Below, one piece after another: positions 1 through 64,000 of a stretch of DNA of 64,000 nt (position 1 is its first letter; every line of letters starts with the position of its first letter). Made by a program: the position numbers and the translations under genes. The DNA is from an uncultured Saprospiraceae bacterium. GTDB lineage: Bacteria; Bacteroidota; Bacteroidia; Chitinophagales; Saprospiraceae. The notes beneath the pieces are model-generated. The model made no database searches and was not told the DNA's origin. It was given only the letters and a program-made list of their open reading frames with translations. The DNA lies in NCBI GenBank assembly GCA_938007965.1, contig CALLMH010000016.1:1-64000 (forward strand), in the 5' to 3' direction.

Positions 1-2
1 AG

Positions 3-3000
3 ATCAGTGACTTCGAAGATGCGAATGGAGACACCCCAATGGATGAAGACAGTACACCAAACAATGACGATGGAGATCAGAGCGAAGATGATGAAGATCC
101 AGAGACGATCAATTTGGGACAGACCTTTGATTTAGCGTTGATTAAAGAAGTGAGTGATATGCAAGCTCTACCTGTAGAGCCAGGTGAAGATGTAACCTTT
201 GATATCAGTGTGATTAATCAAGGGAGCTTGGATGCGACAGAAGTACAAATCAGTGATTATGTACCTGCGGGCTTGATATTAAATGATGCGAATTGGATGA
301 TGGAAGGCACTACAGCGAGATTAGTTGTACCGATACCAAGCATCTCCTCAGGATCAACAGAGGTAGTAAGCATCACATTTACTGTAGACGAAGAATTCCA
401 AGCTGCAAGCATAACCAACAATGCTGAGATAGAAAGTGCAGAAAACATACTAGGTGCGCCTGATGTAGATTCACCAGACTACGGAGATCAAGATGGTAGT
501 ACACCTGATCCGGCGGATGATGATATAACTGCGACAGATGGAAGTGATGATTATGATCCAGCAGTTGTTGAGATTGTTCAAAATTTTGATTTAGCTCTTC
601 AAAATGTATTAGTGGGACCTGATACGATAAATGCAGGAGAGACGGTTACTTTCAATGTTATAGTTTATAACCAAGGAAGCTTGGATGCGACTAGTATTAC
701 AGTCGAAGATTATCTGCCTAGCAATACCACGTTAGTGCCTGGAGGTGATTTTGCAGATGATGGGAGTGGAATTATTACTTCACAAATATCAAGTTTAGCT
801 GCAGGAGAGGATACTACGATTAGTATTACTGTACTTATCGATCCTGATTTCATGGGTACAGTATTGACAAATAATGCTGAAATTATAAGTGCAATCAATG
901 CTCTTGGTGAAATAGATGAAGATAATGATATAGCTGGAATTCAAGGAGAATCTGATGATAAATCTGAATTACCAACTAATGATGATGTAGAGGACGATCC
1001 TGATAATGTAAATGATGTAGATGATTGGGATTTAGAACAGGTGTTCGTAAGACAAACGTTTGATCTTGCTTTAGAGAAAACTTTGAATACAGATTTATCA
1101 GATAGTCAATTAACTCAAGGTAGCACAGTAGTGTACGATTTGATAGTGTCAAATGAAGGAACTTTAGACGCACAAAATGTAAATGTGGCGGATAATATTC
1201 CTGAGGGTTTGATCTTATCAGATTCTAATTGGACTGTAGTTAATGGGATAGCGACAACGACTCCTATAGCAATGCTGAATGTAGGTGAAGATACTACACT
1301 ACAGATAACATTTGTGATTGATGATAATTACATGGGTGATGAGATCATTAATTTTGCAGAAATTACAGGATCAGAAAACTCAAGTGATGTTCCATTAGAG
1401 GATCAAATTGAGGATAACGAACCTGCAAATGACCAAGATGATGAATTAATAATGATCACTCAGGTATTCGATTTAGCATTGATTGATACTTTAATTGGTG
1501 CCCCTATTGTAAGCGCTGGAGATACCATTACGTTTGGTATATCTATTTACAATCAAGGTACTTTGGATGCCACGGATGTATTGGTAAAAAATTACCTACC
1601 TACGGGAACTAGTCTTGTAACAGGAGAGGAATTCTTTACACTCTCAGATAGCATTATTGCAGAAGTGGATTTCTTAGCTGCTGGAGATTCAGTCCAGTTG
1701 ATAATCAGAGTGGTTCTTGATGAAGAATATCAAGATACTATACTGATCAATAATGCTGAAATCATTGATGCAAACAACTTAATGAACTTAATAGATGAGG
1801 ATGATCCATTGAATGATCATATAGGAATGAGTAATGATACGACAGAATTGGACACTGATAATAACATCGAAGACAGACCAGATTTATTGGGAGATCAAGA
1901 TGATTATGACCCAGCCATGGTAGCTGTGAATCAAATGTTTGATTTGGCTCTAGTGAAAACAATTGGACAACCAACAGATAGTCCATTGCTTCCTGGTGGC
2001 CAAGTATCATTTGATATAAGAGTAATCAACCAGGGTACGGTGGATGCTTATGATGTACAGGTCAATGATTACATACCTGATGGATTGTTACTTTCTGATG
2101 CAGACTGGACTGAGGTAGCTGGGATAGCTACATTAGTAGTACCTATACCATTTATAGGTGCAGACAGTGAGGAGACTGTAACAGTTACATTTACAGTTGA
2201 TCCAGATTTTGAAGAAGAAGGTATAGTGAATAATGCTGAAATTAGAGAAGCATTCGATAGGAATGGATCACTAAGAAGAGATGCAGATTCGACGCCTGGT
2301 GATTCTGAGAATGATGATCCAGATCCAGATGATAATGATGAAAATAATACAAATGGAAATGATGATTTTGATCCAGCTGTAATCACTATTATTCAAAGTG
2401 CATCTATCGGAGATACAGTATGGTTAGATAGTAATGTAAATGGTATTTTTGATGATGGAGAAATTGGAGTTGAAGGATTAGTTGTCAATGTACTAGACAC
2501 AGATGGTGTGATAGTAGGTACATCTACGACGGATGCCAATGGATTTTGGATAGTTGAAGATATCCCTAATGGAGACTATCAAGTACAGTTTTTGGTAGAC
2601 GATCTTCCTGGAGATTATAGTATTACTCTACAAGATCAAGGAGGTGATGACACAGTCGATAGTGATGCAGGTCAGGATGGATTGACCATATTCACGTCGC
2701 TTGATGCTGGAGAGTTTGATTCTACTTGGGACTTAGGTATATATCAAGCTGCAAGTATAGGTGACCAAGTATGGAAAGATTTTAATAGAAATGGAATTAG
2801 AGATGCGGGAGAGCAAGGCGTAGAAGGTGTGATCGTTACATTGCAGGATTGTAATGGAACATTCATTAGTGAAACCACCACTGATCTTAATGGTAACTAT
2901 CTATTCGATGGGTTAGTACCTGGGGACTATCAATTGGTTTTTGATCTCAGTGGTTTGCCTTCGGGATGCGAGTTTACACTTCCTAACCAAGGATCAAGCG

Positions 3001-4781
3001 AGGTAGATAGTGATTCAGATTTTAATGGTCTAGTTGCTTGCTTCACGTTGGATGAAAATGAAGAAGAGTCAACCATAGATGTAGGATTAGTTACAAGTTT
3101 ATTAAATATAGGAGATTTCGTATGGAATGATCTTGATGGTGATGGAATACAAGATTCTGGAGAACCTGGAATAGCGGATGTTACCGTCTACCTCTATAAT
3201 GATAATAATGATATCGTAGCGGTTACCACAACAAACAACGCGGGGCAATATATTTTCGAGAATGTATTACCAGATACTTATTACCTTGTATTTGCAGACC
3301 CAGATGGATTTTCTGTGTCAGATCCAGATCAAGGCGACAATAATGAATTGGATAGTGACGTAACCAATTTTGTATTTAATTCTGCAGGAAGTACTACGGA
3401 TTTATTCGAGTTGATAGCAGGCCAAGAGGATGACTTCTCTTTCGATGCAGGGTATTATGTTTGTATTCCGATTGGTGAGAACGTATGGTACGACGTAAAT
3501 GAAAATGATGTGTTTGACGCTGTAGAAAACGGTATAAATGGTCTAAAAGTAAATCTATATAGACAAGTAAATGGAGCATACGTGCTATACGAGCAGACAA
3601 CTACAGGTCATAAGCCAGGAACACCTTCTGATGATGGATATTATAAATTCTGTGTGCCGCCAGGAACATACTATATAGAGGTAGAGATGCCTCCTATTGG
3701 ACTTGTACAGACTGTAGCTAATGTATTTGGAAATGCTCCTATCAATTCTACAGGCGAATCTGCTATTGATAGTGATTTGACCAATAACTTTGGACAAGGA
3801 ACAACGGCTGCATTTACAGTGTCGAATGGAGATGAGGTATGTAATATTGGTGCTGGATTTTATCCAATGGCAACTATCGGTAACCTAGTGTGGTTTGATG
3901 AAAATGACAATGGTATTCAAGACGATGATGAGGAACGAGTATCGGGTGTTCTTGTCGAAGCATTCAATGTGGATAATGAGAAGGTAGGAGAATCTGTTAC
4001 AAATAGCTCAGGTGTTTATAATATCGAATATTTACAGAAACAAGATTATTACTTGAGATTTACTCCTATTAATGGTTATGGATTTGTATCTCCTAATCAA
4101 GGAGATGAAGACAATGACAGTGACGTAAGCCATAGTAATGGTCTATATACTACGGACTTGATATCCACTAATCCTGGAGATAAGATAGAGAGTATAGATG
4201 CTGGAATGAGATTCGGCGTGTTACCTGTAGAGTGGTTGTCTATTACTGCAGAGTGGAGAGGAGATTTCAATCAGGTGAGATGGAGTACCGCAAGTGAGGT
4301 TAAAAATGACGTGTTTGAAATCGAGAGAAGACACGAATCAGAATCGGAATTCTCATATATTGGTGAGTTAGATGCAGCTGGAAATAGTTTAGTCCTCAAC
4401 GAATACGTGTTTGATGATAGAGATATCGACAAAGCAGGTAGATACTATTATAGAATCAAACAAGTCGATATAGATGGTGAGTTTGATTATAGTGCTACTG
4501 TATTCGTGACTGTTGCCAATGGGGATAATACGATTAAGTTATTCCCTAATCCAAGTGTAGGATCTACAAAGTTAACTATCGACATGGTTACAAGTACCGA
4601 TGTGGAAATCTCTATATTTGACGTCGATGGTAAATTTATAAGATCGATTACTCTCACTTCGGATAATACAGAGCGAATAAGTGAAAGTATTACTATCGAT
4701 GAATTACCTGTTGGAGTTTATATGATTCATGTAACTCAGGATGAATTCAAAGAGGTGAAGAAACTGATTGTGGTGAGATAA
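3..4781 (+). CDS. Giant secreted repeat protein (DUF11 x5, SdrD-B x5, T9SS C-terminal domain), 5' end outside window
   Basis: The reading frame is open from base 3, so the true start lies upstream; the first internal ATG is at 39. Counting from that ATG, five DUF11-type repeats begin with a (T/V/M)FDLAL motif near residues 29, 182, 340, 475 and 633. They are joined by very acidic Asp/Glu/Asn linkers likely to bind calcium. Five SdrD B-like domains follow (IG-x2-VW then Asp-rich loops) near 787, 904, 1023, 1143 and 1277. A fibronectin-like domain (PVEWLS near 1400) and a type A T9SS sorting domain (FPNPS near 1500, ending LPVGVYMIHV...KKLIVVR) complete it. The protein is expected to be exported through T9SS and anchored outside the cell as an adhesin-like filament. 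Ligand unknown. Confidence 0.9.
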   Translation: MSDFEDANGDTPMDEDSTPNNDDGDQSEDDEDPETINLGQTFDLALIKEVSDMQALPVEPGEDVTFDISVINQGSLDATEVQISDYVPAGLILNDANWMMEGTTARLVVPIPSISSGSTEVVSITFTVDEEFQAASITNNAEIESAENILGAPDVDSPDYGDQDGSTPDPADDDITATDGSDDYDPAVVEIVQNFDLALQNVLVGPDTINAGETVTFNVIVYNQGSLDATSITVEDYLPSNTTLVPGGDFADDGSGIITSQISSLAAGEDTTISITVLIDPDFMGTVLTNNAEIISAINALGEIDEDNDIAGIQGESDDKSELPTNDDVEDDPDNVNDVDDWDLEQVFVRQTFDLALEKTLNTDLSDSQLTQGSTVVYDLIVSNEGTLDAQNVNVADNIPEGLILSDSNWTVVNGIATTTPIAMLNVGEDTTLQITFVIDDNYMGDEIINFAEITGSENSSDVPLEDQIEDNEPANDQDDELIMITQVFDLALIDTLIGAPIVSAGDTITFGISIYNQGTLDATDVLVKNYLPTGTSLVTGEEFFTLSDSIIAEVDFLAAGDSVQLIIRVVLDEEYQDTILINNAEIIDANNLMNLIDEDDPLNDHIGMSNDTTELDTDNNIEDRPDLLGDQDDYDPAMVAVNQMFDLALVKTIGQPTDSPLLPGGQVSFDIRVINQGTVDAYDVQVNDYIPDGLLLSDADWTEVAGIATLVVPIPFIGADSEETVTVTFTVDPDFEEEGIVNNAEIREAFDRNGSLRRDADSTPGDSENDDPDPDDNDENNTNGNDDFDPAVITIIQSASIGDTVWLDSNVNGIFDDGEIGVEGLVVNVLDTDGVIVGTSTTDANGFWIVEDIPNGDYQVQFLVDDLPGDYSITLQDQGGDDTVDSDAGQDGLTIFTSLDAGEFDSTWDLGIYQAASIGDQVWKDFNRNGIRDAGEQGVEGVIVTLQDCNGTFISETTTDLNGNYLFDGLVPGDYQLVFDLSGLPSGCEFTLPNQGSSEVDSDSDFNGLVACFTLDENEEESTIDVGLVTSLLNIGDFVWNDLDGDGIQDSGEPGIADVTVYLYNDNNDIVAVTTTNNAGQYIFENVLPDTYYLVFADPDGFSVSDPDQGDNNELDSDVTNFVFNSAGSTTDLFELIAGQEDDFSFDAGYYVCIPIGENVWYDVNENDVFDAVENGINGLKVNLYRQVNGAYVLYEQTTTGHKPGTPSDDGYYKFCVPPGTYYIEVEMPPIGLVQTVANVFGNAPINSTGESAIDSDLTNNFGQGTTAAFTVSNGDEVCNIGAGFYPMATIGNLVWFDENDNGIQDDDEERVSGVLVEAFNVDNEKVGESVTNSSGVYNIEYLQKQDYYLRFTPINGYGFVSPNQGDEDNDSDVSHSNGLYTTDLISTNPGDKIESIDAGMRFGVLPVEWLSITAEWRGDFNQVRWSTASEVKNDVFEIERRHESESEFSYIGELDAAGNSLVLNEYVFDDRDIDKAGRYYYRIKQVDIDGEFDYSATVFVTVANGDNTIKLFPNPSVGSTKLTIDMVTSTDVEISIFDVDGKFIRSITLTSDNTERISESITIDELPVGVYMIHVTQDEFKEVKKLIVVR

Positions 4782-4813
4782 GAGTCTAGCCTCTATTTCT
4801 ACTAAGATTATAT

Positions 4814-4852
4814 ACCTGCAACTATTAATTATGGTTGCAGGTTTTTGTTTTT
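4814..4852 (+). terminator. Rho-independent terminator of the giant surface protein gene
   Basis: Perfect 9-bp stem ACCTGCAAC / GTTGCAGGT (4814-4822 and 4834-4842) with an 11-nt loop, followed by TTTTGTTTTT, 32 bp after the stop codon. Confidence 0.85.
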
Positions 4853-5274
4853 ATGATAACTGATTGTGGTTCATTCTCTTTTTGAGATCTCTTGATACCA
4901 ATCTATATTGCTCTGTGTACATATAAAATTGATAACATGGTGGAGGGACCTCGTGATTATTCAAGAAGTGTAAACTTCTCGATTTTTTATTTTTATTTTT
5001 TAATGCATCGTGTGAGTGCTAAGAGGTTAGAATTATCTATATAGTTATTTTAATTAGAAAGATATATATAGAAGGTTTTTAGATAATAAAATTGCCCTCT
5101 TAGTCTTGAAGTCTCACTTTTCAATATAATAGCCTTTACTTATTCACAAGTATATGTTGATGTTTTTTTTAACTCTGAGTAAATAAAGTCGACAAAAGTT
5201 ATGCAGGTACAGTCTTCGTGTTATATTTACACCAAGTTAAATCAATTTTATATTGATTTCATTTGGTTAGGGTT
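4853..5274. other. Gene-poor intergenic stretch
   Basis: No credible coding frame. A small hairpin AGAAGT-GTAA-ACTTCT near 4965-4980 followed by a T-rich run could be a weak terminator. The rest is AT-rich without recognisable sites. Together with the intron fragment and the next leader it makes a gap of about 1.1 kb between two T9SS cargo genes. Confidence 0.5.
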
Positions 5275-5306
5275 GAGGTGATGCACAAGCATTACCTCAT
5301 TTTTTT
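5275..5306 (+). terminator. Rho-independent terminator used as group II intron target
   Basis: Stem GAGGTGATG (5275-5283) / CATTACCTC (5290-5298), one G-T pair, 6-nt loop, then ATTTTTTT. No complete gene lies directly upstream, so it may be the leftover of a lost transcription unit. The intron fragment begins at the end of the T run. Confidence 0.75.
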
Positions 5307-5520
5307 GTACTAGGTATGGTCGATAACTAGGAGGTGAAAGTCCTCTACACGCGATGTAGTGCGAAGTGTCAGCTAAGAGCAAGGGCGTAACTGTGAGGTT
5401 GGGTCTGAAGGAAGCTTAAGGCAAATTTCTGCCCCGACGGACAGAAACTGCATATTGAAGGCGTAATTAGGTGGGTAAGTTAACGAAAACCTTGCGGTGA
5501 TATTCGTCTAACCCTAATTG
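5307..5520 (+). mobile_element. Truncated group II intron (class C-like), 5' domain I only
   Basis: The segment reads like the 5' part of a bacterial group II intron RNA. Hallmarks in order are GGAGGTGAAAGTCCTC (5329-5344), AAGTGTCAGCTAAGAGCAAGG with a following GCGT, TCTGAAGGAAGC (5404-5415) with AAGGCAAA, and ACAGAAACTGCATATTGAAGGC before a TTAGGTGGGTAAG box. From memory these follow the order seen in domain I of the Oceanobacillus iheyensis class C intron. The position right after a terminator is the known preference of class C introns. No reverse transcriptase frame and no domain V/VI hairpin were found up to 5889, so the copy is a dead 3'-truncated remnant. The exact ends are approximate. 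Confidence 0.82.
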
Positions 5521-5889
5521 AAAGTATGATCCTCTATCACTTATTCTCCACCAATAATATCATGAATTTCGATTTTTCTAAATTCTATTAGCTGAAAATA
5601 TCCTACAATAGTATATACGAATATCAAATGACGGGTACTTTACAGACAAATCATTACACTATTATTTAACTTTCTGTTTGATGATTTACATTCGAAAAGG
5701 CAGTACTTTTGTAAAGTATAGGAACAATAATAAATCCTAAATCACGGATTGAGCGCCTTCGTAACTCAAAGTCAAATTTTTACCTCCATATATAAATTGG
5801 ATTTTGTACGATGAAGAGTTTTTGTTCGACTAAGATTTCTTCCTTGATGCTGTTAGAAGTATCGGGCAACTTAAAATGAAAAATACAAA
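5521..5889 (+). promoter_or_regulatory. Leader region of the next gene with a candidate -7 box
   Basis: The only regulatory signal seen is TACTTTTG at 5704-5711, matching the Bacteroidota -7 element, with a TTTG at 5677-5680 (spacing 23, longer than ideal). This would give a leader of about 175 nt. A short false start at 5876 (ATGAAAAATACAAAATGA) duplicates the sequence around the real start. Confidence 0.35.
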
Positions 5890-6708
5890 ATGAAAAATAT
5901 ACTCACTATCCTGCTATTATCTATCTCATGTGCAGTATATAGCCAGGTAGCAAGCCTCAATTATCTACTAAATCACAATTGTGAAACCAATCTATATGAA
6001 GTGAAAATAAAGGTGCTAGAGGGAAGTGCAACTTCAACTTTAGAAAGAAGTCAATTTAACTCACAGATATCGATTCTTGTGCCGACGGGTTTAGATTTTG
6101 AAATCGTAGAAAGATTTAATCCAATCCAAAATAATCAAACCTATACAGGAACTACTCCTTGCGAGTGGAGTTCATTCACACCAGTAATAAGTCCTTCCGA
6201 GCTTCCCGAAAGTGACTTTCACGCCATAGCTCCGAATCTATCTCCGGCTAGTTTCTACAATAACTTAAATACGGGCGATGAAGTAATCCTTTTTACTTGT
6301 AAGATCGGAGAAGACACTGTCTATAATCCAGAAATAAGATTTTACGATAATGATACCGATCCCGCTATCCAATCCTCAGGATCAGATTTTGATAATGGAT
6401 TCGCTATAGGCTCGCCGATGCAATTGTATAATACCAATGAATATGCATCTTGTCTCTCTGATGTAGAAGAATCGAATATTAGGATTAGAGTATTTCCAAA
6501 TCCATTTGTAGATCAACTATTGATAGAATCAGAATATAGAATAACTTCTTTACAACTCACTGATGCGCAGGGTAGCGTGCATTTCATATTCTCAGATATA
6601 GATGATAATAAAGTGAAAATCCCAACTGATAGTCTAGCCTCAGGTGTCTATAATGTAATATGCGAAAGTGTAGAAGGGACAAAAGTGCTAAGGGTAGTAA
6701 AAATGTGA
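5890..6708 (+). CDS. Small secreted T9SS cargo protein of unknown function
   Basis: The 272-residue product starts with a signal peptide (KNILTILLLSISCAVYSQ, predicted cleavage before Q19 or V20). A central region of about 170 residues has no family I recognise. The C-terminal T9SS type A domain runs from about residue 200 (VFPNPFVDQLLIES) to the end (SLASGVYNVI...KVLRVVKM). The middle has paired Cys residues (C29, C97, C134, C188) that may form disulfides outside the cell. It lies alone between the intron remnant and a convergent patatin gene. It should be exported across the outer membrane by T9SS; its role is unknown. Confidence 0.8.
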   Translation: MKNILTILLLSISCAVYSQVASLNYLLNHNCETNLYEVKIKVLEGSATSTLERSQFNSQISILVPTGLDFEIVERFNPIQNNQTYTGTTPCEWSSFTPVISPSELPESDFHAIAPNLSPASFYNNLNTGDEVILFTCKIGEDTVYNPEIRFYDNDTDPAIQSSGSDFDNGFAIGSPMQLYNTNEYASCLSDVEESNIRIRVFPNPFVDQLLIESEYRITSLQLTDAQGSVHFIFSDIDDNKVKIPTDSLASGVYNVICESVEGTKVLRVVKM

Positions 6709-6734
6709 TTTCATCAATCAACAAACTGATGAAA
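6709..6734. terminator. Hairpin between convergent genes
   Basis: Perfect 8-bp stem TTTCATCA / TGATGAAA (6709-6716, 6727-6734) between convergent stop codons. U tracts are weak on both strands, so termination is plausible but not certain. Confidence 0.5.
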
Positions 6735-6738
6735 ACGG

Positions 6739-7629
6739 CTAGAAGTGTATCCTTTTGGATGCATAATCATACCCCTCTTGCCACCACTCTTTCATAGTAA
6801 CAGGGTCAAAGTGAAATGAGTACTCGGTCAGAACCCTCGGTGTAAAGAAAAACCTAACGTGAATATCATCATTATATATTGACTGTAGGTGACCTATCAT
6901 AATGTCGTCGTACACGATTTGGTTAAGCATAAAACCCATCGATTGAAGGAGAACATCAAAAGCGTTTCTCGTTTTTAGATTTTCTGAAGTTCTATGTCTA
7001 GGTTGCAGTACGATTACATCTATTTCCTTGGCACCATTTGCGATTGCCTCTTCAATAGGGATATAGTTTCCGAAGCCTCCATCAGCATATTCTGAGCCAT
7101 TCTTCTCTACTAAACTCATAAATGGCACGAAACAAGAAGAAATCCACATCCAATCACAGAAATCTTCATAACTGCAATCTGATAAGTATTTATATTCTAT
7201 CGTATTTCGGGTGAGGTTAGAAGCAGTGACGATTACCTTTTTGCCAGTCGATTTTACTTTTCGATAATCTTCGACGGTCAATAGTTTACTGATCGTCTTT
7301 CTTAGATTGGACGTATCTCCAAATGTCTTCTTGCGCTTCAAGAACATCTTGATGATATTCAAGTGATGCATAGAGGACTTCAAGTTTCCATCTTTATCTT
7401 TTGTAATTTTGAATGGGCAGACCGTGAATACATCGCGCTGTTTGACATTGGTATAGGCTTCTTTGACCCGATCTATACTACCTATAGAGAGATGAGGAAT
7501 GAGCAAACTACCCGTGGAACTGCCTACAAATATATCGTATTCTTGCTTCTCTTCATTGATCAGATACTCAGCGACTCCGCCAGCGAATGCGCCCTTACTT
7601 CCTCCACCTGATATGACCAATGCCTTCAT
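6739..7629 (-). CDS. Patatin-like phospholipase / lipid acyl hydrolase
   Basis: The 296-residue protein has the patatin layout: an N-terminal oxyanion loop (SGGGSKGAFAGG, residues 7-18), a nucleophile elbow G-S-S-T-G (the second Ser is catalytic, near residue 38), and the partner Asp in DGGFGNYIPI near residue 193. It should hydrolyse ester bonds of phospholipids or other acyl lipids with a Ser-Asp dyad. No signal peptide is visible, so a cytoplasmic or membrane-surface location is likely. It follows carB on the same strand after 89 bp that contain a long inverted repeat, so co-transcription is uncertain. Confidence 0.85.
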   Translation of the reverse strand: MKALVISGGGSKGAFAGGVAEYLINEEKQEYDIFVGSSTGSLLIPHLSIGSIDRVKEAYTNVKQRDVFTVCPFKITKDKDGNLKSSMHHLNIIKMFLKRKKTFGDTSNLRKTISKLLTVEDYRKVKSTGKKVIVTASNLTRNTIEYKYLSDCSYEDFCDWMWISSCFVPFMSLVEKNGSEYADGGFGNYIPIEEAIANGAKEIDVIVLQPRHRTSENLKTRNAFDVLLQSMGFMLNQIVYDDIMIGHLQSIYNDDIHVRFFFTPRVLTEYSFHFDPVTMKEWWQEGYDYASKRIHF

Positions 7630-7657
7630 ATAATATCATATATCAAGAGATCAATGA

Positions 7658-7690
7658 TTCTGATATCGAGATTCTACTACGATATCAGAA
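7658..7690 (-). repeat. 11-bp perfect inverted repeat between carB and the patatin gene
   Basis: TTCTGATATCG (7658-7668) and CGATATCAGAA (7680-7690) are separated by 11 nt. In the minus-strand transcript it would fold 28 nt after the carB stop. No U tract follows, so it may be a processing or operator element rather than a classical terminator. Confidence 0.5.
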
Positions 7691-7718
7691 AAGTCAATGT
7701 CTCTTAGTTCGTTGATTT

Positions 7719-10535
7719 TTATCTTGTCAAGAACATATTCCTATTTCGTTCCAATTCTCTAAAGAAAGGATCGCTCGTATCTTTTACAAATCGAATTGCC
7801 TCACCAGTACTCTTCATCTCCGGTCCGAGTTGCTTATCTACATTTGGAAATTTATTGAAAGAAAATACGGGCACTTTGATGGCAAATCCATCCAACTGCT
7901 TATCTACGGTAAAGTCCTTTATTTTCTTATTCCCTATCATGACATGCGTCGCAATATTCAAGAATGGTACTCCATATGCTTTTGCTATAAATGGTGTTGT
8001 TCTAGAAGCTCTAGGATTTGCTTCGATCACATATACTTTCTCATCTTTTATTGCAAATTGGATATTAATCAATCCTTTAATTTTCAAGGCTTTAGCAAGT
8101 TTGAGGGTATATTCTTTCATTTTCTCCAATACGGCATCTGACAAAGAGTACGTAGGTAAAGTCGCAGAGCTGTCTCCAGAGTGCACACCTGCTGGTTCTA
8201 TGTGCTCCATGATTCCCATGATCAGTAACTCTTCACCATCATAGATTGCATCTACTTCAGCTTCTTTCGCTCTTTCTAGGAATTGATCAACCAATACTCT
8301 ATTATCAGGCATATGCTTGAAAATCTCCAGTACTTGTTTCTCTAATTCGTCGTCATTTATTACGATCTTCATTCGCTGACCACCTAATACATATGATGGC
8401 CTTACCAATACTGGATAGGAAACTTCATTTGCCACCTTGAGTGCCATATCAGCATCATCTGCCACACCAAATTTTGGATATGGTATGTCTAGTTCTTTGA
8501 GCAAGGTGGAAAATCTGCCTCTATCCTCTGCTAGATCTAAAGCATCAAAGCTACTGCCCATTATCTTTATTCCCTTTTTGTGTAGCGTTTCGGCCAATTT
8601 CAGTGCAGTCTGACCTCCCAACTGGACTATTATTCCTTCCGGTTTTTCCAATTCGATGATTTCTTCTAGGTGCTCCCAGTAGATCGGCTCGAAGTATAGC
8701 TTATCCGCTGTGTCGAAATCAGTAGATACTGTTTCAGGATTACAGTTGATCATTATCGATTCGTAGCCTGCTTCTTTGATCGCTTTGAGCCCATGTACAC
8801 AACAGTAATCGAACTCTATTCCTTGTCCGATTCTGTTTGGACCTGAACCCAATACTATAATTTTTTTCTTGTCAGAAGAGATACTTTCGTTTTCCTTGTC
8901 GAATGTAGAATAGAAATATGGTGTCTGTGCTTCAAATTCTGCGGCACAGGTATCTACCATTTTATAGGTTCTTATGATTCCCAGTTTTTTTCTTTGCTTA
9001 GTGACAGCCGCTTCCTCGATTCTCATCAACCATGCGATCTGTGCATCGGAGTAGCCTACTTCTTTTAGATCTCTAAAAAACTCAACTGGAATATCTTCTG
9101 GCACGTTAAATTTGTCGAGCTTATCTTCCATTTTTACCAATCGCTTGATTTGATTGATATACCACGGATCTATTCTTGTAAGTTTTTGTACTGTCTTAGC
9201 GGGCACACCTAATCTCAATGCATCTTTTAATCTGTAGATTCTATCATCACTTGCCTGCTCTAGTCTCGTAAGGATATCTTCTGTTCTGATCCATTCTTTT
9301 TTATCAGCTCCTAGTCCACTTCTATTTTTTTCTTGAGATTGACATGCTTTTTGAAGCGCTTCTAAGAAGTTACGACCTATTGCCATCACTTCACCTACAG
9401 ACTTCATTTGTAGTCCTAGCTTTTGATCTGCCCCATTAAATTTCTCAAAATTCCACCTAGGCATCTTTACGATTACATAATCAAGGGTAGGCTCGAAGAA
9501 TGCTGAAGTGTTTCCCGTAATTTGATTTTTGAGCTCATCCAAAGTATAACCGATGGCTAACTTAGACGCTATTTTGGCAATAGGATACCCTGTCGCTTTA
9601 CTGGCCAATGCTGATGATCTAGATACACGAGGGTTTATCTCAATACATATTAAGTCTTCTGTTTCGGGATCTTGCGCAAACTGTACATTACAACCACCAG
9701 CGAAATTACCCATTGATCTCATGAGCTGCATGGCATCATTTCGCATTTTTTGGTATGCTTTATCAGAGAGTGTCATCGCCGGAGCTACAGTGATACTATC
9801 TCCTGTATGGATACCCATCGGGTCTAGATTTTCAACTGTACAGATAATGACGACATTGTCATTACTATCTCTGAGTAGCTCTAATTCGTATTCTTTCCAT
9901 CCGAGCACGGCTTTTTCCACGAGTACTTCATGAGTCGGTGATGCATCTAGGCCTCTCCTTAGACATTCATCAAATTCAGATTCATTGTGGACGAATCCAC
10001 CTCCATATCCACCAAGTGTATAAGAAGGTCTGATTACCAATGGATATCCGATTTTTTGTGCTGCTTCTTTTCCTTCGAGGAAACTATTGGCTATATATGA
10101 TGGTGCTACAGATTGACCAAGTTTAATAACATGCTCACGGAATGCTTCTCTGTTTTCTGCCAATTCAATAGCTTCGAGATCTACTCCGATCAATTTTACA
10201 TTAAATTCGTCCCATAGGCCTTGTTTTCCAGCTTCGATCGCTAGATTTAGTGCTGTCTGACCACCCATAGTAGCAAGTACAGCATCTATTTTTCTTTCGG
10301 TAAGGATCTCTCGAAGACTATCCACCGTCAATGGTTTCAAATATATATGATCCGCAGTCATAGGGTCTGTCATGATCGTCGCAGGATTACTGTTGATCAG
10401 ACTCACTTCGATACCTTCTTCGACTAATGATCTAGCAGATTGAGTTCCTGAATAATCGAATTCACAAGCTTGCCCTATGATAATAGGTCCGCTACCTATG
10501 ATAAGGACGGATTTTATAGATAAATCTCTTGGCAT
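7719..10535 (-). CDS. carB: Carbamoyl-phosphate synthase large subunit
   Basis: CarB makes carbamoyl phosphate from ammonia, bicarbonate and two ATP for pyrimidine and arginine synthesis. The two homologous ATP-grasp halves are clear: the N half opens with LIIGSGPIIIGQACEFDYSG, the C half with VLGSGPNRIGQGIEFDYC near residue 555, and each has a RPSYxLGG loop. At 938 residues it ends after the second ATP-grasp domain and lacks the about 130-residue C-terminal MGS-like regulatory domain of E. coli CarB (1073 aa). This shorter form is, as far as I recall, usual in Bacteroidota and implies loss of UMP/ornithine control through that domain. carA is not in the window. Confidence 0.97.
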   Translation of the reverse strand: MPRDLSIKSVLIIGSGPIIIGQACEFDYSGTQSARSLVEEGIEVSLINSNPATIMTDPMTADHIYLKPLTVDSLREILTERKIDAVLATMGGQTALNLAIEAGKQGLWDEFNVKLIGVDLEAIELAENREAFREHVIKLGQSVAPSYIANSFLEGKEAAQKIGYPLVIRPSYTLGGYGGGFVHNESEFDECLRRGLDASPTHEVLVEKAVLGWKEYELELLRDSNDNVVIICTVENLDPMGIHTGDSITVAPAMTLSDKAYQKMRNDAMQLMRSMGNFAGGCNVQFAQDPETEDLICIEINPRVSRSSALASKATGYPIAKIASKLAIGYTLDELKNQITGNTSAFFEPTLDYVIVKMPRWNFEKFNGADQKLGLQMKSVGEVMAIGRNFLEALQKACQSQEKNRSGLGADKKEWIRTEDILTRLEQASDDRIYRLKDALRLGVPAKTVQKLTRIDPWYINQIKRLVKMEDKLDKFNVPEDIPVEFFRDLKEVGYSDAQIAWLMRIEEAAVTKQRKKLGIIRTYKMVDTCAAEFEAQTPYFYSTFDKENESISSDKKKIIVLGSGPNRIGQGIEFDYCCVHGLKAIKEAGYESIMINCNPETVSTDFDTADKLYFEPIYWEHLEEIIELEKPEGIIVQLGGQTALKLAETLHKKGIKIMGSSFDALDLAEDRGRFSTLLKELDIPYPKFGVADDADMALKVANEVSYPVLVRPSYVLGGQRMKIVINDDELEKQVLEIFKHMPDNRVLVDQFLERAKEAEVDAIYDGEELLIMGIMEHIEPAGVHSGDSSATLPTYSLSDAVLEKMKEYTLKLAKALKIKGLINIQFAIKDEKVYVIEANPRASRTTPFIAKAYGVPFLNIATHVMIGNKKIKDFTVDKQLDGFAIKVPVFSFNKFPNVDKQLGPEMKSTGEAIRFVKDTSDPFFRELERNRNMFLTR

Positions 10536-10561
10536 AATGGATGGATTGAATGATATTTTCG

Positions 10562-10569
10562 CAAATATA
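10562..10569 (-). promoter_or_regulatory. -7 promoter element of carB
   Basis: Minus-strand TATATTTG fits TAnnTTTG and ends 26 nt before the carB ATG, giving a leader of about 20 nt. No good -33 element is evident. Confidence 0.55.
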
Positions 10570-10693
10570 GTTGATAAACTATATATTTATAATTGGAGCA
10601 AGGAAAGTATTCAAAATACTAGAAAATTCTTTCTCTGTTCCGAGAAAACGACATTTCTAACTTATAAATATTTTTGACCATGTGCTAGGTTGA

Positions 10694-10888
10694 TCAGCTG
10701 TATATTTTTAGAAAAAAACGGTATAGTAAATATGGGATTAGTAATAATAGAAAGACAATAAGGATTAACCCTCCAATAGAAGATGCAATAAAAGCAAGCA
10801 TCTTCGGCAAGAAAGCTACTACGCCAACTACCAAAAATACCAAATACAATAAAGCAACACTCAAAACACTTTTAATTTTTGGACTCAT
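10694..10888 (-). CDS. Small hydrophobic two-helix membrane protein
   Basis: The 64-residue product is almost entirely hydrophobic: two predicted transmembrane segments (about residues 9-30 and 33-58) behind a basic N terminus (MSPKIK), consistent with an N-in hairpin in the inner membrane. It lies 72 bp downstream of the 166-aa gene on the same strand and may be co-transcribed with it. I do not recognise a family. Size and composition alone make the call moderate. Confidence 0.55.
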   Translation of the reverse strand: MSPKIKSVLSVALLYLVFLVVGVVAFLPKMLAFIASSIGGLILIVFLLLLIPYLLYRFFLKIYS

Positions 10889-10960
10889 ACCACACTATTT
10901 AGATTTAAAAAATGGTTCGATACTACTTTCTCTATAATAAAGCTGATCGATATGCTGACA

Positions 10961-11461
10961 TTAATCACCAAGCGAAAAAATAATATCTCCTGTATGCATT
11001 ACTTCCATATTAAATGCTTGGCTATTGGCGGGATCATATTTTCCATCAGCGAGGTTTTCTCCAGCCATTATGTATATGATAAGATCTTCGTCTATTCGAG
11101 CTACTGATTTTTTTACCGTCACCCCATCAGAGATTGTACTGGCTACTGGTTTGCGAGATATCAGGTTGCCCAATTTATCGAGTGTGACCAAGATGTACTC
11201 ATATCGCATCAATCCTCCTTTCCAATAAAGTAAAGCATGAAATTCTTCAGTTTCAGCAATTTTTAAAATGGGTACAAATTCTGTAAATTCATCAAACTCT
11301 TCACTATTCTCCCACTTGATGATGTATGCTTCGATGATAGAAGCAGGTAGTACTTTATTCACGGTCTCCGCTGTCATCACCAGATCTTCTGTGACTTCTA
11401 GCGGCAATTCTACCGCTGGAAAGAATCCTAATAGATCTTCTAGTCTTATGTTTTTTGCCAT
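10961..11461 (-). CDS. Conserved-looking hypothetical protein, 166 aa
   Basis: A soluble, acidic protein of 166 residues without signal peptide, membrane segment or known motif. The pattern of short strands around LLYWKGGLMRYEYILVTLDK (residues 83-102) suggests a mixed alpha/beta or beta-propeller-like single unit, but this is only an impression. Start MAKNIRLEDLLGF is preceded by an A/T-rich stretch, and a -7 box lies further upstream at 11550-11557. Function unknown. Confidence 0.7.
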   Translation of the reverse strand: MAKNIRLEDLLGFFPAVELPLEVTEDLVMTAETVNKVLPASIIEAYIIKWENSEEFDEFTEFVPILKIAETEEFHALLYWKGGLMRYEYILVTLDKLGNLISRKPVASTISDGVTVKKSVARIDEDLIIYIMAGENLADGKYDPANSQAFNMEVMHTGDIIFSLGD

Positions 11462-11549
11462 ATTGAAATGTCTTTTATAAAATTGATGCGAATCACAACT
11501 TTATGAAATAGATTAAACAATTATCACATTGTGTCGATAATACTATAGG

Positions 11550-11557
11550 CAAAGGTA
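11550..11557 (-). promoter_or_regulatory. Candidate -7 element for the 166-aa gene
   Basis: Minus-strand TACCTTTG fits TAnnTTTG; it lies 88 nt before the ATG at 11461. No convincing -33 partner. Confidence 0.4.
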
Positions 11558-11695
11558 TAAAATATGAGTTCTTAGTTGGCTACTGTAGGTTTATTATATA
11601 CTCTAGCCATATCTAGGGCGCCAAAATATATGGTATTGTAATGAGATCTGGTGTCGGAGAGGATTATTGAGGATTTATACGGGCTCGATAATGGT

Positions 11696-12340
11696 CTATC
11701 TCTTCAAGAACAAGTTGATCGCTTCCGTACGATTGTTGACTTGTAACTTATGGTAGATCTTGTGAATGTGCTGCTTTACAGTCCCAATAGTGATAGATAG
11801 TTTGGTGGCAATCTCTTTGTAGAGTAATCCCTGAGCAAGTTCTTCCAATATTTCATATTCTCGCTCAGTGAGGGGTAGATTTGTTGCTTTTGCTTCTGCT
11901 TTTTCATTTTGTTGTATAGAAAATGATTCTATTACTTTCCTAGCGATGCTCGGACTCATCGGCGATCCACCATTATATAGCTCTTTAGCCGAATCGATAA
12001 TCTTATCGGGATTTGCATTTTTGAGAATATAGCCTTTGGCTCCGGCTTTTAGACTTTGGAATATCTTGTCATTATCTTCGAATACAGTAAACATGCAAAA
12101 TTCTGTATCGGGCATCAGCTCGCGCAGTGTGATGATAGCCTGTATACCTGAAACTCCCGGTAATCCTATGTCAGATATCACGATATCAGGTGGGTTGATA
12201 GGTAAGAAAGCGATGGCCTCTTCAGCATTGTGGTAGACTTGGGTGCAAGAGGTGTACTCACTATCATTGAAGTGGTTTTTGAGCTCTAGTGCGATCTCTT
12301 TGATGTCTTCGATGATGGCTATTTTGATGATTTTGTCCAT
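11696..12340 (-). CDS. NarL/LuxR-type two-component response regulator
   Basis: Receiver domain (residues 1-125) with acidic pair E11-D12, phosphoacceptor D57 in VISDIGLPG, and the conserved Lys in GYILKNA. A LuxR/GerE helix-turn-helix follows (about 150-210: LTEREYEILEELAQGLLYKEIA...IGTVKQHIHKI). The frame extends upstream to an ATG at 12394, but receiver domains normally start a few residues before the first strand, so the ATG at 12340 (MDKIIKIAIIED) is preferred. It is divergent from the desaturase gene and probably partners the histidine kinase at 15792-17603. The intergenic palindromes are good candidates for its binding sites, including one near its own start. Confidence 0.88.
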   Translation of the reverse strand: MDKIIKIAIIEDIKEIALELKNHFNDSEYTSCTQVYHNAEEAIAFLPINPPDIVISDIGLPGVSGIQAIITLRELMPDTEFCMFTVFEDNDKIFQSLKAGAKGYILKNANPDKIIDSAKELYNGGSPMSPSIARKVIESFSIQQNEKAEAKATNLPLTEREYEILEELAQGLLYKEIATKLSITIGTVKQHIHKIYHKLQVNNRTEAINLFLKR

Positions 12341-12456
12341 ATCGGCACAGGGTTTTAGAGGTGTATAGTTACGTAATATTACAAAGTTAGTCATATATCC
12401 GATTTGGTGGCAGCAAAAATTTATGACTGCAAGATGCGATGATGAGGTGAGTTGAG

Positions 12457-12478
12457 ATGTATAACTTTAGTTAGGGTG
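12457..12478. promoter_or_regulatory. Degenerate third copy of the 22-bp palindrome
   Basis: ATGTATAAC-N4-GTTAGGGTG keeps 8 of 9 bases of the left half and the first 4 of the right half of the operator found at 12560 and 13644. It lies 116 bp upstream of the preferred response regulator start, and 62 bp upstream of the alternative one, so it may mediate autoregulation. Confidence 0.4.
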
Positions 12479-12559
12479 AGTGTGAAGAATACGCAAGATT
12501 ATTGTCTTTTTCTAATGAATGATGTGCCTTGTGGTCATAAAAACGGGACTTTTTGAGTT

Positions 12560-12581
12560 GTGTATAACAAAAGTTATACAC
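12560..12581. promoter_or_regulatory. Palindromic operator upstream of the desaturase gene
   Basis: Perfect 22-bp inverted repeat GTGTATAAC-N4-GTTATACAC with AAAA in the centre. A copy 1.08 kb away (13644-13665) is identical except for the outermost base, and the identity extends 6 bp to the left. Its centre is 35 bp upstream of the centre of the -7-like box, i.e. around -42, the usual place of a class II activator. Confidence 0.75.
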
Positions 12582-12601
12582 CCCAAAAGATACGCTCGAT
12601 T

Positions 12602-12609
12602 TACCTTGG
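12602..12609 (+). promoter_or_regulatory. -7-like box of the desaturase gene
   Basis: TACCTTGG, one mismatch from TAnnTTTG, starts 21 bp after the operator, the same spacing as at the methyltransferase promoter. A weak box with an activator at -42 fits activator-dependent transcription. Confidence 0.45.
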
Positions 12610-12632
12610 TGTGAAAATTAACAGCACACACA

Positions 12633-13634
12633 ATGTACCCTAATAATCCAATGCCTATCAGATACTATCAGAAAACGTTGGCGCACACTATACCATCGGA
12701 AGCTTATAAACCAGCTTACTACAAATTGTTGTATATGTCCATTCATGCAGTTTGGATATTTGGCTTGATGGGGATGATTTCGATTTCTTCTTCTTGGCTA
12801 TGTATTCTCTTTATCTCTGTATTGATCGGATTTTCTATTGTGTGTCTGTTTTTATATTCTCACGAGTTGTCTCATGGTGCAGTCATCAAAAAAAGAAAAG
12901 TAACTTATCTAATAAAAAACTTCTTTTGGGCATTTAGTGGTATCCCACCTACAGTATGGGATCGTGTACATAATCATACGCATCATCATACAATGAATAC
13001 CCCAAATGATCCAGATCGAAAGACTCATATATCTGAGAAAAACATATGGAATGATATTTATAATCTTTTTATTTATCCCAACAAAGTCATAAGATATTCA
13101 TTGACGATTGGATTTGCAATGGTGTTTTACTCAGTGAAGCATACCGTTGCCGTATTCTACAGTGATGCGGAAAAACCAGCTATCGTAACCTATAGACCTT
13201 CCTACAACAAAAAGCAAAAGCGAAAAGTAATCATCGAGATTTGCTACATTATATGCTTTTGGTTATCTATTTGGTATTTGATAGGAATAGAAAAAGGTGT
13301 TATCATGTCTGCGGTTTGTTGGGTTTCGTATTCATCATTTGTGATCATATTCATCATTACCCAACATCTCGGACGACCTCTCTATAAAGATGTGGCAGAC
13401 CCACTCCTAACCTCCACATCGGTGATCATCCCACGGTGGCTGGATCGGATTATAGATTGGCATTCATTCCATTTAGAGCATCATATGTTTCCAAGTATAA
13501 ATTTTGATTATTATCCCCAATTAAGCAAGAAGATTGAGAATAAGTATCCTCAAAAATACCACAGAATCCCATTCTTCAAAGCATTGAAAGACACCTTCAA
13601 GAATGGTGTCTACATAGAAGATCCTTTTCATTAA
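12633..13634 (+). CDS. Membrane fatty acid desaturase
   Basis: A di-iron membrane desaturase of 333 residues with all three histidine boxes: H77ELSH81, H113NHTHHH119 and H277SFHLEHH284. Hydrophobic segments at about 32-75 and 160-250 form the membrane-embedded part. Such enzymes introduce double bonds, or sometimes hydroxyls, into acyl chains of lipids with O2 and an electron donor. It is followed by a PhcB-like methyltransferase whose promoter carries the same operator, so the two should respond together. Substrate and regiochemistry cannot be read from the sequence. Confidence 0.87.
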   Translation: MYPNNPMPIRYYQKTLAHTIPSEAYKPAYYKLLYMSIHAVWIFGLMGMISISSSWLCILFISVLIGFSIVCLFLYSHELSHGAVIKKRKVTYLIKNFFWAFSGIPPTVWDRVHNHTHHHTMNTPNDPDRKTHISEKNIWNDIYNLFIYPNKVIRYSLTIGFAMVFYSVKHTVAVFYSDAEKPAIVTYRPSYNKKQKRKVIIEICYIICFWLSIWYLIGIEKGVIMSAVCWVSYSSFVIIFIITQHLGRPLYKDVADPLLTSTSVIIPRWLDRIIDWHSFHLEHHMFPSINFDYYPQLSKKIENKYPQKYHRIPFFKALKDTFKNGVYIEDPFH

Positions 13635-13643
13635 CCCTGAGTT

Positions 13644-13665
13644 TTGTATAACAAAAGTTATACAC
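13644..13665. promoter_or_regulatory. Palindromic operator upstream of the PhcB-like gene
   Basis: TTGTATAAC-N4-GTTATACAC, the second strong copy of the 22-bp palindrome. The 29-bp windows 12554-12582 and 13638-13666 differ at one base. It lies in the gap after the desaturase stop and 62 bp before the methyltransferase ATG. Confidence 0.75.
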
Positions 13666-13685
13666 CATATGAGTAACTACTAATT

Positions 13686-13693
13686 TAAATTTG
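13686..13693 (+). promoter_or_regulatory. -7 promoter element of the PhcB-like gene
   Basis: TAAATTTG matches TAnnTTTG exactly, starts 21 bp after the palindrome and ends 34 bp before the ATG. Confidence 0.6.
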
Positions 13694-13727
13694 CCATCAA
13701 CAAAAACAAAATAACAACTAAAATCAA

Positions 13728-14675
13728 ATGAAAACATCAATCAGCACCAAAGCCTATTCCCCAGTCTATCACGAGACTACTAGATTATTAGATAGATGCC
13801 TAGATCTCATCAATCAAGATTCGCTTTACGAAGGATTTTCAGCTTTACTGATCGGTCTTAGAGGGATGTATGCTTCGGGCGATTCGGAAGTATTATCGGA
13901 AGAATTTCAGCAGTTTTGCTTAGCTCACCCAATCTATGAAGTATTGAAGACTGAACCCACAGTAGCACAATCACAGTCAAAACCTCGTGGATATGCAGGG
14001 GATGCAGATCTGATAGATTACTTTTATAGATTGAGAGGTTGCGACATGCGAACTTCCTATCGGGATAGAGAGCTTCATAATATTGCAATCGATAACTCAT
14101 CTGGCGCTTCTGTCCGATGGAGGGCAAAGCATTTGTCAGAATTGTTCGCAGAAAGAAAGGCTAAGAAAGGAGAAAAAATATCATGCTTGTCCGTAGCATC
14201 AGGTCATATACGAGAAATCAGCTACCTACATAACCCCCAAGAGATCTTCGAACGCTTCATCGCACTTGATCAAGATAATACATCAAATGATGAAGCTAGA
14301 AGGTCTCACCCACATGATTTTCTACATATCATAGATAAGTCGATATCGTACATCATCAAAGATGGTTTGAAAGAACAAGAATTTGATTTTGTCTATTCTG
14401 CTGGCTTGTTTGATTATCTGAATGAAAAACTAGCTGCCAAACTCATCCAAAAACTATATGCAAATGTATCGGAAGGGGGTATACTCTTGGTTCCTAATTT
14501 TGCCAAAGGGATACTTGAGCGTGGCTACATGGATATATTCATGGATTGGAAGCTTATCTATAGAAATGAAACTCAAATGCTTGAACTTGCTGAGACGGCG
14601 GGCGTACCAGCTGATAAGATAAGGTTATATCGTGATCCGATGTGCAATGTGATCTATATGAGAATGGAAAAGTGA
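13728..14675 (+). CDS. PhcB-like SAM-dependent methyltransferase
   Basis: A 315-residue protein with a helical N-terminal part, a K85-P-R-G-Y-A-G-D92 motif, and a class I methyltransferase core starting at LSVASGHIREIS near residue 154 with an acidic strand end in FIALDQD. The PRGYAGD signature and layout resemble the family often annotated as 3-hydroxypalmitate methyl ester biosynthesis protein (PhcB); recognition is from memory. PhcB O-methylates 3-hydroxy fatty acids to make a quorum-sensing signal in Ralstonia. Here the gene has its own operator-controlled promoter and lies between a desaturase and a histidine kinase. Alternative: a methyltransferase for another lipid or small molecule. 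Confidence 0.7.
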   Translation: MKTSISTKAYSPVYHETTRLLDRCLDLINQDSLYEGFSALLIGLRGMYASGDSEVLSEEFQQFCLAHPIYEVLKTEPTVAQSQSKPRGYAGDADLIDYFYRLRGCDMRTSYRDRELHNIAIDNSSGASVRWRAKHLSELFAERKAKKGEKISCLSVASGHIREISYLHNPQEIFERFIALDQDNTSNDEARRSHPHDFLHIIDKSISYIIKDGLKEQEFDFVYSAGLFDYLNEKLAAKLIQKLYANVSEGGILLVPNFAKGILERGYMDIFMDWKLIYRNETQMLELAETAGVPADKIRLYRDPMCNVIYMRMEK

Positions 14676-14752
14676 AAAACATGAAATAAAATGGCGATAA
14701 AATGAGAATCGTTTCTTACTTTAGTGTCAATAACATCAAAAAACCAAATTTT

Positions 14753-15169
14753 ATGTCGCAGAGTGCTTACAACGCGTCTACGTCTGTGCAAGACGTTGAC
14801 CCTGATCATATTTATCGTATTAATGATGGATTATTTTCAGGGCAAGAAATTATAAACCAAATAAATAATCCGCACATTGTTGCAATTTTAGGAGCCGCAG
14901 GCTTAGGGTTTGTCGTAGGCTGGTTATTGGCTTTTGTCAATAAATTCGTGGATAAGACCAAGATCAATAGTACGTATTTTGTTTCCATATTCACTACTAT
15001 CTTCGGTGGTGTAGTGATTGGTTTTTACAATAGTTCAGAAGTATTGTTGGGTACATATGGAGTTGGATTTTTTGTGGGCTTTATTTTCTACAGCCTTATA
15101 TATGCTCGGATAGATACTAAGAAAGGTGAAAAGTTGAAAAAATTAGTATACCCGTATTATGAGATTTAA
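14753..15169 (+). CDS. Small membrane protein with three predicted helices
   Basis: From the preferred start (MSQSAYNAS) the product has 138 residues. The frame also allows an ATG at 14702 that adds 17 polar residues. Hydrophobic segments at about residues 42-62, 72-94 and 102-122 should cross the inner membrane, and the C terminus is basic. No family recognised. It sits between the methyltransferase and the genes leading to the histidine kinase, with 77 bp and 122 bp gaps and no obvious terminator, so a common transcript is possible. Confidence 0.6.
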   Translation: MSQSAYNASTSVQDVDPDHIYRINDGLFSGQEIINQINNPHIVAILGAAGLGFVVGWLLAFVNKFVDKTKINSTYFVSIFTTIFGGVVIGFYNSSEVLLGTYGVGFFVGFIFYSLIYARIDTKKGEKLKKLVYPYYEI

Positions 15170-15291
15170 GGATGCTTCTTTTGGTATCCTATTTATCATA
15201 GAAATGAATTCTACAGTTATGAGCTTATAACTACGATGCAAATGCTCGAACCGATTAAAATTGTCTATTATTTAATTTTAAAAAACTAAAA

Positions 15292-15804
15292 ATGTCTAAA
15301 AAACCAACTATTGAAAAAATTGATGAAAAGTATACCATTGTTCCTTATCTCAATACACAGCAAGTACTACATACAGAACCTTTGGTGGTCAAAAGAAAAG
15401 ACAAGAATGATGATAGCATCGTAGATGAAATCTATGAAGGTATGATGGTAGTGACAATTCACATTAAAAAAACATCAATGGGTACAAATGATATTCCTGT
15501 AAAGATAGATGAGGCAGATATATATGTCAAATCTTTCACACGGAGTATAAATTTAAAAATCGATAAAGTAGAGTTTACTAAAGGAGATACTCAATACGAT
15601 TACTTTATTAATTTGAAGCTTAGCGTGTCTGATACTAATAATAAAGTAGTATCTGCGAAAATTGAAATGCCAGAACAAGGTGTTCTGTGTAAAAATAATG
15701 CCCTAAATGATGTACACGTGACCCTTGATCCTGATCTCAGACCAGGAAGAAATGAGTTTATTCTTTCAGGCAACCAAATCTGTAAATTTCGTTGGAGAAT
15801 TTAA
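15292..15804 (+). CDS. Hypothetical beta-rich protein overlapping the histidine kinase gene
   Basis: A 170-residue soluble protein, predicted mostly beta, without signal peptide or known motif. Its last 13 bp overlap the start of the histidine kinase gene, which indicates translational coupling and a shared function, for instance in sensing. The upstream 122 bp contain only a short palindrome (AGTTAT-N6-ATAACT at 15215-15232) that does not match the operator at 12560. Function unknown. Confidence 0.65.
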   Translation: MSKKPTIEKIDEKYTIVPYLNTQQVLHTEPLVVKRKDKNDDSIVDEIYEGMMVVTIHIKKTSMGTNDIPVKIDEADIYVKSFTRSINLKIDKVEFTKGDTQYDYFINLKLSVSDTNNKVVSAKIEMPEQGVLCKNNALNDVHVTLDPDLRPGRNEFILSGNQICKFRWRI

Positions 15805-17603
15805 GGAAATTATTAATAATCCTATTCTTTTTTATTGTTAGCATCTGCCAAGCACAAGTTGATGATATATTCCGCTGTGTCAGAGAGTCTAATATTGAAA
15901 CTTGTCTCAAGAGTAGTAAATCAACAATAGACCCAGTAACGGCAGAATTACTTACTGCTTATATATCAATAGATCAAGTAAATACAAGTAATGAAAATAT
16001 AACTCTACCTCGGCCAATCACTACAATAGATTCAGCATTGTACTATTTGATAGAGGCTGATTACATTCTTAAATCAGGTAATGCAAATGAAGAAAGTGCA
16101 TTTCTATATTATAAAAATGCACTTTCTTTAAATATAGGAATAGAGATAAGATCGGAAATTCATAGAAAAATCGGTAATTATCTATCGCTTGCATCTTCTG
16201 ATACATTGTTGAATGTGTATTATATAGATAACTATAAAGCGATTTGTTATGATACTTTAGATTGTTTGTGGAGTGAATTCATAGCCTTAAAATTTGAAGT
16301 CCAGAAAGCTAGAATTGGTGAAAGAACTCCAAGATTCGATTTACGACCTTGGGAGCGCATTTTATCGGTATCAGAGGCTAATCAATATCATAATCTGTTC
16401 TTGGATGTATTATGTTTTTATGCTTCTTTTCTTGTTTATTTTCCGGATCAACTCGATAAATCCATAGAAATAAATAAGAAGGGATTGGTTGTCGCAGATA
16501 TGATAGGAGAAGAGTGTCTCCAACAGCATGAATTTCTATTGAAAGCGAATATAGCCAATGTTAAAATGAATCAAGGAGAATATGCTCAGGCTTTGGAAGA
16601 ACTTCGAAGTTTTGACAACGAAGTAATCACTGTGCAGAAGTTAGATAATCAGGCCATATACTATAATTGGATTGCGGAATGTTATGCACATCTCAACATG
16701 CCGGATTCTGCCGTCACCTACATGAAAATAGCAAATAGGGCAGAAAAATCATCTGAGAATTCTAAAATATCGAAAGCGGTACGTGATATCGATGAAAAAT
16801 ATCGAAACGACGAGCTCAAAAACAATTTATTAATAGAAGGAAGAAAGAGAAAAGAGCAACAATTGTATTTTGGTATAGCCGTTTTCGTTTTTCTTTTAGT
16901 CCTGCTTTTGGGATTTTTTATACTCAATTCATATCGGTTAAAAAGAAAAATACTGGAAGAGTCTTTCTCTAGAAGTCAAACAGAGAGTAAATTAAAAACA
17001 CTCACTGCCCTCTCCTCAGAACGTACCCGTATCGCTGGAGAAATGCACGATGACCTCGGCGGAGGACTCACGACCATCAAGTTCCTATCTCAAAATCTCC
17101 ATCGGAAGATCGAAGATGATGAACAAAAAATCCAGCTCCAAAAAATAGTCACGCACAGTAAAAACCTCGTCAATAATATGAGCGAAATTATATGGGCTAT
17201 GAATGCAGGTTTTGATACGGTAGACAATCTAGTCGCCTATAGCAGAAGATACGCTTATGAGTACTTAGAAGATTATGCTATAGATCTATCTTTTAGGTCA
17301 GGTGGTGATATTGGAGATATCGAGATATCGGGAGAGAAGCGTCGAAATATATTCTTGGTGATCAAGGAAGCATTGCACAATATAGTAAAGCACAGTAATG
17401 CTGACATCGTCAATATCAGATTCGATATGAATGGAAACCAACTGACCATACGCGTCGCTGATAACGGTAGAGGTCTCCCTGACGAACTACGTCTCAATGC
17501 CAATGGACTCAAGAGCATGCGTTCTAGAATCGAAAGCATGGGCGGCAAAATCACTTTTACAAATAATAAAGGCCTAATCGTCGAAGTGTTAATACATCTG
17601 TAG
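15792..17603 (+). CDS. TPR-containing sensor histidine kinase, NarL (HisKA_3) type
   Basis: The 603-residue protein has a signal peptide (residues 1-21), a periplasmic helical region with TPR-like repeats (about 60-330), one transmembrane helix (about 357-380), a coiled linker and a HisKA_3 dimerisation domain with H419 in EMHDDLGGGLT. The HATPase_c domain follows: N-box EALHNIVKHSNA, G-box ADNGRGL and NGLKSMRSRIESMGG near the end. It should autophosphorylate and pass the phosphate to a LuxR-type receiver; the divergent regulator at 11696 is the only candidate in the window. It starts inside the preceding gene and is convergent with the GCS2 gene 14 bp further on. Confidence 0.9.
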   Translation: MENLRKLLIILFFFIVSICQAQVDDIFRCVRESNIETCLKSSKSTIDPVTAELLTAYISIDQVNTSNENITLPRPITTIDSALYYLIEADYILKSGNANEESAFLYYKNALSLNIGIEIRSEIHRKIGNYLSLASSDTLLNVYYIDNYKAICYDTLDCLWSEFIALKFEVQKARIGERTPRFDLRPWERILSVSEANQYHNLFLDVLCFYASFLVYFPDQLDKSIEINKKGLVVADMIGEECLQQHEFLLKANIANVKMNQGEYAQALEELRSFDNEVITVQKLDNQAIYYNWIAECYAHLNMPDSAVTYMKIANRAEKSSENSKISKAVRDIDEKYRNDELKNNLLIEGRKRKEQQLYFGIAVFVFLLVLLLGFFILNSYRLKRKILEESFSRSQTESKLKTLTALSSERTRIAGEMHDDLGGGLTTIKFLSQNLHRKIEDDEQKIQLQKIVTHSKNLVNNMSEIIWAMNAGFDTVDNLVAYSRRYAYEYLEDYAIDLSFRSGGDIGDIEISGEKRRNIFLVIKEALHNIVKHSNADIVNIRFDMNGNQLTIRVADNGRGLPDELRLNANGLKSMRSRIESMGGKITFTNNKGLIVEVLIHL

Positions 17604-17617
17604 AGCTGATCTCTTGA

Positions 17618-19540
17618 TTACTTCTTTTCCTCCAACCTCTGGATCAGCCGTCCCGAGATCCTCAAGAAATCCATCTCCGTAATCATTCCCGCTAATTCTC
17701 CGTTATTAATCACTGGTAAGCATCCGACATCATGTTTTTTCATGATCTTCATAGCATTGGTTATGGTATCATTATGATCTATTGTGATCGGATCATTGAT
17801 CATAACTTGCTCTACGGTATTTGTTTTCTGACTTCTCTTGTTTTTAATGAGGCTTCTTAATATCAGTCTACGAGATACGAGACCTACTAGATTACCTTTT
17901 GTATCTTCTACAGGTGCGTATCTTAGTTTTTGCCAATCCATCATCTCTGCTACTAATTCGATAATGTCTGATTTCTGCACTGTGAATAGATCTGTCACCA
18001 TGAATTCTGATACTTTTAGCTGAGATGGCTTATAATCCACTAGATCGCCGAGGTCTGGTGTTTTCCATTTATGCACAGGGATTCCACTTTGTTGATTTTT
18101 GATCATTGCAGCGGTTAGTACCGTCAGTGCTTCATCACGGGTACACTTCTTTATTAATTCTGTATATGATCTTAGCTGCCATCTGGCTCCATTCATATGA
18201 GATTCTGCACGTTCTTGTATTATACCTAGATATAGGTCGATATCCTTTTTCGCTACTTTTCTCTTTTTGAGTCCCCTTCTCGCAATCGGGATCAATTCAT
18301 TGATGATCAAGTCTACGCAAGTTACTTTCTTATCATTAAACCATGTGAATTTACTATCTATTCCAAATCTTGCAGCTTTCCCGAAGTTATCTCTTGCATC
18401 TTCGAAGGACATCAGTGTCCTGATATCTTCGACCTCGTCAGCCATACCCACAGTTAGTCCCAGCCAAAAGCATGCATTGGCCACTTCATCGAGTACAGTC
18501 GGCCCCGCTGGTATCACCCGATTCTCTATTCTAAGGTGAGGCTTTCCATTATCACTTATACCGTAACAAGGCCTATTCCATCTATAGACGGTAGAGTTAT
18601 GCACTTGAAGAGATCTAAGTTTCGGAACTTCACCATTCTTAATCATAGCGAGTGAGTCTTCTGTCACATCAGAACTGATCAGCACTCTAAATCGTGAGAT
18701 ATCTTCTTTGTATATCTCCATGATAGAATCTTGTAGCCAATCCCTACCGAAAGAAACTCTAGGACTCCGCTCTCTCATGTGATCATGGGTCGTACGCGTA
18801 TCAAGAGATTGTTGGAATAATGCGATCCTAGATTCGTGCCAGAGCCTTCTTCCAAAAACAATTGGCGAGTTGGCAGCTATGGCCATGACAGGAGCGGTGA
18901 CCGCTTGCGCGATGTTGTATACATGTACAAATTCGTCAGGATCTACCTGTAGATGGATCTGAAAGCTAGTATTACAGGCCTCCAATAAGGGGGAGTCATG
19001 CTTTAATAATAATTCGTCTATTCCGGTAAGTCGCAATTCATAAGAACTACCTATCAGTTGTTCGTTGATCGCCTCCATGAGTGCTTTGTATCTCTTCTTT
19101 GGGGTCAGATTCTTCATATCCAAGTCAAATTTCCTCAGCGTAGGAAGTATTCCTGTCAATACTAGATTCGTATCCATTTTATCTAGTACCGCTTGAATTT
19201 TATCGAGTTTGGTTGCATTTTCTTTATGAAGCTGACTGAAGCATGATTTTGTCAATTGTATCGGCGTAAGATTGGTCTCTAGATTAAACTTTGCCAGCTC
19301 GGTTTCTACCCAATCATACTTCTTCATCTTGTCCAGTGCTTCCATCGCTATGCAGTTGGGCTTATATGTATCTTTGTGTACGAGAGCCATCTCCTGCTCG
19401 GCACCCATACGAGTGATGCCAGTATCGAACCATTTATTGTCTATCATGTACTCCAGTGCTTGCACGTCTTTGAGCAGAGACTTGACGAACTTTTGCATTT
19501 GCTTCTGATCTGTCACTTTAGATACTCGTTGTTCTCCCAT
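17618..19540 (-). CDS. GCS2-type glutamate-cysteine ligase family protein with C-terminal CBS pair
   Basis: The first about 500 of 640 residues resemble the GCS2 carboxylate-amine ligase family (GAEQEMALV near residue 47, SFQIHLQV, RIENRVIPAGPT, HMNGARWQ), which joins Glu or a related acid to an amine. The last about 120 residues hold two CBS motifs (MVTDLFTVQKSDII and MINDPITIDHNDTI), a module that usually senses adenosine nucleotides. I know this fusion only from Bacteroidota-like genomes and cannot name the product; gamma-glutamylcysteine is possible but not shown. It is transcribed alone and converges on the histidine kinase gene. Confidence 0.8.
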   Translation of the reverse strand: MGEQRVSKVTDQKQMQKFVKSLLKDVQALEYMIDNKWFDTGITRMGAEQEMALVHKDTYKPNCIAMEALDKMKKYDWVETELAKFNLETNLTPIQLTKSCFSQLHKENATKLDKIQAVLDKMDTNLVLTGILPTLRKFDLDMKNLTPKKRYKALMEAINEQLIGSSYELRLTGIDELLLKHDSPLLEACNTSFQIHLQVDPDEFVHVYNIAQAVTAPVMAIAANSPIVFGRRLWHESRIALFQQSLDTRTTHDHMRERSPRVSFGRDWLQDSIMEIYKEDISRFRVLISSDVTEDSLAMIKNGEVPKLRSLQVHNSTVYRWNRPCYGISDNGKPHLRIENRVIPAGPTVLDEVANACFWLGLTVGMADEVEDIRTLMSFEDARDNFGKAARFGIDSKFTWFNDKKVTCVDLIINELIPIARRGLKKRKVAKKDIDLYLGIIQERAESHMNGARWQLRSYTELIKKCTRDEALTVLTAAMIKNQQSGIPVHKWKTPDLGDLVDYKPSQLKVSEFMVTDLFTVQKSDIIELVAEMMDWQKLRYAPVEDTKGNLVGLVSRRLILRSLIKNKRSQKTNTVEQVMINDPITIDHNDTITNAMKIMKKHDVGCLPVINNGELAGMITEMDFLRISGRLIQRLEEKK

Positions 19541-20034
19541 TTTTACCGATTTTAGAGTTTGAAAGTCAATTTATAAAATATCATGTGTTGAGCCAAATAA
19601 TAGACTCTTTAATCAATGATCCCATTTTATAAAGTACCAAATTCAAAAGATTATTTTCACAATATCCGAATACCCTTTTTCCAGAACTAATTCTATCAAT
19701 CTTGATTTTGAAGAATCACTTGAATTGCCGATCTAAATCAATCTATGAAGTTGATCAAACAAATATTTTTTAATTACGAAAAACTTAGATCCACACACCA
19801 AACAACCATCAAATAGATCATCAATTAATGTATACTTCGCATTTATTGAGTAATTGAGATATTAGTTAGTATTTATGTGTCGTTGTATATAAGACTTACT
19901 GAGTTTGATTTTAATTATTTAAGCATTTTTGATGTATCGGCCGTGTGGAAATACAGTGCTACAACTCATAAAATATTAAGACTCAGAATATATGTTAATT
20001 TTCTTACATTTGTGCTGAAATTCATAAAACGATT
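19541..20034. promoter_or_regulatory. Divergent intergenic region with -7 box for the GT117 gene
   Basis: About 490 bp of AT-rich sequence between divergent genes. TACATTTG at 20005-20012 fits TAnnTTTG and ends 22 bp before the ATG of the GT117 gene. Nothing else was recognised. Confidence 0.55.
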
Positions 20035-23000
20035 ATGACCTCACTAAAAAAGTATTTTAATATCACAGGAATAGCGATATTCCTTATCACATTTATTGTG
20101 TTTTTCATGTCTGCAGAGCGCGTTGGTAGCCTTTGGGATTGTGGAGAATTTGTGCTCGGAGCATACAAACTTCAAGTTGTTCACCCACCAGGAGCGCCTA
20201 TATTCTTGCTGATAGGTAGGATGTTTACTTGGTTAGCGACTATATTCTCAGATACTCCATCAGATATTGCTTTTGCAATCAATATTATGTCAGGTATGGC
20301 TACATCAGTAGCAGCCGTATTCGCAGGGTGGATCACCATGATGTTCGGTAAGATCGGACTAGTGGGAAGAAGCGGAGATACGGATGAAGGTCAAAACATT
20401 GCGCTTTCTTTCGCTGGACTGACTACAGGACTTGCGACTGCATTTGCATCTAGCATCTGGTTCTCAGCTGTGGAAGGTGAAGTATATGCGATGTCTACTA
20501 TGTTTACCGCGCTTACTTATTGGGCAGCTGTGAAGTGGTATTTCCTTCCGGATGAAAAAGATAGTGATAGGTGGTTGGTATTAAGTCTATTTGCTGCAGG
20601 TCTGTCAATAGGCGTTCACTTATTGAGTTTATTGACTTTTCCAGCGGTTGCATTGCTTTATTATTATAAAAAATATGAGAATAGAAATTTATTGGGAGGC
20701 GTCATAGCCCTTATAGCAGGTGTAGCCACTATTGCCTTTTATCAAAAAGTGATCATAGTAATGATCCCTACGCTATGGAAAAAAATGGATATATTCATGG
20801 TCAATAGTATGGGTATGCCGGTACATTCTGGCTTGATCCCAACGGCTTTAATTTTAGGTGCATTGGCATTTTTGATATTGAGGTATGCACACAAAAAAGG
20901 AAACTATACACTACAATTGTTTACCGTAGCTTCAATATTGGTGACCGTGGCATTCTCTACGATAGGTACAGTTGTAATTAGAGCCAATGCTGACACCCCT
21001 GTCAATATGAATACTCCGAGTGATGCCACTAGATTACTCCCATATCTCAACAGAGAGCAATATGGAGAGAGAGCATTATTATATGGTCCACACTATGATG
21101 CAAAACCGAAGAAAGTAGATCGTGAAGATAGATACGGTCTAGTAGATGGAAAATATGAAATCGTAGATGAGAAATTCACTTACGTATACGATAACAAAGA
21201 CAAAATATTATTTCCAAGGATAGGTCACACAGAATCTTCAAGACCAGACTTACATAGGATGTATCGTCAAAGATTGACGGGAGACATGCAAGGAAAACCT
21301 AGTATGGGCTACAACATGAAGTTCATGATGAAATATCAGATAAGCTGGATGTATTGGAGATATTTCATGTGGAATTTTGTAGGAAAACAAAATGGAAATC
21401 AAGGGTACTACTTCTGGGACAAAAAAGATGGACATTGGCTATCAGGCATTAAGCCATTTGATGAGGCTAAGTTGTACAATATGGATCAACTGCCAGATAC
21501 CATGGCGAATAATAAAGCGAATAATACCTACTATTTCCTACCATTGATTTTTGGTCTGTTTGGATTATTATGGCACTTCTCTAGAAGTCGGTTGGAGTTC
21601 GTTTCATTGTTGATAATGTTCTTATTGACGGGTCTTGGTATTATTATCTATTCTAATCAGCCACCGAACGAACCAAGAGAAAGGGATTATATCTTCGCGG
21701 GTTCCTTTATGGCATTTAGCATGTGGATAGGTATGGGCGTATTGGCCGTATATGATTTGCTGAAATCAAAAGCAAATATGTCAGGGATAGTTCCAGCGGC
21801 TATCGCAGGAGTCTTAGTATTATCAGCCCCTATAATCATGGGTTTCCAAAACTTTGATGATCATAGTAGAGCAGATATAGAAGCGTCAAGAGACTATGCG
21901 GCGAATTTCTTGAACTCTGTAGAAAAAGATGCCATACTATTCACCTATGGAGACAATGATACATATCCACTATGGTACGCACAAGAAGTAGAAGGAATAC
22001 GAACCGATGTAAGAGTCGTAAACCTCAGTCTTATTGCCGTAGATTGGTATATCAATAAGTTGAGAAATAAAGTCAACGATTCGGCACCACTGAATCTTAC
22101 CATCCCAGCGGATGCCATCAAAGGAAAGAAGAGAAACCAGGTGTTTTTCTTAAATCCTAATAATCCTAGCGATCAGGTTATCGATAATCCGATGCCAGCA
22201 TTGAGAGCACTAGAGCTGATTGCGGATCCTAGAAATGAGGAAAACGATCAGACGATCGTGACGTCTAAGAGCCTATTCATACCAGTCAATGAATCAAAGT
22301 TCCGAGCGACAGGCATGCTCGAAGGTGCTGATGATACAGAATTCGTAAAGAAAATAGATATCAAATATGCAAAAGGTAAGCGGTCTATGCTGAAGGATGA
22401 ATTGGCAGTATTGGACATTATAGCTTCTAACTTCTATGATAGACCGATATACTTCGCCACTACATGTAAAAATGAAAAACTCCAAGGACTCAATGATTAT
22501 ATGCAGCTAGAAGGACTCGCCCTACGGTTGGTTCCTATCAAAACGAAGAGTGATAAGACACTGGCAATATATGGAAGTGGTCGAGTGGCTCTAGATGCTG
22601 TGTATGAAAATGTGATGACTAAGTGGACTTGGGGTAACTTTGATAAAAAAGATCTATTCGTCGATAAAAATTATATGGCAGAAGTACAAGCTATGAAAAT
22701 GGCATTACTGAGAACAGCGGCAGAATTCAGCCAAATAGGCGATCATAAGAGAGCTGCCGATATGGCCAAAAAATACTTCGAAGGATTCCCACATATGAAT
22801 TTTGCATATGATGCAGGTGTGATACCATTTATCAATGTATTGGTCAGAGCGGGTGAAATAGAAGAAGCTAAAAAGCACCTGAGGATCTTAGCCAAAGAAA
22901 GCGATCAATATATGAAGTTCTTCGCTTCACTGGATGATGACGATATGTCCAGTTTTGAGCAAGACATGGGCTATTACATGAGAGGCATTACAGATGTCCT

Positions 23001-23091
23001 CCGATTAAGTAAAGATGTTCAAGATTCTGATTTTAATAAGGAGATGAATGATCTGTTGGGTCCGTATTCTTCGAGCTCGATAAGAGGATAG
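20035..23091 (+). CDS. DUF2723 / GT117 membrane glycosyltransferase-like protein
   Basis: The 1018-residue polytopic protein has the GT-C layout. The first luminal-type loop carries LWDCGEFVLGAYKLQVVHPP (residues 35-54) with the acidic residues expected at the active site. About ten hydrophobic segments fill residues 8-330 and 495-605. A PPNEPRERDYIF motif near 545 and a soluble C-terminal half with TPR-like helices follow. The family includes human TMEM260, an O-mannosyltransferase, and is common in Bacteroidota, where it may glycosylate exported proteins. Donor and target are unknown. It is followed by a terminator and rpiB. Confidence 0.85.
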   Translation: MTSLKKYFNITGIAIFLITFIVFFMSAERVGSLWDCGEFVLGAYKLQVVHPPGAPIFLLIGRMFTWLATIFSDTPSDIAFAINIMSGMATSVAAVFAGWITMMFGKIGLVGRSGDTDEGQNIALSFAGLTTGLATAFASSIWFSAVEGEVYAMSTMFTALTYWAAVKWYFLPDEKDSDRWLVLSLFAAGLSIGVHLLSLLTFPAVALLYYYKKYENRNLLGGVIALIAGVATIAFYQKVIIVMIPTLWKKMDIFMVNSMGMPVHSGLIPTALILGALAFLILRYAHKKGNYTLQLFTVASILVTVAFSTIGTVVIRANADTPVNMNTPSDATRLLPYLNREQYGERALLYGPHYDAKPKKVDREDRYGLVDGKYEIVDEKFTYVYDNKDKILFPRIGHTESSRPDLHRMYRQRLTGDMQGKPSMGYNMKFMMKYQISWMYWRYFMWNFVGKQNGNQGYYFWDKKDGHWLSGIKPFDEAKLYNMDQLPDTMANNKANNTYYFLPLIFGLFGLLWHFSRSRLEFVSLLIMFLLTGLGIIIYSNQPPNEPRERDYIFAGSFMAFSMWIGMGVLAVYDLLKSKANMSGIVPAAIAGVLVLSAPIIMGFQNFDDHSRADIEASRDYAANFLNSVEKDAILFTYGDNDTYPLWYAQEVEGIRTDVRVVNLSLIAVDWYINKLRNKVNDSAPLNLTIPADAIKGKKRNQVFFLNPNNPSDQVIDNPMPALRALELIADPRNEENDQTIVTSKSLFIPVNESKFRATGMLEGADDTEFVKKIDIKYAKGKRSMLKDELAVLDIIASNFYDRPIYFATTCKNEKLQGLNDYMQLEGLALRLVPIKTKSDKTLAIYGSGRVALDAVYENVMTKWTWGNFDKKDLFVDKNYMAEVQAMKMALLRTAAEFSQIGDHKRAADMAKKYFEGFPHMNFAYDAGVIPFINVLVRAGEIEEAKKHLRILAKESDQYMKFFASLDDDDMSSFEQDMGYYMRGITDVLRLSKDVQDSDFNKEMNDLLGPYSSSSIRG

Positions 23092-23101
23092 AAAAATAAA
23101 G

Positions 23102-23132
23102 AGCGATTTCATTGATTTGAGATCGCTTTTTC
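23102..23132 (+). terminator. Terminator after the GT117 gene
   Basis: AGCGAT (23102-23107) / ATCGCT (23122-23127), with an extra TC/GA pairing inside, followed by TTTTC. Confidence 0.7.
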
Positions 23133-23165
23133 ATCAAAAAAAATCCAACATATAAATAAACGCAT

Positions 23166-23597
23166 ATGAAAGTTGCAATTGGATGTGATCATGCAGGCTT
23201 TGATTATAAAGCTACCATAATAAGAGTACTGAAAAAAGAAGGTGTAGAGGTGATAGATAAAGGCACATACTCTACTGATAGCGTAGATTATCCTGACTTT
23301 GTTCATCCTGTGGCCAATCTTATAGAATCAGGGGAGGCGGACCTTGGGGTATTGATCTGTGGTAGTGGTAATGGCGTGTCCATGTCAGCGAATAAACACA
23401 GTGGTATCCGAGCGGCACTCTGTTGGAAAGATGAGATCGCATCACTTGCACGACAGCATAATAATGCGAATATCATTTCGATCCCCGCTAGATTTGTAAG
23501 TGCGAAGCTGGCAAGACAGATGGTGAGGACATTCATATCTACAGGATTCGAAGGGGGAAGACATCAGAGGAGAGTGGATAAAATAAGTAGGTGTTAA
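23166..23597 (+). CDS. rpiB: Ribose-5-phosphate isomerase B
   Basis: Interconverts ribose 5-phosphate and ribulose 5-phosphate in the pentose phosphate pathway. The 143-residue length is typical. Seen are the start MKVAIGCDHAGFDYK, VDYPDFVHPVA, and the active-site stretch GVLICGSGNGVSMSANK with the catalytic Cys near residue 70. RQHNNANIISIPARF follows. Its own transcription is likely because a terminator separates it from the upstream gene. Confidence 0.95.
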   Translation: MKVAIGCDHAGFDYKATIIRVLKKEGVEVIDKGTYSTDSVDYPDFVHPVANLIESGEADLGVLICGSGNGVSMSANKHSGIRAALCWKDEIASLARQHNNANIISIPARFVSAKLARQMVRTFISTGFEGGRHQRRVDKISRC

Positions 23598-23943
23598 ATT
23601 CTCCCAACCCAACAGTCCAAATAATTTACATCTTAAATATTACAAGTTTCTATTGCTAGCCGATTAGAAATTAATTTCCTAATGGTATTGATACTTGGTA
23701 ACGCTGTGTAGGGATGAATTTTTGGCATTCATATAAAATTGAAGTCCCAAACATCGACTAAAGTTTCACGGATCGCACTCAATGTGATGTTCTTTTTTAC
23801 AGCTTCATGGAATTAGAAGCTCGTTAATATTTCTAAAAAGTAGGTGGAAGAATTGGCTCTAACGCTTATAAATCATACTATTGCAAGCTTTTTGATGGGT
23901 TGCTGACTCGTCCTTTCTGTTTACAATGACAATACATACTATA
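23598..23943. other. Intergenic stretch without recognised features
   Basis: About 345 bp between rpiB and the M28 peptidase. No clear promoter box, RNA or conserved frame was found. The region probably contains the peptidase promoter. Confidence 0.4.
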
Positions 23944-25566
23944 ATGATGAAGAAAATAATACTTTTAGCATTGATTATAACGACTTATAATATTGATGCT
24001 CAATATATTAGCAGTGTTACTGTTCCTGATTCTGCAGCGACACTGGTAACAGATGAATCGGATCCGTCTGTAAAATATGCAAATACGATCACCGCCGAGG
24101 ATATGAAGAATCACCTTACAGTGTTGGCGGGTGATGGATTCGAAGGAAGAGAGACAGGAACAATAGGAAACAATCTAGCGGGGGATTATATTTCAAATTT
24201 CTTCAGATCTAATGGTCTGCTTAGTAAGACGGGTAGAGGAAATTATAAACAGCCAGTAGCTTTTACTTTTTCAAAATGGCAAGATATAGACATATTTGTT
24301 GGTGAGACTAGGTATAAGCACTTGTGGGATTTTTTAGCATTCCCAGACAAAAACAACAATATGCCCGCTATCACAGCTGATGAGGTAGTATATCTAGGGT
24401 ACGGTATTGATGATGCAAAGTACAGCGATTATGCAAAAAATGATGTTGCAGGTAAAGTCATCATGATCAATAAAGGAGAACCAATCAAAAAAGATAGTAC
24501 GTCATGGATAACGGGATCTTCGGAAATGTCGGAGTGGTCAACAGACATCAGCAAGAAACTAGAAGTAGCTAAGAAGAATGGTGTAAAGCTAGTATTGATC
24601 ATAGAGGATGATATCAAAAAAATGCTCGGAGAAAACAGGAGAAAACTTCTCGGCTCTGTAGTATCACTAGGAGACCTTACCAACGAAGAAATCACACTCG
24701 CCAACCATGCATATATCTCTAGTACGATCGCTAAAGATATAATTGCGAAGAAGGCAAAAAAAATAATCAAATCGAGAAAACGATCCAATAGAAAAGGGAA
24801 AGCGTGTGATGTTAGTCTTGAGACGATGTTCGTAATGAATATGTCAAAAGAAGCGAATGTATTGAAGGGAAATAATATCCTTGGGTACATAGAAGGGACT
24901 GATAAAAAAGATGAGGTCGTAATCGTATCTGCACACTATGATCACCTTGGAAAACGTGGGGATGATATATACAACGGAGCCGATGATAATGGATCTGGAA
25001 CTACGACGGTACTAGAACTTGCAGAAGCTTTTAGGCTCGCTGAGAAAGATGGTGTAGTGCCGAGAAGGTCTGTGGCTTTTCTTCTAGTTACAGGAGAGGA
25101 AAAAGGACTACTTGGATCAGAATACTATGCTGAAAATCCACTTTTCGACCTAGATAAGACTGTAGCGGATGTGAATATAGATATGGTCGGTAGAGTAGAT
25201 GATAAATATGCTGACAATCCTAATTATATATACGTAATCGGATCTGATAGACTGAGTACTGACCTCCATAAGATCAATGAAAGTGCGAATAAAAAATATG
25301 CGGGTTTAACACTGGACTATACCTATAATTCTGAAGAAGATCCGAACAGATATTATTTCAGGTCTGATCATTATAACTTTGCCAAAAACGGTATTCCTGC
25401 AATTTTCTTTTTCAATGGAGTTCATGCGGATTATCACAAGGCTTCAGATACAGTGGATAAAATCAACTTTGATAAAATGGCTAAAGTAGGAAGATTAATT
25501 TTTCATACCACTTGGGAGTTGTTGAATAGAGAAGATCGTATCGTGGTGGATGGGGTAGTAAAATAA
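23944..25566 (+). CDS. Secreted M28 family zinc peptidase
   Basis: Aminopeptidase-type M28 metalloenzyme of 540 residues. The start is set at tandem ATGs (MMKKIILLALIITTYNIDA) that open a signal peptide; the longer frame from 23926 adds six polar residues. The two-zinc ligands are visible: SAHYDHLG, GADDNGSG, GEEKGLLGSE, IDMVGR and, near the C terminus, GVHADYHKASDT. A PA-like insert domain lies between residues 120 and 290. No T9SS domain, so it probably acts in the periplasm. Gene order with the SurA-like foldase (78 bp apart) suggests a shared envelope role. Confidence 0.9.
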   Translation: MMKKIILLALIITTYNIDAQYISSVTVPDSAATLVTDESDPSVKYANTITAEDMKNHLTVLAGDGFEGRETGTIGNNLAGDYISNFFRSNGLLSKTGRGNYKQPVAFTFSKWQDIDIFVGETRYKHLWDFLAFPDKNNNMPAITADEVVYLGYGIDDAKYSDYAKNDVAGKVIMINKGEPIKKDSTSWITGSSEMSEWSTDISKKLEVAKKNGVKLVLIIEDDIKKMLGENRRKLLGSVVSLGDLTNEEITLANHAYISSTIAKDIIAKKAKKIIKSRKRSNRKGKACDVSLETMFVMNMSKEANVLKGNNILGYIEGTDKKDEVVIVSAHYDHLGKRGDDIYNGADDNGSGTTTVLELAEAFRLAEKDGVVPRRSVAFLLVTGEEKGLLGSEYYAENPLFDLDKTVADVNIDMVGRVDDKYADNPNYIYVIGSDRLSTDLHKINESANKKYAGLTLDYTYNSEEDPNRYYFRSDHYNFAKNGIPAIFFFNGVHADYHKASDTVDKINFDKMAKVGRLIFHTTWELLNREDRIVVDGVVK

Positions 25567-25644
25567 TGCTATACGAATCCACCACCGAATTCGTTAATGA
25601 TAGTACACCGATCTTATACAATGTGTAAGTGATAAATGTAAAAT

Positions 25645-27012
25645 ATGAATATCAAAAATATATTAGTTGTATGTATCATATTGATGGCTGCGATGGCTAA
25701 AAGTCAGGACCAATCATTTATGATAGACAAGGTAATAGCCAAAGTAGGTAGTGAATTCATCTTAATGTCAGATGTAGAAGAGCAATATGCATACACGCTT
25801 ACGCAAGATCCATCCATCGGGGAAGAAGTCAAATGCCAAATATTAGATGGGTTGATCTCTCAGAAATTAATAATCTATCAGGCGAAATTAGATAGTGTAA
25901 CTGTCATGGACGAAGAAGTAGATGCCCAACTGAATCTAAGATTTGATAATATACTTCGACAGATGAATGGCGATGAAGAATTTTTCAGAGATTACTATGG
26001 TGCGAGTATAGTAGAGATGAAAGAAAGATACAGAGAAGACCAAAAACAACAAATTCTCGCCGAAAGAATGCAAATGAAATTGATCAATTCTGTGACAATA
26101 ACTCCAGAAGAGGTACAGCAGTTCTATGATGCAATACCGAAGGATAGCCTACCATTCTTGGATTCTGAGGTAGAATTAGGTGAAATCGTAATAAAGCCTC
26201 AAGTCAATGAAACACAAAAAGCAATTGCGAAAAAAAAGTTAGAAAGAATAAGAGAAAAAATAGCTTCAGGTGAAAAATCTTTTGAAGAGTTGGCGCTCAA
26301 GTACTCTATGGATCCTGGATCTGGGGCTAGAGGCGGTGATTTGGGTTTTGCGAAAAGAGGATCTTATGTTCCAGAATTTGAAGCGACTGTTTTTGGACTC
26401 AAGAAAGACGAATTATCTGAGGTCATTGAAACAGAGTACGGTTTTCATATCATAAAGATGCTCGAAAGAAGAGGAAATAGTGTCCGAGCAAGGCACATCC
26501 TCATCAAACCAGAAATTACAGAAGCTGATAATGAAGCTGCGAGAAACCTATTAGACAGTGTTAGAAATCTCATCGCTGTCGATTCTATCACATTCGAATA
26601 TGCCGTCAAAAAGTATTCAAATAAAAAAACGGAGAGTTATAATAACAATGGTAGAATTAAAAATAGAGCAACTGGTAATAATTTCTTCAGAACTGAAGAA
26701 CTAGAATACGACTCATATATCGAGATCATAGACATGAAACCAGGTGATCTCAGTTCTGTGCTAGAGGCTAAGGATATCACTGGCGAAAAACAATATCGAA
26801 TATTACAATTACAATCTATCACCGATCCTCACCAAGCAAGTCTCAAAACAGATTATGATAAGATCTCTCAATATGCAAAAGAAGGAAAGAAAGCAGAATA
26901 CTTTTCTACTTGGATAGATGAAAAGATGAAAGAGACATTCATAGAGGTCAATCCATTGTACGGTAAGTGTGACAATCTAAAGCAATACGTCAAATCAAAT
27001 AAAAAGATGTAA
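25645..27012 (+). CDS. SurA-like periplasmic peptidyl-prolyl isomerase
   Basis: Periplasmic foldase for outer membrane proteins. The 455-residue product has a signal peptide (residues 1-20) and a SurA-type N-terminal chaperone domain (VIAKVGSEFILMSDVEEQY, to about 160). The first parvulin domain (about 170-275: DPGSGARGGDLGFAKRGSYV, ETEYGFHIIKMLERR) and a second, more divergent one (ARHILIKPEI onward) follow. It ends near the bidirectional hairpin shared with pheS. Confidence 0.9.
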   Translation: MNIKNILVVCIILMAAMAKSQDQSFMIDKVIAKVGSEFILMSDVEEQYAYTLTQDPSIGEEVKCQILDGLISQKLIIYQAKLDSVTVMDEEVDAQLNLRFDNILRQMNGDEEFFRDYYGASIVEMKERYREDQKQQILAERMQMKLINSVTITPEEVQQFYDAIPKDSLPFLDSEVELGEIVIKPQVNETQKAIAKKKLERIREKIASGEKSFEELALKYSMDPGSGARGGDLGFAKRGSYVPEFEATVFGLKKDELSEVIETEYGFHIIKMLERRGNSVRARHILIKPEITEADNEAARNLLDSVRNLIAVDSITFEYAVKKYSNKKTESYNNNGRIKNRATGNNFFRTEELEYDSYIEIIDMKPGDLSSVLEAKDITGEKQYRILQLQSITDPHQASLKTDYDKISQYAKEGKKAEYFSTWIDEKMKETFIEVNPLYGKCDNLKQYVKSNKKM

Positions 27013-27109
27013 TACTCGGAAGTGAGTCAATAACGTAGGTTGAAATGATATGCTTGAAAGTATTGCATCATTTTTACGATGAAATCAATAAAAAGGGCTA
27101 ATCTAATCA

Positions 27110-27172
27110 GAAGTAAGGCTGTCATAGCCTAGTGAATAAAAGGATATTCTGTATTTTGGAATATCCCTTTTT
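27110..27172. repeat. Dispersed repeat ending in a bidirectional terminator hairpin
   Basis: 27142-27149 GGATATTC and 27159-27166 GAATATCC form a hairpin with T tracts on both strands (CTTTTT / TTTTATT), serving the SurA-like gene and convergent pheS. The 46 bp before and into it (27110-27155) are about 85% identical to 29967-30013. The hairpin itself belongs to a family seen again at 30108-30147 and 40858-40895. Confidence 0.7.
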
Positions 27173-27218
27173 AATTCGCTTTTAAATTGGGGTCAATTTA
27201 GGTGTAAAGAAATATCAA

Positions 27219-28253
27219 CTATACTACACTACTGAATTGTTTCAAGAAACGACTATCGTTTTCAAATAGCAATCGGATATCGCTAATATCATATTTCTGC
27301 ATTGCAGATCTCTCAATGCCGATACCAAAAGCAAATCCTGAATACTTCTCAGAATCGATACCACAGTTTTCTAATACATTGGGATCTACCATACCGCACC
27401 CTAAGACTTCTAACCAGCCAGTGCCTTTGGTCAGTTTTCGTGCAGTTTCAGAATCAGTGCCCATCCATACATCCATCTCAGCACTAGGCTCTGTAAATGG
27501 GAAGTAACTTGGTCTCAATCTTATGTCAGTCTGAGGTCCATACATTTCTTTTGCAAAATAGAGTAGTGTCTGCCTCATATCAGCGAATGATACATTCTCA
27601 TCAATGTATAGCCCTTCTACTTGGTGGAATTGGCAGTGTGATCGGGCTGATATAGTTTCGTTTCTATATACTCGACCAGGTGCTATGATTCTAATAGGAG
27701 GTTTCTCAGTGGTCATCACTCTCGCTTGTACAGATGAGGTATGTGTACGCAGCAGTCTCGTGACACTGTTTTTTAGATAGAATGTATCCTGCATATCTCT
27801 CGCAGGGTGATCTTCTGGAGTGTTCATGGCAGTAAAGTTGTGCCAGTCATCTTCTATTTCTCTTTCTTCGGCTACTGTAAATCCAATACGCTCAAATACT
27901 TCGATCAATCTATTCATGACAATAGATACAGGGTGTCTACTGCCTCTAGGGATAGGATCATTTGGCGCCGTGAGATCAATCTCACTTGCTGCTTTTTTAC
28001 CTTCTGCGGAGGATAGAGATGACTTCGTAGCTTCGTATTTAGCTTCAGCTTCTTGTTTCAAAGAATTTAGTAACTGACCAAATTCCTTTTTTCTTTCATT
28101 AGGAACATTTCTTATTTCTCCGAAGAGCGGTTTGATTATATTCTTAGTTCCGAGATACTTTATTCTGAATTGTTCGAGCACATCAGTATCTGCAATTTCT
28201 ACCGATTTGATATCTGCCAATACTTCGTCTACTTTATCAAAAATGTCTGCCAT
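27219..28253 (-). CDS. pheS: Phenylalanine-tRNA ligase alpha subunit
   Basis: Class II aminoacyl-tRNA synthetase subunit, 344 residues, which pairs with PheT (not in the window) to charge tRNA-Phe. N-terminal coiled coil (1-95), then class II motifs: HPARDMQDTFYL, motif 2 APGRVYRNETISARSHCQFHQ, the ENPHE-type region FTEPSAEMDV and motif 3 GFAFGIGIERSAM. The gene stands alone. Confidence 0.97.
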   Translation of the reverse strand: MADIFDKVDEVLADIKSVEIADTDVLEQFRIKYLGTKNIIKPLFGEIRNVPNERKKEFGQLLNSLKQEAEAKYEATKSSLSSAEGKKAASEIDLTAPNDPIPRGSRHPVSIVMNRLIEVFERIGFTVAEEREIEDDWHNFTAMNTPEDHPARDMQDTFYLKNSVTRLLRTHTSSVQARVMTTEKPPIRIIAPGRVYRNETISARSHCQFHQVEGLYIDENVSFADMRQTLLYFAKEMYGPQTDIRLRPSYFPFTEPSAEMDVWMGTDSETARKLTKGTGWLEVLGCGMVDPNVLENCGIDSEKYSGFAFGIGIERSAMQKYDISDIRLLFENDSRFLKQFSSVV

Positions 28254-28434
28254 GGATTGTAATTCTTAATTGGATTGTAAATGTAATTATTTTGTCAGAT
28301 ACTATGGAGTATATACCAAATGATCTACTTCAACTTCTTATAAAATATAGTGAAGGAATAAACACGCGGTTCAATTTGACTTTAGTAGCGTACGATACTT
28401 GTTTGCGCTTAGTTATATCAGTCATTGGGTTATT

Positions 28435-29487
28435 CTAGTCTGCTTCTTCGTCGAAGTGATTCCATCCTTGGGATTTTAGTGGGTGTACATTACCACTGGT
28501 AGTATGCAGCGTGATACCATCTCCGCTCGGCACGATCTCCCCGATCAGATATACATCAGGCATATATTTCACTTTATCCAGATCATCAGGGCTTACAGTG
28601 AATAATAGTTCGTAATCTTCTCCACCATTAAGTGCACAAGTGATGGGATTGATACCGAATGCTATAGCTTGCTCTTCTGCTTGAGGGTGGATCGATATTT
28701 TAGCTTCTTCTACATACGCTCCGACATTTGATTGCTTACAGATATGGAACAATTCTGACGCCAATCCATCACTGATATCTATCATAGAAGTGGGTTTCAA
28801 TCCCACCTTAGCCATGTGGGTTATAGAATCCATTCGAGCTTCTGGTTTGAGCTGGCGGCCTACGATATGATCTAATTCTCCAAGATCAGGCTGTACTCCA
28901 GGAGACTCAAGATATATCTGTTTTTCTCTTTCTAGTATTTGTAGACCTAAGTATGCACTACCTAAATCTCCAGTTACACATATTATGTCTCCAACTCTAG
29001 CGCCAGATCTATATACAATATCATCTTTTTTGGCTTGACCTATAGCGGTTACACTTATGACCATACCCTTATTCACGGAAGTAGTATCACCTCCTACGAG
29101 ATCGACATTATACATTTTGCAAGCTAGATTAATACCTTCGTAGAGTTCTTCAAGTGCTTCTACAGAATATCGATTTGATATAGCTAGAGATACGGTCACT
29201 TGAGACGGGATAGCATTCATGGCACATATGTCAGATAGATTGACCACGATGGCTTTGTACCCGAGGTGTTTCAGCGGAGTATACATAAGATCAAAGTGTA
29301 TGCCCTCTACCAACATATCTGTAGATACGACAGTGACTTCATCTTGATTTAATAGCACAGCCGCGTCGTCGCCGATGGTCTTTAGAGTGGATGTTCTTTT
29401 TACATCTGTATCTACTGTAAGGTGATCGATGAGTCCAAATTCACCAAGTTCGTTTACATCAGTTCTCTTTATTTCGTGTCTTTCCAT
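28435..29487 (-). CDS. thiL: Thiamine-monophosphate kinase
   Basis: Phosphorylates thiamine monophosphate to the active diphosphate cofactor. The 350-residue AIR synthase-like protein shows GEFGLIDHL, the GDDAAVL magnesium/phosphate motif, DLVGGDTTS, DISDGLASELFHI and GGEDYELLFTV in the expected order. Other thiamine genes and a TPP riboswitch are absent from the surroundings. It is divergent from the ATL gene, 83 bp apart. Confidence 0.95.
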   Translation of the reverse strand: MERHEIKRTDVNELGEFGLIDHLTVDTDVKRTSTLKTIGDDAAVLLNQDEVTVVSTDMLVEGIHFDLMYTPLKHLGYKAIVVNLSDICAMNAIPSQVTVSLAISNRYSVEALEELYEGINLACKMYNVDLVGGDTTSVNKGMVISVTAIGQAKKDDIVYRSGARVGDIICVTGDLGSAYLGLQILEREKQIYLESPGVQPDLGELDHIVGRQLKPEARMDSITHMAKVGLKPTSMIDISDGLASELFHICKQSNVGAYVEEAKISIHPQAEEQAIAFGINPITCALNGGEDYELLFTVSPDDLDKVKYMPDVYLIGEIVPSGDGITLHTTSGNVHPLKSQGWNHFDEEAD

Positions 29488-29570
29488 GGCATAAAGATAA
29501 AGGTGCTATTCGGTTTGTCCATTTTTGAGGGCTAAAATCTATAATTTATAAAGATTTATTACATTTGACT

Positions 29571-29918
29571 ATGTCAAGACCAAAGAAGAAAAAAGCTTCC
29601 TATTACGAACAAGTATATGATATCACACGTCAGATTCCAATCGGGAAATTTACGACCTATGGTTCTATTGCTGACTATCTTCACTTAGGATCTGCGAGGA
29701 TGGTCGGTTGGGCATTGAAGCAAATAGATTTTATGGATGACAGTATCCCAGCGCATCGTGTGCTCAATAGTAAAGGCGAATTGTCTGGAAGAAATGCATT
29801 TCCAACTCCCGAGACCATGCAAGTCAGATTAGAATTAGAAGGGGTAGAGATCAATAACTGGAAGGTGGTAAATTATGCTGCATGTTATTGGCATCCTCAA
29901 GAGTTAGATGAGTTGTAG
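29571..29918 (+). CDS. Alkyltransferase-like (ATL) DNA-binding protein
   Basis: MGMT-family C-terminal domain of 115 residues: IPIGKFTTYGSIADYLHLGSARMVGWAL and IPAHRVLNSKGELSG. The alkyl-accepting Cys of the PCHR motif is replaced by Ala (PAHR), as in ATL proteins, which bind O6-alkylguanine and hand it to nucleotide excision repair instead of repairing it. The start is taken at ATG 29571; an upstream TTG at 29565 overlaps a TACATTTG box (29560-29567). If that box is a real -7 element the mRNA would be nearly leaderless. Confidence 0.85.
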   Translation: MSRPKKKKASYYEQVYDITRQIPIGKFTTYGSIADYLHLGSARMVGWALKQIDFMDDSIPAHRVLNSKGELSGRNAFPTPETMQVRLELEGVEINNWKVVNYAACYWHPQELDEL

Positions 29919-29966
29919 TAATGGAAGTAGTAGAAATTGGTATAGTGCTCCCAATATGGTAGTTGA

Positions 29967-30013
29967 GAAGTGAGGCTGTCAAAGTCTACTGAATAATAGG
30001 ATATTCTGGATTT
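29967..30013 (+). repeat. Second copy of the 46-bp dispersed repeat
   Basis: GAAGTGAGGCTGTC... to GGATATTCTGGATTT is about 85% identical to 27110-27155. The second arm of the hairpin is missing here, so this copy is incomplete. Confidence 0.6.
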
Positions 30014-30107
30014 CAGAAGGGGAGTAATGGCACTTTCTGAATTCTGGTATTTTATAAAGTTGCTGCAATAAGTTAAATTGGCCTTAGTCAGAGTAATTAG
30101 AAAAACT

Positions 30108-30147
30108 GTTATAGAATAAGGGTATTCGTTATTTACGGATATCCCTC
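30108..30147 (-). repeat. Dispersed hairpin repeat, minus orientation
   Basis: Read on the minus strand, AGGGATATCCG-N6-CGAATACCCTTATTC matches 40858-40895 at roughly 32 of 40 positions. The stem is imperfect in this copy. Confidence 0.55.
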
Positions 30148-30161
30148 AGAGTACCCATAAA

Positions 30162-30191
30162 AAAAGCCACTCAGTGAACTGAGCGGCTTTT
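30162..30191. terminator. Bidirectional terminator downstream of mscL
   Basis: AAAAGCC-N-CTCAG-TGAA-CTGAG-N-GGCTTTT forms a strong stem with A and T tracts on either side. It serves mscL on the minus strand and could stop plus-strand transcripts from the ATL gene. Confidence 0.85.
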
Positions 30192-30236
30192 ATATGTTTT
30201 CCTTCTACGATCAGAAGAAAAATGTATATCAAGAAA

Positions 30237-30635
30237 TTACTTCTTTAGTAAATCTCTTATTTCTGCAAGAAGCTCCACGTCAGATGGTCCAGCTTCTTCC
30301 TCTTCTTGAGGTCCTTTAGCTTTATTGTATGCTTTTACAATCAAGAACAATACAAAACCGACGATCAATAAGTTGATGATTGAATTGATCCACTTACCGT
30401 ATCTGATTGCATTTTCTGCAACATAGCCAGCTTCTCCTTCTACTCCTACTGCTGGAGTTAGTACATATCTCATTTGTGCAAAATCCATTCCTCCTGAAAC
30501 CTGTCCTACTACCGGCATGATGATGTCAGCAACGAAACCGTTTACTACCATTCCTACTGCTCCTGCAAGTATTACTGCTACTGCGAAGTCTACGACATTC
30601 CCAGTCATTATAAATTCCTTAAATTCTTTTAACAT
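30237..30635 (-). CDS. mscL: Large-conductance mechanosensitive channel
   Basis: Pressure-relief pore of the inner membrane. 132 residues from the preferred start MLKEFKEFIMTGNVVDFAVAV; the longer frame to 30707 is ruled out because it would begin inside the -7 box. TM1 has the Gly/Ala-rich pore helix (about 15-40) and DIIMPVVG follows. TM2 (about 85-105) and a charged helical tail ending EIRDLLKK complete a canonical MscL. Confidence 0.95.
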   Translation of the reverse strand: MLKEFKEFIMTGNVVDFAVAVILAGAVGMVVNGFVADIIMPVVGQVSGGMDFAQMRYVLTPAVGVEGEAGYVAENAIRYGKWINSIINLLIVGFVLFLIVKAYNKAKGPQEEEEAGPSDVELLAEIRDLLKK

Positions 30636-31088
30636 AATTTGTTTGTTTTGATTAATTAAAATAGTTGAGTTAGTATTTAAGTGAGTTTGAAAACTACTAT
30701 AATGCACAAATATACATTATAAATATTGTTATATGTTATAGATTAATAGTTATGAATCAAATTTAACACTTAATATAATTACCATTTATAAGACATATTA
30801 AGCAATTATAAGTCACATTTTACTCAAAGAATCGCTGTGGTTTTTTATGGTAAAGACCAGTTTCAATTTTTTAAAATTTGAATGACGAATTTTGGATAGT
30901 ATACTAATCCTACCTAATATAATTTGATCTTGTATTCTCAAAATATAAACTGAATTGTAAGCGAACAGATCCTTGAAGCGAGAATAATTATTGTGATTTA
31001 AACACTCTGACGAAGGGTTAAGATATGATATATTGCATTGGTGGGTTAAACTTTATTCAGTCAGAATCTATTCATATCGAAGTATAAA
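30636..31088. promoter_or_regulatory. Divergent promoter region of mscL and the helicase gene
   Basis: Minus-strand TATATTTG (30714-30707) fits TAnnTTTG and would give mscL a leader of about 65 nt. No clear box for the plus-strand helicase was found; the remaining roughly 370 bp are AT-rich and featureless. Confidence 0.5.
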
Positions 31089-33539
31089 ATGGATAAAGAA
31101 CTTATAAAATTAGGACACGATTGGTTTCAGTCTAACGGCTGGAATGCTTTCCAATTTCAAACTGATACTTGGGCGGCTTATCTACAAAATAAGAGCGGAC
31201 TAGTCAATGCTCCAACGGGTAGCGGAAAAACGTATTCTTTGTTTATCGCTGCGGCATTAGAGTTCATAAGGAATAATCGAAATAATATTGCCAAAGAAAA
31301 TAATGGGCTACAAATCATATGGATTACACCCATCAGAGCACTGGCCAAGGAAATCAAAGGTTCGTGCCAAAGGGCAGCGGATGGACTAGGGCTCAAATGG
31401 AACATTGAAATCAGATCTGGAGATACGACTACTGCTACAAGAAAAAAGCAATGGACCAAACCGCCCGAAATGCTAATCACTACTCCTGAGAGTCTGCACG
31501 TGATGATGGCGACGAAGGGATACAAGAAAGTGTTTGGAAATCTGAAGGCAATCGTAATCGATGAATGGCACGAACTGATAGGAAGCAAGAGGGGAGTACA
31601 GACACAGTTAGTAATATCTTGTTTCCAAGGTCTTAATCCAGAGTTGAAGATTTGGGGGATATCGGCTACTATTGGAAATATGCAAGAGGCGATTGATGTA
31701 TTGCTTTATTCTAAGAAAGAGGAAGATATTAGTATCGTCAAAGCCGAGATAGATAAGGAAATAGATGTAAGATGTCTGGTGCCAGATGAGATAGAAAGAT
31801 TTCCTTGGGCAGGTCATTTAGGACTGACTATGATGGAGAAGGTGGTGCCAGTAGTGCTCGAAAGTAAAAGTACGCTCATATTCACAAATACGCGCGCTCA
31901 ATGTGAGATATGGTACCAGAAAATCTTAGATACAGAACCTGATCTCGCTGGAATCATAGCGATGCATCATGGATCTATAAGTAGAGAGATCAGAGAATGG
32001 GTGGAGGAGGCACTGTATGATGGTCGACTCAAAGCGGTAGTATGCACATCTAGCTTAGACTTAGGCGTAGATTTTCGTCCAGTAGAGACGATCGTCCAGA
32101 TAGGAAGTCCCAAAGGTGTCTCTAGATTTGTCCAGCGAGCGGGACGTAGCGGGCATAGGCCAGGTGCAAAATCTGTCATATACTTCGTACCTACTAATGC
32201 GCTAGAACTGGTCGAAGCCGCAGCACTAAGATCAGCGATCAAAGACAAAAAACTAGAGAACAAAACACCATTCATAAGATCATTTGATGTATTGATCCAG
32301 TATTTGATGACACTGGCTGTATCTGAAGGATTCGACGCAAATAAAATCTATCTTCAAATCAAAAAAACATTTTGCTACAGTACTATAGAAGATGATGAGT
32401 GGCTAAAAATCCTTAATTTCTTAGTCTATGGTAGCCAATCCCTCAGTGCTTATGATGAATATCAAAAAGTAGAAATAGAAGATGGTATCTACAAAGTGAC
32501 CAATAGGAAGATAGCTCAGCGGCATAGAATGTCTATAGGAACTATCATCAGTGATGCTATGATGCAGATCAAATTTTTAAGTGGGAAGCGGGTAGGCTCA
32601 GTGGAGGAGATATTTATCGCTCAACTGAAACCAGGTGATGTGTTTTGGTTTGCGGGTAGGTGCCTAGAGTTGATCAGGGTAAAAGAAATGACCGCCCAAG
32701 TAAAAGTAAGCAAAAAGAAGTCTAGTAGAATACCTAGTTACATGGGTGGTCGATTGTCTTTCTCTTCTATGATGGCAGAAGCATTGAGAGATCAGCTGTA
32801 TGACTACATCGAAGGTAAGCCTGTAGATGATGAAGTGTTAGCGCTGAAGCCTCTCTTCGATATGCAAGAAAATAGATCTCTCATGCCCCGCAGAGATGAG
32901 CTATTAGTCGAGTATTTCGAAGATAAAGAAGGTTTTCATTTATTGATGTTTCCATTCGAAGGACGATACATTCACGAGGGCATAGCGGCACTGATCGCTC
33001 ATCGGATCTCGCTTATCACTCCGATAAGCTTCTCACTTGCCTATAATGACTACGGATTCGAACTACTATCTGACAAAGAAGTGGATGTAGATTTATTAAT
33101 AAATGCTGAGTTGTTCTCATCTGAAAATCTGGCCGCAGATATTAATTCTACGATCAACGGAGTGGAGATAGCCCGTCGCCAATTTCGAGATATTGCAAGA
33201 ATTAGTGGGTTGATTTTTCAAGGATTTCCTGGCAAGAGAAAGAAAGATCGTCATCTACAATCTTCGTCCCAATTGATCTTCAATGTATTCAAAGATTATG
33301 AACCTGATAGTCTGCTTTATCAGCAAACGTATGATGAGGTGATGACTTTCCAACTAGAAGAAACTAGACTTAGACAGGTACTTAAGAAAATCCGAAATCA
33401 GCATATTATAATCAGTCGTCCCACGAAGGCTACTCCTTTTGCTTTCCCTATTATGGTAGATAGGCTTAGAGAAAAACTGACTTCGGAAAAATTAGTCGAT
33501 CGGATAGGAAAAATGAGGTTGGAGTTGGAGAAAGGGTAG
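31089..33539 (+). CDS. Ligase-associated (Lhr-like) DEXH-box DNA helicase
   Basis: An ATP-driven 3'-5' DNA helicase type of 816 residues. Motifs: APTGSGKT (Walker A, residues 39-46), TPIRALAKE (Ia), TTPESLHVM, IDEWHEL (DEXH box), SATIG (III), FTNTRAQCE, and QRAGRSGHRPG (VI), then an Lhr-core C-terminal region. This subfamily is normally encoded beside an ATP-dependent DNA ligase, a nuclease and a phosphoesterase in a DNA damage response set. None of these are next to it here. Confidence 0.88.
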   Translation: MDKELIKLGHDWFQSNGWNAFQFQTDTWAAYLQNKSGLVNAPTGSGKTYSLFIAAALEFIRNNRNNIAKENNGLQIIWITPIRALAKEIKGSCQRAADGLGLKWNIEIRSGDTTTATRKKQWTKPPEMLITTPESLHVMMATKGYKKVFGNLKAIVIDEWHELIGSKRGVQTQLVISCFQGLNPELKIWGISATIGNMQEAIDVLLYSKKEEDISIVKAEIDKEIDVRCLVPDEIERFPWAGHLGLTMMEKVVPVVLESKSTLIFTNTRAQCEIWYQKILDTEPDLAGIIAMHHGSISREIREWVEEALYDGRLKAVVCTSSLDLGVDFRPVETIVQIGSPKGVSRFVQRAGRSGHRPGAKSVIYFVPTNALELVEAAALRSAIKDKKLENKTPFIRSFDVLIQYLMTLAVSEGFDANKIYLQIKKTFCYSTIEDDEWLKILNFLVYGSQSLSAYDEYQKVEIEDGIYKVTNRKIAQRHRMSIGTIISDAMMQIKFLSGKRVGSVEEIFIAQLKPGDVFWFAGRCLELIRVKEMTAQVKVSKKKSSRIPSYMGGRLSFSSMMAEALRDQLYDYIEGKPVDDEVLALKPLFDMQENRSLMPRRDELLVEYFEDKEGFHLLMFPFEGRYIHEGIAALIAHRISLITPISFSLAYNDYGFELLSDKEVDVDLLINAELFSSENLAADINSTINGVEIARRQFRDIARISGLIFQGFPGKRKKDRHLQSSSQLIFNVFKDYEPDSLLYQQTYDEVMTFQLEETRLRQVLKKIRNQHIIISRPTKATPFAFPIMVDRLREKLTSEKLVDRIGKMRLELEKG

Positions 33540-33627
33540 TTTTTTGTTTTGTAATAATAGGAGCTATACGCCTAATATTTTCAGTTGACACACCATAATT
33601 CTAAATCCAAGATTTGTATGGATGATA

Positions 33628-34368
33628 TTATCCTATCATTCCTGTTTTATGGAGAATGGCCAGTTGGGGACCATAACATTTCGTCATGTTTTCTTTGGTG
33701 AAGGTGGTCTTTGTATCTCCATACGCGATCAATCTTTGATTAAGTAAGATCACCTTATCGAAGTACTGCTCCACAGTAGATAGATCGTGGTGCACTACTA
33801 ATAAAGTCTTGTCATCTGCTGCGAGTTTTTTCAATAGTCCAATAATGATTTCTTCCGTCAGGTTATCGACCCCTACAAATGGCTCGTCTAAGAAGAAGAC
33901 TTCTGCCTGTTGACATAGTGCTCTAGCGATAAATACACGCTGTTGTTGACCGCCAGACAATTGACCTATCTGACGATCTGCCAAGTCGGTGATCCCGATA
34001 TCTTCTAGTGCTTGCATAGCTATAGAGCGATCTTCTGCATTTAGTCTTTGTAGGATCTTTTTGTGTGGGTATCTCCCTTGTAATACGACGTCCATTACTG
34101 TTGCAGGAAACGACCAATCTACATCATCTTTTTGAGGAACATAAGCTACTCTTTTTTGCACTTCGTTTATATCATTGCCGAGTACATTGATGTCTCCGGA
34201 GTTTGTATCAATCAATCCGAGGATGGCTTTGAATAGTGTTGATTTCCCGGCTCCATTAGGCCCTACTACTCCGTATACATTTCCACTTTCTACATTGAGA
34301 AATATGTTGGTCAGCACACGTTTTTTTTCATAGCTGACAGATAGACCTTTGACTTCTATGCTTTTCAT
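33628..34368 (-). CDS. Manganese/zinc-type ABC transporter ATPase
   Basis: ABC ATPase of 246 residues with GPNGAGKST (Walker A), LSGGQQQRVFIARAL (signature) and VFFLDEPF (Walker B), closest in style to MntB/ZnuC/TroB importers. The start at 34368 (MKSIEVKGL) is chosen because it is 1 nt past the stop of the upstream binding-protein gene; the longer frame would overlap that gene. The two are translationally coupled. No permease gene follows: the next gene is the convergent helicase. Confidence 0.9.
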   Translation of the reverse strand: MKSIEVKGLSVSYEKKRVLTNIFLNVESGNVYGVVGPNGAGKSTLFKAILGLIDTNSGDINVLGNDINEVQKRVAYVPQKDDVDWSFPATVMDVVLQGRYPHKKILQRLNAEDRSIAMQALEDIGITDLADRQIGQLSGGQQQRVFIARALCQQAEVFFLDEPFVGVDNLTEEIIIGLLKKLAADDKTLLVVHHDLSTVEQYFDKVILLNQRLIAYGDTKTTFTKENMTKCYGPQLAILHKTGMIG

Positions 34369-34369
34369 G

Positions 34370-35365
34370 TTATTTATTGAATTTTGTAATTGCAAATACC
34401 AATGCCGCCAGCATTATCATGCCTACGATCAAGTAAATAAGCCAACTGTTGGCTGTATCGTCCGTATCTATCTTGGTCGATGTCATCGTATTTTGACTAA
34501 GTGCTTTTACGATTACATCGGTATTATGCTTCAGCATTTTGACATATGTCGGTCCCTCACTATCCTTATCTCCGATAGAATCTGCGAATAGTTCTCCTCC
34601 AATCTTTACATTATTATCTTTTGCTATTTGTTGGATTACTTGAGGATTTATTGTACTTTCTACGAATATAGCGGGCACTCCAGAATCTTTGATTGCTTTA
34701 GATACACGGACCATATCAGAGGTCTGTGTTTCTGCCTCTGTGCTTATTCCTTTGAGTGCATTGAGTCGTATATTATATCGCTTTCCATAGTAAGCGAATG
34801 CATCGTGACTAGTTACGAGCATTCGCTTTTTTTCTGGAATTTTCTTGATCTCTTCAGTAATATAATTATCAAGCGTAGCTATCTCGTTTTTATATTTTTC
34901 ATAATTAGCTGTATAGTAATCTGCGTTTTTAGGATCCGTTTCTACAAGGGCATCTCTTATGTTTTTGATATAAATAAGGCCATTTCCTGCATCCATCCAT
35001 GCGTGAGGATCCGCCGCATTTTTATATTTTTCACTTTTTAAGACATTTACGCCTTCTGTAATTGTATATACATTTGCCTTACTTCCACTGTTATCGATTA
35101 ATTTATTGATCCACCCTTCGAAGGTTAGACCGTTGACTAATATTACATTGGCGGATTTGACTAATTGTGCATCCGATGGCTTTGGTTCATAGAGGTGTGG
35201 ATCTCCGCCAATGGGCACGATGGTATATGATTCTATCTTATCTCCGCCGATATTTTTAGCCATATCTTGAAAGATAGATGCAGAAGATACAACTTTGATC
35301 TTATCCTGACCTGTGGTATAATTTATGACGAAGAGTAATATTAATAGCGTGTTTATATACTTCAT
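34370..35365 (-). CDS. Metal-binding ABC transporter substrate protein with C-terminal membrane anchor
   Basis: Cluster A-I (ZnuA/TroA/MntC-like) binding protein of 331 residues. Signal peptide 1-19. Candidate ligands are the His in GGDPHLYEPKP, the His in DPHAWMD, the Glu in FVESTINPQ and the Asp in LFADSIGD. Unusual is a hydrophobic helix at the C terminus (about 306-327, IYLIVGMIMLAALVFAI) followed by a short basic end. It would tether the protein in the inner membrane in place of a lipid anchor. First gene of the pair with the ATPase; the mntR-like gene lies just upstream on the same strand. Confidence 0.88.
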   Translation of the reverse strand: MKYINTLLILLFVINYTTGQDKIKVVSSASIFQDMAKNIGGDKIESYTIVPIGGDPHLYEPKPSDAQLVKSANVILVNGLTFEGWINKLIDNSGSKANVYTITEGVNVLKSEKYKNAADPHAWMDAGNGLIYIKNIRDALVETDPKNADYYTANYEKYKNEIATLDNYITEEIKKIPEKKRMLVTSHDAFAYYGKRYNIRLNALKGISTEAETQTSDMVRVSKAIKDSGVPAIFVESTINPQVIQQIAKDNNVKIGGELFADSIGDKDSEGPTYVKMLKHNTDVIVKALSQNTMTSTKIDTDDTANSWLIYLIVGMIMLAALVFAITKFNK

Positions 35366-35472
35366 ATTTTTATTTTTTTGATTGTTAGATTATAGGATTA
35401 GGATCGTTTGTTTTTAGTCAGCTGTGCTTACTTAAGCTTCTTAACTATTAGACTTTTTTTACTATTATGACC

Positions 35473-35486
35473 TAGATCTATATCTA
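35473..35486. promoter_or_regulatory. Palindrome upstream of the metal transporter
   Basis: TAGAT-N4-ATCTA in the 133-bp gap before the binding-protein gene. It shares the TAGAT/ATCTA arms with the mntR operator at 36194-36209, but with a 4-bp instead of a 2-bp centre, so it is a weaker candidate for the same repressor. Confidence 0.35.
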
Positions 35487-35498
35487 AATTTTGCATTT

Positions 35499-36161
35499 TT
35501 ATCCTATTCTTATCAATAGGTTTTGAGCTACTATTGAGGTGATCATTATTTCTTTTTTGCTGTCGAGGTTGACATTCATCGATCCATCATATGGCACGGA
35601 ATCTATTACAGATATCATGGTACCCAGTTTCACGTTGAGGGAGTTGAGGTATTTGAGGAATTCTGTAGTATGATCTTTTACTCCGACGAGCATCCCTTGT
35701 TGACCTTTGTGCATGTCTGATAGAGGTGTCTGAGATCTTATTGTGAATTTTCCGTCCGCATTCGGGATAGGATCACCGTGGGGATCAAATTTAGGATAAT
35801 CTAGAAATGCATCTAATCTCATGATTAATTCTTCTGATTCTATGTGTTCTAGCTGTTCGGCTATTTCATGCACTTGATCCCAGCTGAACCTTAGTTTCTT
35901 GACTAGAAATACTTCCCATAACCTATGCTTTCTGATGAGCTGAGTGGCTTGTTTGATGCCCGCAGATTTGAGCGTTACTCCTTTGTATTTTTCATAGTTG
36001 ATCAGGCCTTTTTCTGATAGTCGCTTAAGCATGTCAGTTACTGATGCTGCACTCGTAGATAGATGCCTTGCAATAGCATTGGTACTCGCACTTTTATTCG
36101 CTTTTTCCGATATTTTGAATATGGCTTTGAGGTAATTTTCTTCTGCAGTTGAGAGCTTCAT
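35499..36161 (-). CDS. DtxR/MntR-family metal-dependent transcriptional repressor
   Basis: 220 residues in three parts: a winged helix (1-65, ARHLSTSAASVTDMLKRLSEKGLI), a dimerisation/metal domain (70-140, with HRLWEVFL, DQVHEIAEQLEHIES, DPHGDPIP) and a C-terminal FeoA/SH3-like domain (150-215). His and Glu residues in the middle domain match the metal ligands of the family. It precedes the metal importer and has a palindrome over its own promoter, so it probably represses itself and the importer when Mn or Fe is ample. Manganese is the more likely metal from context. Confidence 0.9.
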   Translation of the reverse strand: MKLSTAEENYLKAIFKISEKANKSASTNAIARHLSTSAASVTDMLKRLSEKGLINYEKYKGVTLKSAGIKQATQLIRKHRLWEVFLVKKLRFSWDQVHEIAEQLEHIESEELIMRLDAFLDYPKFDPHGDPIPNADGKFTIRSQTPLSDMHKGQQGMLVGVKDHTTEFLKYLNSLNVKLGTMISVIDSVPYDGSMNVNLDSKKEIMITSIVAQNLLIRIG

Positions 36162-36178
36162 CTTTGTGTGTTATAAGG

Positions 36179-36209
36179 CAAAGATATAATATTTTTAGAT
36201 CAATCTAAA
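36179..36209 (-). promoter_or_regulatory. mntR-like promoter with overlapping DtxR-type operator
   Basis: Minus-strand -7 box TATCTTTG (36186-36179) ends 17 nt before the ATG. Directly upstream lies the perfect palindrome TTTAGAT-CA-ATCTAAA (36194-36209), with the arm length and 2-bp centre typical of DtxR/MntR boxes. Its place between -7 and -33 suits repression. Confidence 0.7.
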
Positions 36210-36306
36210 TATATATTTTGAGAAGGTTTAAAAATATAATTGGGATGCAGATTATTTAGCTAAAATATAAAAGTGGTTGTATTGTATTGTTCCAAAGATG
36301 AAGTTG

Positions 36307-36314
36307 TAAATTTG
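36307..36314 (+). promoter_or_regulatory. -7 element of the nitroreductase gene
   Basis: TAAATTTG matches TAnnTTTG and ends 12 bp before the ATG. A TTG at 36287-36289 could be the -33 partner, although the spacing is short. Confidence 0.5.
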
Positions 36315-36326
36315 GAATAAAAAGAG

Positions 36327-36896
36327 ATGAATATCAATGACCTTACTCAGCTTATAAAATCTAGAAGATCTATCTTTCCAGCCATGTATAACGATCGAGC
36401 TATTGATCGAGAAACCATCCTTACAATTCTGGAAAACGGCAATTGGGCACCTAATCATAGAAAGACAGAACCGTGGCGTTTCAAAATCTATCAAGGAGAA
36501 AGCCTCAAATCACTGAGTGTATACCTTGGGGAATACTATAAAAATAATACTCCAGCAGAAAAGTATTCAGAGATCAAGTATAATAAAACAATCGGGAAGC
36601 CGCTGAAATCAGCATGTGTCATAGCACTTTGTCTATATGATGATCCCCATGTGAATATTCCGCTGTGGGAACAAAGAGCGGCGCTTGCATGTGCGGTACA
36701 GAATATGTGGTTGACCTGCACTTCTCTCGGTATCGGCAGTTATTGGAGTAGTCCAAAGTCAATCATCAGTGCTTCTGAATTCTTAGGTCTTTCGCAGCAT
36801 GAAGAATGTTTGGGACTGTTTTATATGGGATATACTGATATAGGTAGTTTGCCAGCCAAGCGAGGACCGATAGAAGATAAGATAGAGTGGAAGTAG
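36327..36896 (+). CDS. Nitroreductase family FMN oxidoreductase (YdjA-like)
   Basis: 189-residue FMN-binding protein: IKSRRSIFP at the N terminus (phosphate-binding Arg/Ser), NGNWAPNHRKTEPWRF (FMN isoalloxazine region, YdjA-like spacing), an AALACAVQNMWLTCTSLGIGSYW core helix and GYTDIGSLPAKR near the end. It should reduce nitro or quinone compounds with NAD(P)H as a homodimer. Physiological substrate unknown. Divergent from mntR; whether metal status also affects it through the operator 98 bp downstream of the divergent start is open. Confidence 0.88.
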   Translation: MNINDLTQLIKSRRSIFPAMYNDRAIDRETILTILENGNWAPNHRKTEPWRFKIYQGESLKSLSVYLGEYYKNNTPAEKYSEIKYNKTIGKPLKSACVIALCLYDDPHVNIPLWEQRAALACAVQNMWLTCTSLGIGSYWSSPKSIISASEFLGLSQHEECLGLFYMGYTDIGSLPAKRGPIEDKIEWK

Positions 36897-36995
36897 GTGT
36901 TTGAATTCATTGTTCTTGAAGTTCTATCAACCTAGTCGTTTTCGTATGATTTATATCCTTAGCACAAGTCGATTCGTAGCCCTTATGGGAATAAG

Positions 36996-38177
36996 TTAAA
37001 ACGGAAACCTTTCACAACTTGCTAGAACCTTATTTTCGGAAGTATCAGTGTATGCTATCAGATACTCATTACCTCCTTCTTTTATTTTTAGTTTCGATAT
37101 TAGTTTTTGTGGATTCATCGGATAGTTTTTGGTGATAACATTTGCCTTCATATCGGGGAGATATTTTTTAATCTCTTTTTTATTTGAAGGGATTAGATTC
37201 TTCACTAAGAATATACGGCCGAAGTATGATTCCACCAACTCATCCGAAGTGAATAATTGTGTATTCGGATGTAACTTTTGGAGACCTATCGAGTGAGCGT
37301 GATGATTATGCAATTCAGATTTCACCAGCGCTGCTGCGGGTTGGTAGATGTATTTTTTTGTGGTGCTATATGTTATATCAACGGACCTATCAAGATATGC
37401 TGAGCTATAATTTTTCGGTTTGTTGCTCAGGTCTACTATAGTCATGAGCGGATTATCATTTTGATCTTGGTCCAGCTGAAGAAGTAGTTCTTTTACATCA
37501 TTTTTTATACTGATTACCCAGATTTTTTCTACATATTTTAAAACAGAAATACACTCAGATATATCTTGCATAGGAGATAATTTGATCATGATTTTCTTTC
37601 CTGCATTAAGCAATTCATCTTTCAGTTCTACGATATTGGGCTGGTAGTTTGTAATCCCAGTTTTACGATTTCCCTCCACTCTTCTCGAAGGGTCGATATA
37701 TACCCAATCATACCTTTGTGTATTATTTGTTAAAAAAAATTCGGCTGTATCGTTTGTGCCTTCGCATTGAGTATATCCTAAGATGTGAAAATTTTGCATT
37801 GTCGATTCATAAAGCTTCGTATTGGGTTCGACATAATGACATTTTTGGAATTTTCTGCCTAATATATAACTATCTATACCCATACCTCCCGTTAGATCTG
37901 CAAAAGAGTCACCTTCTATTAGTCCAGCTTTATATCTAGCGAGTCGTTCGGAAGATGCCTGCTCTAATGAGACCTTTGGTGGATAGACAAAAGATGGATG
38001 ATCCAAGAGAAATGGAAATTTGACAGTTGCTATTTTCCGACCTACGATCTGTTGTACTATAAACTTCATAGGCACATAGTCAAATGGAGACTTCTGCAAT
38101 AATAATTTATAGGGATCTTTGTTGATGTTATTTGTTATAAACGATCTTACTTCTTCGGTTAGGTACTTCTCGAACAT
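36996..38177 (-). CDS. THUMP-like class I SAM-dependent methyltransferase
   Basis: 393 residues from the chosen start (MFEKYLTEEV), 1 nt after the stop of the upstream lipoprotein gene. The longer frame to 38213 would overlap that gene by 35 bp. The SAM-binding core starts with SFADLTGGMGIDSYILG, then VEPN and a YIDPSRR catalytic-type motif. A C-terminal THUMP-like domain follows (about 300-390). Members act on RNA in related families; the target here is unknown. It is translationally coupled to the metalloprotease gene, an odd pairing of cytoplasmic and exported proteins. Confidence 0.85.
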   Translation of the reverse strand: MFEKYLTEEVRSFITNNINKDPYKLLLQKSPFDYVPMKFIVQQIVGRKIATVKFPFLLDHPSFVYPPKVSLEQASSERLARYKAGLIEGDSFADLTGGMGIDSYILGRKFQKCHYVEPNTKLYESTMQNFHILGYTQCEGTNDTAEFFLTNNTQRYDWVYIDPSRRVEGNRKTGITNYQPNIVELKDELLNAGKKIMIKLSPMQDISECISVLKYVEKIWVISIKNDVKELLLQLDQDQNDNPLMTIVDLSNKPKNYSSAYLDRSVDITYSTTKKYIYQPAAALVKSELHNHHAHSIGLQKLHPNTQLFTSDELVESYFGRIFLVKNLIPSNKKEIKKYLPDMKANVITKNYPMNPQKLISKLKIKEGGNEYLIAYTDTSENKVLASCERFPF

Positions 38178-38178
38178 G

Positions 38179-39450
38179 TCACTCTTCACTTTCGGATTCT
38201 TCTGAGAAGTCATTAGTCAAATTTTCTATTTTGACATCTCCCAAATACTCTATGCTTCCTGACTTTGTCCCTTTAGTTTGGATATCAAATCCTGCCCAAG
38301 ATTGTCCACAGTCATTATGGATCTTGGCACCGTTCAATATAAGTTTGGCTCCAGCTTTCACGATGATTTTAGCGCCGGCGGGCATATGTGTTCTACAAGA
38401 GAGCCTAAGTGTTACATTTTCTTCAATGATGATATCCCCCTTCATATCCACTGCTCGATTGAGTTCCAAATCTTTTTCTACGACTAGAGTTTTATCTGGA
38501 TTATATGTGCACCAATCTTTTTTGACAAGACCTCTTACTCTAGAGTTTTCTTTGTGCATTGTTTTCATTACCATCCCTATCTGACATGGAGTGAGGGCTC
38601 TTTGGATATTATTGTAATCCATCATATTATTGGAGATTACTCCAGCACATTTTCCATCTTCTGTACTTGCCCAGCAATTGGGATGAGCGGGTGTGTCATC
38701 ACAGCCATCATTCTTGTACCAAGAGTGTCTCAATCCGAATATATGCCCAATCTCATGATTAGTAACCGAAGCAAATTTCCAAACTTCCTTCAATGGATAC
38801 TTTCTTACTCCCGCTATTTTAAGTGAAGTGCCTAAGGCTATCCCAGCTCGCCCACTACTGAATCCTTTTACTTTGAGAGAGTCAGGAGGGTAGGCCATAG
38901 CGAAGAAGTTTAATATGCTATCTTCATTTACTGCAAATTTTTTGATGATGGTTTTTGAGTAATTATTTTTGCCTTTTCCTTTTTTGATATAAAACCAATT
39001 TTCATCATCTATGTCTTCATATACGGCTTTGCCAGACGGAGTATTCTTGTCATTCGCTAGTCTGATTCTGTATCCAGCGTCGTAGACAGGAGTATCATTA
39101 CCAACGGGAAGATTCATTTTGATATTATTGATCAATTGATAGTTACATGAGTTTATTAGTTTTTCGGCAAAGGTTACCGCTTCGTCTCCTGTCCAATTAT
39201 ATTCTTTATTTGTTGCATTAGGAAAGTGGAAATTTGCTTTTACGATTTTTAAGTCTTGGTATTCAGGAAATCGATCATCTGGGATATATTCGTTTGCATC
39301 TTCACAGTTGCATTTTTCTCTTTTTTCAGATCTTACTACGGCGATATTACTTACTTCGGTAGAAGAGGTCAAGGATGCTGTTTGTATTTGTTTGGTGCAT
39401 GCCGTAGCTATCAAAGTAAGTGTCAGCAAAAGCAATATACTTTTTTTCAT
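38179..39450 (-). CDS. Metzincin (M43-like) zinc metalloprotease lipoprotein
   Basis: 423-residue exported protein. The N terminus ends in a lipobox-like LIATAC, so a lipoprotein is likely (C18). The zinc site NHEIGHIFGLRH near residue 230 has the full HExxHxxGxxH metzincin motif, followed by a Met-turn type NNMMDYNN. Cys-rich loops (DGCDDTPAHPNCW) resemble pappalysin/M43 enzymes. The C-terminal about 100 residues form a right-handed beta-helix-like region (VTLRLSCRTHMPAGAKI...) common in Bacteroidota surface proteins. Substrate unknown. Confidence 0.85.
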   Translation of the reverse strand: MKKSILLLLTLTLIATACTKQIQTASLTSSTEVSNIAVVRSEKREKCNCEDANEYIPDDRFPEYQDLKIVKANFHFPNATNKEYNWTGDEAVTFAEKLINSCNYQLINNIKMNLPVGNDTPVYDAGYRIRLANDKNTPSGKAVYEDIDDENWFYIKKGKGKNNYSKTIIKKFAVNEDSILNFFAMAYPPDSLKVKGFSSGRAGIALGTSLKIAGVRKYPLKEVWKFASVTNHEIGHIFGLRHSWYKNDGCDDTPAHPNCWASTEDGKCAGVISNNMMDYNNIQRALTPCQIGMVMKTMHKENSRVRGLVKKDWCTYNPDKTLVVEKDLELNRAVDMKGDIIIEENVTLRLSCRTHMPAGAKIIVKAGAKLILNGAKIHNDCGQSWAGFDIQTKGTKSGSIEYLGDVKIENLTNDFSEESESEE

Positions 39451-39707
39451 ATAGTCGTTTTATAGTGTAAAAATCTCCGATCTACACTTATTGGGTTTCA
39501 TAATGATTTGCAATATAATGGTTTAAATCAAAATAAATTGGGTGACTATATTATAATATGCGTATGCCAATTTGGAAACATTTCATTTTTTTTAAATGAC
39601 AACTCTAAAAGGAGATCTAGCTATTCGGCGATTCAAGGAAATTATGCGAAGTGCTTATATATTTCACGCATTATACAAGAGTTGATGGAGAGGTAGAATA
39701 TATGATG

Positions 39708-39715
39708 TACATTTG
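39708..39715 (+). promoter_or_regulatory. -7 element of the DEAD-box helicase gene
   Basis: TACATTTG fits TAnnTTTG, 21 bp before the ATG at 39737. It overlaps the TTG at 39713, which excludes that codon as the start. Confidence 0.6.
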
Positions 39716-39736
39716 AGCTATAAAATTAGTATACAA

Positions 39737-40858
39737 ATGCTGACATTTTCAAGTTTAGGAATTCGTAAGGGGTATATAAAGTCAATAAATGAACTTGGAA
39801 TCAAGATACCCTCAGAAATTCAAGAGAAAGCGATTCCTATTTTATTAAGGGATAAAACAGATTTTATAGGCTTAGCACAAACGGGGACGGGAAAAACCGC
39901 AGCCTTCGGTCTACCAATACTCCACAAGATCAATGTAAAATCTAATAAGATCCAAGCACTTATTTTATCTCCTACCAGAGAATTGGTCCAGCAAATTAAA
40001 AGACAGTTATTCAAGTTTACCAAGTACAGCGAAGAGAGGATATTTGTAGAAGCGGTATATGGTGGAGAACATATAGGCTTGCAGATAAATAACCTTAAGC
40101 GCACAACTCACATCGTAGTGGCTACACCGGGAAGATTAGTCGACCTCATAGAACGTGGAGATATAGACATCAGAAGTGTACAGACCGTGGTGCTAGACGA
40201 AGCCGACGAGATGCTGAGTATGGGATTCAAAGAAGAACTCAATAAGATTTTAAGCGCTACGAAAAAAGGAGATAGGTCTACGTGGTTATTCTCGGCGACC
40301 ATGCCTGATGAAATAAAACGCATCGTAAAAGTCTATATGCATCCCGATGCACCTAGAATAGAAGTCAATAAAGGATCTTCTGTAAATGGGAACATCAAGC
40401 ATCAATATGTACGGACTACAATCAAGGATAAGACGGATCATATCGTAGCCTTTCTTGATAAGAGAGAGTCGCAACGTGGCATTATATTCTGTAGGACAAA
40501 AGCGGGGACACAATCTCTATGTACTCAGTTGATAGAGAAAGGATTCTCTACAGGTGCTCTCGAAGGCGATATGCAACAGAGGGAGAGAGAAAAAGTTATG
40601 CGAGCATTCAAAAACAAAAGCTTACAGTATTTGGTCTCTACCGATGTCTCAGCTCGGGGGATAGATGTCAAAGATTTAGAATTTGTAATCCATCATCAAT
40701 TGCCAGAAAAGCTAGAATACTACACACATAGAAGCGGACGGACAGCTAGAGGAGGTAGATCAGGTATCTCTATAGCATTTATCCTTCCGATAGAAGTAGA
40801 AAAGATTCACTACATCCAAAAAAAATTGAATATTAAGTTCAAAGAAGTAGATATCTAG
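39737..40858 (+). CDS. DEAD-box RNA helicase (minimal core)
   Basis: RNA helicase of 373 residues consisting only of the two RecA domains. Seen are a Q-motif (GIKIPSEIQEKAIP), AQTGTGKTAAFG (I), PTRELVQQ (Ia), TPGRLVDL (Ib), VLDEADEML (II), FSATMP (III), RGIIFCRTKAG (IV), STDVSARGIDV (V) and HRSGRTARGGRSG (VI). There is no basic C-terminal tail, unlike RhlE/DeaD/CsdA types, so targeting may need partners. A role in ribosome assembly or mRNA turnover is likely. A hairpin repeat begins at its stop codon. Confidence 0.95.
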   Translation: MLTFSSLGIRKGYIKSINELGIKIPSEIQEKAIPILLRDKTDFIGLAQTGTGKTAAFGLPILHKINVKSNKIQALILSPTRELVQQIKRQLFKFTKYSEERIFVEAVYGGEHIGLQINNLKRTTHIVVATPGRLVDLIERGDIDIRSVQTVVLDEADEMLSMGFKEELNKILSATKKGDRSTWLFSATMPDEIKRIVKVYMHPDAPRIEVNKGSSVNGNIKHQYVRTTIKDKTDHIVAFLDKRESQRGIIFCRTKAGTQSLCTQLIEKGFSTGALEGDMQQREREKVMRAFKNKSLQYLVSTDVSARGIDVKDLEFVIHHQLPEKLEYYTHRSGRTARGGRSGISIAFILPIEVEKIHYIQKKLNIKFKEVDI

Positions 40859-40895
40859 GGATATTCGGAAATGTCGAATATCCTTATTCCATAAA
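40858..40895 (+). repeat. Dispersed hairpin repeat serving as terminator
   Basis: GGATATTCG (40859-40867) / CGAATATCC (40875-40883), perfect 9-bp stem starting at the stop codon of the helicase gene, followed by TTATTCC and later a T run. Related copies in the opposite orientation lie at 30108-30147 and 27130-27172. Confidence 0.65.
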
Positions 40896-40979
40896 ATTTT
40901 TTCAAATGACTTCAGAAAAGATTACCTCGCTTATTGGTGTTTTAGCCTGGTAACGGTGCTATTATTTATTAATATTATC

Positions 40980-41049
40980 AGCTGCTCGTCCAACAGGCGC
41001 TTGCTACGAAGAAGCATACGCGCGTAGGCATTTTTAGCGCTGCCGGCTT
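40980..41049. other. GC-rich island of unknown nature
   Basis: About 70 bp (from CAGCTGCTCGTCC to GCGCTGCCGGC) stand out by GC content from the AT-rich surroundings. No tRNA-like fold, frame or known element was recognised. It lies between convergent genes. Confidence 0.35.
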
Positions 41050-41643
41050 TCAATTTATATTTTGCAGATCTATTTCTTCATCAATGTCGATGTGACCGAG
41101 ATCGAAATCAGCACTACCTACGCTACTTTTATTTTCTATGACTATAGATTTAGCTCCATCATCATTGTCTAGTCTACTCAATTGGTTAAAATAGGTAGAA
41201 TCAAATAAAGTAGGAGGACCACTTCCTATCTTATATTTCGAAACAACTATATTACATGCAGGACTGCTTTCATATACGTCAATCAGGTGTTCGAACTGGC
41301 TACATGACAAAAAAGGTTGGTCACACACGGATAACATCACCGCATCATATCCTTGATCAAAAATATTTGTAATTCCCAATGCTATTGAACTGCCCATTCC
41401 TCTTTTCCAATCAGGGTTTTCGAGAGAAGTGATTTCTCCGGTTATAGTTTTTTCTATTTTATTCGCGTAGGCACCTAGCACCACGTATGTATCTGCATCT
41501 ACGACCTTATTCGCTTCTTTTATAGTGTTTGACAGTAAAGTAATGCCTTTAATCTCTACCAGTTGTTTTGGTCTTCCCAGTCGGCTTGAAGTACCTGCAG
41601 CTAAGATGATAATCGCATATTTCTTATGAGGTTTATTTATCAT
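41050..41643 (-). CDS. MocA/MobA-like nucleotidyltransferase (molybdenum cofactor cytidylyltransferase)
   Basis: 197-residue NTP transferase: IIILAAGTSSRLGRPKQLVEI (nucleotide-binding loop), VLGAY, DWKRGMGSSIALG and LSVCDQPFLS with the metal-binding Asp. MocA-type enzymes attach CMP to molybdopterin for xanthine-dehydrogenase-type enzymes. It lies 36 bp after the molybdenum hydroxylase large subunit on the same strand, which supports that role in making the dinucleotide cofactor for it. Confidence 0.85.
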   Translation of the reverse strand: MINKPHKKYAIIILAAGTSSRLGRPKQLVEIKGITLLSNTIKEANKVVDADTYVVLGAYANKIEKTITGEITSLENPDWKRGMGSSIALGITNIFDQGYDAVMLSVCDQPFLSCSQFEHLIDVYESSPACNIVVSKYKIGSGPPTLFDSTYFNQLSRLDNDDGAKSIVIENKSSVGSADFDLGHIDIDEEIDLQNIN

Positions 41644-41679
41644 TATATGAATAAGAGTATCCGCATTTTCTATTTGATA

Positions 41680-43830
41680 TTATCCTATTACATTCATTTC
41701 TTTTACGAATGGTTGTTTGTACATACGTGTTCCTGTAGCTTTGTAGATCGCATTTGCAATCGCACCACCTGCGGGAGGAAGTGTTGGTTCGCCTAATCCT
41801 GTAGGATCTTTTGTACTTGGGACAAAGTGCACATCTATTTCCGGAATCTCAGTATTTCTGATTAATCTATATTCATCAAAGTTGGCAGCGGACGGCACTC
41901 CATTGTCAAACGTGAGGTCTCCGTACATGGCATGACCGATTCCGTCGATAATACCTCCTGTTACCATATTAGTGGCAGCATCAGGATTGATTACTATCCC
42001 ACAATCGACAGCACAAGTTACTTTCTTGACTACTGCTTGACCGTCTTCCATCACTACATTGGCAATTTCTACTACATGTGTATTATGAGAATAGTAGGCA
42101 CTTATACCTTGATACGTTCCTTGTGCCTGCTTACCCCACTTGGCTTTTTCGGCGGCTAGTTTTATACAGCCCTGCATTCTAGCGGGTGAGTATTCTATCT
42201 TTTCATCTGATTCAGCGATAGGTTTTGCTATTTCTAGTAGTTCCATTCTGAGATCTACTTCGTCTTTTCCAAGTTTCTCCGCTACTTCGTCGAAGAAGCT
42301 TTGTTCTGCAAAAGCTAAGAAATTAGTATAAGGTGCTCGCCAGGCTCCCGTGGTAATATTTGACTTTTGTTTATTACCAGATATTCTTAGGTTTGGAATG
42401 GCTCCAGCTGGAAAAAAATTTGGAATCAGACCATACATATTGCTATTTATGGCTGCCTCTGATAGTTTGTATCCAGTTATTTTATTGTCTTTGAGTGAGG
42501 CTTCTATTTTATATTTTATGGCTTGACGATAGGTGCCGGCGGTCATGTCATCCTCTCTTGTAAAGATCAGCTGTATCGGTTTTTTAGCAATTGATGAAAT
42601 CTCCGCGGCTTCATCAGAAAAGTCGCCATATAATCTACGGCCGAACCCTCCACCCATTCTAGACATGGTGACATCGATATCTTCCTCTTTGCGATCTATG
42701 ATTTTAGATGCTCTACTTCTGCTCCAAGCAGGAGTCTGGATCGGACCGTGCATCTCTACTTTATCTTCTCTTACATCTGCGAAGAAGTTCATCGGTTCCA
42801 TACAGTTGTGAGGGAGAAATGGCGACTCGTATACGCGAGATATGATCTCATCTGCTTCACTGAATGCTTTGTCCACATCTCCATCATTACGGAATGGCTC
42901 TGTGTTATCAGTGTTTAATTTTGCAATCAATTGCTTATCATGGTCTGCGGTACTTTCCAGCGTAGAGTCTACTGCCCACTCTGCATTTATCAATTTTTTA
43001 GCTTTCATTGCTGGCCATGTGGCATCAGCGAGGACCGCTATTTTATTTCCAAATTTTATAACATCATTGACGCCGGATACTTTTCTAGCTTCCGCATCAT
43101 CAAAAGAGACTAATTTCTGTCCGAATGCTGGAGGTCGCAACACTGATGCATATTGCATACCTTCTCTTTTGGTGTCTATGCCAAAAAGTGGTTTTCCAGT
43201 CACTATATTTTGAAGGTCTACATTCTTTTTGTCACTACCTATGATATTGAAATCTGTTATTTTTTTGTGCGGTACATCGGTTGGGACTTCCATCGTTGCT
43301 GCCATAGATGCCACTTCGCCGTAGCCTAGTTCTTGTCCGTTTGGACCCTGGATTATACCTTTAGATACTGTAAGTTTCGATGGGTCTACTTCCCATTGTT
43401 GAGCTGCTGCATTTATGAGCATCTGTCTAGCTGTGGCGCCTGCATCCCTGAGTGCTTTCCATCCTTGGCGGATCGATTGGCTTCCTCCTGCTACCTGTCT
43501 TGGAAACTTGTCAGTATTTAATCCTGCTTGCTCCACGATTACATTTTCCCAGTCGATATCGAGTTCTTCCGCTACGATCATCGGCATAGAAGTTTTTACA
43601 TTTTGACCTATTTCAGGATTCTGGGAAAATATAGTCACTACACCATTATCTCCAATTTTTAAGTACGCGTTGATATCATACCATTCGGATGGCATTTCTA
43701 GTACTTTAGCTATTTCTTCTGGTTGTTTACATCCTTGGGCTAACCAAGAAAACCCTAAGACCATACCACCACCTGCAGCGCCACTGATCTTGAAAAATGT
43801 CCTTCTGTTTAGTGTTTTTTTATTTTCCAT
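41680..43830 (-). CDS. Molybdenum hydroxylase large subunit (isoquinoline 1-oxidoreductase beta-like)
   Basis: 716-residue molybdopterin-binding subunit of the xanthine oxidase family. Tat signal NRRTFFKISG (residues 8-17) followed by a hydrophobic stretch and LAQGC, suggesting a Tat-exported lipoprotein. Core motifs: GGGFGRR (pterin contact), ITTGAWRAPYTNFLAFAEQSF and, near the C terminus, GLGEPTLPPAGGAIANA with the catalytic Glu. Its partner 2Fe-2S subunit ends 3 bp upstream. Electron acceptor and substrate (an N-heterocycle or aldehyde) are unknown. No FAD subunit is present, as in IorAB-type enzymes. Confidence 0.9.
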   Translation of the reverse strand: MENKKTLNRRTFFKISGAAGGGMVLGFSWLAQGCKQPEEIAKVLEMPSEWYDINAYLKIGDNGVVTIFSQNPEIGQNVKTSMPMIVAEELDIDWENVIVEQAGLNTDKFPRQVAGGSQSIRQGWKALRDAGATARQMLINAAAQQWEVDPSKLTVSKGIIQGPNGQELGYGEVASMAATMEVPTDVPHKKITDFNIIGSDKKNVDLQNIVTGKPLFGIDTKREGMQYASVLRPPAFGQKLVSFDDAEARKVSGVNDVIKFGNKIAVLADATWPAMKAKKLINAEWAVDSTLESTADHDKQLIAKLNTDNTEPFRNDGDVDKAFSEADEIISRVYESPFLPHNCMEPMNFFADVREDKVEMHGPIQTPAWSRSRASKIIDRKEEDIDVTMSRMGGGFGRRLYGDFSDEAAEISSIAKKPIQLIFTREDDMTAGTYRQAIKYKIEASLKDNKITGYKLSEAAINSNMYGLIPNFFPAGAIPNLRISGNKQKSNITTGAWRAPYTNFLAFAEQSFFDEVAEKLGKDEVDLRMELLEIAKPIAESDEKIEYSPARMQGCIKLAAEKAKWGKQAQGTYQGISAYYSHNTHVVEIANVVMEDGQAVVKKVTCAVDCGIVINPDAATNMVTGGIIDGIGHAMYGDLTFDNGVPSAANFDEYRLIRNTEIPEIDVHFVPSTKDPTGLGEPTLPPAGGAIANAIYKATGTRMYKQPFVKEMNVIG

Positions 43831-43832
43831 GA

Positions 43833-44285
43833 TTAGAGTTTTGATGCTGTTTTCACTGCTTTATTAATTCTTGGGTACGTTCCACACCGACATATATTAC
43901 CGTTCATAGCAGAGCAGATTTCTTTTTCGCTCGGGTTTTTATTCTCTTTGAGAAATGCGGCAGCAGTCATCATTTGACCAGCTTGGCAGTATCCACATTG
44001 TGGGACATCATGTTGTTTCCATGCTTTTTGGACAGGATGAGTACCATTTTCGGATAGTCCTTCTATCGTTGTGACAGGTCCATTCACCTTAGATACAGGT
44101 ATGGAGCAGGATCGCATAGCTATGCCGTCGATATGAACTGTACATGCGCCGCACTGAGCAATTCCGCAGCCAAATTTTGTCCCCACCAGGTTGAGACTAT
44201 CTCGCAACACCCACAGAAGAGGGGTATCGGAATCTACATTTACAGTTTGGGATTTCCCATTTACATCGAGCGTATATTGTGCCAT
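43833..44285 (-). CDS. 2Fe-2S subunit of the molybdenum hydroxylase (IorA-like)
   Basis: 150 residues with the plant-type 2Fe-2S domain ([15 protein letters not shown], Cys near 40, 45, 48 and 60) and the second all-helical 2Fe-2S domain (CGYCQAGQ and [12 protein letters not shown]). It passes electrons from the molybdenum centre to an outside acceptor. No signal peptide: it is probably exported by hitchhiking with the Tat-bearing large subunit. First gene of a tight three-gene operon with the large subunit and the MocA-like gene. Confidence 0.93.
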
Positions 44286-44646
44286 TTGTATTTCAGTTTA
44301 GATGTCAACTTTAAAATTCAAGCCTAATGTAATCAATTTTAAATTTTGATCATTATAAAAAGTTTTCAATTTCAATTTAGCATACGTTATTTCTACCGAA
44401 TCCAATATAAAAAATTCTGTTTGGACATAATATCACTTACTACTATTGGAGGCATTTTAGTTTGTCCTTTTTGTAAAAATTGTGTGACCTACGATCGCAA
44501 ATCAATTTAGCAAAATTTAGAATGATCATATAAATGCTGTAAATCATAGAAAACGACATCGCGAAATACACCTTTATCTAGACAAACATTGATTTCATGT
44601 AGATATTTTATTTAGTTTTACATTCGATAAAAAAGAGGATAGCTAA
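44286..44646. promoter_or_regulatory. Divergent region with -7-like box for dnaX
   Basis: TACATTCG at 44619-44626 is one mismatch from TAnnTTTG and ends 20 bp before the dnaX ATG. The other roughly 320 bp show nothing recognisable. Confidence 0.4.
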
Positions 44647-46605
44647 ATGAGTAAATTCGTAGTAAGCGCTAGAAAGTATAGACCCACCGCATTTGATGAA
44701 GTGGTAGGACAGATGCACGTAGCTAAGACATTGAAGAATGCGCTACAAACGGATCAATTGGCACATGCCTTTCTTTTTTGTGGTCCGAGGGGAGTTGGTA
44801 AGACTACTTGCGCTAGAATCTTAGCTAAGGTGATCAATTGCGAGAACCCCAAAGATAATGTAGACCCATGTAATGAATGTAGCTCCTGTACTTCTTTCAA
44901 TGATAATGCATCTTTTAATATCATAGAATTGGATGCAGCATCTAATAATTCGGTGGAGCATATCAGAACGTTGATAGAGCAAGTTCGATTCCAGCCTCAG
45001 CAAGGAACTCACAAAGTATTCATCATTGATGAGGTGCATATGTTGTCCTCTCAAGCTTTCAATGCTTTTTTGAAGACACTTGAGGAGCCGCCACCCTATG
45101 CTATATTTATACTGGCGACTACAGAAAAACATAAGATTATCCCAACGATTTTATCTAGATGTCAAATTTTTGATTTCAAGAGAATTCAGGTCTCAGATGT
45201 GGTCAAACAACTGGAATATATATGTCTACAAGAGGGAAAAAAGGCAGATCCTGAGGCGTTACACCTCATCGGACAGAAGGCTGATGGAGCGATGAGAGAC
45301 GCACTATCTATTTTTGATAAGATCGCCAGCGCATCTGGAGAGCATATCACATACAAAGATGTAATTGCAAATCTGAATATCTTAGATTATGAATATTATT
45401 TTAAGATGGTAGATGCTTTTCTCAGAGAAGATCTAAGCGATGTGCTTTTGATTATGGATGAGATCATAAGATCAGGATTTGAGCCTGATCAGCTGATTCA
45501 AGGATTAGCGGACCATATGAGAGATCTTCTAGTTTGCAAAGATGGTAGGACATTAAGTCTTTTAGACGTATCAGACTCTTTGAAATCAAGATATCAGCAT
45601 CAAGCGGCTCTGACTAGCAAATCTGTGCTTCTGACAGGACTGGATTTACTAAATCAATGTGATGTGACACTTCCAAGGTCAAAGAATAAGCGTCTGTATA
45701 CTGAGATAGCATTGAGCAAAATAAACTTTGCCAATAGAGCGATAGAAACAAATCTTATGTCTCCTCAAGAAATCGCTGAAAAAAAAACTGAATTCTTAAC
45801 TGAACCCACAACTACAGCTACTCAAGAAAATGCTCCTGTCAAAGAATTACATACTCCTAATAACATAGAAAAAACTGTAAGTCAATCGGTTAGTGATCCC
45901 GTAGAAACTTCAGTACCTGAATTAAGTACAAGTACTTTGCAAGATCGATCGGAAGCAACTCAGAAAGATAATGATCTGGCACCATCCCAAGCGGTATCTG
46001 AAAAAAAGCAAGATTCAGTATTAAATGATGACCTAGATCAACAATCAGAATCAACGGGTGATCTTGAAAAAACAAATGCAAAAGAATCGGGATTAGAAAG
46101 CGCAAAGCCAACAACATCTCCTACCGATGATATATTATCTTTTGGAAAGCCGAGCGGTTTGGATGATATTCTAGCATCTGTGTTAGAGGATGAAGCTAAG
46201 ACTCTAGAACTAAGAAAAGGACTAAATCAAGAAACGGTAGAAAAGCTATGGAAGCGCTATGGAGTGATGCATCAATCTCCGAGTACGAAGTCAATGCTAG
46301 ATATGGCTATCTTACGGTTAGAAGATAAGACTATACATATAACAGTACCAAGTAATCACTATAAAAATATGATCTTGGAAGAAGATCCGCTGAAGGAACT
46401 GTTGCGTACACAATTGGGGACTCCAGATCTGACTCTGAATCCAATAGTCGATAGAAGCGCCTTTCCAAATGCTATAGTCGAAAAACCCAAAATATTGATG
46501 TCGACAAAAGAGAAATATCATTACCTAGCGGAAAAACACCCTCCACTGAAAGTATTGGTTGAAAAACTAGACTTGAGACCAGATACTGGAGGTGAGCATC
46601 GGTAA
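44647..46605 (+). CDS. dnaX: DNA polymerase III tau (and gamma) subunit
   Basis: Clamp loader ATPase, 652 residues. AAA+ domains I-III occupy about 1-370: FDEVVGQMHVAKTL, CGPRGVGKTTCARILAK (Walker A), a zinc module (C-x8-C-x2-C type CNECSSC), IIDEVHMLSSQAF (DExH), ATTEKHKIIPTILSRC (SRC) and ADGAMRDALS (sensor 2). A low-complexity Ser/Thr/Glu linker (380-510) leads to a C-terminal domain (about 520-645) of the kind that binds the polymerase. A run of nine A residues at the end of domain III may allow slippage to a short gamma form. Confidence 0.95.
   Translation: MSKFVVSARKYRPTAFDEVVGQMHVAKTLKNALQTDQLAHAFLFCGPRGVGKTTCARILAKVINCENPKDNVDPCNECSSCTSFNDNASFNIIELDAASNNSVEHIRTLIEQVRFQPQQGTHKVFIIDEVHMLSSQAFNAFLKTLEEPPPYAIFILATTEKHKIIPTILSRCQIFDFKRIQVSDVVKQLEYICLQEGKKADPEALHLIGQKADGAMRDALSIFDKIASASGEHITYKDVIANLNILDYEYYFKMVDAFLREDLSDVLLIMDEIIRSGFEPDQLIQGLADHMRDLLVCKDGRTLSLLDVSDSLKSRYQHQAALTSKSVLLTGLDLLNQCDVTLPRSKNKRLYTEIALSKINFANRAIETNLMSPQEIAEKKTEFLTEPTTTATQENAPVKELHTPNNIEKTVSQSVSDPVETSVPELSTSTLQDRSEATQKDNDLAPSQAVSEKKQDSVLNDDLDQQSESTGDLEKTNAKESGLESAKPTTSPTDDILSFGKPSGLDDILASVLEDEAKTLELRKGLNQETVEKLWKRYGVMHQSPSTKSMLDMAILRLEDKTIHITVPSNHYKNMILEEDPLKELLRTQLGTPDLTLNPIVDRSAFPNAIVEKPKILMSTKEKYHYLAEKHPPLKVLVEKLDLRPDTGGEHR
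45779..45787 (+). other. A9 slippage candidate inside dnaX
   Basis: Nine consecutive A cover codons 378-381 (GAA AAA AAA Act). One extra A, or a -1 frameshift, gives AAC TGA at once; one missing A gives CTG AAT TCT TAA. Both alternative frames thus end within four codons, directly after the AAA+ core. Confidence 0.5.
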
Positions 46606-46667
46606 TCTTTAAAATTCTAAAGAGTAAACCCTAAAAGCCAATTTTATTTTTTTAATTAATTTGATTT

Positions 46668-48488
46668 ATGAGAGTTGTTTTACTTTTATGCATGGTACTG
46701 AGTAGTACTATATTAAGTGCACAGTCACCCTATGTACTTCCAGGAACATTGACAGATGAAATAGCTGATCGATGGGAAATTTTATACGATATTGATCAAG
46801 AAGTATTTTCAACTCAAAGAAATAGATCGAGAAAAGATGTGACTTGGATGGCGCATATGCTCAATAACGAAAAGTTAATAAACAATAAATCTCTTGGATT
46901 GAGCGCTTTGGATCTTTTAGATATCGAATATATAATCAATGATAATGCAGAGTACAATCTGGATAGTTATAATATTGGCATCATAGAGAGTAATTCTGAA
47001 TCAGAAAAAGTATATGACAGTACAGGCGTATTTTACTATATCGGAGACAAAGATATAGAAGTATCAGAAGGTAATAGCGGTCTTAGAAAACCTATCTTCA
47101 AGCATTTCTATAAATCGAATGCCAACTTTTATGAGATACATAATTCCAGCTTTGACATAGTCGTAAACCCAATTTTGAATCTTAGATATGGAAGTGCATT
47201 GGATGATCCCAATATCATATTTCAGAACACGAGAGGTATTGAATTGAGGGGAATGATAGATAAGAAGATATACTTTTATACAAACTTACTAGAAAACCAA
47301 CGTGGGTTTAATAATTACATCAATGAACGTATAGCAAGGGACGAAACCATACCTGGACAGGGCTTTTACAAAGATTTTAATAGTGCAGTGATAGAAAACC
47401 TAAGAGGATTTGATTATCTGAATGCGCAGGCATATGTGGGTATCAATGCGACCAAGAGCGTAGCGGTAGAGTTTGGCCATGGAAATCATTTTATAGGAAA
47501 CGGAGTCAGGTCGCTCTTCTTATCTAACTATGGGCACAATTACTTCTATCTGAAGTTTAATACACGGATATGGAAATTTCACTATCAAAATTTATTTGCT
47601 GAAATTGCCCCGATCTCAAGCAAACAAAATCCGGGTGATAGATTGCTCCCAAAGAAATATATGGCCAATCATTATCTGTCGTTTAGGCCCAACAAAAATC
47701 TTGAATTTGGTCTCTTTGAAGCTGTGGTATTTTCTAGAGAGGATCAGTTTGAATTTCAATATCTGAATCCCGTAATTTTATATCGTACTGTCGAACAATT
47801 TCTCGATAGTCCCGATAATGCACTCATCGGACTAAATGGCAAATGGAATATTAAAAACAGAGCCCAATTATACGGACAACTGATACTAGATGAATTCAAA
47901 TTAAGTGAATTGACATCAGGTAATGGATGGTGGGCTAATAAGTACGGCATCCAATTCGGTGGTAAGTATATTAATCTATTTGGGATAGATCACTTGGATC
48001 TGCAGGTAGAATATAATATCGTGCGGCCATATACCTATGGGCATAGTCGACCATTAGAGAATTTTCCAGAGCAATCCACGGCAAGTTATAGCCATCATAA
48101 TCAGCCGCTGGCACATCCGCTTGGGTCAAATTTCAAAGAATTACTATTTAATATTAGATACAGGCCATCGAAGAGAATATTTATAAATGCCAGAATCATA
48201 AATACCTCATATGGTCAGAATCCTGACGGGACAAATACGGGGAGCAATATCCTATTAGAAACAGGGACAAGGGCTGATGATTTTGGTAACTTTACTGGGC
48301 AAGGTATAAATACAACTATGCAATCCTTAAGCCTTGATGTCAGTTATCAGTTTGCCCACAACTATTTTGTGGATTTTAATCTGCTCTATCGAAATGCGGA
48401 TGCAGAATTAGATCAATTGGATATCGAAACTAGGTATATTGGTGGAGGATTGAGAGTGAATCTTGGTCAGGTGAGATTGGATTATTAG
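46668..48488 (+). CDS. RemB/Wzi-like outer membrane beta-barrel protein
   Basis: 606 residues with a signal peptide (1-19, ending LSAQ) and many alternating-hydrophobicity strands ending in a terminal VRLDY, as in outer membrane barrels. The stretch FGHGNHFIGNGVRSLFLSNY (about 267-286) and KFNTRIWKFHYQNLF resemble the gliding protein RemB of Flavobacterium and the capsule-assembly Wzi family. A role in surface attachment of polysaccharide or in gliding is possible. It lies 62 bp after dnaX, about 4 kb before a polysaccharide operon. Confidence 0.78.
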   Translation: MRVVLLLCMVLSSTILSAQSPYVLPGTLTDEIADRWEILYDIDQEVFSTQRNRSRKDVTWMAHMLNNEKLINNKSLGLSALDLLDIEYIINDNAEYNLDSYNIGIIESNSESEKVYDSTGVFYYIGDKDIEVSEGNSGLRKPIFKHFYKSNANFYEIHNSSFDIVVNPILNLRYGSALDDPNIIFQNTRGIELRGMIDKKIYFYTNLLENQRGFNNYINERIARDETIPGQGFYKDFNSAVIENLRGFDYLNAQAYVGINATKSVAVEFGHGNHFIGNGVRSLFLSNYGHNYFYLKFNTRIWKFHYQNLFAEIAPISSKQNPGDRLLPKKYMANHYLSFRPNKNLEFGLFEAVVFSREDQFEFQYLNPVILYRTVEQFLDSPDNALIGLNGKWNIKNRAQLYGQLILDEFKLSELTSGNGWWANKYGIQFGGKYINLFGIDHLDLQVEYNIVRPYTYGHSRPLENFPEQSTASYSHHNQPLAHPLGSNFKELLFNIRYRPSKRIFINARIINTSYGQNPDGTNTGSNILLETGTRADDFGNFTGQGINTTMQSLSLDVSYQFAHNYFVDFNLLYRNADAELDQLDIETRYIGGGLRVNLGQVRLDY

Positions 48489-48584
48489 ATAGAATGGTCA
48501 ATACCAGTATATACGACCAACTGCTGAGAATATTTATAGAATCAATTTTATTAATCTTTATTATAAATTGGCATGTCTACAGTA

Positions 48585-48592
48585 TATCTTTG
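48585..48592 (+). promoter_or_regulatory. -7 element of metH
   Basis: TATCTTTG fits TAnnTTTG and ends 28 bp before the TTG start of metH. No cobalamin or SAM riboswitch was recognised in the 132-bp gap. Confidence 0.55.
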
Positions 48593-48620
48593 GCAAATTA
48601 AGAGAAGAAAACAATAAAAA

Positions 48621-51600
48621 TTGAGCAATACACTACAAGATTTAGTCAAGCAAAAAATTCTTATACTTGATGGCGCGATGGGTACAATGATACAACGCTA
48701 TAAACTGTCAGAAGAGGATTATCGTGGGGAAAGATTCAAAGATTTTCACCTAGATGTAAAAGGAAATAACGATCTCCTCTCACTTACCCAGCCTCATATA
48801 ATAGAAGAGATTCATAAGGAATATCTGGAGGCGGGCAGTGATATCATAGAGACGAATACATTTAGCAGTAATGCGGTGTCTATGGATGATTATGAGATGG
48901 CAGACCTTGTATACGAGCTCAATGTAGCCTCTGCAAAAATTGCTAAGAAAGCGACAGATTATTATACAATTCTTGATCCATCAAAACCAAGATTCGTAGC
49001 GGGAGCAATAGGTCCTACAACCAAAACAGCATCTCTCAGTCCAGATGTAAATGATCCCGGATTCAGAGCGATCACTTTTGATCAATTAGTAGACAATTAT
49101 TATGAGCAGACGAGGGGGCTAGTTGATGGAGGTGTAGACATTATATTGATAGAGACAGTTTTCGATACCCTGAATTGTAAAGCTGCCCTATTTGCAGTGG
49201 ATAAACTATTTGATGAAAGAGGCGAAAAACTACCAGTAATGGTCTCTGGAACGATTACCGATGCAAGTGGAAGAACACTTAGCGGTCAGACAGTAGAAGC
49301 ATTCTGGATATCTATCAGCCATATCGACCTTTTTTCTGTAGGGCTTAATTGTGCACTTGGAGCTAAAGAGCTTAGACCTCACTTAGAAGATCTTGCTAAC
49401 ATAGCTGATGTAAATGTAAGTGCATATCCAAATGCTGGATTGCCTAATGAGTTTGGTGAATATGACCAGACACCAGAAGAGATGCAAGAGTACATAAGGG
49501 ACTTTGTACACAGTGGATTTGTCAATATTATTGGTGGCTGTTGCGGTACGACTCCATCGCATATCAAGGCTATGGCAGAGGCCGTAGAAGGAATGAAACC
49601 GAGGGTAAAACCACAGATAGCAAAACTAACTATGTATTCTGGCTTGGAACCAGTCATAGTGAGAAAAGATCTAAACTTCATCAATGTAGGTGAGCGTACT
49701 AATGTAACTGGATCTAGAAAATTTGCAAGACTCATTAAAGAAAAGAATTATACAGAAGCACTCGAAGTAGCTATGCATCAAGTAGAGGGTGGAGCTCAAA
49801 TTATCGACGTAAATATGGATGAAGGTCTTCTAGATTCTAAATTAGAAATGAAGGCTTTCTTGAATATGATGATGTCTGAACCTGACATCGCTAAACTGCC
49901 TGTGATGATCGACTCATCCAAATGGGAGGTCATAGAAGAAGGGCTTAAGTGTGTACAGGGTAAGTGTATTGTGAATTCTATCTCTATGAAAGAAGGGGAA
50001 GAAGAATTTATCAGACAGGCTAAGTTAGTCCGTAGGTATGGAGCTGCAGCGGTCGTAATGGCATTCGATGAAGAGGGACAAGCGGATACTATAGAGAGAA
50101 AAGTAGAAATATGCCAACGTGCATATAAAATATTGACTGAGCGTGTAGGAATGAGTCCTCACGATATCATTTTTGACCCTAATATATTTGCAGTTGCTAC
50201 TGGACTCAAAGAGCACAATGATTATGCAATAAACTTTATAGAAGCGACTCGCCAAATCAAGGAAACTTGTCCAGGAGTGAAAATCAGTGGCGGTGTCAGT
50301 AATATTTCTTTTTCATTTAGAGGAAATAATGCAGTGCGGGAAGCGATGCACACAGCCTTCTTGTACCATGCAATCAAGGCTGGTATGGATATGGGTATTG
50401 TAAACGCAGGTATGATGGAGGTTTATGCTGAGATTCCTAAAGATCTGTTGAAACTAGTAGAAGACGTTCTTTTTAATAGGACAGAGAATGCTACGGAAGC
50501 ATTGACAGAACATGCTGAAACACTAACCGGTGGAGGTAAAGTCCGTGTAAAAGACCTAAAATGGAGAGAGGGCACAGTGGAAGAGCGATTATCTCATGCA
50601 CTCATAAAGGGAATCACAGAATTCATAGACGAAGATACAGAAGAGGCAAGATTGAAATATCCAAGGCCACTTAATGTGATAGAAGGTCCTCTTATGGATG
50701 GTATGAATATCGTCGGTGATCTGTTTGGTGATGGGAAGATGTTCCTGCCTCAAGTAGTGAAATCAGCTAGGGTGATGAAAAAATCTGTTGCTCATTTGAC
50801 ACCATTCATTGATGCCGAAAAACAAGGTTCAGAATCCAACACTAAAGGTAAAATCCTATTAGCGACTGTAAAAGGTGATGTACACGATATAGGTAAAAAC
50901 ATCGTGGGAGTTGTATTGGCATGCAATAATTATGAGATAATTGATCTCGGAGTTATGGTGCCAGCTGCTAAGATATTAGAGGAAGCCAAAAAGCATAATG
51001 TAGATATTATCGGTCTAAGTGGACTGATCACTCCTTCTCTAGATGAGATGGTCAATATGGCTAAAGAAATGCAGCGGCAAGGCTATACGTTACCACTGTT
51101 AATAGGTGGAGCGACTACTTCAAAAACACATACTGCAGTAAAAATAGATCCTGAGTATAAAGGGCCAGTAGTGCACGTCTTAGATGCATCAAGAGCAGTG
51201 GCAGTAGCCAGTTCATTGCTCAGTAAGGAGGGAGATACATCTAACAATTATGTGATAGATGTGAAGCAGAGTTACACAAAATTAAGAGAACAAAGAAAAA
51301 ACAGAACATCTAATAAGCAATACCTATCACTCAGTAAAGCGAGAGAAAATAAGTATAAAATAGATTGGTCAACATATACACCACCCATCCCAAAAGTAGC
51401 GGGGATGCATACTTTCGATTCTATTGACCTAGCAGATTTGAGACCATTTATAGATTGGACACCATTCTTCTCATCTTGGCAGTTGAAAGGGAAGTACCCA
51501 GCTATTTTCAAAGATGAGTATGTAGGTGACGAAGCAAAGAAGCTCTATAAAGATGCAAACCTGATGATTGATAAAATCATAGAGGAAAAGTGGTTGGTGG

Positions 51601-52289
51601 CAAAAGCGGTATTTGGTCTCTTTAGAGCGGAAGCGGTAAAAGATGACATTATAGTTGATTTTAGTGGAGGTGATCTTACACTCAGAAATCTAAGGCAACA
51701 GGTAAAAAAATCTGCTGGAATACCTTCGATGTGTTTGACTGATTTTATAGCACCAAAAGAAACAGGATTAGAAGACTACATTGGTGCATTTGCCGTGACT
51801 GCAGGGATAGGTATAGAAGAGCATGTCAAGCGTTTTGAAGCGGATCATGATGATTATTCTGCGATATTGTTGAAGGCGGTAGCGGATAGGTTTGCAGAAG
51901 CTGCAGCAGAATATATTCATAAATTGGTGAGGACTGATTATTGGGCATATTCTACGGACGAAAAACTCGTAAATGACGATCTAATCACAGAGAAATATCA
52001 AGGAATACGACCTGCCCCTGGATATCCAGCTTGTCCAGAGCATACCGAAAAAGAGACACTTTGGGAGTTGCTATCAGTAGAGGAGCAAATCGGGATAAAG
52101 TTAACCGAAAGTATGGCTATGTATCCAGCTGCAAGTGTCAGTGGATGGTATTTTAGTCATCCCGAAAGCAAATATTTTGGTCTAGGTCAGATCAGTAAAG
52201 ATCAAGTAGAGGACTATGCTAGGAGAAAAGGCATGAGTGTCGTCGATATGGAGCGATGGTTAGCACCAAGTTTAAACTATGATGTCTAA
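48621..52289 (+). CDS. metH: Cobalamin-dependent methionine synthase (TTG start)
   Basis: Transfers a methyl group from methyltetrahydrofolate to homocysteine via B12. 1222 residues with all four modules: homocysteine domain (1-330, [11 protein letters not shown] and the zinc cysteines in [10 protein letters not shown]), pterin domain (about 350-620), B12 cap and binding (640-890, DVHDIGKN near 752 with the cobalt-ligating His), and the SAM-dependent activation domain (about 900-1222, [12 protein letters not shown]). No ATG is available before residue 20; the family's usual N-terminal segment before ILDGAMG fits the TTG at 48621 read as Met, with an A-rich upstream. Confidence 0.96.
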
Positions 52290-52386
52290 GAAGAATCTAA
52301 GGGGTTAGGGTATTTTGTTGCGTTTTAATTCATGGAATAATGGATTTATTACCGATTAGTTGCGAAAAAGTTAATTGATTTTTACA

Positions 52387-52418
52387 TTTGGGTAAAACAC
52401 ATAAAATATTTATCTTTG
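52387..52418 (+). promoter_or_regulatory. Promoter of the polysaccharide operon
   Basis: -33 TTTG (52387-52390), 20-bp spacer, -7 TATCTTTG (52411-52418), an excellent match to the Bacteroidota primary sigma consensus, 26 bp before the first ATG of the operon. Confidence 0.75.
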
Positions 52419-52444
52419 AGTAGAATTTTTACTCAATATAATAA

Positions 52445-52981
52445 ATGATTGGGACACTAATATCATCAAAAACCCGAATAAAATTACTCCTCAAGTTCTT
52501 TTTGAACTCTGAGACTACGAGTTATTTACGTGGGTTGGAGTCCGAATTTGGAGAGTCAAGCAATAGTATTAGATTGGAATTAAATAGATTAGAAGGAGCC
52601 GGAATGCTTACTTCTTCGATGAAGGGCAATAAGAAGTTTTTCAAATCTAATACTGACCATCCATTATATAGAGAAGTCCACAATATCTTACTAAAATACA
52701 TTGGTTTTGATCAGATCATAGAAGGCGTGATTGAACGTCTCGGTGATGTACAGAAAGTGTTCGTTACAGGCGAGTTCGCAAAAGGACTTGATAGCCAGAT
52801 TATTGATTTAGTTTTTATAGGGGATATAGATAAGGAATACCTTGTTAGACTCATAGGTCGTACGGAACCATTGATCAATAGAAAAATCAGATATATATCG
52901 TATTCAAAAGAAGAAGAAACCATCATAGATTGGGCAAAATTAGATGTAAAACCTTTATTACTTTGGTCGAATGAAGCATAA
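52445..52981 (+). CDS. Winged-helix regulator with nucleotidyltransferase-like domain
   Basis: 178 residues. The N-terminal part (1-75) looks like an ArsR-type winged helix (ISSKTRIKLLLKFFL, SSNSIRLELNRLEGAGML). The rest resembles a degenerate minimal nucleotidyltransferase fold (VFVTGEFAKGLDSQIIDLVFIGD, about 104-126). Proteins of this build open capsule or exopolysaccharide loci in other Bacteroidota. It overlaps the UpxY-like gene by 11 bp. A role in deciding expression of the operon is likely; ligand unknown. Confidence 0.75.
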   Translation: MIGTLISSKTRIKLLLKFFLNSETTSYLRGLESEFGESSNSIRLELNRLEGAGMLTSSMKGNKKFFKSNTDHPLYREVHNILLKYIGFDQIIEGVIERLGDVQKVFVTGEFAKGLDSQIIDLVFIGDIDKEYLVRLIGRTEPLINRKIRYISYSKEEETIIDWAKLDVKPLLLWSNEA

Positions 52982-53528
52982 AGAGACTCCTATATCGACG
53001 TTGATCAATCACCTTTCTGATAAGGAAGAAAAGTGGTTTGCTGTATACACTAAGTATAAGTGTGAGAAATATATCGTTGACCAATTGGCAAGAGAGGGAA
53101 TCTCTGCATATGTGCCACTAATTACAAAAAAGAAGAAATATGCTTCAAGAGTAAAGACCAATGTAGTACCATTGATCAATTCTTATATATTTGTTCACAT
53201 AAAAAAAGGAGACTACGTCAAAGTTTTGCAGTCCGAATATGTGATAAATTTTGTAAAGCAGAGGAAGAATATAATTAGTATTCCCGATGAGGAAATCAAT
53301 CTGCTTAGAATGATTGTGGGCGAAATAGAAAGTGTAGTAGCGGAGGGGATAATGTATGAAACGGGTGACGAGGTGGAGATTATAGGAGGCAATCTAACAG
53401 GGATAAAAGGTAAGCTCGTAAGGAAGGAAGGAAAGAATAGTTTTATAGTAGAGTTAGCAACAATAGGTTTGCAACTCACTATGACAATAGATAAGAGTAA
53501 TCTGAGAATGCTAAGAAAGCGTGCTTAG
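52971..53528 (+). CDS. UpxY-like NusG-family transcription antiterminator
   Basis: 185 residues with a NusG N-terminal domain (EEKWFAVYTKYKCEKYIVDQL, then SYIFVHIKKGDYVKVLQ) and a C-terminal KOW domain (YETGDEVEIIGGNLTGIKGKLV). This is the arrangement of UpxY proteins, which let RNA polymerase read through long polysaccharide operons in Bacteroides. It is the second gene of the operon and is followed by a 114-bp leader with a hairpin before ugd, a plausible site of action. Confidence 0.88.
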   Translation: MKHKETPISTLINHLSDKEEKWFAVYTKYKCEKYIVDQLAREGISAYVPLITKKKKYASRVKTNVVPLINSYIFVHIKKGDYVKVLQSEYVINFVKQRKNIISIPDEEINLLRMIVGEIESVVAEGIMYETGDEVEIIGGNLTGIKGKLVRKEGKNSFIVELATIGLQLTMTIDKSNLRMLRKRA

Positions 53529-53564
53529 AGATAATTAAGCTAGTTGATCCGTATGGGTTAGTTA

Positions 53565-53607
53565 GATAAGTTGATAGTGAATTTGGAGATTAAGTCATAG
53601 ACTTATC
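53565..53607 (+). promoter_or_regulatory. Hairpin in the leader between the UpxY-like gene and ugd
   Basis: GATAAGT (53565-53571) and ACTTATC (53601-53607) can pair across a 29-nt loop. A GC-rich GCCGGAGGCC follows at 53611-53620. No T tract. Could be a pausing or recruitment element for the antiterminator; weak evidence. Confidence 0.3.
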
Positions 53608-53642
53608 AACGCCGGAGGCCTATCTACAAATGAATCGAACTA

Positions 53643-54947
53643 ATGAAAATAGCTGTAATTGGGACGGGATATGTTGGCTTAGTGAGCGGTACTTGCTTTG
53701 CTGAGACAGGTAATCAAGTGACTTGTGTAGATATTGATACAAGTAAGGTTAATAGAATGAAAAATGGCGAGGTACCCATCTACGAGCCTGGTTTAGAAGT
53801 TTTATTCGACCGAAATACAAAGCAAGGTAGATTAAAATTTACTACAGATTTAGAAGAAGGAGTAAAAGAGGCTGAAGTAATATTTCTGGCATTGCCTACA
53901 CCTCCTGGGGCTGACGGTGCTGCAGATCTTTCCTTTGTTTTGAAGGTCGCATCTGATCTCTCGAAAATAGTGACTGATTATAAAGTCATAGTTGATAAAA
54001 GTACAGTGCCAGTAGGAACTTCAGAGAAAGTGCATGAAGTACTGGAAGATAATCTTGACAGGTCGCTATTTGATGTAGTATCCAACCCTGAGTTTCTCAG
54101 AGAGGGAGTTGCAGTTGATGATTTCATGAAACCAGATAGGGTCGTAATAGGTACCTCATCTAAGAGAGCGGAGGAAGTAATGATGAGGCTGTACGAACCT
54201 TTTGTGAGGCAGGGCAATCCGATTATTATCATGGATGAGCGAAGTGCTGAAATGACCAAATATGCGGCAAATTCTTATCTAGCTACTAGAATCACATTTA
54301 TGAATGAGATAGCCAATTTGTGTGATAAGCTTGGTGCAAATGTAGACATGGTACGAAAAGGTATGGGGAGTGATACTAGGATAGGAAAGCGATTTTTATT
54401 TCCAGGTGTCGGATATGGTGGTAGTTGTTTTCCGAAGGATGTACAAGCATTGGCCAAGACGGCTTTAGAATCAGATTACGAATTTAGGATCTTAAACGCT
54501 GTAATTGGAGTCAATAGGGATCAAAAGAAGATCCTCTCCCAAAGAATTATCAATTACTTTGGTGGAGATGTGAGTGGAAAGACAATCGCGATTTGGGGAC
54601 TTGCATTTAAGCCCAATACAGATGATATTAGAGAAGCTCCAGCATTGACTATTATTGACGATCTATTAGCTGCCGGTGCACAAATCAAAGCATTTGATCC
54701 TGAAGCTTCAGGTAATGTAAGCCAAATTTATGGGAACAGAATTAGTTTCTGTGATACTCAATATGATGCTGTCGACCATGCAGATGCATTGGCAATAGTG
54801 ACAGAGTGGCAAGTATTTAGAACTCCAGATTTTGATAAAGTAAAGGAGCTATTAATTAATCCAGCAATCTTTGATGGTAGAAATGTATATGACACTGATC
54901 GGATGAGAAAACTAGGATTTTATTACGAGAGCATTGGAAGACCATAG
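53643..54947 (+). CDS. ugd: UDP-glucose 6-dehydrogenase
   Basis: Oxidises UDP-glucose twice to UDP-glucuronate with NAD, supplying acidic sugar for the polysaccharide. 434 residues: Rossmann GTGYVGLVSGTCFAETG, YEPGLEVL, DKSTVPVGTS, NPEFLREGVAVDDFMKPDRVVIG, EMTKYAANSYLA and the catalytic Cys in GYGGSCFPKDVQAL. The GYVGL type argues for Ugd rather than the UDP-GlcNAc dehydrogenase WbpA. It is followed by cysC 10 bp downstream. Confidence 0.95.
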   Translation: MKIAVIGTGYVGLVSGTCFAETGNQVTCVDIDTSKVNRMKNGEVPIYEPGLEVLFDRNTKQGRLKFTTDLEEGVKEAEVIFLALPTPPGADGAADLSFVLKVASDLSKIVTDYKVIVDKSTVPVGTSEKVHEVLEDNLDRSLFDVVSNPEFLREGVAVDDFMKPDRVVIGTSSKRAEEVMMRLYEPFVRQGNPIIIMDERSAEMTKYAANSYLATRITFMNEIANLCDKLGANVDMVRKGMGSDTRIGKRFLFPGVGYGGSCFPKDVQALAKTALESDYEFRILNAVIGVNRDQKKILSQRIINYFGGDVSGKTIAIWGLAFKPNTDDIREAPALTIIDDLLAAGAQIKAFDPEASGNVSQIYGNRISFCDTQYDAVDHADALAIVTEWQVFRTPDFDKVKELLINPAIFDGRNVYDTDRMRKLGFYYESIGRP

Positions 54948-54957
54948 AAAAATAACT

Positions 54958-55536
54958 ATGAGTGAAAATATACATCCAATATTTGATAGATTAGTTACTC
55001 GGGAAGAGCAAGAACGACTATTAAATCAGAAAGGTAAAGTGTTGTGGTTTACAGGATTGTCGGGTTCTGGTAAGAGTACGATTGCAGAAGCTCTTGAAAG
55101 GCAATTATATAACAATGGATATTTTGTAAAAGTACTTGATGGGGACAATATTCGATCAGGAATTAATAAGAATCTTGGTTTTTCGTTAGAAGACAGAAAA
55201 GAAAATATTAGGCGTATAGCAGAGGTTGCTAAATTGTTTTTGGATTCTGGAGCTATCGTTCTATGCTCATTTGTGAGTCCAACCATTGAGATTCGAAATT
55301 TGGCAAGAAAAATTATTGGGACGGAAGACTTCAAAGAGGTATATGTAGATACTCCTCTAGAAATCTGTGAATCTAGGGATGTAAAAGGATTGTATAAAAA
55401 AGCTAGAGCTGGAGAAATAAAAGGATTTACTGGTATAGATAGTCCGTTCGAAGCTCCGAAAGCTCCTGCATTAAGATTATTAACTGAAAATAAAAATGTA
55501 GCGGAATGTGTATTAGAGGCTACAAAATTGATATAA
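54958..55536 (+). CDS. cysC: Adenylyl-sulfate (APS) kinase
   Basis: Phosphorylates APS to PAPS, the donor for sulfotransferases or for reduction. 192 residues from the preferred start MSENIHPIFD, just after ugd; a longer frame from 54934 would overlap ugd. Motifs: FTGLSGSGKSTIAEAL (P-loop), LDGDNIRSGINKNLGFS, the FVSPTIEIRN segment and KGLYKKARAGEIKGFTGIDS. First gene of a sulfate activation trio inside the polysaccharide operon. Confidence 0.95.
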   Translation: MSENIHPIFDRLVTREEQERLLNQKGKVLWFTGLSGSGKSTIAEALERQLYNNGYFVKVLDGDNIRSGINKNLGFSLEDRKENIRRIAEVAKLFLDSGAIVLCSFVSPTIEIRNLARKIIGTEDFKEVYVDTPLEICESRDVKGLYKKARAGEIKGFTGIDSPFEAPKAPALRLLTENKNVAECVLEATKLI

Positions 55537-55545
55537 ATTATTATT

Positions 55546-56448
55546 ATGAATTACCAAATTGATCATTTAAGAGAATTAGAATCTGAGTCTATCTTCATTA
55601 TGCGTGAAGTGGCTGCTCAATTCGAAAATCCAGTATTGATGTTTTCTGGGGGAAAAGATTCTATATTGATGGTATATCTTGCTCATAAAGCATTTTATCC
55701 AGCAAAGATTCCGTTTTCATTATTGCATGTGGACACAGGACATAATTTCCCTGAAACATTAAAATACAGAGACGAATTGGTCGAAAGATTTGGTGCTAAG
55801 TTAGTAATCGGTTCTGTGCAAGAAGCCATAGACAATGGTTTGGTTACTGAGGAAAAAGGTTTTAATGCGAGTAGGAATGGATTACAAACATCTGCTCTTC
55901 TAGAAGCGCTAGAAAAGGGTAAATATGATGCAGCTTTAGGTGGTGCCAGAAGAGACGAAGAAAAAGCACGAGCAAAAGAAAGATTCTTCTCTCATCGTGA
56001 TGAATTCGGACAATGGGATCCCAAAAATCAGCGGCCAGAACTTTGGAATTTGTTTAATGGACGAAAGAATATGGGTGAGCATTTTAGAATATTCCCAATA
56101 TCAAATTGGACAGAGCTAGATGTTTGGCAATACTTGGCATTAGAAGATATTCCTCTTCCTTCTCTTTATTTTGCACATGAGAGAAAAGTCTTCAAGAGAG
56201 ATGGAACGCTCCTTGCTGACTGTGAGTACATTCAAAAACGGCCTAATGAAGAAGTATTTACTCAAATGGTAAGATGTCGAACGATAGGTGATATGACTTG
56301 TACAGGTGTGTGGGAATCCAATGCGACTACAGTGGAAGACATTATACAAGAAATTGCAACGACGAGAATGACCGAAAGGGGAGGGAGAACTGACGATAAA
56401 AGGTCTGAGACCAGTATGGAAGACAGAAAAAAATTAGGATATTTTTAG
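55546..56448 (+). CDS. cysD: Sulfate adenylyltransferase small subunit
   Basis: With CysN forms ATP sulfurylase, making APS from sulfate and ATP. 300 residues of the PP-loop family: MFSGGKDSILMVYLA (residues 28-42), HVDTGHNFPETL, GGARRDEEKARAKER and the C-terminal GRTDDKRSETSMEDRKK segment. It starts 9 bp after cysC and precedes cysN by 87 bp. Confidence 0.97.
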   Translation: MNYQIDHLRELESESIFIMREVAAQFENPVLMFSGGKDSILMVYLAHKAFYPAKIPFSLLHVDTGHNFPETLKYRDELVERFGAKLVIGSVQEAIDNGLVTEEKGFNASRNGLQTSALLEALEKGKYDAALGGARRDEEKARAKERFFSHRDEFGQWDPKNQRPELWNLFNGRKNMGEHFRIFPISNWTELDVWQYLALEDIPLPSLYFAHERKVFKRDGTLLADCEYIQKRPNEEVFTQMVRCRTIGDMTCTGVWESNATTVEDIIQEIATTRMTERGGRTDDKRSETSMEDRKKLGYF

Positions 56449-56535
56449 ACTGATTCTTTGATTACCATCGAAGTCAAATAATTATTAACTTTAAAGGGGA
56501 ATTCTTAATTAGAATAACCTTCAAGATAAATATAA

Positions 56536-57789
56536 ATGCAAAACACAGAATTACTCAGATTTACTACAGCTGGTTCCGTCGATGATGGAAAGTCAACATT
56601 AATTGGTCGATTGCTATACGATAGTAAGTCTATCTATCAAGATCAATACGAACAGATAGAACGTGTCAGTGAGAAAAGAGGTGAAGAAGGCGTAAATCTT
56701 GCTTTATTAACCGACGGTTTGAAATCGGAGAGAGAGCAAGGTATTACGATTGATGTAGCGTATAGATACTTCAGTACTCCAAAGAGAAAATTTATAATTG
56801 CGGATACACCTGGACATATCCAATATACAAGAAATATGGTTACAGGTGCAAGTACAGCTAATGTCGCCTTGGTATTAATAGATGCAAGACATGGAGTAGT
56901 TGAACAAACAAAACGTCATGCGATTATTGCTTCTATATTACAAATACCTCACCTTTTGGTATGCATCAATAAGATGGATTTAGAAGAGTATAGCCAAGAG
57001 GTATATGACAAAATTCAAAATGACTTCGAGCAGTTTGCTGCCAAGTTAGACGTGAAAGATGTAAGTTTTATTCCAATATCTGCATTGAATGGAGACAATG
57101 TGGTTCATCGCTCGGATAAAATGAATTGGTATGAGGGATCTACTCTTATGCACTATTTAGAAAATGTGCATATCGCTAGTGATCACAATTTCATAGATAC
57201 TCGTCTACCGATACAATCTGTAATCCGCCCATACAGTGATGAATTTCATGATTATCGAGGCTATGCAGGTCGTATAGCTGGGGGATCATTTAAGATTGGG
57301 GACAAAGTAGTCGCATTGCCATCTGGTTTTTCTTCAGAGGTGACCAGAATAGTTGGTCCATCTGGAGATCAAGATGTGGCATACCCACCTCAGTCAGTGA
57401 CCCTTCTTCTCAAAGATGACATTGATATTAGTAGAGGAGACATGATCGTAAGAGAGAATAATCAACCTGAAGTAGGTCAAGATATTGATCTCATGATTTG
57501 TTGGTTTGATGGTGAAAAATCACTAAAACCAAATGGAAAATATGCATTAAAACATACATCACAAGATGTACGCTGCGTAATCAAAGATGTAAGGTATAAA
57601 CTTGATATAAATACGCTAAGTCGTGATCAAGAGGATAAAGAAATCAAGATGAATGATATCGGAAGAATCCAAATTAGAACTACAAAACCATTATTTACAG
57701 ATTCTTACAGAACTAATAGGATTACTGGAAGTGTAATAATTATTGATGAAGGCACTAATAATACGGTAGCCGCTGGAATGGTTATATAA
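56536..57789 (+). CDS. cysN: Sulfate adenylyltransferase large subunit (GTPase)
   Basis: Translation-factor-like GTPase that drives ATP sulfurylase. 417 residues: G1 GSVDDGKSTLIGRLLYD, G3 DTPGHIQYTRNM, G4 NKMD, ISALNG, followed by two beta-barrel domains. It is separate from CysC; many species fuse the two. Together with cysC and cysD it completes PAPS synthesis; no cysH/cysI follows, pointing to sulfation rather than assimilation. Confidence 0.95.
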   Translation: MQNTELLRFTTAGSVDDGKSTLIGRLLYDSKSIYQDQYEQIERVSEKRGEEGVNLALLTDGLKSEREQGITIDVAYRYFSTPKRKFIIADTPGHIQYTRNMVTGASTANVALVLIDARHGVVEQTKRHAIIASILQIPHLLVCINKMDLEEYSQEVYDKIQNDFEQFAAKLDVKDVSFIPISALNGDNVVHRSDKMNWYEGSTLMHYLENVHIASDHNFIDTRLPIQSVIRPYSDEFHDYRGYAGRIAGGSFKIGDKVVALPSGFSSEVTRIVGPSGDQDVAYPPQSVTLLLKDDIDISRGDMIVRENNQPEVGQDIDLMICWFDGEKSLKPNGKYALKHTSQDVRCVIKDVRYKLDINTLSRDQEDKEIKMNDIGRIQIRTTKPLFTDSYRTNRITGSVIIIDEGTNNTVAAGMVI

Positions 57790-57811
57790 ATTATAGAGAA
57801 CCTAAATTTCT

Positions 57812-58864
57812 ATGTCGATGAATATATTAGTAACAGGAGGTGCCGGATTTATAGGATCTCACGTAGTCAGGAGATTAGTTACCCAATATCCTGATTATAC
57901 TATTATAAATCTTGATAAATTAACTTATGCTGGTAATCTTGAAAATCTTAAGGATGTAGATAATAACTCAAACTATCATTTTGAAAAAGGTTGCATAACG
58001 GATGAAAAGTTCGTTAGTGATCTATTTGAAAAATATAAAATCGATAAAGTTGTCCATCTTGCTGCAGAATCCCATGTTGACAGGTCAATTACTGATCCAT
58101 TGATTTTTGTTAAAACGAATCTTATTGGTACAGCAAATTTGCTTAATTGTGCTCGTCAAGCTTGGGAAGGGAATTATAAGGACAAGCTATTTTACCACAT
58201 TAGTACTGATGAGGTATACGGTTCTCTAGAAATGGGGACGGAGATGTTTACAGAAGAAACATCATACGACCCTAGAAGCCCATATTCGGCATCTAAAGCG
58301 GGTAGTGACCATCTAGTTCGATCATTTTGGCATACTTATCATATGCCAACACTCATCAGCAACTGCAGCAATAACTATGGACCGAATCATTTTCCTGAGA
58401 AATTGATTCCACTATTCATTAATAATATAGTAAACAAAAAACCATTACCAGTCTATGGTAAAGGAGAGAATGTGAGAGATTGGCTTCACGTAAAAGATCA
58501 TGCAAGAGCGATAGATATAATTCTTCATAAAGGTGTTCCTGGAGAAACTTACAATATCGGTGGTCACAATGAATGGACAAATATTGAACTTATAAAATTA
58601 ATGTGTGATACCGTGGATCAGAAACTTGGACGAAACATAGGAGAATCACAAAAGTTGATCACTTTCGTGCAAGATAGAGCAGGACATGATTTGAGATATG
58701 CTATTGATGCCAGTAAGATAGAAAGAGAGCTAGGATGGATTCCTGAGTATACATTTGAACAAGGTTTAGCGGAAACGGTGGATTGGTATTTAGAAAATAA
58801 AGAATGGCTAGAGAACGTAACCAGTGGAGAATATCAGGAGTATTATCAAAAGATGTATAAATAG
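57812..58864 (+). CDS. rfbB: dTDP-glucose 4,6-dehydratase
   Basis: NAD-dependent short-chain dehydrogenase/reductase that makes dTDP-4-keto-6-deoxyglucose for deoxysugars. 350 residues: TGGAGFIGSHVVRRL, HLAAESHVDRSI, HISTDEVYGSL, YSASKAGSDHLVRSF (catalytic Tyr and Lys) and NCSNNYGPNHFPEKLIP. Two Met codons, 57812 and 57818, are possible starts. rfbA, rfbC and rfbD are not in the window, so the final sugar is open. Confidence 0.93.
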   Translation: MSMNILVTGGAGFIGSHVVRRLVTQYPDYTIINLDKLTYAGNLENLKDVDNNSNYHFEKGCITDEKFVSDLFEKYKIDKVVHLAAESHVDRSITDPLIFVKTNLIGTANLLNCARQAWEGNYKDKLFYHISTDEVYGSLEMGTEMFTEETSYDPRSPYSASKAGSDHLVRSFWHTYHMPTLISNCSNNYGPNHFPEKLIPLFINNIVNKKPLPVYGKGENVRDWLHVKDHARAIDIILHKGVPGETYNIGGHNEWTNIELIKLMCDTVDQKLGRNIGESQKLITFVQDRAGHDLRYAIDASKIERELGWIPEYTFEQGLAETVDWYLENKEWLENVTSGEYQEYYQKMYK

Positions 58865-58869
58865 TAATA

Positions 58870-59994
58870 ATGAATATCCAAATGGTGGACGTAAAGTCCC
58901 AGTATCAGAAAATAAAAACGGAGGTCGATGCAGGCATCCAAGAAGTAATTAACAGTTGTGCCTTCATCAATGGTCCAGCGGTCAAAAAATTCAAAGCATC
59001 ATTAGAAGCCTACTTAGGTGCTGAGGTAGTCATTCCATGTGCTAATGGAACAGATGCGCTTCAGATAGCAATGATGGCACTTGGTCTTAAACCGGGTGAT
59101 GAAGTGATTGTTCCTGCATTTACATATGTGGCAACAGCTGAAGTCATAGCATTACTAGGATTGACCCCTGTGATGGTAGATGTAGATCCTGATAGTTTTA
59201 ATATTACTACTGAGATCGTAGCGGCTGCATTAACGCCCAAAACGAAATGTGTAGTGCCAGTCAATCTATATGGACAAAATGCAGAACTTGAAGGGATCAT
59301 GGAGTTGGCTGACGAACAAGGATTTTACGTAATAGAAGATAATGCCCAAGCTATAGGAAGTGATTATATTTTTAAAGATGGAACTAGAAAAAAATCTGGA
59401 ACAATAGCACATATCGGTTCGACCTCTTTCTATCCATCCAAAAACTTAGGAGCATATGGTGATGGAGGTGCGTTGTATACCAACGATCCTGAATTGGGAG
59501 AGAAAATGAGAATGGTCGCTAATCATGGACAAGCTAAAAAGTACGTTCATGATGTAATAGGTTGTAATTCGAGATTAGACAGTATCCAAGCGGCTATATT
59601 GGAGGTCAAATTAAAGCATCTTGATGAATATTGTAGCGCTAGGCAGGAAGTCGCAGATAGATATGACCTAGCTCTTATAAATGTAGATCAATTACAGATT
59701 CCAAAGAGGATGAATTATTCTACTCACGTATTTCACCAGTATACGTTAAAAGTGAAAGATGGAAGAAGGGATGAACTGAAATCGTATTTGGCTGAAAACG
59801 GTATTCCCTCAATGATATATTATCCGATTCCATTATATAAACAACGGGCTTTCAAACCATTTACAAATATTACGAATCTACCTATTACCGAACAATTGTG
59901 TAAAGAGGTAATCAGCCTACCCATACACACTGAAATGAGTGTAGAAGAGTGTACTTACGTATGTGAGGTGGTCACGAATTTTTTTGCCACTTAG
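58870..59994 (+). CDS. DegT/DnrJ/EryC1 sugar aminotransferase (WbpE/WlbC-like)
   Basis: PLP enzyme of 374 residues that transaminates a keto sugar nucleotide. Motifs: FINGPAVKKFKASL, CANGTDALQIAMMALG, VIEDNAQAIGSDY, STSFYPSKNLGAYGDGGA with the PLP Lys, NSRLDSIQAAIL. The closest subfamily by eye is WbpE/WlbC, which aminates UDP-3-keto-GlcNAcA, and this fits the WbpD- and WbpB-like genes that follow. Starts 5 bp after rfbB. Confidence 0.88.
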   Translation: MNIQMVDVKSQYQKIKTEVDAGIQEVINSCAFINGPAVKKFKASLEAYLGAEVVIPCANGTDALQIAMMALGLKPGDEVIVPAFTYVATAEVIALLGLTPVMVDVDPDSFNITTEIVAAALTPKTKCVVPVNLYGQNAELEGIMELADEQGFYVIEDNAQAIGSDYIFKDGTRKKSGTIAHIGSTSFYPSKNLGAYGDGGALYTNDPELGEKMRMVANHGQAKKYVHDVIGCNSRLDSIQAAILEVKLKHLDEYCSARQEVADRYDLALINVDQLQIPKRMNYSTHVFHQYTLKVKDGRRDELKSYLAENGIPSMIYYPIPLYKQRAFKPFTNITNLPITEQLCKEVISLPIHTEMSVEECTYVCEVVTNFFAT

Positions 59995-60146
59995 ATCGTC
60001 CAGAAAAAGCTTATTTTCAATATTAATGCACTTAATATATAGAAGACGGCCCAATACCCATTTATAAATGAATTCTTCAAAAACTTACAAAATAACTCAG
60101 TGCAGACTAGTATTTATCTAGGTGCTCTTAGTGGTAAAAATAACTT

Positions 60147-60716
60147 ATGACCTACTTCTCCCACCCTTCAGCAATAATAGACGACGGCTGCGAAATTGGA
60201 CAAGACACAAAAATATGGCACTTCTCTCACATAATGCCCAACTGCATCATAGGTAAAAAATGTAATATTGGACAGAATGTCGTAGTCTCCCCTGATGTCG
60301 TACTGGGTAGTAATGTGAAGGTCCAAAACAATGTTTCCATATACACGGGAGTAATATGCGAAGACGATGTTTTTCTAGGTCCTAGCATGGTGTTTACCAA
60401 TGTAATCAATCCGAGATCAGCCGTAATCAGAAGAGATGAATATCTAAAAACAACTGTAAAAAAAGGTGCTTCGATAGGAGCAAATGCCACCATTGTATGT
60501 GGAAATGATATAGGAGAGTATGCATTTATTGGCGCGGGTGCTGTGGTAACCAAAGAAGTAAAACCTTATGCACTAGTCGTCGGTAATCCATCAAGACAGA
60601 TTGGATGGGTGAGTGAATATGGACACAGACTAAATTTTGATGTGAATGGTGAGGCAATTTGTCCAGAAACCAAGGATGTATATCTATTAATCAATGATGC
60701 AGTAAAAAAGAAATGA
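60147..60716 (+). CDS. Hexapeptide-repeat N-acetyltransferase (WbpD/WlbB-like)
   Basis: Left-handed beta-helix acetyltransferase of 189 residues: [67 protein letters not shown] and [20 protein letters not shown]. In the Wbp/Wlb pathway this enzyme acetylates the 3-amino group made by the aminotransferase. The 152-bp gap after the aminotransferase gene shows no clear promoter or terminator. Confidence 0.9.
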
Positions 60717-60798
60717 TTCTCTAATGGATCGAGCGGTTATGACAGATAATGCTTAAATCTTTTTTCTATCCACATAAAACCAATAAAGACCCATAGAA

Positions 60799-61440
60799 AT
60801 GAATAGAATACCGTTTAAAAAGGCACTTGTTTTGGCCCCACATACAGATGATGGCGAATTCGGATGTGGTGGTTTGATCAGTCGATTGCTTAGAGAAGGT
60901 TGTGCGGTAATGTACGTAGCATTTTCAGATTGTAGAGAATCTGTTCCTGTTGGGTATGAATTGGATATATTGGGAAAAGAGATGAAATCGGCGACCGCTT
61001 CACTTGGTATAGAACCTGAAAATGTCAGATTGCTAGACTATAAGGTTAGATATTTTTCAGATGAAAGACAACGTATTCTAGAAGACTTGGTAAAATTAAA
61101 TAAAGAGTTTTGTCCTGATTTGGTTTTAACTCCGTGCACTACGGATGTTCATCAAGACCATAGTACGATCACTAATGAAGCAATAAGAGCATTTAAAAAT
61201 AATACGATTTTGGGTTATGAACTACCGTGGAATAATCTAAGCCTGCCATCTGATGGTATTATAGTATTAGAAGAAAAAGATATTGAAAATAAGATTACGG
61301 CCATATCTAAATATGAATCTCAAGTGGGGCGCGCATATTCTTCGCCAGACTATATCAGATCTTTGGCGATAACTCGCGGCACTAGAATCAGGGAAGAATT
61401 TGCGGAGGCTTTCGAGGTTATAAGAATGGTTTTTAAATAA
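60799..61440 (+). CDS. PIG-L family (LmbE-like) deacetylase
   Basis: Zinc-dependent N-deacetylase of 213 residues with LAPHTDDGEFGCGG (PHxDDxxxG zinc motif, residues 12-25) and the third ligand in TDVHQDHSTI. No signal peptide, so it acts on a cytoplasmic substrate, probably a UDP-N-acetylamino sugar or lipid-linked intermediate of this locus. It lies between the acetyltransferase and the WbpB-like gene, 17 bp before the latter. Confidence 0.9.
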   Translation: MNRIPFKKALVLAPHTDDGEFGCGGLISRLLREGCAVMYVAFSDCRESVPVGYELDILGKEMKSATASLGIEPENVRLLDYKVRYFSDERQRILEDLVKLNKEFCPDLVLTPCTTDVHQDHSTITNEAIRAFKNNTILGYELPWNNLSLPSDGIIVLEEKDIENKITAISKYESQVGRAYSSPDYIRSLAITRGTRIREEFAEAFEVIRMVFK

Positions 61441-61457
61441 AAAATAAAGCAAGAACA

Positions 61458-62426
61458 ATGAAGAATTTTGCATTAATAGGAGCTGCAGGATATATCGCTC
61501 CAAGACATATGAGAGCGATCAAAGACACAGAAAATAATTTGGTAGCCGCCATGGACAACAATGATTCGGTAGGGATTATTGATAGTTATTTTCCAGATGC
61601 CGCTTTTTTCACTGAGTTTGAGCGTTTTGATCGACATCTCGAAAAGATTAGGAGAGGAGCTCAAGACAACATTGATTTTGTAAGTATATGTAGTCCTAAT
61701 TATTTGCACGATGCACACATAAGGTTTGGTTTAAGATACGGGTCTGATGTTATTTGTGAAAAACCAATAGTTCTAAATCCATGGAATATCGATGCGCTGC
61801 AGGAGATTGAAAAGGAAACAGGAAATAACATTTATAACATCCTACAATTGAGATTGCACGATTCTATCATCAAGGTAAAGAAGATGGTAGATGAAGGACC
61901 TAAAGATAAAATATATGACTTTGATTTAACTTATCAAACATCTAGAGGATCATGGTATTATACCTCATGGAAAGGGAACAGTGAAAAATCGGGCGGGATT
62001 GCTACGAATATTGGGGTTCATTTTTTTGATATGCTGGGGTGGATATTTGGTGATGTAAAGAAGAATGTGGTGAATGTACATACGCACGATAGAGCCGCTG
62101 GATACTTAGAGTTCGATAGAGCGAGAGTAAGATGGTTTTTGAGTATCAATTATGATACACTTCCAAAGGAAGTAAAGGCACGAGGACTCAGAACCTACAG
62201 ATCTATGACCATCGACGGTGAAGAGATCGAATTTAGTGGTGGATTTACAGAATTACATACAGATAGCTATAAGGACATACTAAGCGGTGGTGGATTCCGG
62301 ATAGAGGAGTCGCGAAAGGCGATCCAAACTGTATTTGATATACGACATGCAGAGGTGATAGGGATGAAGGGAGATTATCACCCATTTTGTAAGTTGGAAC
62401 AGACGAAGCATCCATTTAAGAGGTAG
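61458..62426 (+). CDS. Gfo/Idh/MocA oxidoreductase (WbpB/WlbA-like)
   Basis: NAD-dependent sugar nucleotide 3-dehydrogenase type, 322 residues: FALIGAAGYIAPRHMRAI (Rossmann), VSICSPNYLHDAHIRFGL, CEKPIVLNPWN, YNILQLRLHDSI and GGIATNIGVHFFDMLGW with the catalytic His. Resembles WlbA/WbpB, which oxidises UDP-GlcNAcA at C3 before transamination. With the aminotransferase and acetyltransferase it would yield UDP-GlcNAc(3NAc)A. The required UDP-GlcNAc 6-dehydrogenase (WbpA) is not seen. Confidence 0.88.
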   Translation: MKNFALIGAAGYIAPRHMRAIKDTENNLVAAMDNNDSVGIIDSYFPDAAFFTEFERFDRHLEKIRRGAQDNIDFVSICSPNYLHDAHIRFGLRYGSDVICEKPIVLNPWNIDALQEIEKETGNNIYNILQLRLHDSIIKVKKMVDEGPKDKIYDFDLTYQTSRGSWYYTSWKGNSEKSGGIATNIGVHFFDMLGWIFGDVKKNVVNVHTHDRAAGYLEFDRARVRWFLSINYDTLPKEVKARGLRTYRSMTIDGEEIEFSGGFTELHTDSYKDILSGGGFRIEESRKAIQTVFDIRHAEVIGMKGDYHPFCKLEQTKHPFKR

Positions 62427-62480
62427 AATTTTGTCTGACAAAGGGATAAATTTCATTACAAAATTATGTGTAGATAATAA

Positions 62481-64000
62481 ATGTGTGGTATAGCTGGCAT
62501 AGTGCGTTTCTCGGGGCCACAGATTGGGACTCACGAGCTCAAAACTATGACTGACACGATCGCTCATCGTGGACCTGATGGCGAAGGACAATGGGTAGAT
62601 ATCACTGGCAAAATCGGTTTGGGTCATCGAAGGTTATCAATCATAGATCTAAGTGATTCTGGTAGTCAGCCAATGCACTACAAAGAGCGATATACGATAG
62701 TGTTTAACGGTGAGATTTATAACTACATAGAAATTAGAAATGACTTAAAGTCACGTGGCTATTCGTTTTCGAATGATACAGATACAGAAGTATTAATGGC
62801 TGCATATGACTATAAGGGATCAGCCTGTCTAGATGACTTTGATGGAATGTTCGCTTTTGCACTTTATGATAAGCATGAGGAGATAATATTTTGTGCACGA
62901 GATAGATTCGGTGAGAAGCCATTTTTCTATTCTTTTGATGGGGTGGATTTCAAGTTTGCATCAGAAATGAAAGCACTCTGGGCATCTGGAGTAGTCAAAA
63001 AACTAGATGATAAAACGGTACACAACTATCTTATCACGGGTAAGAATAGAGGAGAAAACAAAACGAATACATTTTACAGTGGTATCAGTCGATTGAAGGC
63101 ATCACACTCGATGATTATTGATATAAAGCAACCTGAGATTATACAAAAAAGATATTGGAGAGTAGATACATCTGTTTCTAATATTTCAGCGGATGAAGCT
63201 ATAATTCAATTTAATCAACTTTTCCAAAAATCAATAAGTAGAAGACTGAGATCAGATGTGCCAGTGGGATCTTCGTTGTCGGGAGGGCTGGATAGTTCGA
63301 TGGTAGTAGGCTATATGGCTGATGACAAAACCATCAAACAGAATACTTTCTCAGCTAGTTTTCCTGGATTTGCTAGGGATGAAGGAGCATATCAGAGAAT
63401 GATGGTTAATAGATATGCTACGAATCACCATAATACAAGTCCCGATATGGTCCAGAATATGGCCAATTTTGATAAGATCATTTATCATCAAGAGGAGCCT
63501 TTTGGATCTGCAAGTATTGCGATTCAATATGAAGTTTTTAAACTTGCGAGACAGAATAATGTAACAGTATTATTGGATGGTCAAGGAGCGGATGAAATTT
63601 TATCAGGCTATTCGTATTTTACGTTTAGCTATTTGAGAGAGACATTAAAGAATAAAGGGATGGTGTCTTTCATGAAATCTGCAAAACAAGCGGCTGCAAA
63701 ACAAGCAAAGTCGAGTAAGTATTTCATTGGAGGTACATTATCCGATCGTTTGCCGAATAGTATAATCAATAGATTCAAATCTGCAGATGTATCAACTGCA
63801 TACGATTTGTTGAATCCAGATTTCGCCAATAAATATCGAGCTGATTTTGATTCTGATATTCAGATATTTGATACGCTAAATGAAGCACTTGATGATAGGA
63901 CTAATGATTATGGATTAGATCAGTTGCTGCGGTATTGTGATAGAAATGCAATGGCACATAGTCTAGAAGTGAGGTTGCCGTTTTTGTATCATGAATTGGT
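62481..64000 (+). CDS. Asparagine synthetase (glutamine-hydrolysing), 3' end outside window
   Basis: Starts MCGIAGIV with the catalytic Cys2 of the Ntn glutaminase domain, then HRGPDGEG, HRRLSIIDLS, NGEIYNY. The synthetase PP-loop GSSLSGGLDSSMVV follows near residue 265, and the frame is open to the last base at AMAHSLEVRLPFL. About 506 codons are present. AsnB paralogues inside polysaccharide clusters often amidate uronic acids rather than make free asparagine, and that is the likelier role here given the amino-uronate genes just upstream. Confidence 0.92.
   Translation, partial: MCGIAGIVRFSGPQIGTHELKTMTDTIAHRGPDGEGQWVDITGKIGLGHRRLSIIDLSDSGSQPMHYKERYTIVFNGEIYNYIEIRNDLKSRGYSFSNDTDTEVLMAAYDYKGSACLDDFDGMFAFALYDKHEEIIFCARDRFGEKPFFYSFDGVDFKFASEMKALWASGVVKKLDDKTVHNYLITGKNRGENKTNTFYSGISRLKASHSMIIDIKQPEIIQKRYWRVDTSVSNISADEAIIQFNQLFQKSISRRLRSDVPVGSSLSGGLDSSMVVGYMADDKTIKQNTFSASFPGFARDEGAYQRMMVNRYATNHHNTSPDMVQNMANFDKIIYHQEEPFGSASIAIQYEVFKLARQNNVTVLLDGQGADEILSGYSYFTFSYLRETLKNKGMVSFMKSAKQAAAKQAKSSKYFIGGTLSDRLPNSIINRFKSADVSTAYDLLNPDFANKYRADFDSDIQIFDTLNEALDDRTNDYGLDQLLRYCDRNAMAHSLEVRLPFLYHEL

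What the first reader, a model, noticed from the sequence alone, without database searches (positions are those of the whole stretch)
11696..17603. Candidate lipid-signal or lipid-modification system: regulator, desaturase, PhcB-like methyltransferase, two unknowns, TPR histidine kinase
In Ralstonia a fatty acid methyltransferase (PhcB), a histidine kinase (PhcS) and a response regulator (PhcR) form a quorum-sensing system with a 3-hydroxy fatty acid methyl ester signal. Here a PRGYAGD methyltransferase is co-regulated with a desaturase and flanked by a matching kinase/regulator pair, plus a three-helix membrane protein and a soluble protein translationally coupled to the kinase. A desaturated fatty acid methyl ester signal, or membrane-lipid remodelling under a sensor, is a reasonable hypothesis. 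I know of no described system with this gene set in Bacteroidota.
Basis: inference. Interest (0 to 1): 0.82.

Follow-up and report, generated by a model that had tools for sequence, protein, structure and literature searches.

The report
Kinase-controlled desaturase and PhcB-family methyltransferase
A small genetic circuit in a Bacteroidota bacterium appears to switch on two lipid-tailoring enzymes, one of them related to the enzyme that makes a known bacterial communication signal, and it may be an undescribed bacterial signalling system.

Summary
The six genes are present as described. The methyltransferase (MT) is PhcB-family: 17 aligned members share 10 invariant residues and include the MT of a phc-like operon on a Paraburkholderia graminis plasmid. 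The system is not PhcBSRQ: its kinase is a TPR/HisKA_3 type and its regulator a NarL/DesR-type DNA binder. Its wiring can be read from the DNA. A palindrome, TATAAC-N4-GTTATA, lies before the regulator, the desaturase and the MT. In this and two related genomes all nine exact matches to the box pattern lie inside the locus. In 36 of 48 boxes a Bacteroidota -7 element lies at exactly 22 nt (1.0 expected). Two further genomes carry the box before an MT on another contig than the regulator. The desaturase lies beside a PhcB-family MT in all three genomes where it was found. Such MTs lie within 3 kb of a signalling gene in 17 of 27 loci, against 1 of 40 for ordinary methyltransferases. Most likely this is a self-reinforcing two-component switch for making a methylated unsaturated acyl compound, plausibly a signal. 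The product and the kinase's ligand are unproven.

The parts
11696..12394 (-). NarL/DesR-type response regulator (RR): receiver with Asp75 + GerE helix-turn-helix; Met19 may be the true start
   Evidence: Pfam; Asp75; nearest RRs of other genomes of the family 57-69% identical, nearest other RR of its own genome 31%
12459..12476 (-). RR box before the regulator gene: CCCTAACTAAAGTTATAC; no good -7 element at 22 nt (3 of 6)
12562..12579 (+). RR box before the desaturase: GTATAACAAAAGTTATAC
   Evidence: exact only here and at 13646 in the genome
12602..12609 (+). -7 element TACCTTGG (5 of 6 to TAnnTTTG), 22 nt after the box
12633..13634 (+). membrane acyl desaturase, three His boxes (HELSH 77-81, HNHTHHH 113-119, HLEHH 280-284, read from the sequence)
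   Evidence: PF00487 114.5 bits; nearest named model Delta(10) desaturase DesB 140 bits, far below its cut-off of 500; 55-56% identical to those of G540 and G150
13646..13663 (+). RR box before the MT: GTATAACAAAAGTTATAC
13686..13693 (+). -7 element TAAATTTG (6 of 6), 22 nt after the box; the only 0-mismatch match to TAAC-N4-GTTATA-N23-TAnnTTTG in the genome
13728..14675 (+). PhcB-family SAM-dependent methyltransferase (KPRGYAGD; VASGHIREI; GLFDY; W274, R279)
   Evidence: alignment of 17 members; tree; model of pLDDT 56 resembles class I methyltransferases, mostly small-molecule O-methyltransferases
14702..15169 (+). 155-aa membrane protein with about three helices (sequence reading); no box; role unknown, probably not part of the core
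   Evidence: no homologue in L040 or L044; LapA_dom 27.8 bits, cut-off 28
15292..15804 (+). 170-aa protein that overlaps the kinase start; unlike small genes stand in the same place before the kinases of L040 and L044
   Evidence: poor all-beta model, pLDDT 38; no family
15792..17603 (+). sensor kinase: signal peptide (sequence reading), exported TPR-like region, one membrane helix near 359-378, HisKA_3 with His419, HATPase
   Evidence: Pfam; DesK cores among the nearest solved structures; His419; helix position

Best explanation
A dedicated, self-reinforcing two-component switch. An exported TPR-type sensor kinase phosphorylates the NarL/DesR-type regulator (inferred). The regulator binds the palindrome TATAAC-N4-GTTATA, 22 nt before the -7 element and so centred about 43 bp before transcription start (shown as a sequence pattern; binding and start site inferred), and activates its own gene, a membrane acyl desaturase and a PhcB-family methyltransferase. 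The two enzymes act in one pathway (supported by recurrent pairing) to give a methylated, unsaturated acyl compound, most likely a carboxyl methyl ester (inferred from PhcB). That compound, or the process, feeds back on the kinase as a signal (inferred; the least certain step).
For: Wiring: all nine exact box matches in three genomes (about 11.5 Mb) lie inside the locus. Of 48 boxes of 16 bits or more in the window and 41 RR-related loci, 36 have a -7 element at exactly 22 nt in at least one direction; shuffles give 1.0 on average, 5 at most. In the own genome the two best box + -7 matches are the MT (0 mismatches) and the desaturase (1); the rest have 2 or more. Independent tests: in G538 an exact box on another contig than the RR lies about 60 bp before an MT 45% identical to the window's; in G545 a weaker box lies before an MT 46% identical. 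Full palindromes: 23 in 12 RR-bearing genomes, 1 in 12 genomes without an RR hit. Pathway: desaturase next to a PhcB-family MT in all three genomes in which I found it. Signal: a signalling gene lies within 3 kb of the MT in 17 of 27 PhcB-family loci against 1 of 40 controls; after collapsing near-relatives 11 of 21 (p 8e-6). The same switch goes with MTs of two different subfamilies, as if the activity, not one gene, is what is kept.
Against: No product or substrate evidence. The kinase lacks the multi-helix sensor of the phc-like kinase. The RR family also stands in 38 fetched loci without MT or desaturase, so its theme may be broader than lipids. G467 has the RR and an MT but no box, and so has G115, whose RR is 44% identical. 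For the degenerate box pattern the total count in RR-bearing genomes (33) does not exceed the reversed-pattern control (32), and in the 12 others it is 6 against 9; only full palindromes, placement and spacing discriminate. The regulator's own promoter and 11 other boxes of the 48 have no good -7 element at 22 nt.
Confidence: 0.5

Rival explanations
1. Membrane-lipid homeostasis working like Bacillus DesK-DesR: the kinase senses the envelope, and desaturase and MT remodel the cell's own lipids; no intercellular signal.
For: HisKA_3 kinase and NarL-type regulator with a palindrome before a desaturase; DesK cores are among the nearest solved structures. The starts of the abstracts of PMC3996569 and PMC7465017 (seen in a search listing only) describe DesK-DesR control of unsaturated fatty acid synthesis.
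Against: In L044, G538 and G545 the boxed gene is the MT, with no desaturase relative in the stretches fetched, so the MT, not the desaturase, is the commoner output. The kinase has an exported TPR-like region, not a membrane thermosensor. The desaturase is very rare (2 of 396 genomes of the order, the own one included) and the own genome has two other desaturases.
Confidence: 0.27
2. The enzymes make a private secondary metabolite or surface compound (pigment, glycolipid, protective lipid) under envelope control; any resemblance to PhcB signalling is only by family.
For: The fold is that of general class I methyltransferases; L044 has a glycosyltransferase and other genes after the MT; other boxed genes include exported proteins and an unannotated ~200-aa protein that in G512 is followed by another methyltransferase.
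Against: The strong family-wide link of these MTs with sensors, not seen with ordinary methyltransferases of the same genomes.
Confidence: 0.17
3. A genuine PhcBSRQ quorum-sensing system acquired by a Bacteroidota bacterium.
For: PhcB-family MT near a kinase and a regulator.
Against: Kinase type, regulator type and gene order all differ (make-up of the phc operon from passages of PMC8578825); the window MT is not specifically grouped with the phc-like MT.
Confidence: 0.02

Closest known systems
PhcBSRQ system (Ralstonia; phc-like operon on a Paraburkholderia graminis plasmid, NZ_CP024936)
   Same: homologous MT (30% over 281 aligned positions) with two-component partner genes
   Different: The phc-like kinase has a multi-helix N-terminus (my reading) and HisKA (E 3.6e-8); PhcR and PhcQ have no DNA-binding domain (PMC8578825 passages); no desaturase among the genes shown. 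Here: TPR/HisKA_3 kinase and DNA-binding NarL-type regulator
DesK-DesR-des (Bacillus subtilis)
   Same: HisKA_3 kinase and NarL-type regulator with a site before a desaturase (the Bacillus side is recalled, apart from abstract starts seen)
   Different: sensor architecture; PhcB-family MT as co-target; Bacteroidota promoter with -7 TAnnTTTG
Box-bearing HK-RR loci of the same family (this work, L084-L121)
   Same: same RR family; a box of 16 bits or more in 24 of the 38 loci; related HK found in 32 of 38
   Different: other genes behind the boxes; no MT or desaturase relative in those 38 loci

Membership tests
PhcB methyltransferase family | sequence homology to a PhcB-type MT from a phc-like operon | tested here: met
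   tblastn E 3e-14; blastp 30% over 281 positions, pairwise E 9e-22; 10 invariant columns besides Met1 across 17 members that I chose. Ralstonia PhcB itself was not in hand. The P. graminis MT has Arg at position 22, where PMC6989110 (passages) reports a PhcB R22C mutation at a conserved residue; the positions it reports for PhcS (161) and PhcQ (154) do not hold the same residues in L155
PhcB methyltransferase family | makes a 3-hydroxy fatty acid methyl ester | not testable with these tools
   needs an enzyme assay
PhcBSRQ system | PhcS-like sensor kinase | tested here: not met
   window kinase is HisKA_3 with an exported TPR-like region; the phc-like kinase of L155 has HisKA and a multi-helix N-terminus
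PhcBSRQ system | receiver regulators without DNA-binding domain (PhcR with kinase domain, PhcQ) | tested here: not met
   window RR has a GerE helix-turn-helix; make-up of PhcR and PhcQ from PMC8578825
PhcBSRQ system | gene order phcB-S-R-Q | tested here: not met
   window order RR(-) / desaturase-MT-155aa-170aa-HK
PhcBSRQ system | PhcA LysR regulator downstream | not tested
   not searched
DesK-DesR system | HisKA_3 kinase + NarL-type regulator | tested here: met
   DesK cores among nearest structures
DesK-DesR system | regulator site before a desaturase gene | tested here: inconclusive
   a site is there as a sequence pattern; binding not tested
DesK-DesR system | multi-helix membrane thermosensor without exported domain (recalled) | tested here: not met
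   signal peptide by reading, weak TPR hits, one helix near 359-378
FA_desaturase (PF00487) | family score and three His boxes | tested here: met
   114.5 bits over 29.7; boxes read from the sequence
Two-component pair | phosphotransfer between this HK and this RR | not testable with these tools
   only indirect: a related HK lies in 32 of the 38 RR loci fetched, within 2 kb of the RR in all but L104

The most novel reading that the evidence does not exclude
PhcB-family methyltransferases are a widespread class of autoinducer synthases paired with interchangeable receptors (multi-helix histidine kinases and hybrid kinases, SpoIIE-type phosphatases, GGDEF-EAL proteins, propeller and TPR kinases) across Bacteroidota, Cyanobacteria, rhizobia and other groups; the window holds a Saprospiraceae version whose signal is an unsaturated acyl methyl ester made by a desaturase + MT pair and controlled by a compact promoter code (TATAAC-N4-GTTATA, 22 nt, TAnnTTTG).
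Probability: 0.33. Interest if true: 0.85.

Novelty: new variant of a known kind. Interest (0 to 1): 0.62.

Why it matters
Lipid-type quorum signals made by PhcB are described from Ralstonia. Evidence that the same enzyme family sits in sensor-controlled loci in Bacteroidota and several other groups would open a new class of candidate signalling systems, and the promoter code found here makes the circuit directly testable.

Tried and rejected
Viral contigs gave no relative of the MT. The plasmid collection gave no desaturase relative at E 1e-20. No solved structure matches the MT alone at E 1. The structure models are poor (MT pLDDT 56; 170-aa protein 38) and were not used for substrate claims. 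I first thought the kinase-regulator pair itself was specific to MT loci; the survey of the RR family showed it is wider: no MT or desaturase relative lies in the 38 other RR loci fetched (L084-L121, up to about 9 kb on a side, shorter at contig ends). The 1-mismatch site on contig 35 is no promoter by what I saw: no listed ORF starts within 500 bases after it (ORFs running off the locus were not listed). The three RR-box MTs are not one clade (3 changes), nor are their RRs (2 changes), so I dropped the idea of one inherited cassette. A search for the composite promoter with up to 3 mismatches is swamped by chance (104 matches in the own genome, 192 for the reversed pattern). An earlier spacing count used 25 promoters that I picked because a gene follows (19 of 25); I replaced it by the unpicked count. 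Paper searches for PhcB-type systems in Bacteroidetes, Saprospiraceae, Chlorobium or Bacteroidota found two papers, one naming 3-OH PAME for Ralstonia only in the passages I read (PMC11069264), one unrelated by title; the library holds open-licence papers only.
Full report
WHAT IS THERE. By Pfam they are a Response_reg + GerE regulator (RR), an FA_desaturase, a protein with only weak general methyltransferase hits (MT), a 155-aa membrane protein, a 170-aa protein without family, and a HisKA_3 + HATPase kinase (HK) with weak TPR hits. The tool puts it in the same family as G150, whose contig C23 has the length (29942) and the locus of JAHDGJ010000028.1, titled Saprospiraceae bacterium, so I call the family Saprospiraceae.

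THE MT IS PhcB-FAMILY. tblastn with the window MT finds 144 plasmid records, 125 of them Rhizobium, and Paraburkholderia graminis NZ_CP024936 at E 3e-14. There the MT (468 aa) is followed by an ATP-binding protein and two response regulators; Pfam shows HisKA + HATPase_c, Response_reg, Response_reg. This resembles phcB-S-R-Q. PMC8578825 (passages with the abstract) describes PhcR as receiver + kinase domain and PhcQ as receiver; in L155 both regulators have only a receiver by Pfam, so it is a variant. PMC6989110 (passages) reports a PhcB R22C mutation at a residue conserved in Ralstonia, Cupriavidus and Paraburkholderia; the L155 MT has Arg22, while the positions given for PhcS (161) and PhcQ (154) do not hold the reported residues. 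Ralstonia PhcB itself was not available. In the alignment of 17 members that I chose the invariant residues besides Met1 are P86, Y89, G91, D92, G159, G226, D229, Y230, W274, R279. The profile search of solved structures and Foldseek on a poor model (pLDDT 56) give general class I methyltransferases, among them phosphoethanolamine, juvenile hormone acid and small-molecule O-methyltransferases; they do not fix the substrate.

CONSERVED SETTING. MT homologues occur in 16 of 199 genomes of the family. The desaturase (E <= 1e-60) occurs in 2 of 396 genomes of the order, the own one included, and a pattern-based scan of one genome for each of 84,980 species found one, the same G150 (that scan did not list G540, see below, so it is no proof of rarity). 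In G150 (L040) the order is 194-aa, HK, RR (67% identical), 447-aa, desaturase (56%), MT (24%); in G178 (L044) it is 153-aa, HK, RR (64%), MT (22%). The nearest other RR of the own genome is 31% identical, so the 64-67% RRs are not chance paralogues. In G540 a desaturase 55% identical starts a few bases after the stop of a PhcB-family MT; that genome was found through its MT, so it is not an unbiased test.

THE BOX. The two exact GTATAACAAAAGTTATAC sites of the window are the only two in the genome. The sister loci show the same palindrome. The pattern YNTAACNAARGTTATA has nine exact matches in the three genomes (4.19, 3.7 and 3.6 Mb), all nine in these loci: before RR, desaturase and MT in the window; before 194aa-HK, 447aa-(desaturase) and MT in G150; before 153aa-HK, RR and MT in G178. 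I made the pattern from eight of these nine sites, so what counts is that none lies elsewhere. In the same call, with 1 mismatch allowed, the reversed pattern is commoner than the pattern (37 against 13, 34 against 13, 19 against 7). A weight-matrix scan gives 60 sites of 11 bits or more over all loci held then, 34 in reversed sequence; boxes of 16 bits or more lie in 24 of the 38 other RR loci. Twelve RR-bearing genomes hold 23 full palindromes TATAACNAARGTTATA; of 12 genomes without an RR hit, 11 hold none and one, G516 of the window's genus, holds one. For the degenerate pattern the forward totals (33 and 6) are not above the reversed control (32 and 9): a result against the box being rare as such.

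THE PROMOTER. PMC9723704 (passages) gives TAnnTTTG, at -12 to -5, as the sigma-A -7 box of a flavobacterium. I took every box of 16 bits or more, with room on both sides, in the window, L040, L044, L084-L121, L283, L284 and L328: 48 boxes in 30 loci. In 36 of 48 there is a match of at least 5 of 6 to TAnnTTTG at exactly 22 nt, in one direction or the other; the next best offset, 21 nt, has 6; shuffled flanks give 1.0 on average and at most 5. The 12 without it include the RR promoters of the window and of L044 and the 447-aa promoter of L040. L108 and L109 are near-copies. In the window the MT promoter matches the composite perfectly and the desaturase's has one mismatch; all other places of the own genome have two or more.

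INDEPENDENT TESTS. G538 (RR 65% identical) has no MT near its RR, but an exact box on another contig stands about 60 bp before an MT 45% identical to the window's; by the contig positions the two are at least some 80 kb apart. I then searched 49 RR-bearing genomes for MTs: 4 have one. G538 has the box. G545 (MT 46% identical over its readable part) has a weaker box, 17.0 bits, with GAGATTTG at 22 nt; MT and RR lie near ends of different contigs, so their true distance is unknown. G467 has no box, though a hybrid kinase lies 1.5 kb after the MT. In G540 the MT is at a contig edge, so its upstream could not be read. None of the 14 other Saprospiraceae MT loci (L030-L039, L041-L043, L045) has a box of 11 bits or more; of their genomes only G115 is among the 73 listed RR-positive ones, at 44% identity (the list of negatives is cut, so I cannot say that each was searched).

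FAMILY-WIDE LINK WITH SENSORS. Within 3 kb of the MT there is a kinase, receiver or SpoIIE-type gene in 17 of 27 loci of the phylum (window included) and in 1 of 40 loci of ordinary Methyltransf_11 enzymes from the same genomes (Fisher p 3.7e-8; within 500 bp 13 of 27 against 0 of 40). Counting the six f38 loci once and L036/L037 once gives 11 of 21 (p 8e-6). Caveats: the detection profiles were seeded partly from these loci and then iterated; the 40 controls are part of the matches listed; several contigs are short. Of the 12 genomes with a match in the phylum sample of 395 two with split matches (G718, G797) were not fetched. L031 and L032 count as negatives although propeller-type proteins cut off by contig ends adjoin their MTs. 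In six f38 genomes the neighbour is a 703-727-aa hybrid kinase with a multi-helix N-terminus by my reading (two checked by Pfam). Outside the phylum, a Pseudanabaena plasmid has HK + RR beside the MT and Rhizobium and Nitratireductor plasmids a GGDEF phosphodiesterase with a membrane N-terminus, whereas the Pantoea plasmid shows no such neighbour.

EVOLUTION. In the MT tree the window MT groups with L030, then with L031, L032 and the Rhizobium, Nitratireductor and Pantoea MTs (100/99), whereas the MTs of L040 and L044 lie in a different, fully supported group. The RRs of the three loci are not one clade either: L044's is sister to L088's of G538. The association was therefore kept or remade with different MTs.

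MECHANISM. Shown: gene content, family membership of the MT, box positions, box spacing, recurrence. Inferred: phosphotransfer, binding, activation (from the position over the -35 region), shared pathway of desaturase and MT, methyl ester product, signal role. My own odds: wiring about 0.9, a shared acyl pathway about 0.65, a signal role about 0.5.

KNOWN OR NEW. It works partly like DesK-DesR and makes use of a PhcB-type enzyme, but meets the membership test of neither system in full. I found no description of it in the search listings (of these papers I read passages of PMC6989110 and PMC11069264 only). I rate it a new variant of a known kind.

Noticed in passing
L173, L175, L177, L178, L179, L181 (G689, G837, G777, G670, G825, G845): In six small genomes (2.0-3.1 Mb) of family f38 the PhcB-family MT lies beside a 703-727-aa hybrid kinase with a multi-helix N-terminus; a possible synthase-receptor pair of its own.
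   Followed up: partly
L033:1-3841 (G101): A 470-aa PhcB-family MT in a cluster with a SpoIIE-type phosphatase bearing a multi-helix N-terminus, a STAS-like protein and an anti-sigma-like ATPase (the last two named by sequence reading): partner-switching output in place of a kinase.
   Followed up: partly
L152 and L154 (Rhizobium sp. SU303, Nitratireductor kimnyeongensis plasmids): MT divergent to a GGDEF phosphodiesterase with a membrane N-terminus; 125 Rhizobium plasmid records hold an MT match.
   Followed up: partly
L284:3576-4876 (G512), L106:15092-15688 (G004), L030:6560-8148 (G024): An unannotated ~200-aa protein, followed in G512 and G024 by another methyltransferase; box-led in G512 and G004; in G024 the pair stands directly before the PhcB-family MT. 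No Pfam or NCBIfam hit for the ~200-aa protein.
   Followed up: partly
L084-L121: A Saprospiraceae RR family with the same box but varied partner kinases (short TPR or ~1000-aa propeller type) and varied genes behind the boxes; a locally rewired regulator family.
   Followed up: partly
window 10961-11461 (-): 166-aa protein without family; a 46% identical stretch of 70 residues lies at the edge of L045, about 7 kb from a PhcB-family MT.
   Followed up: no
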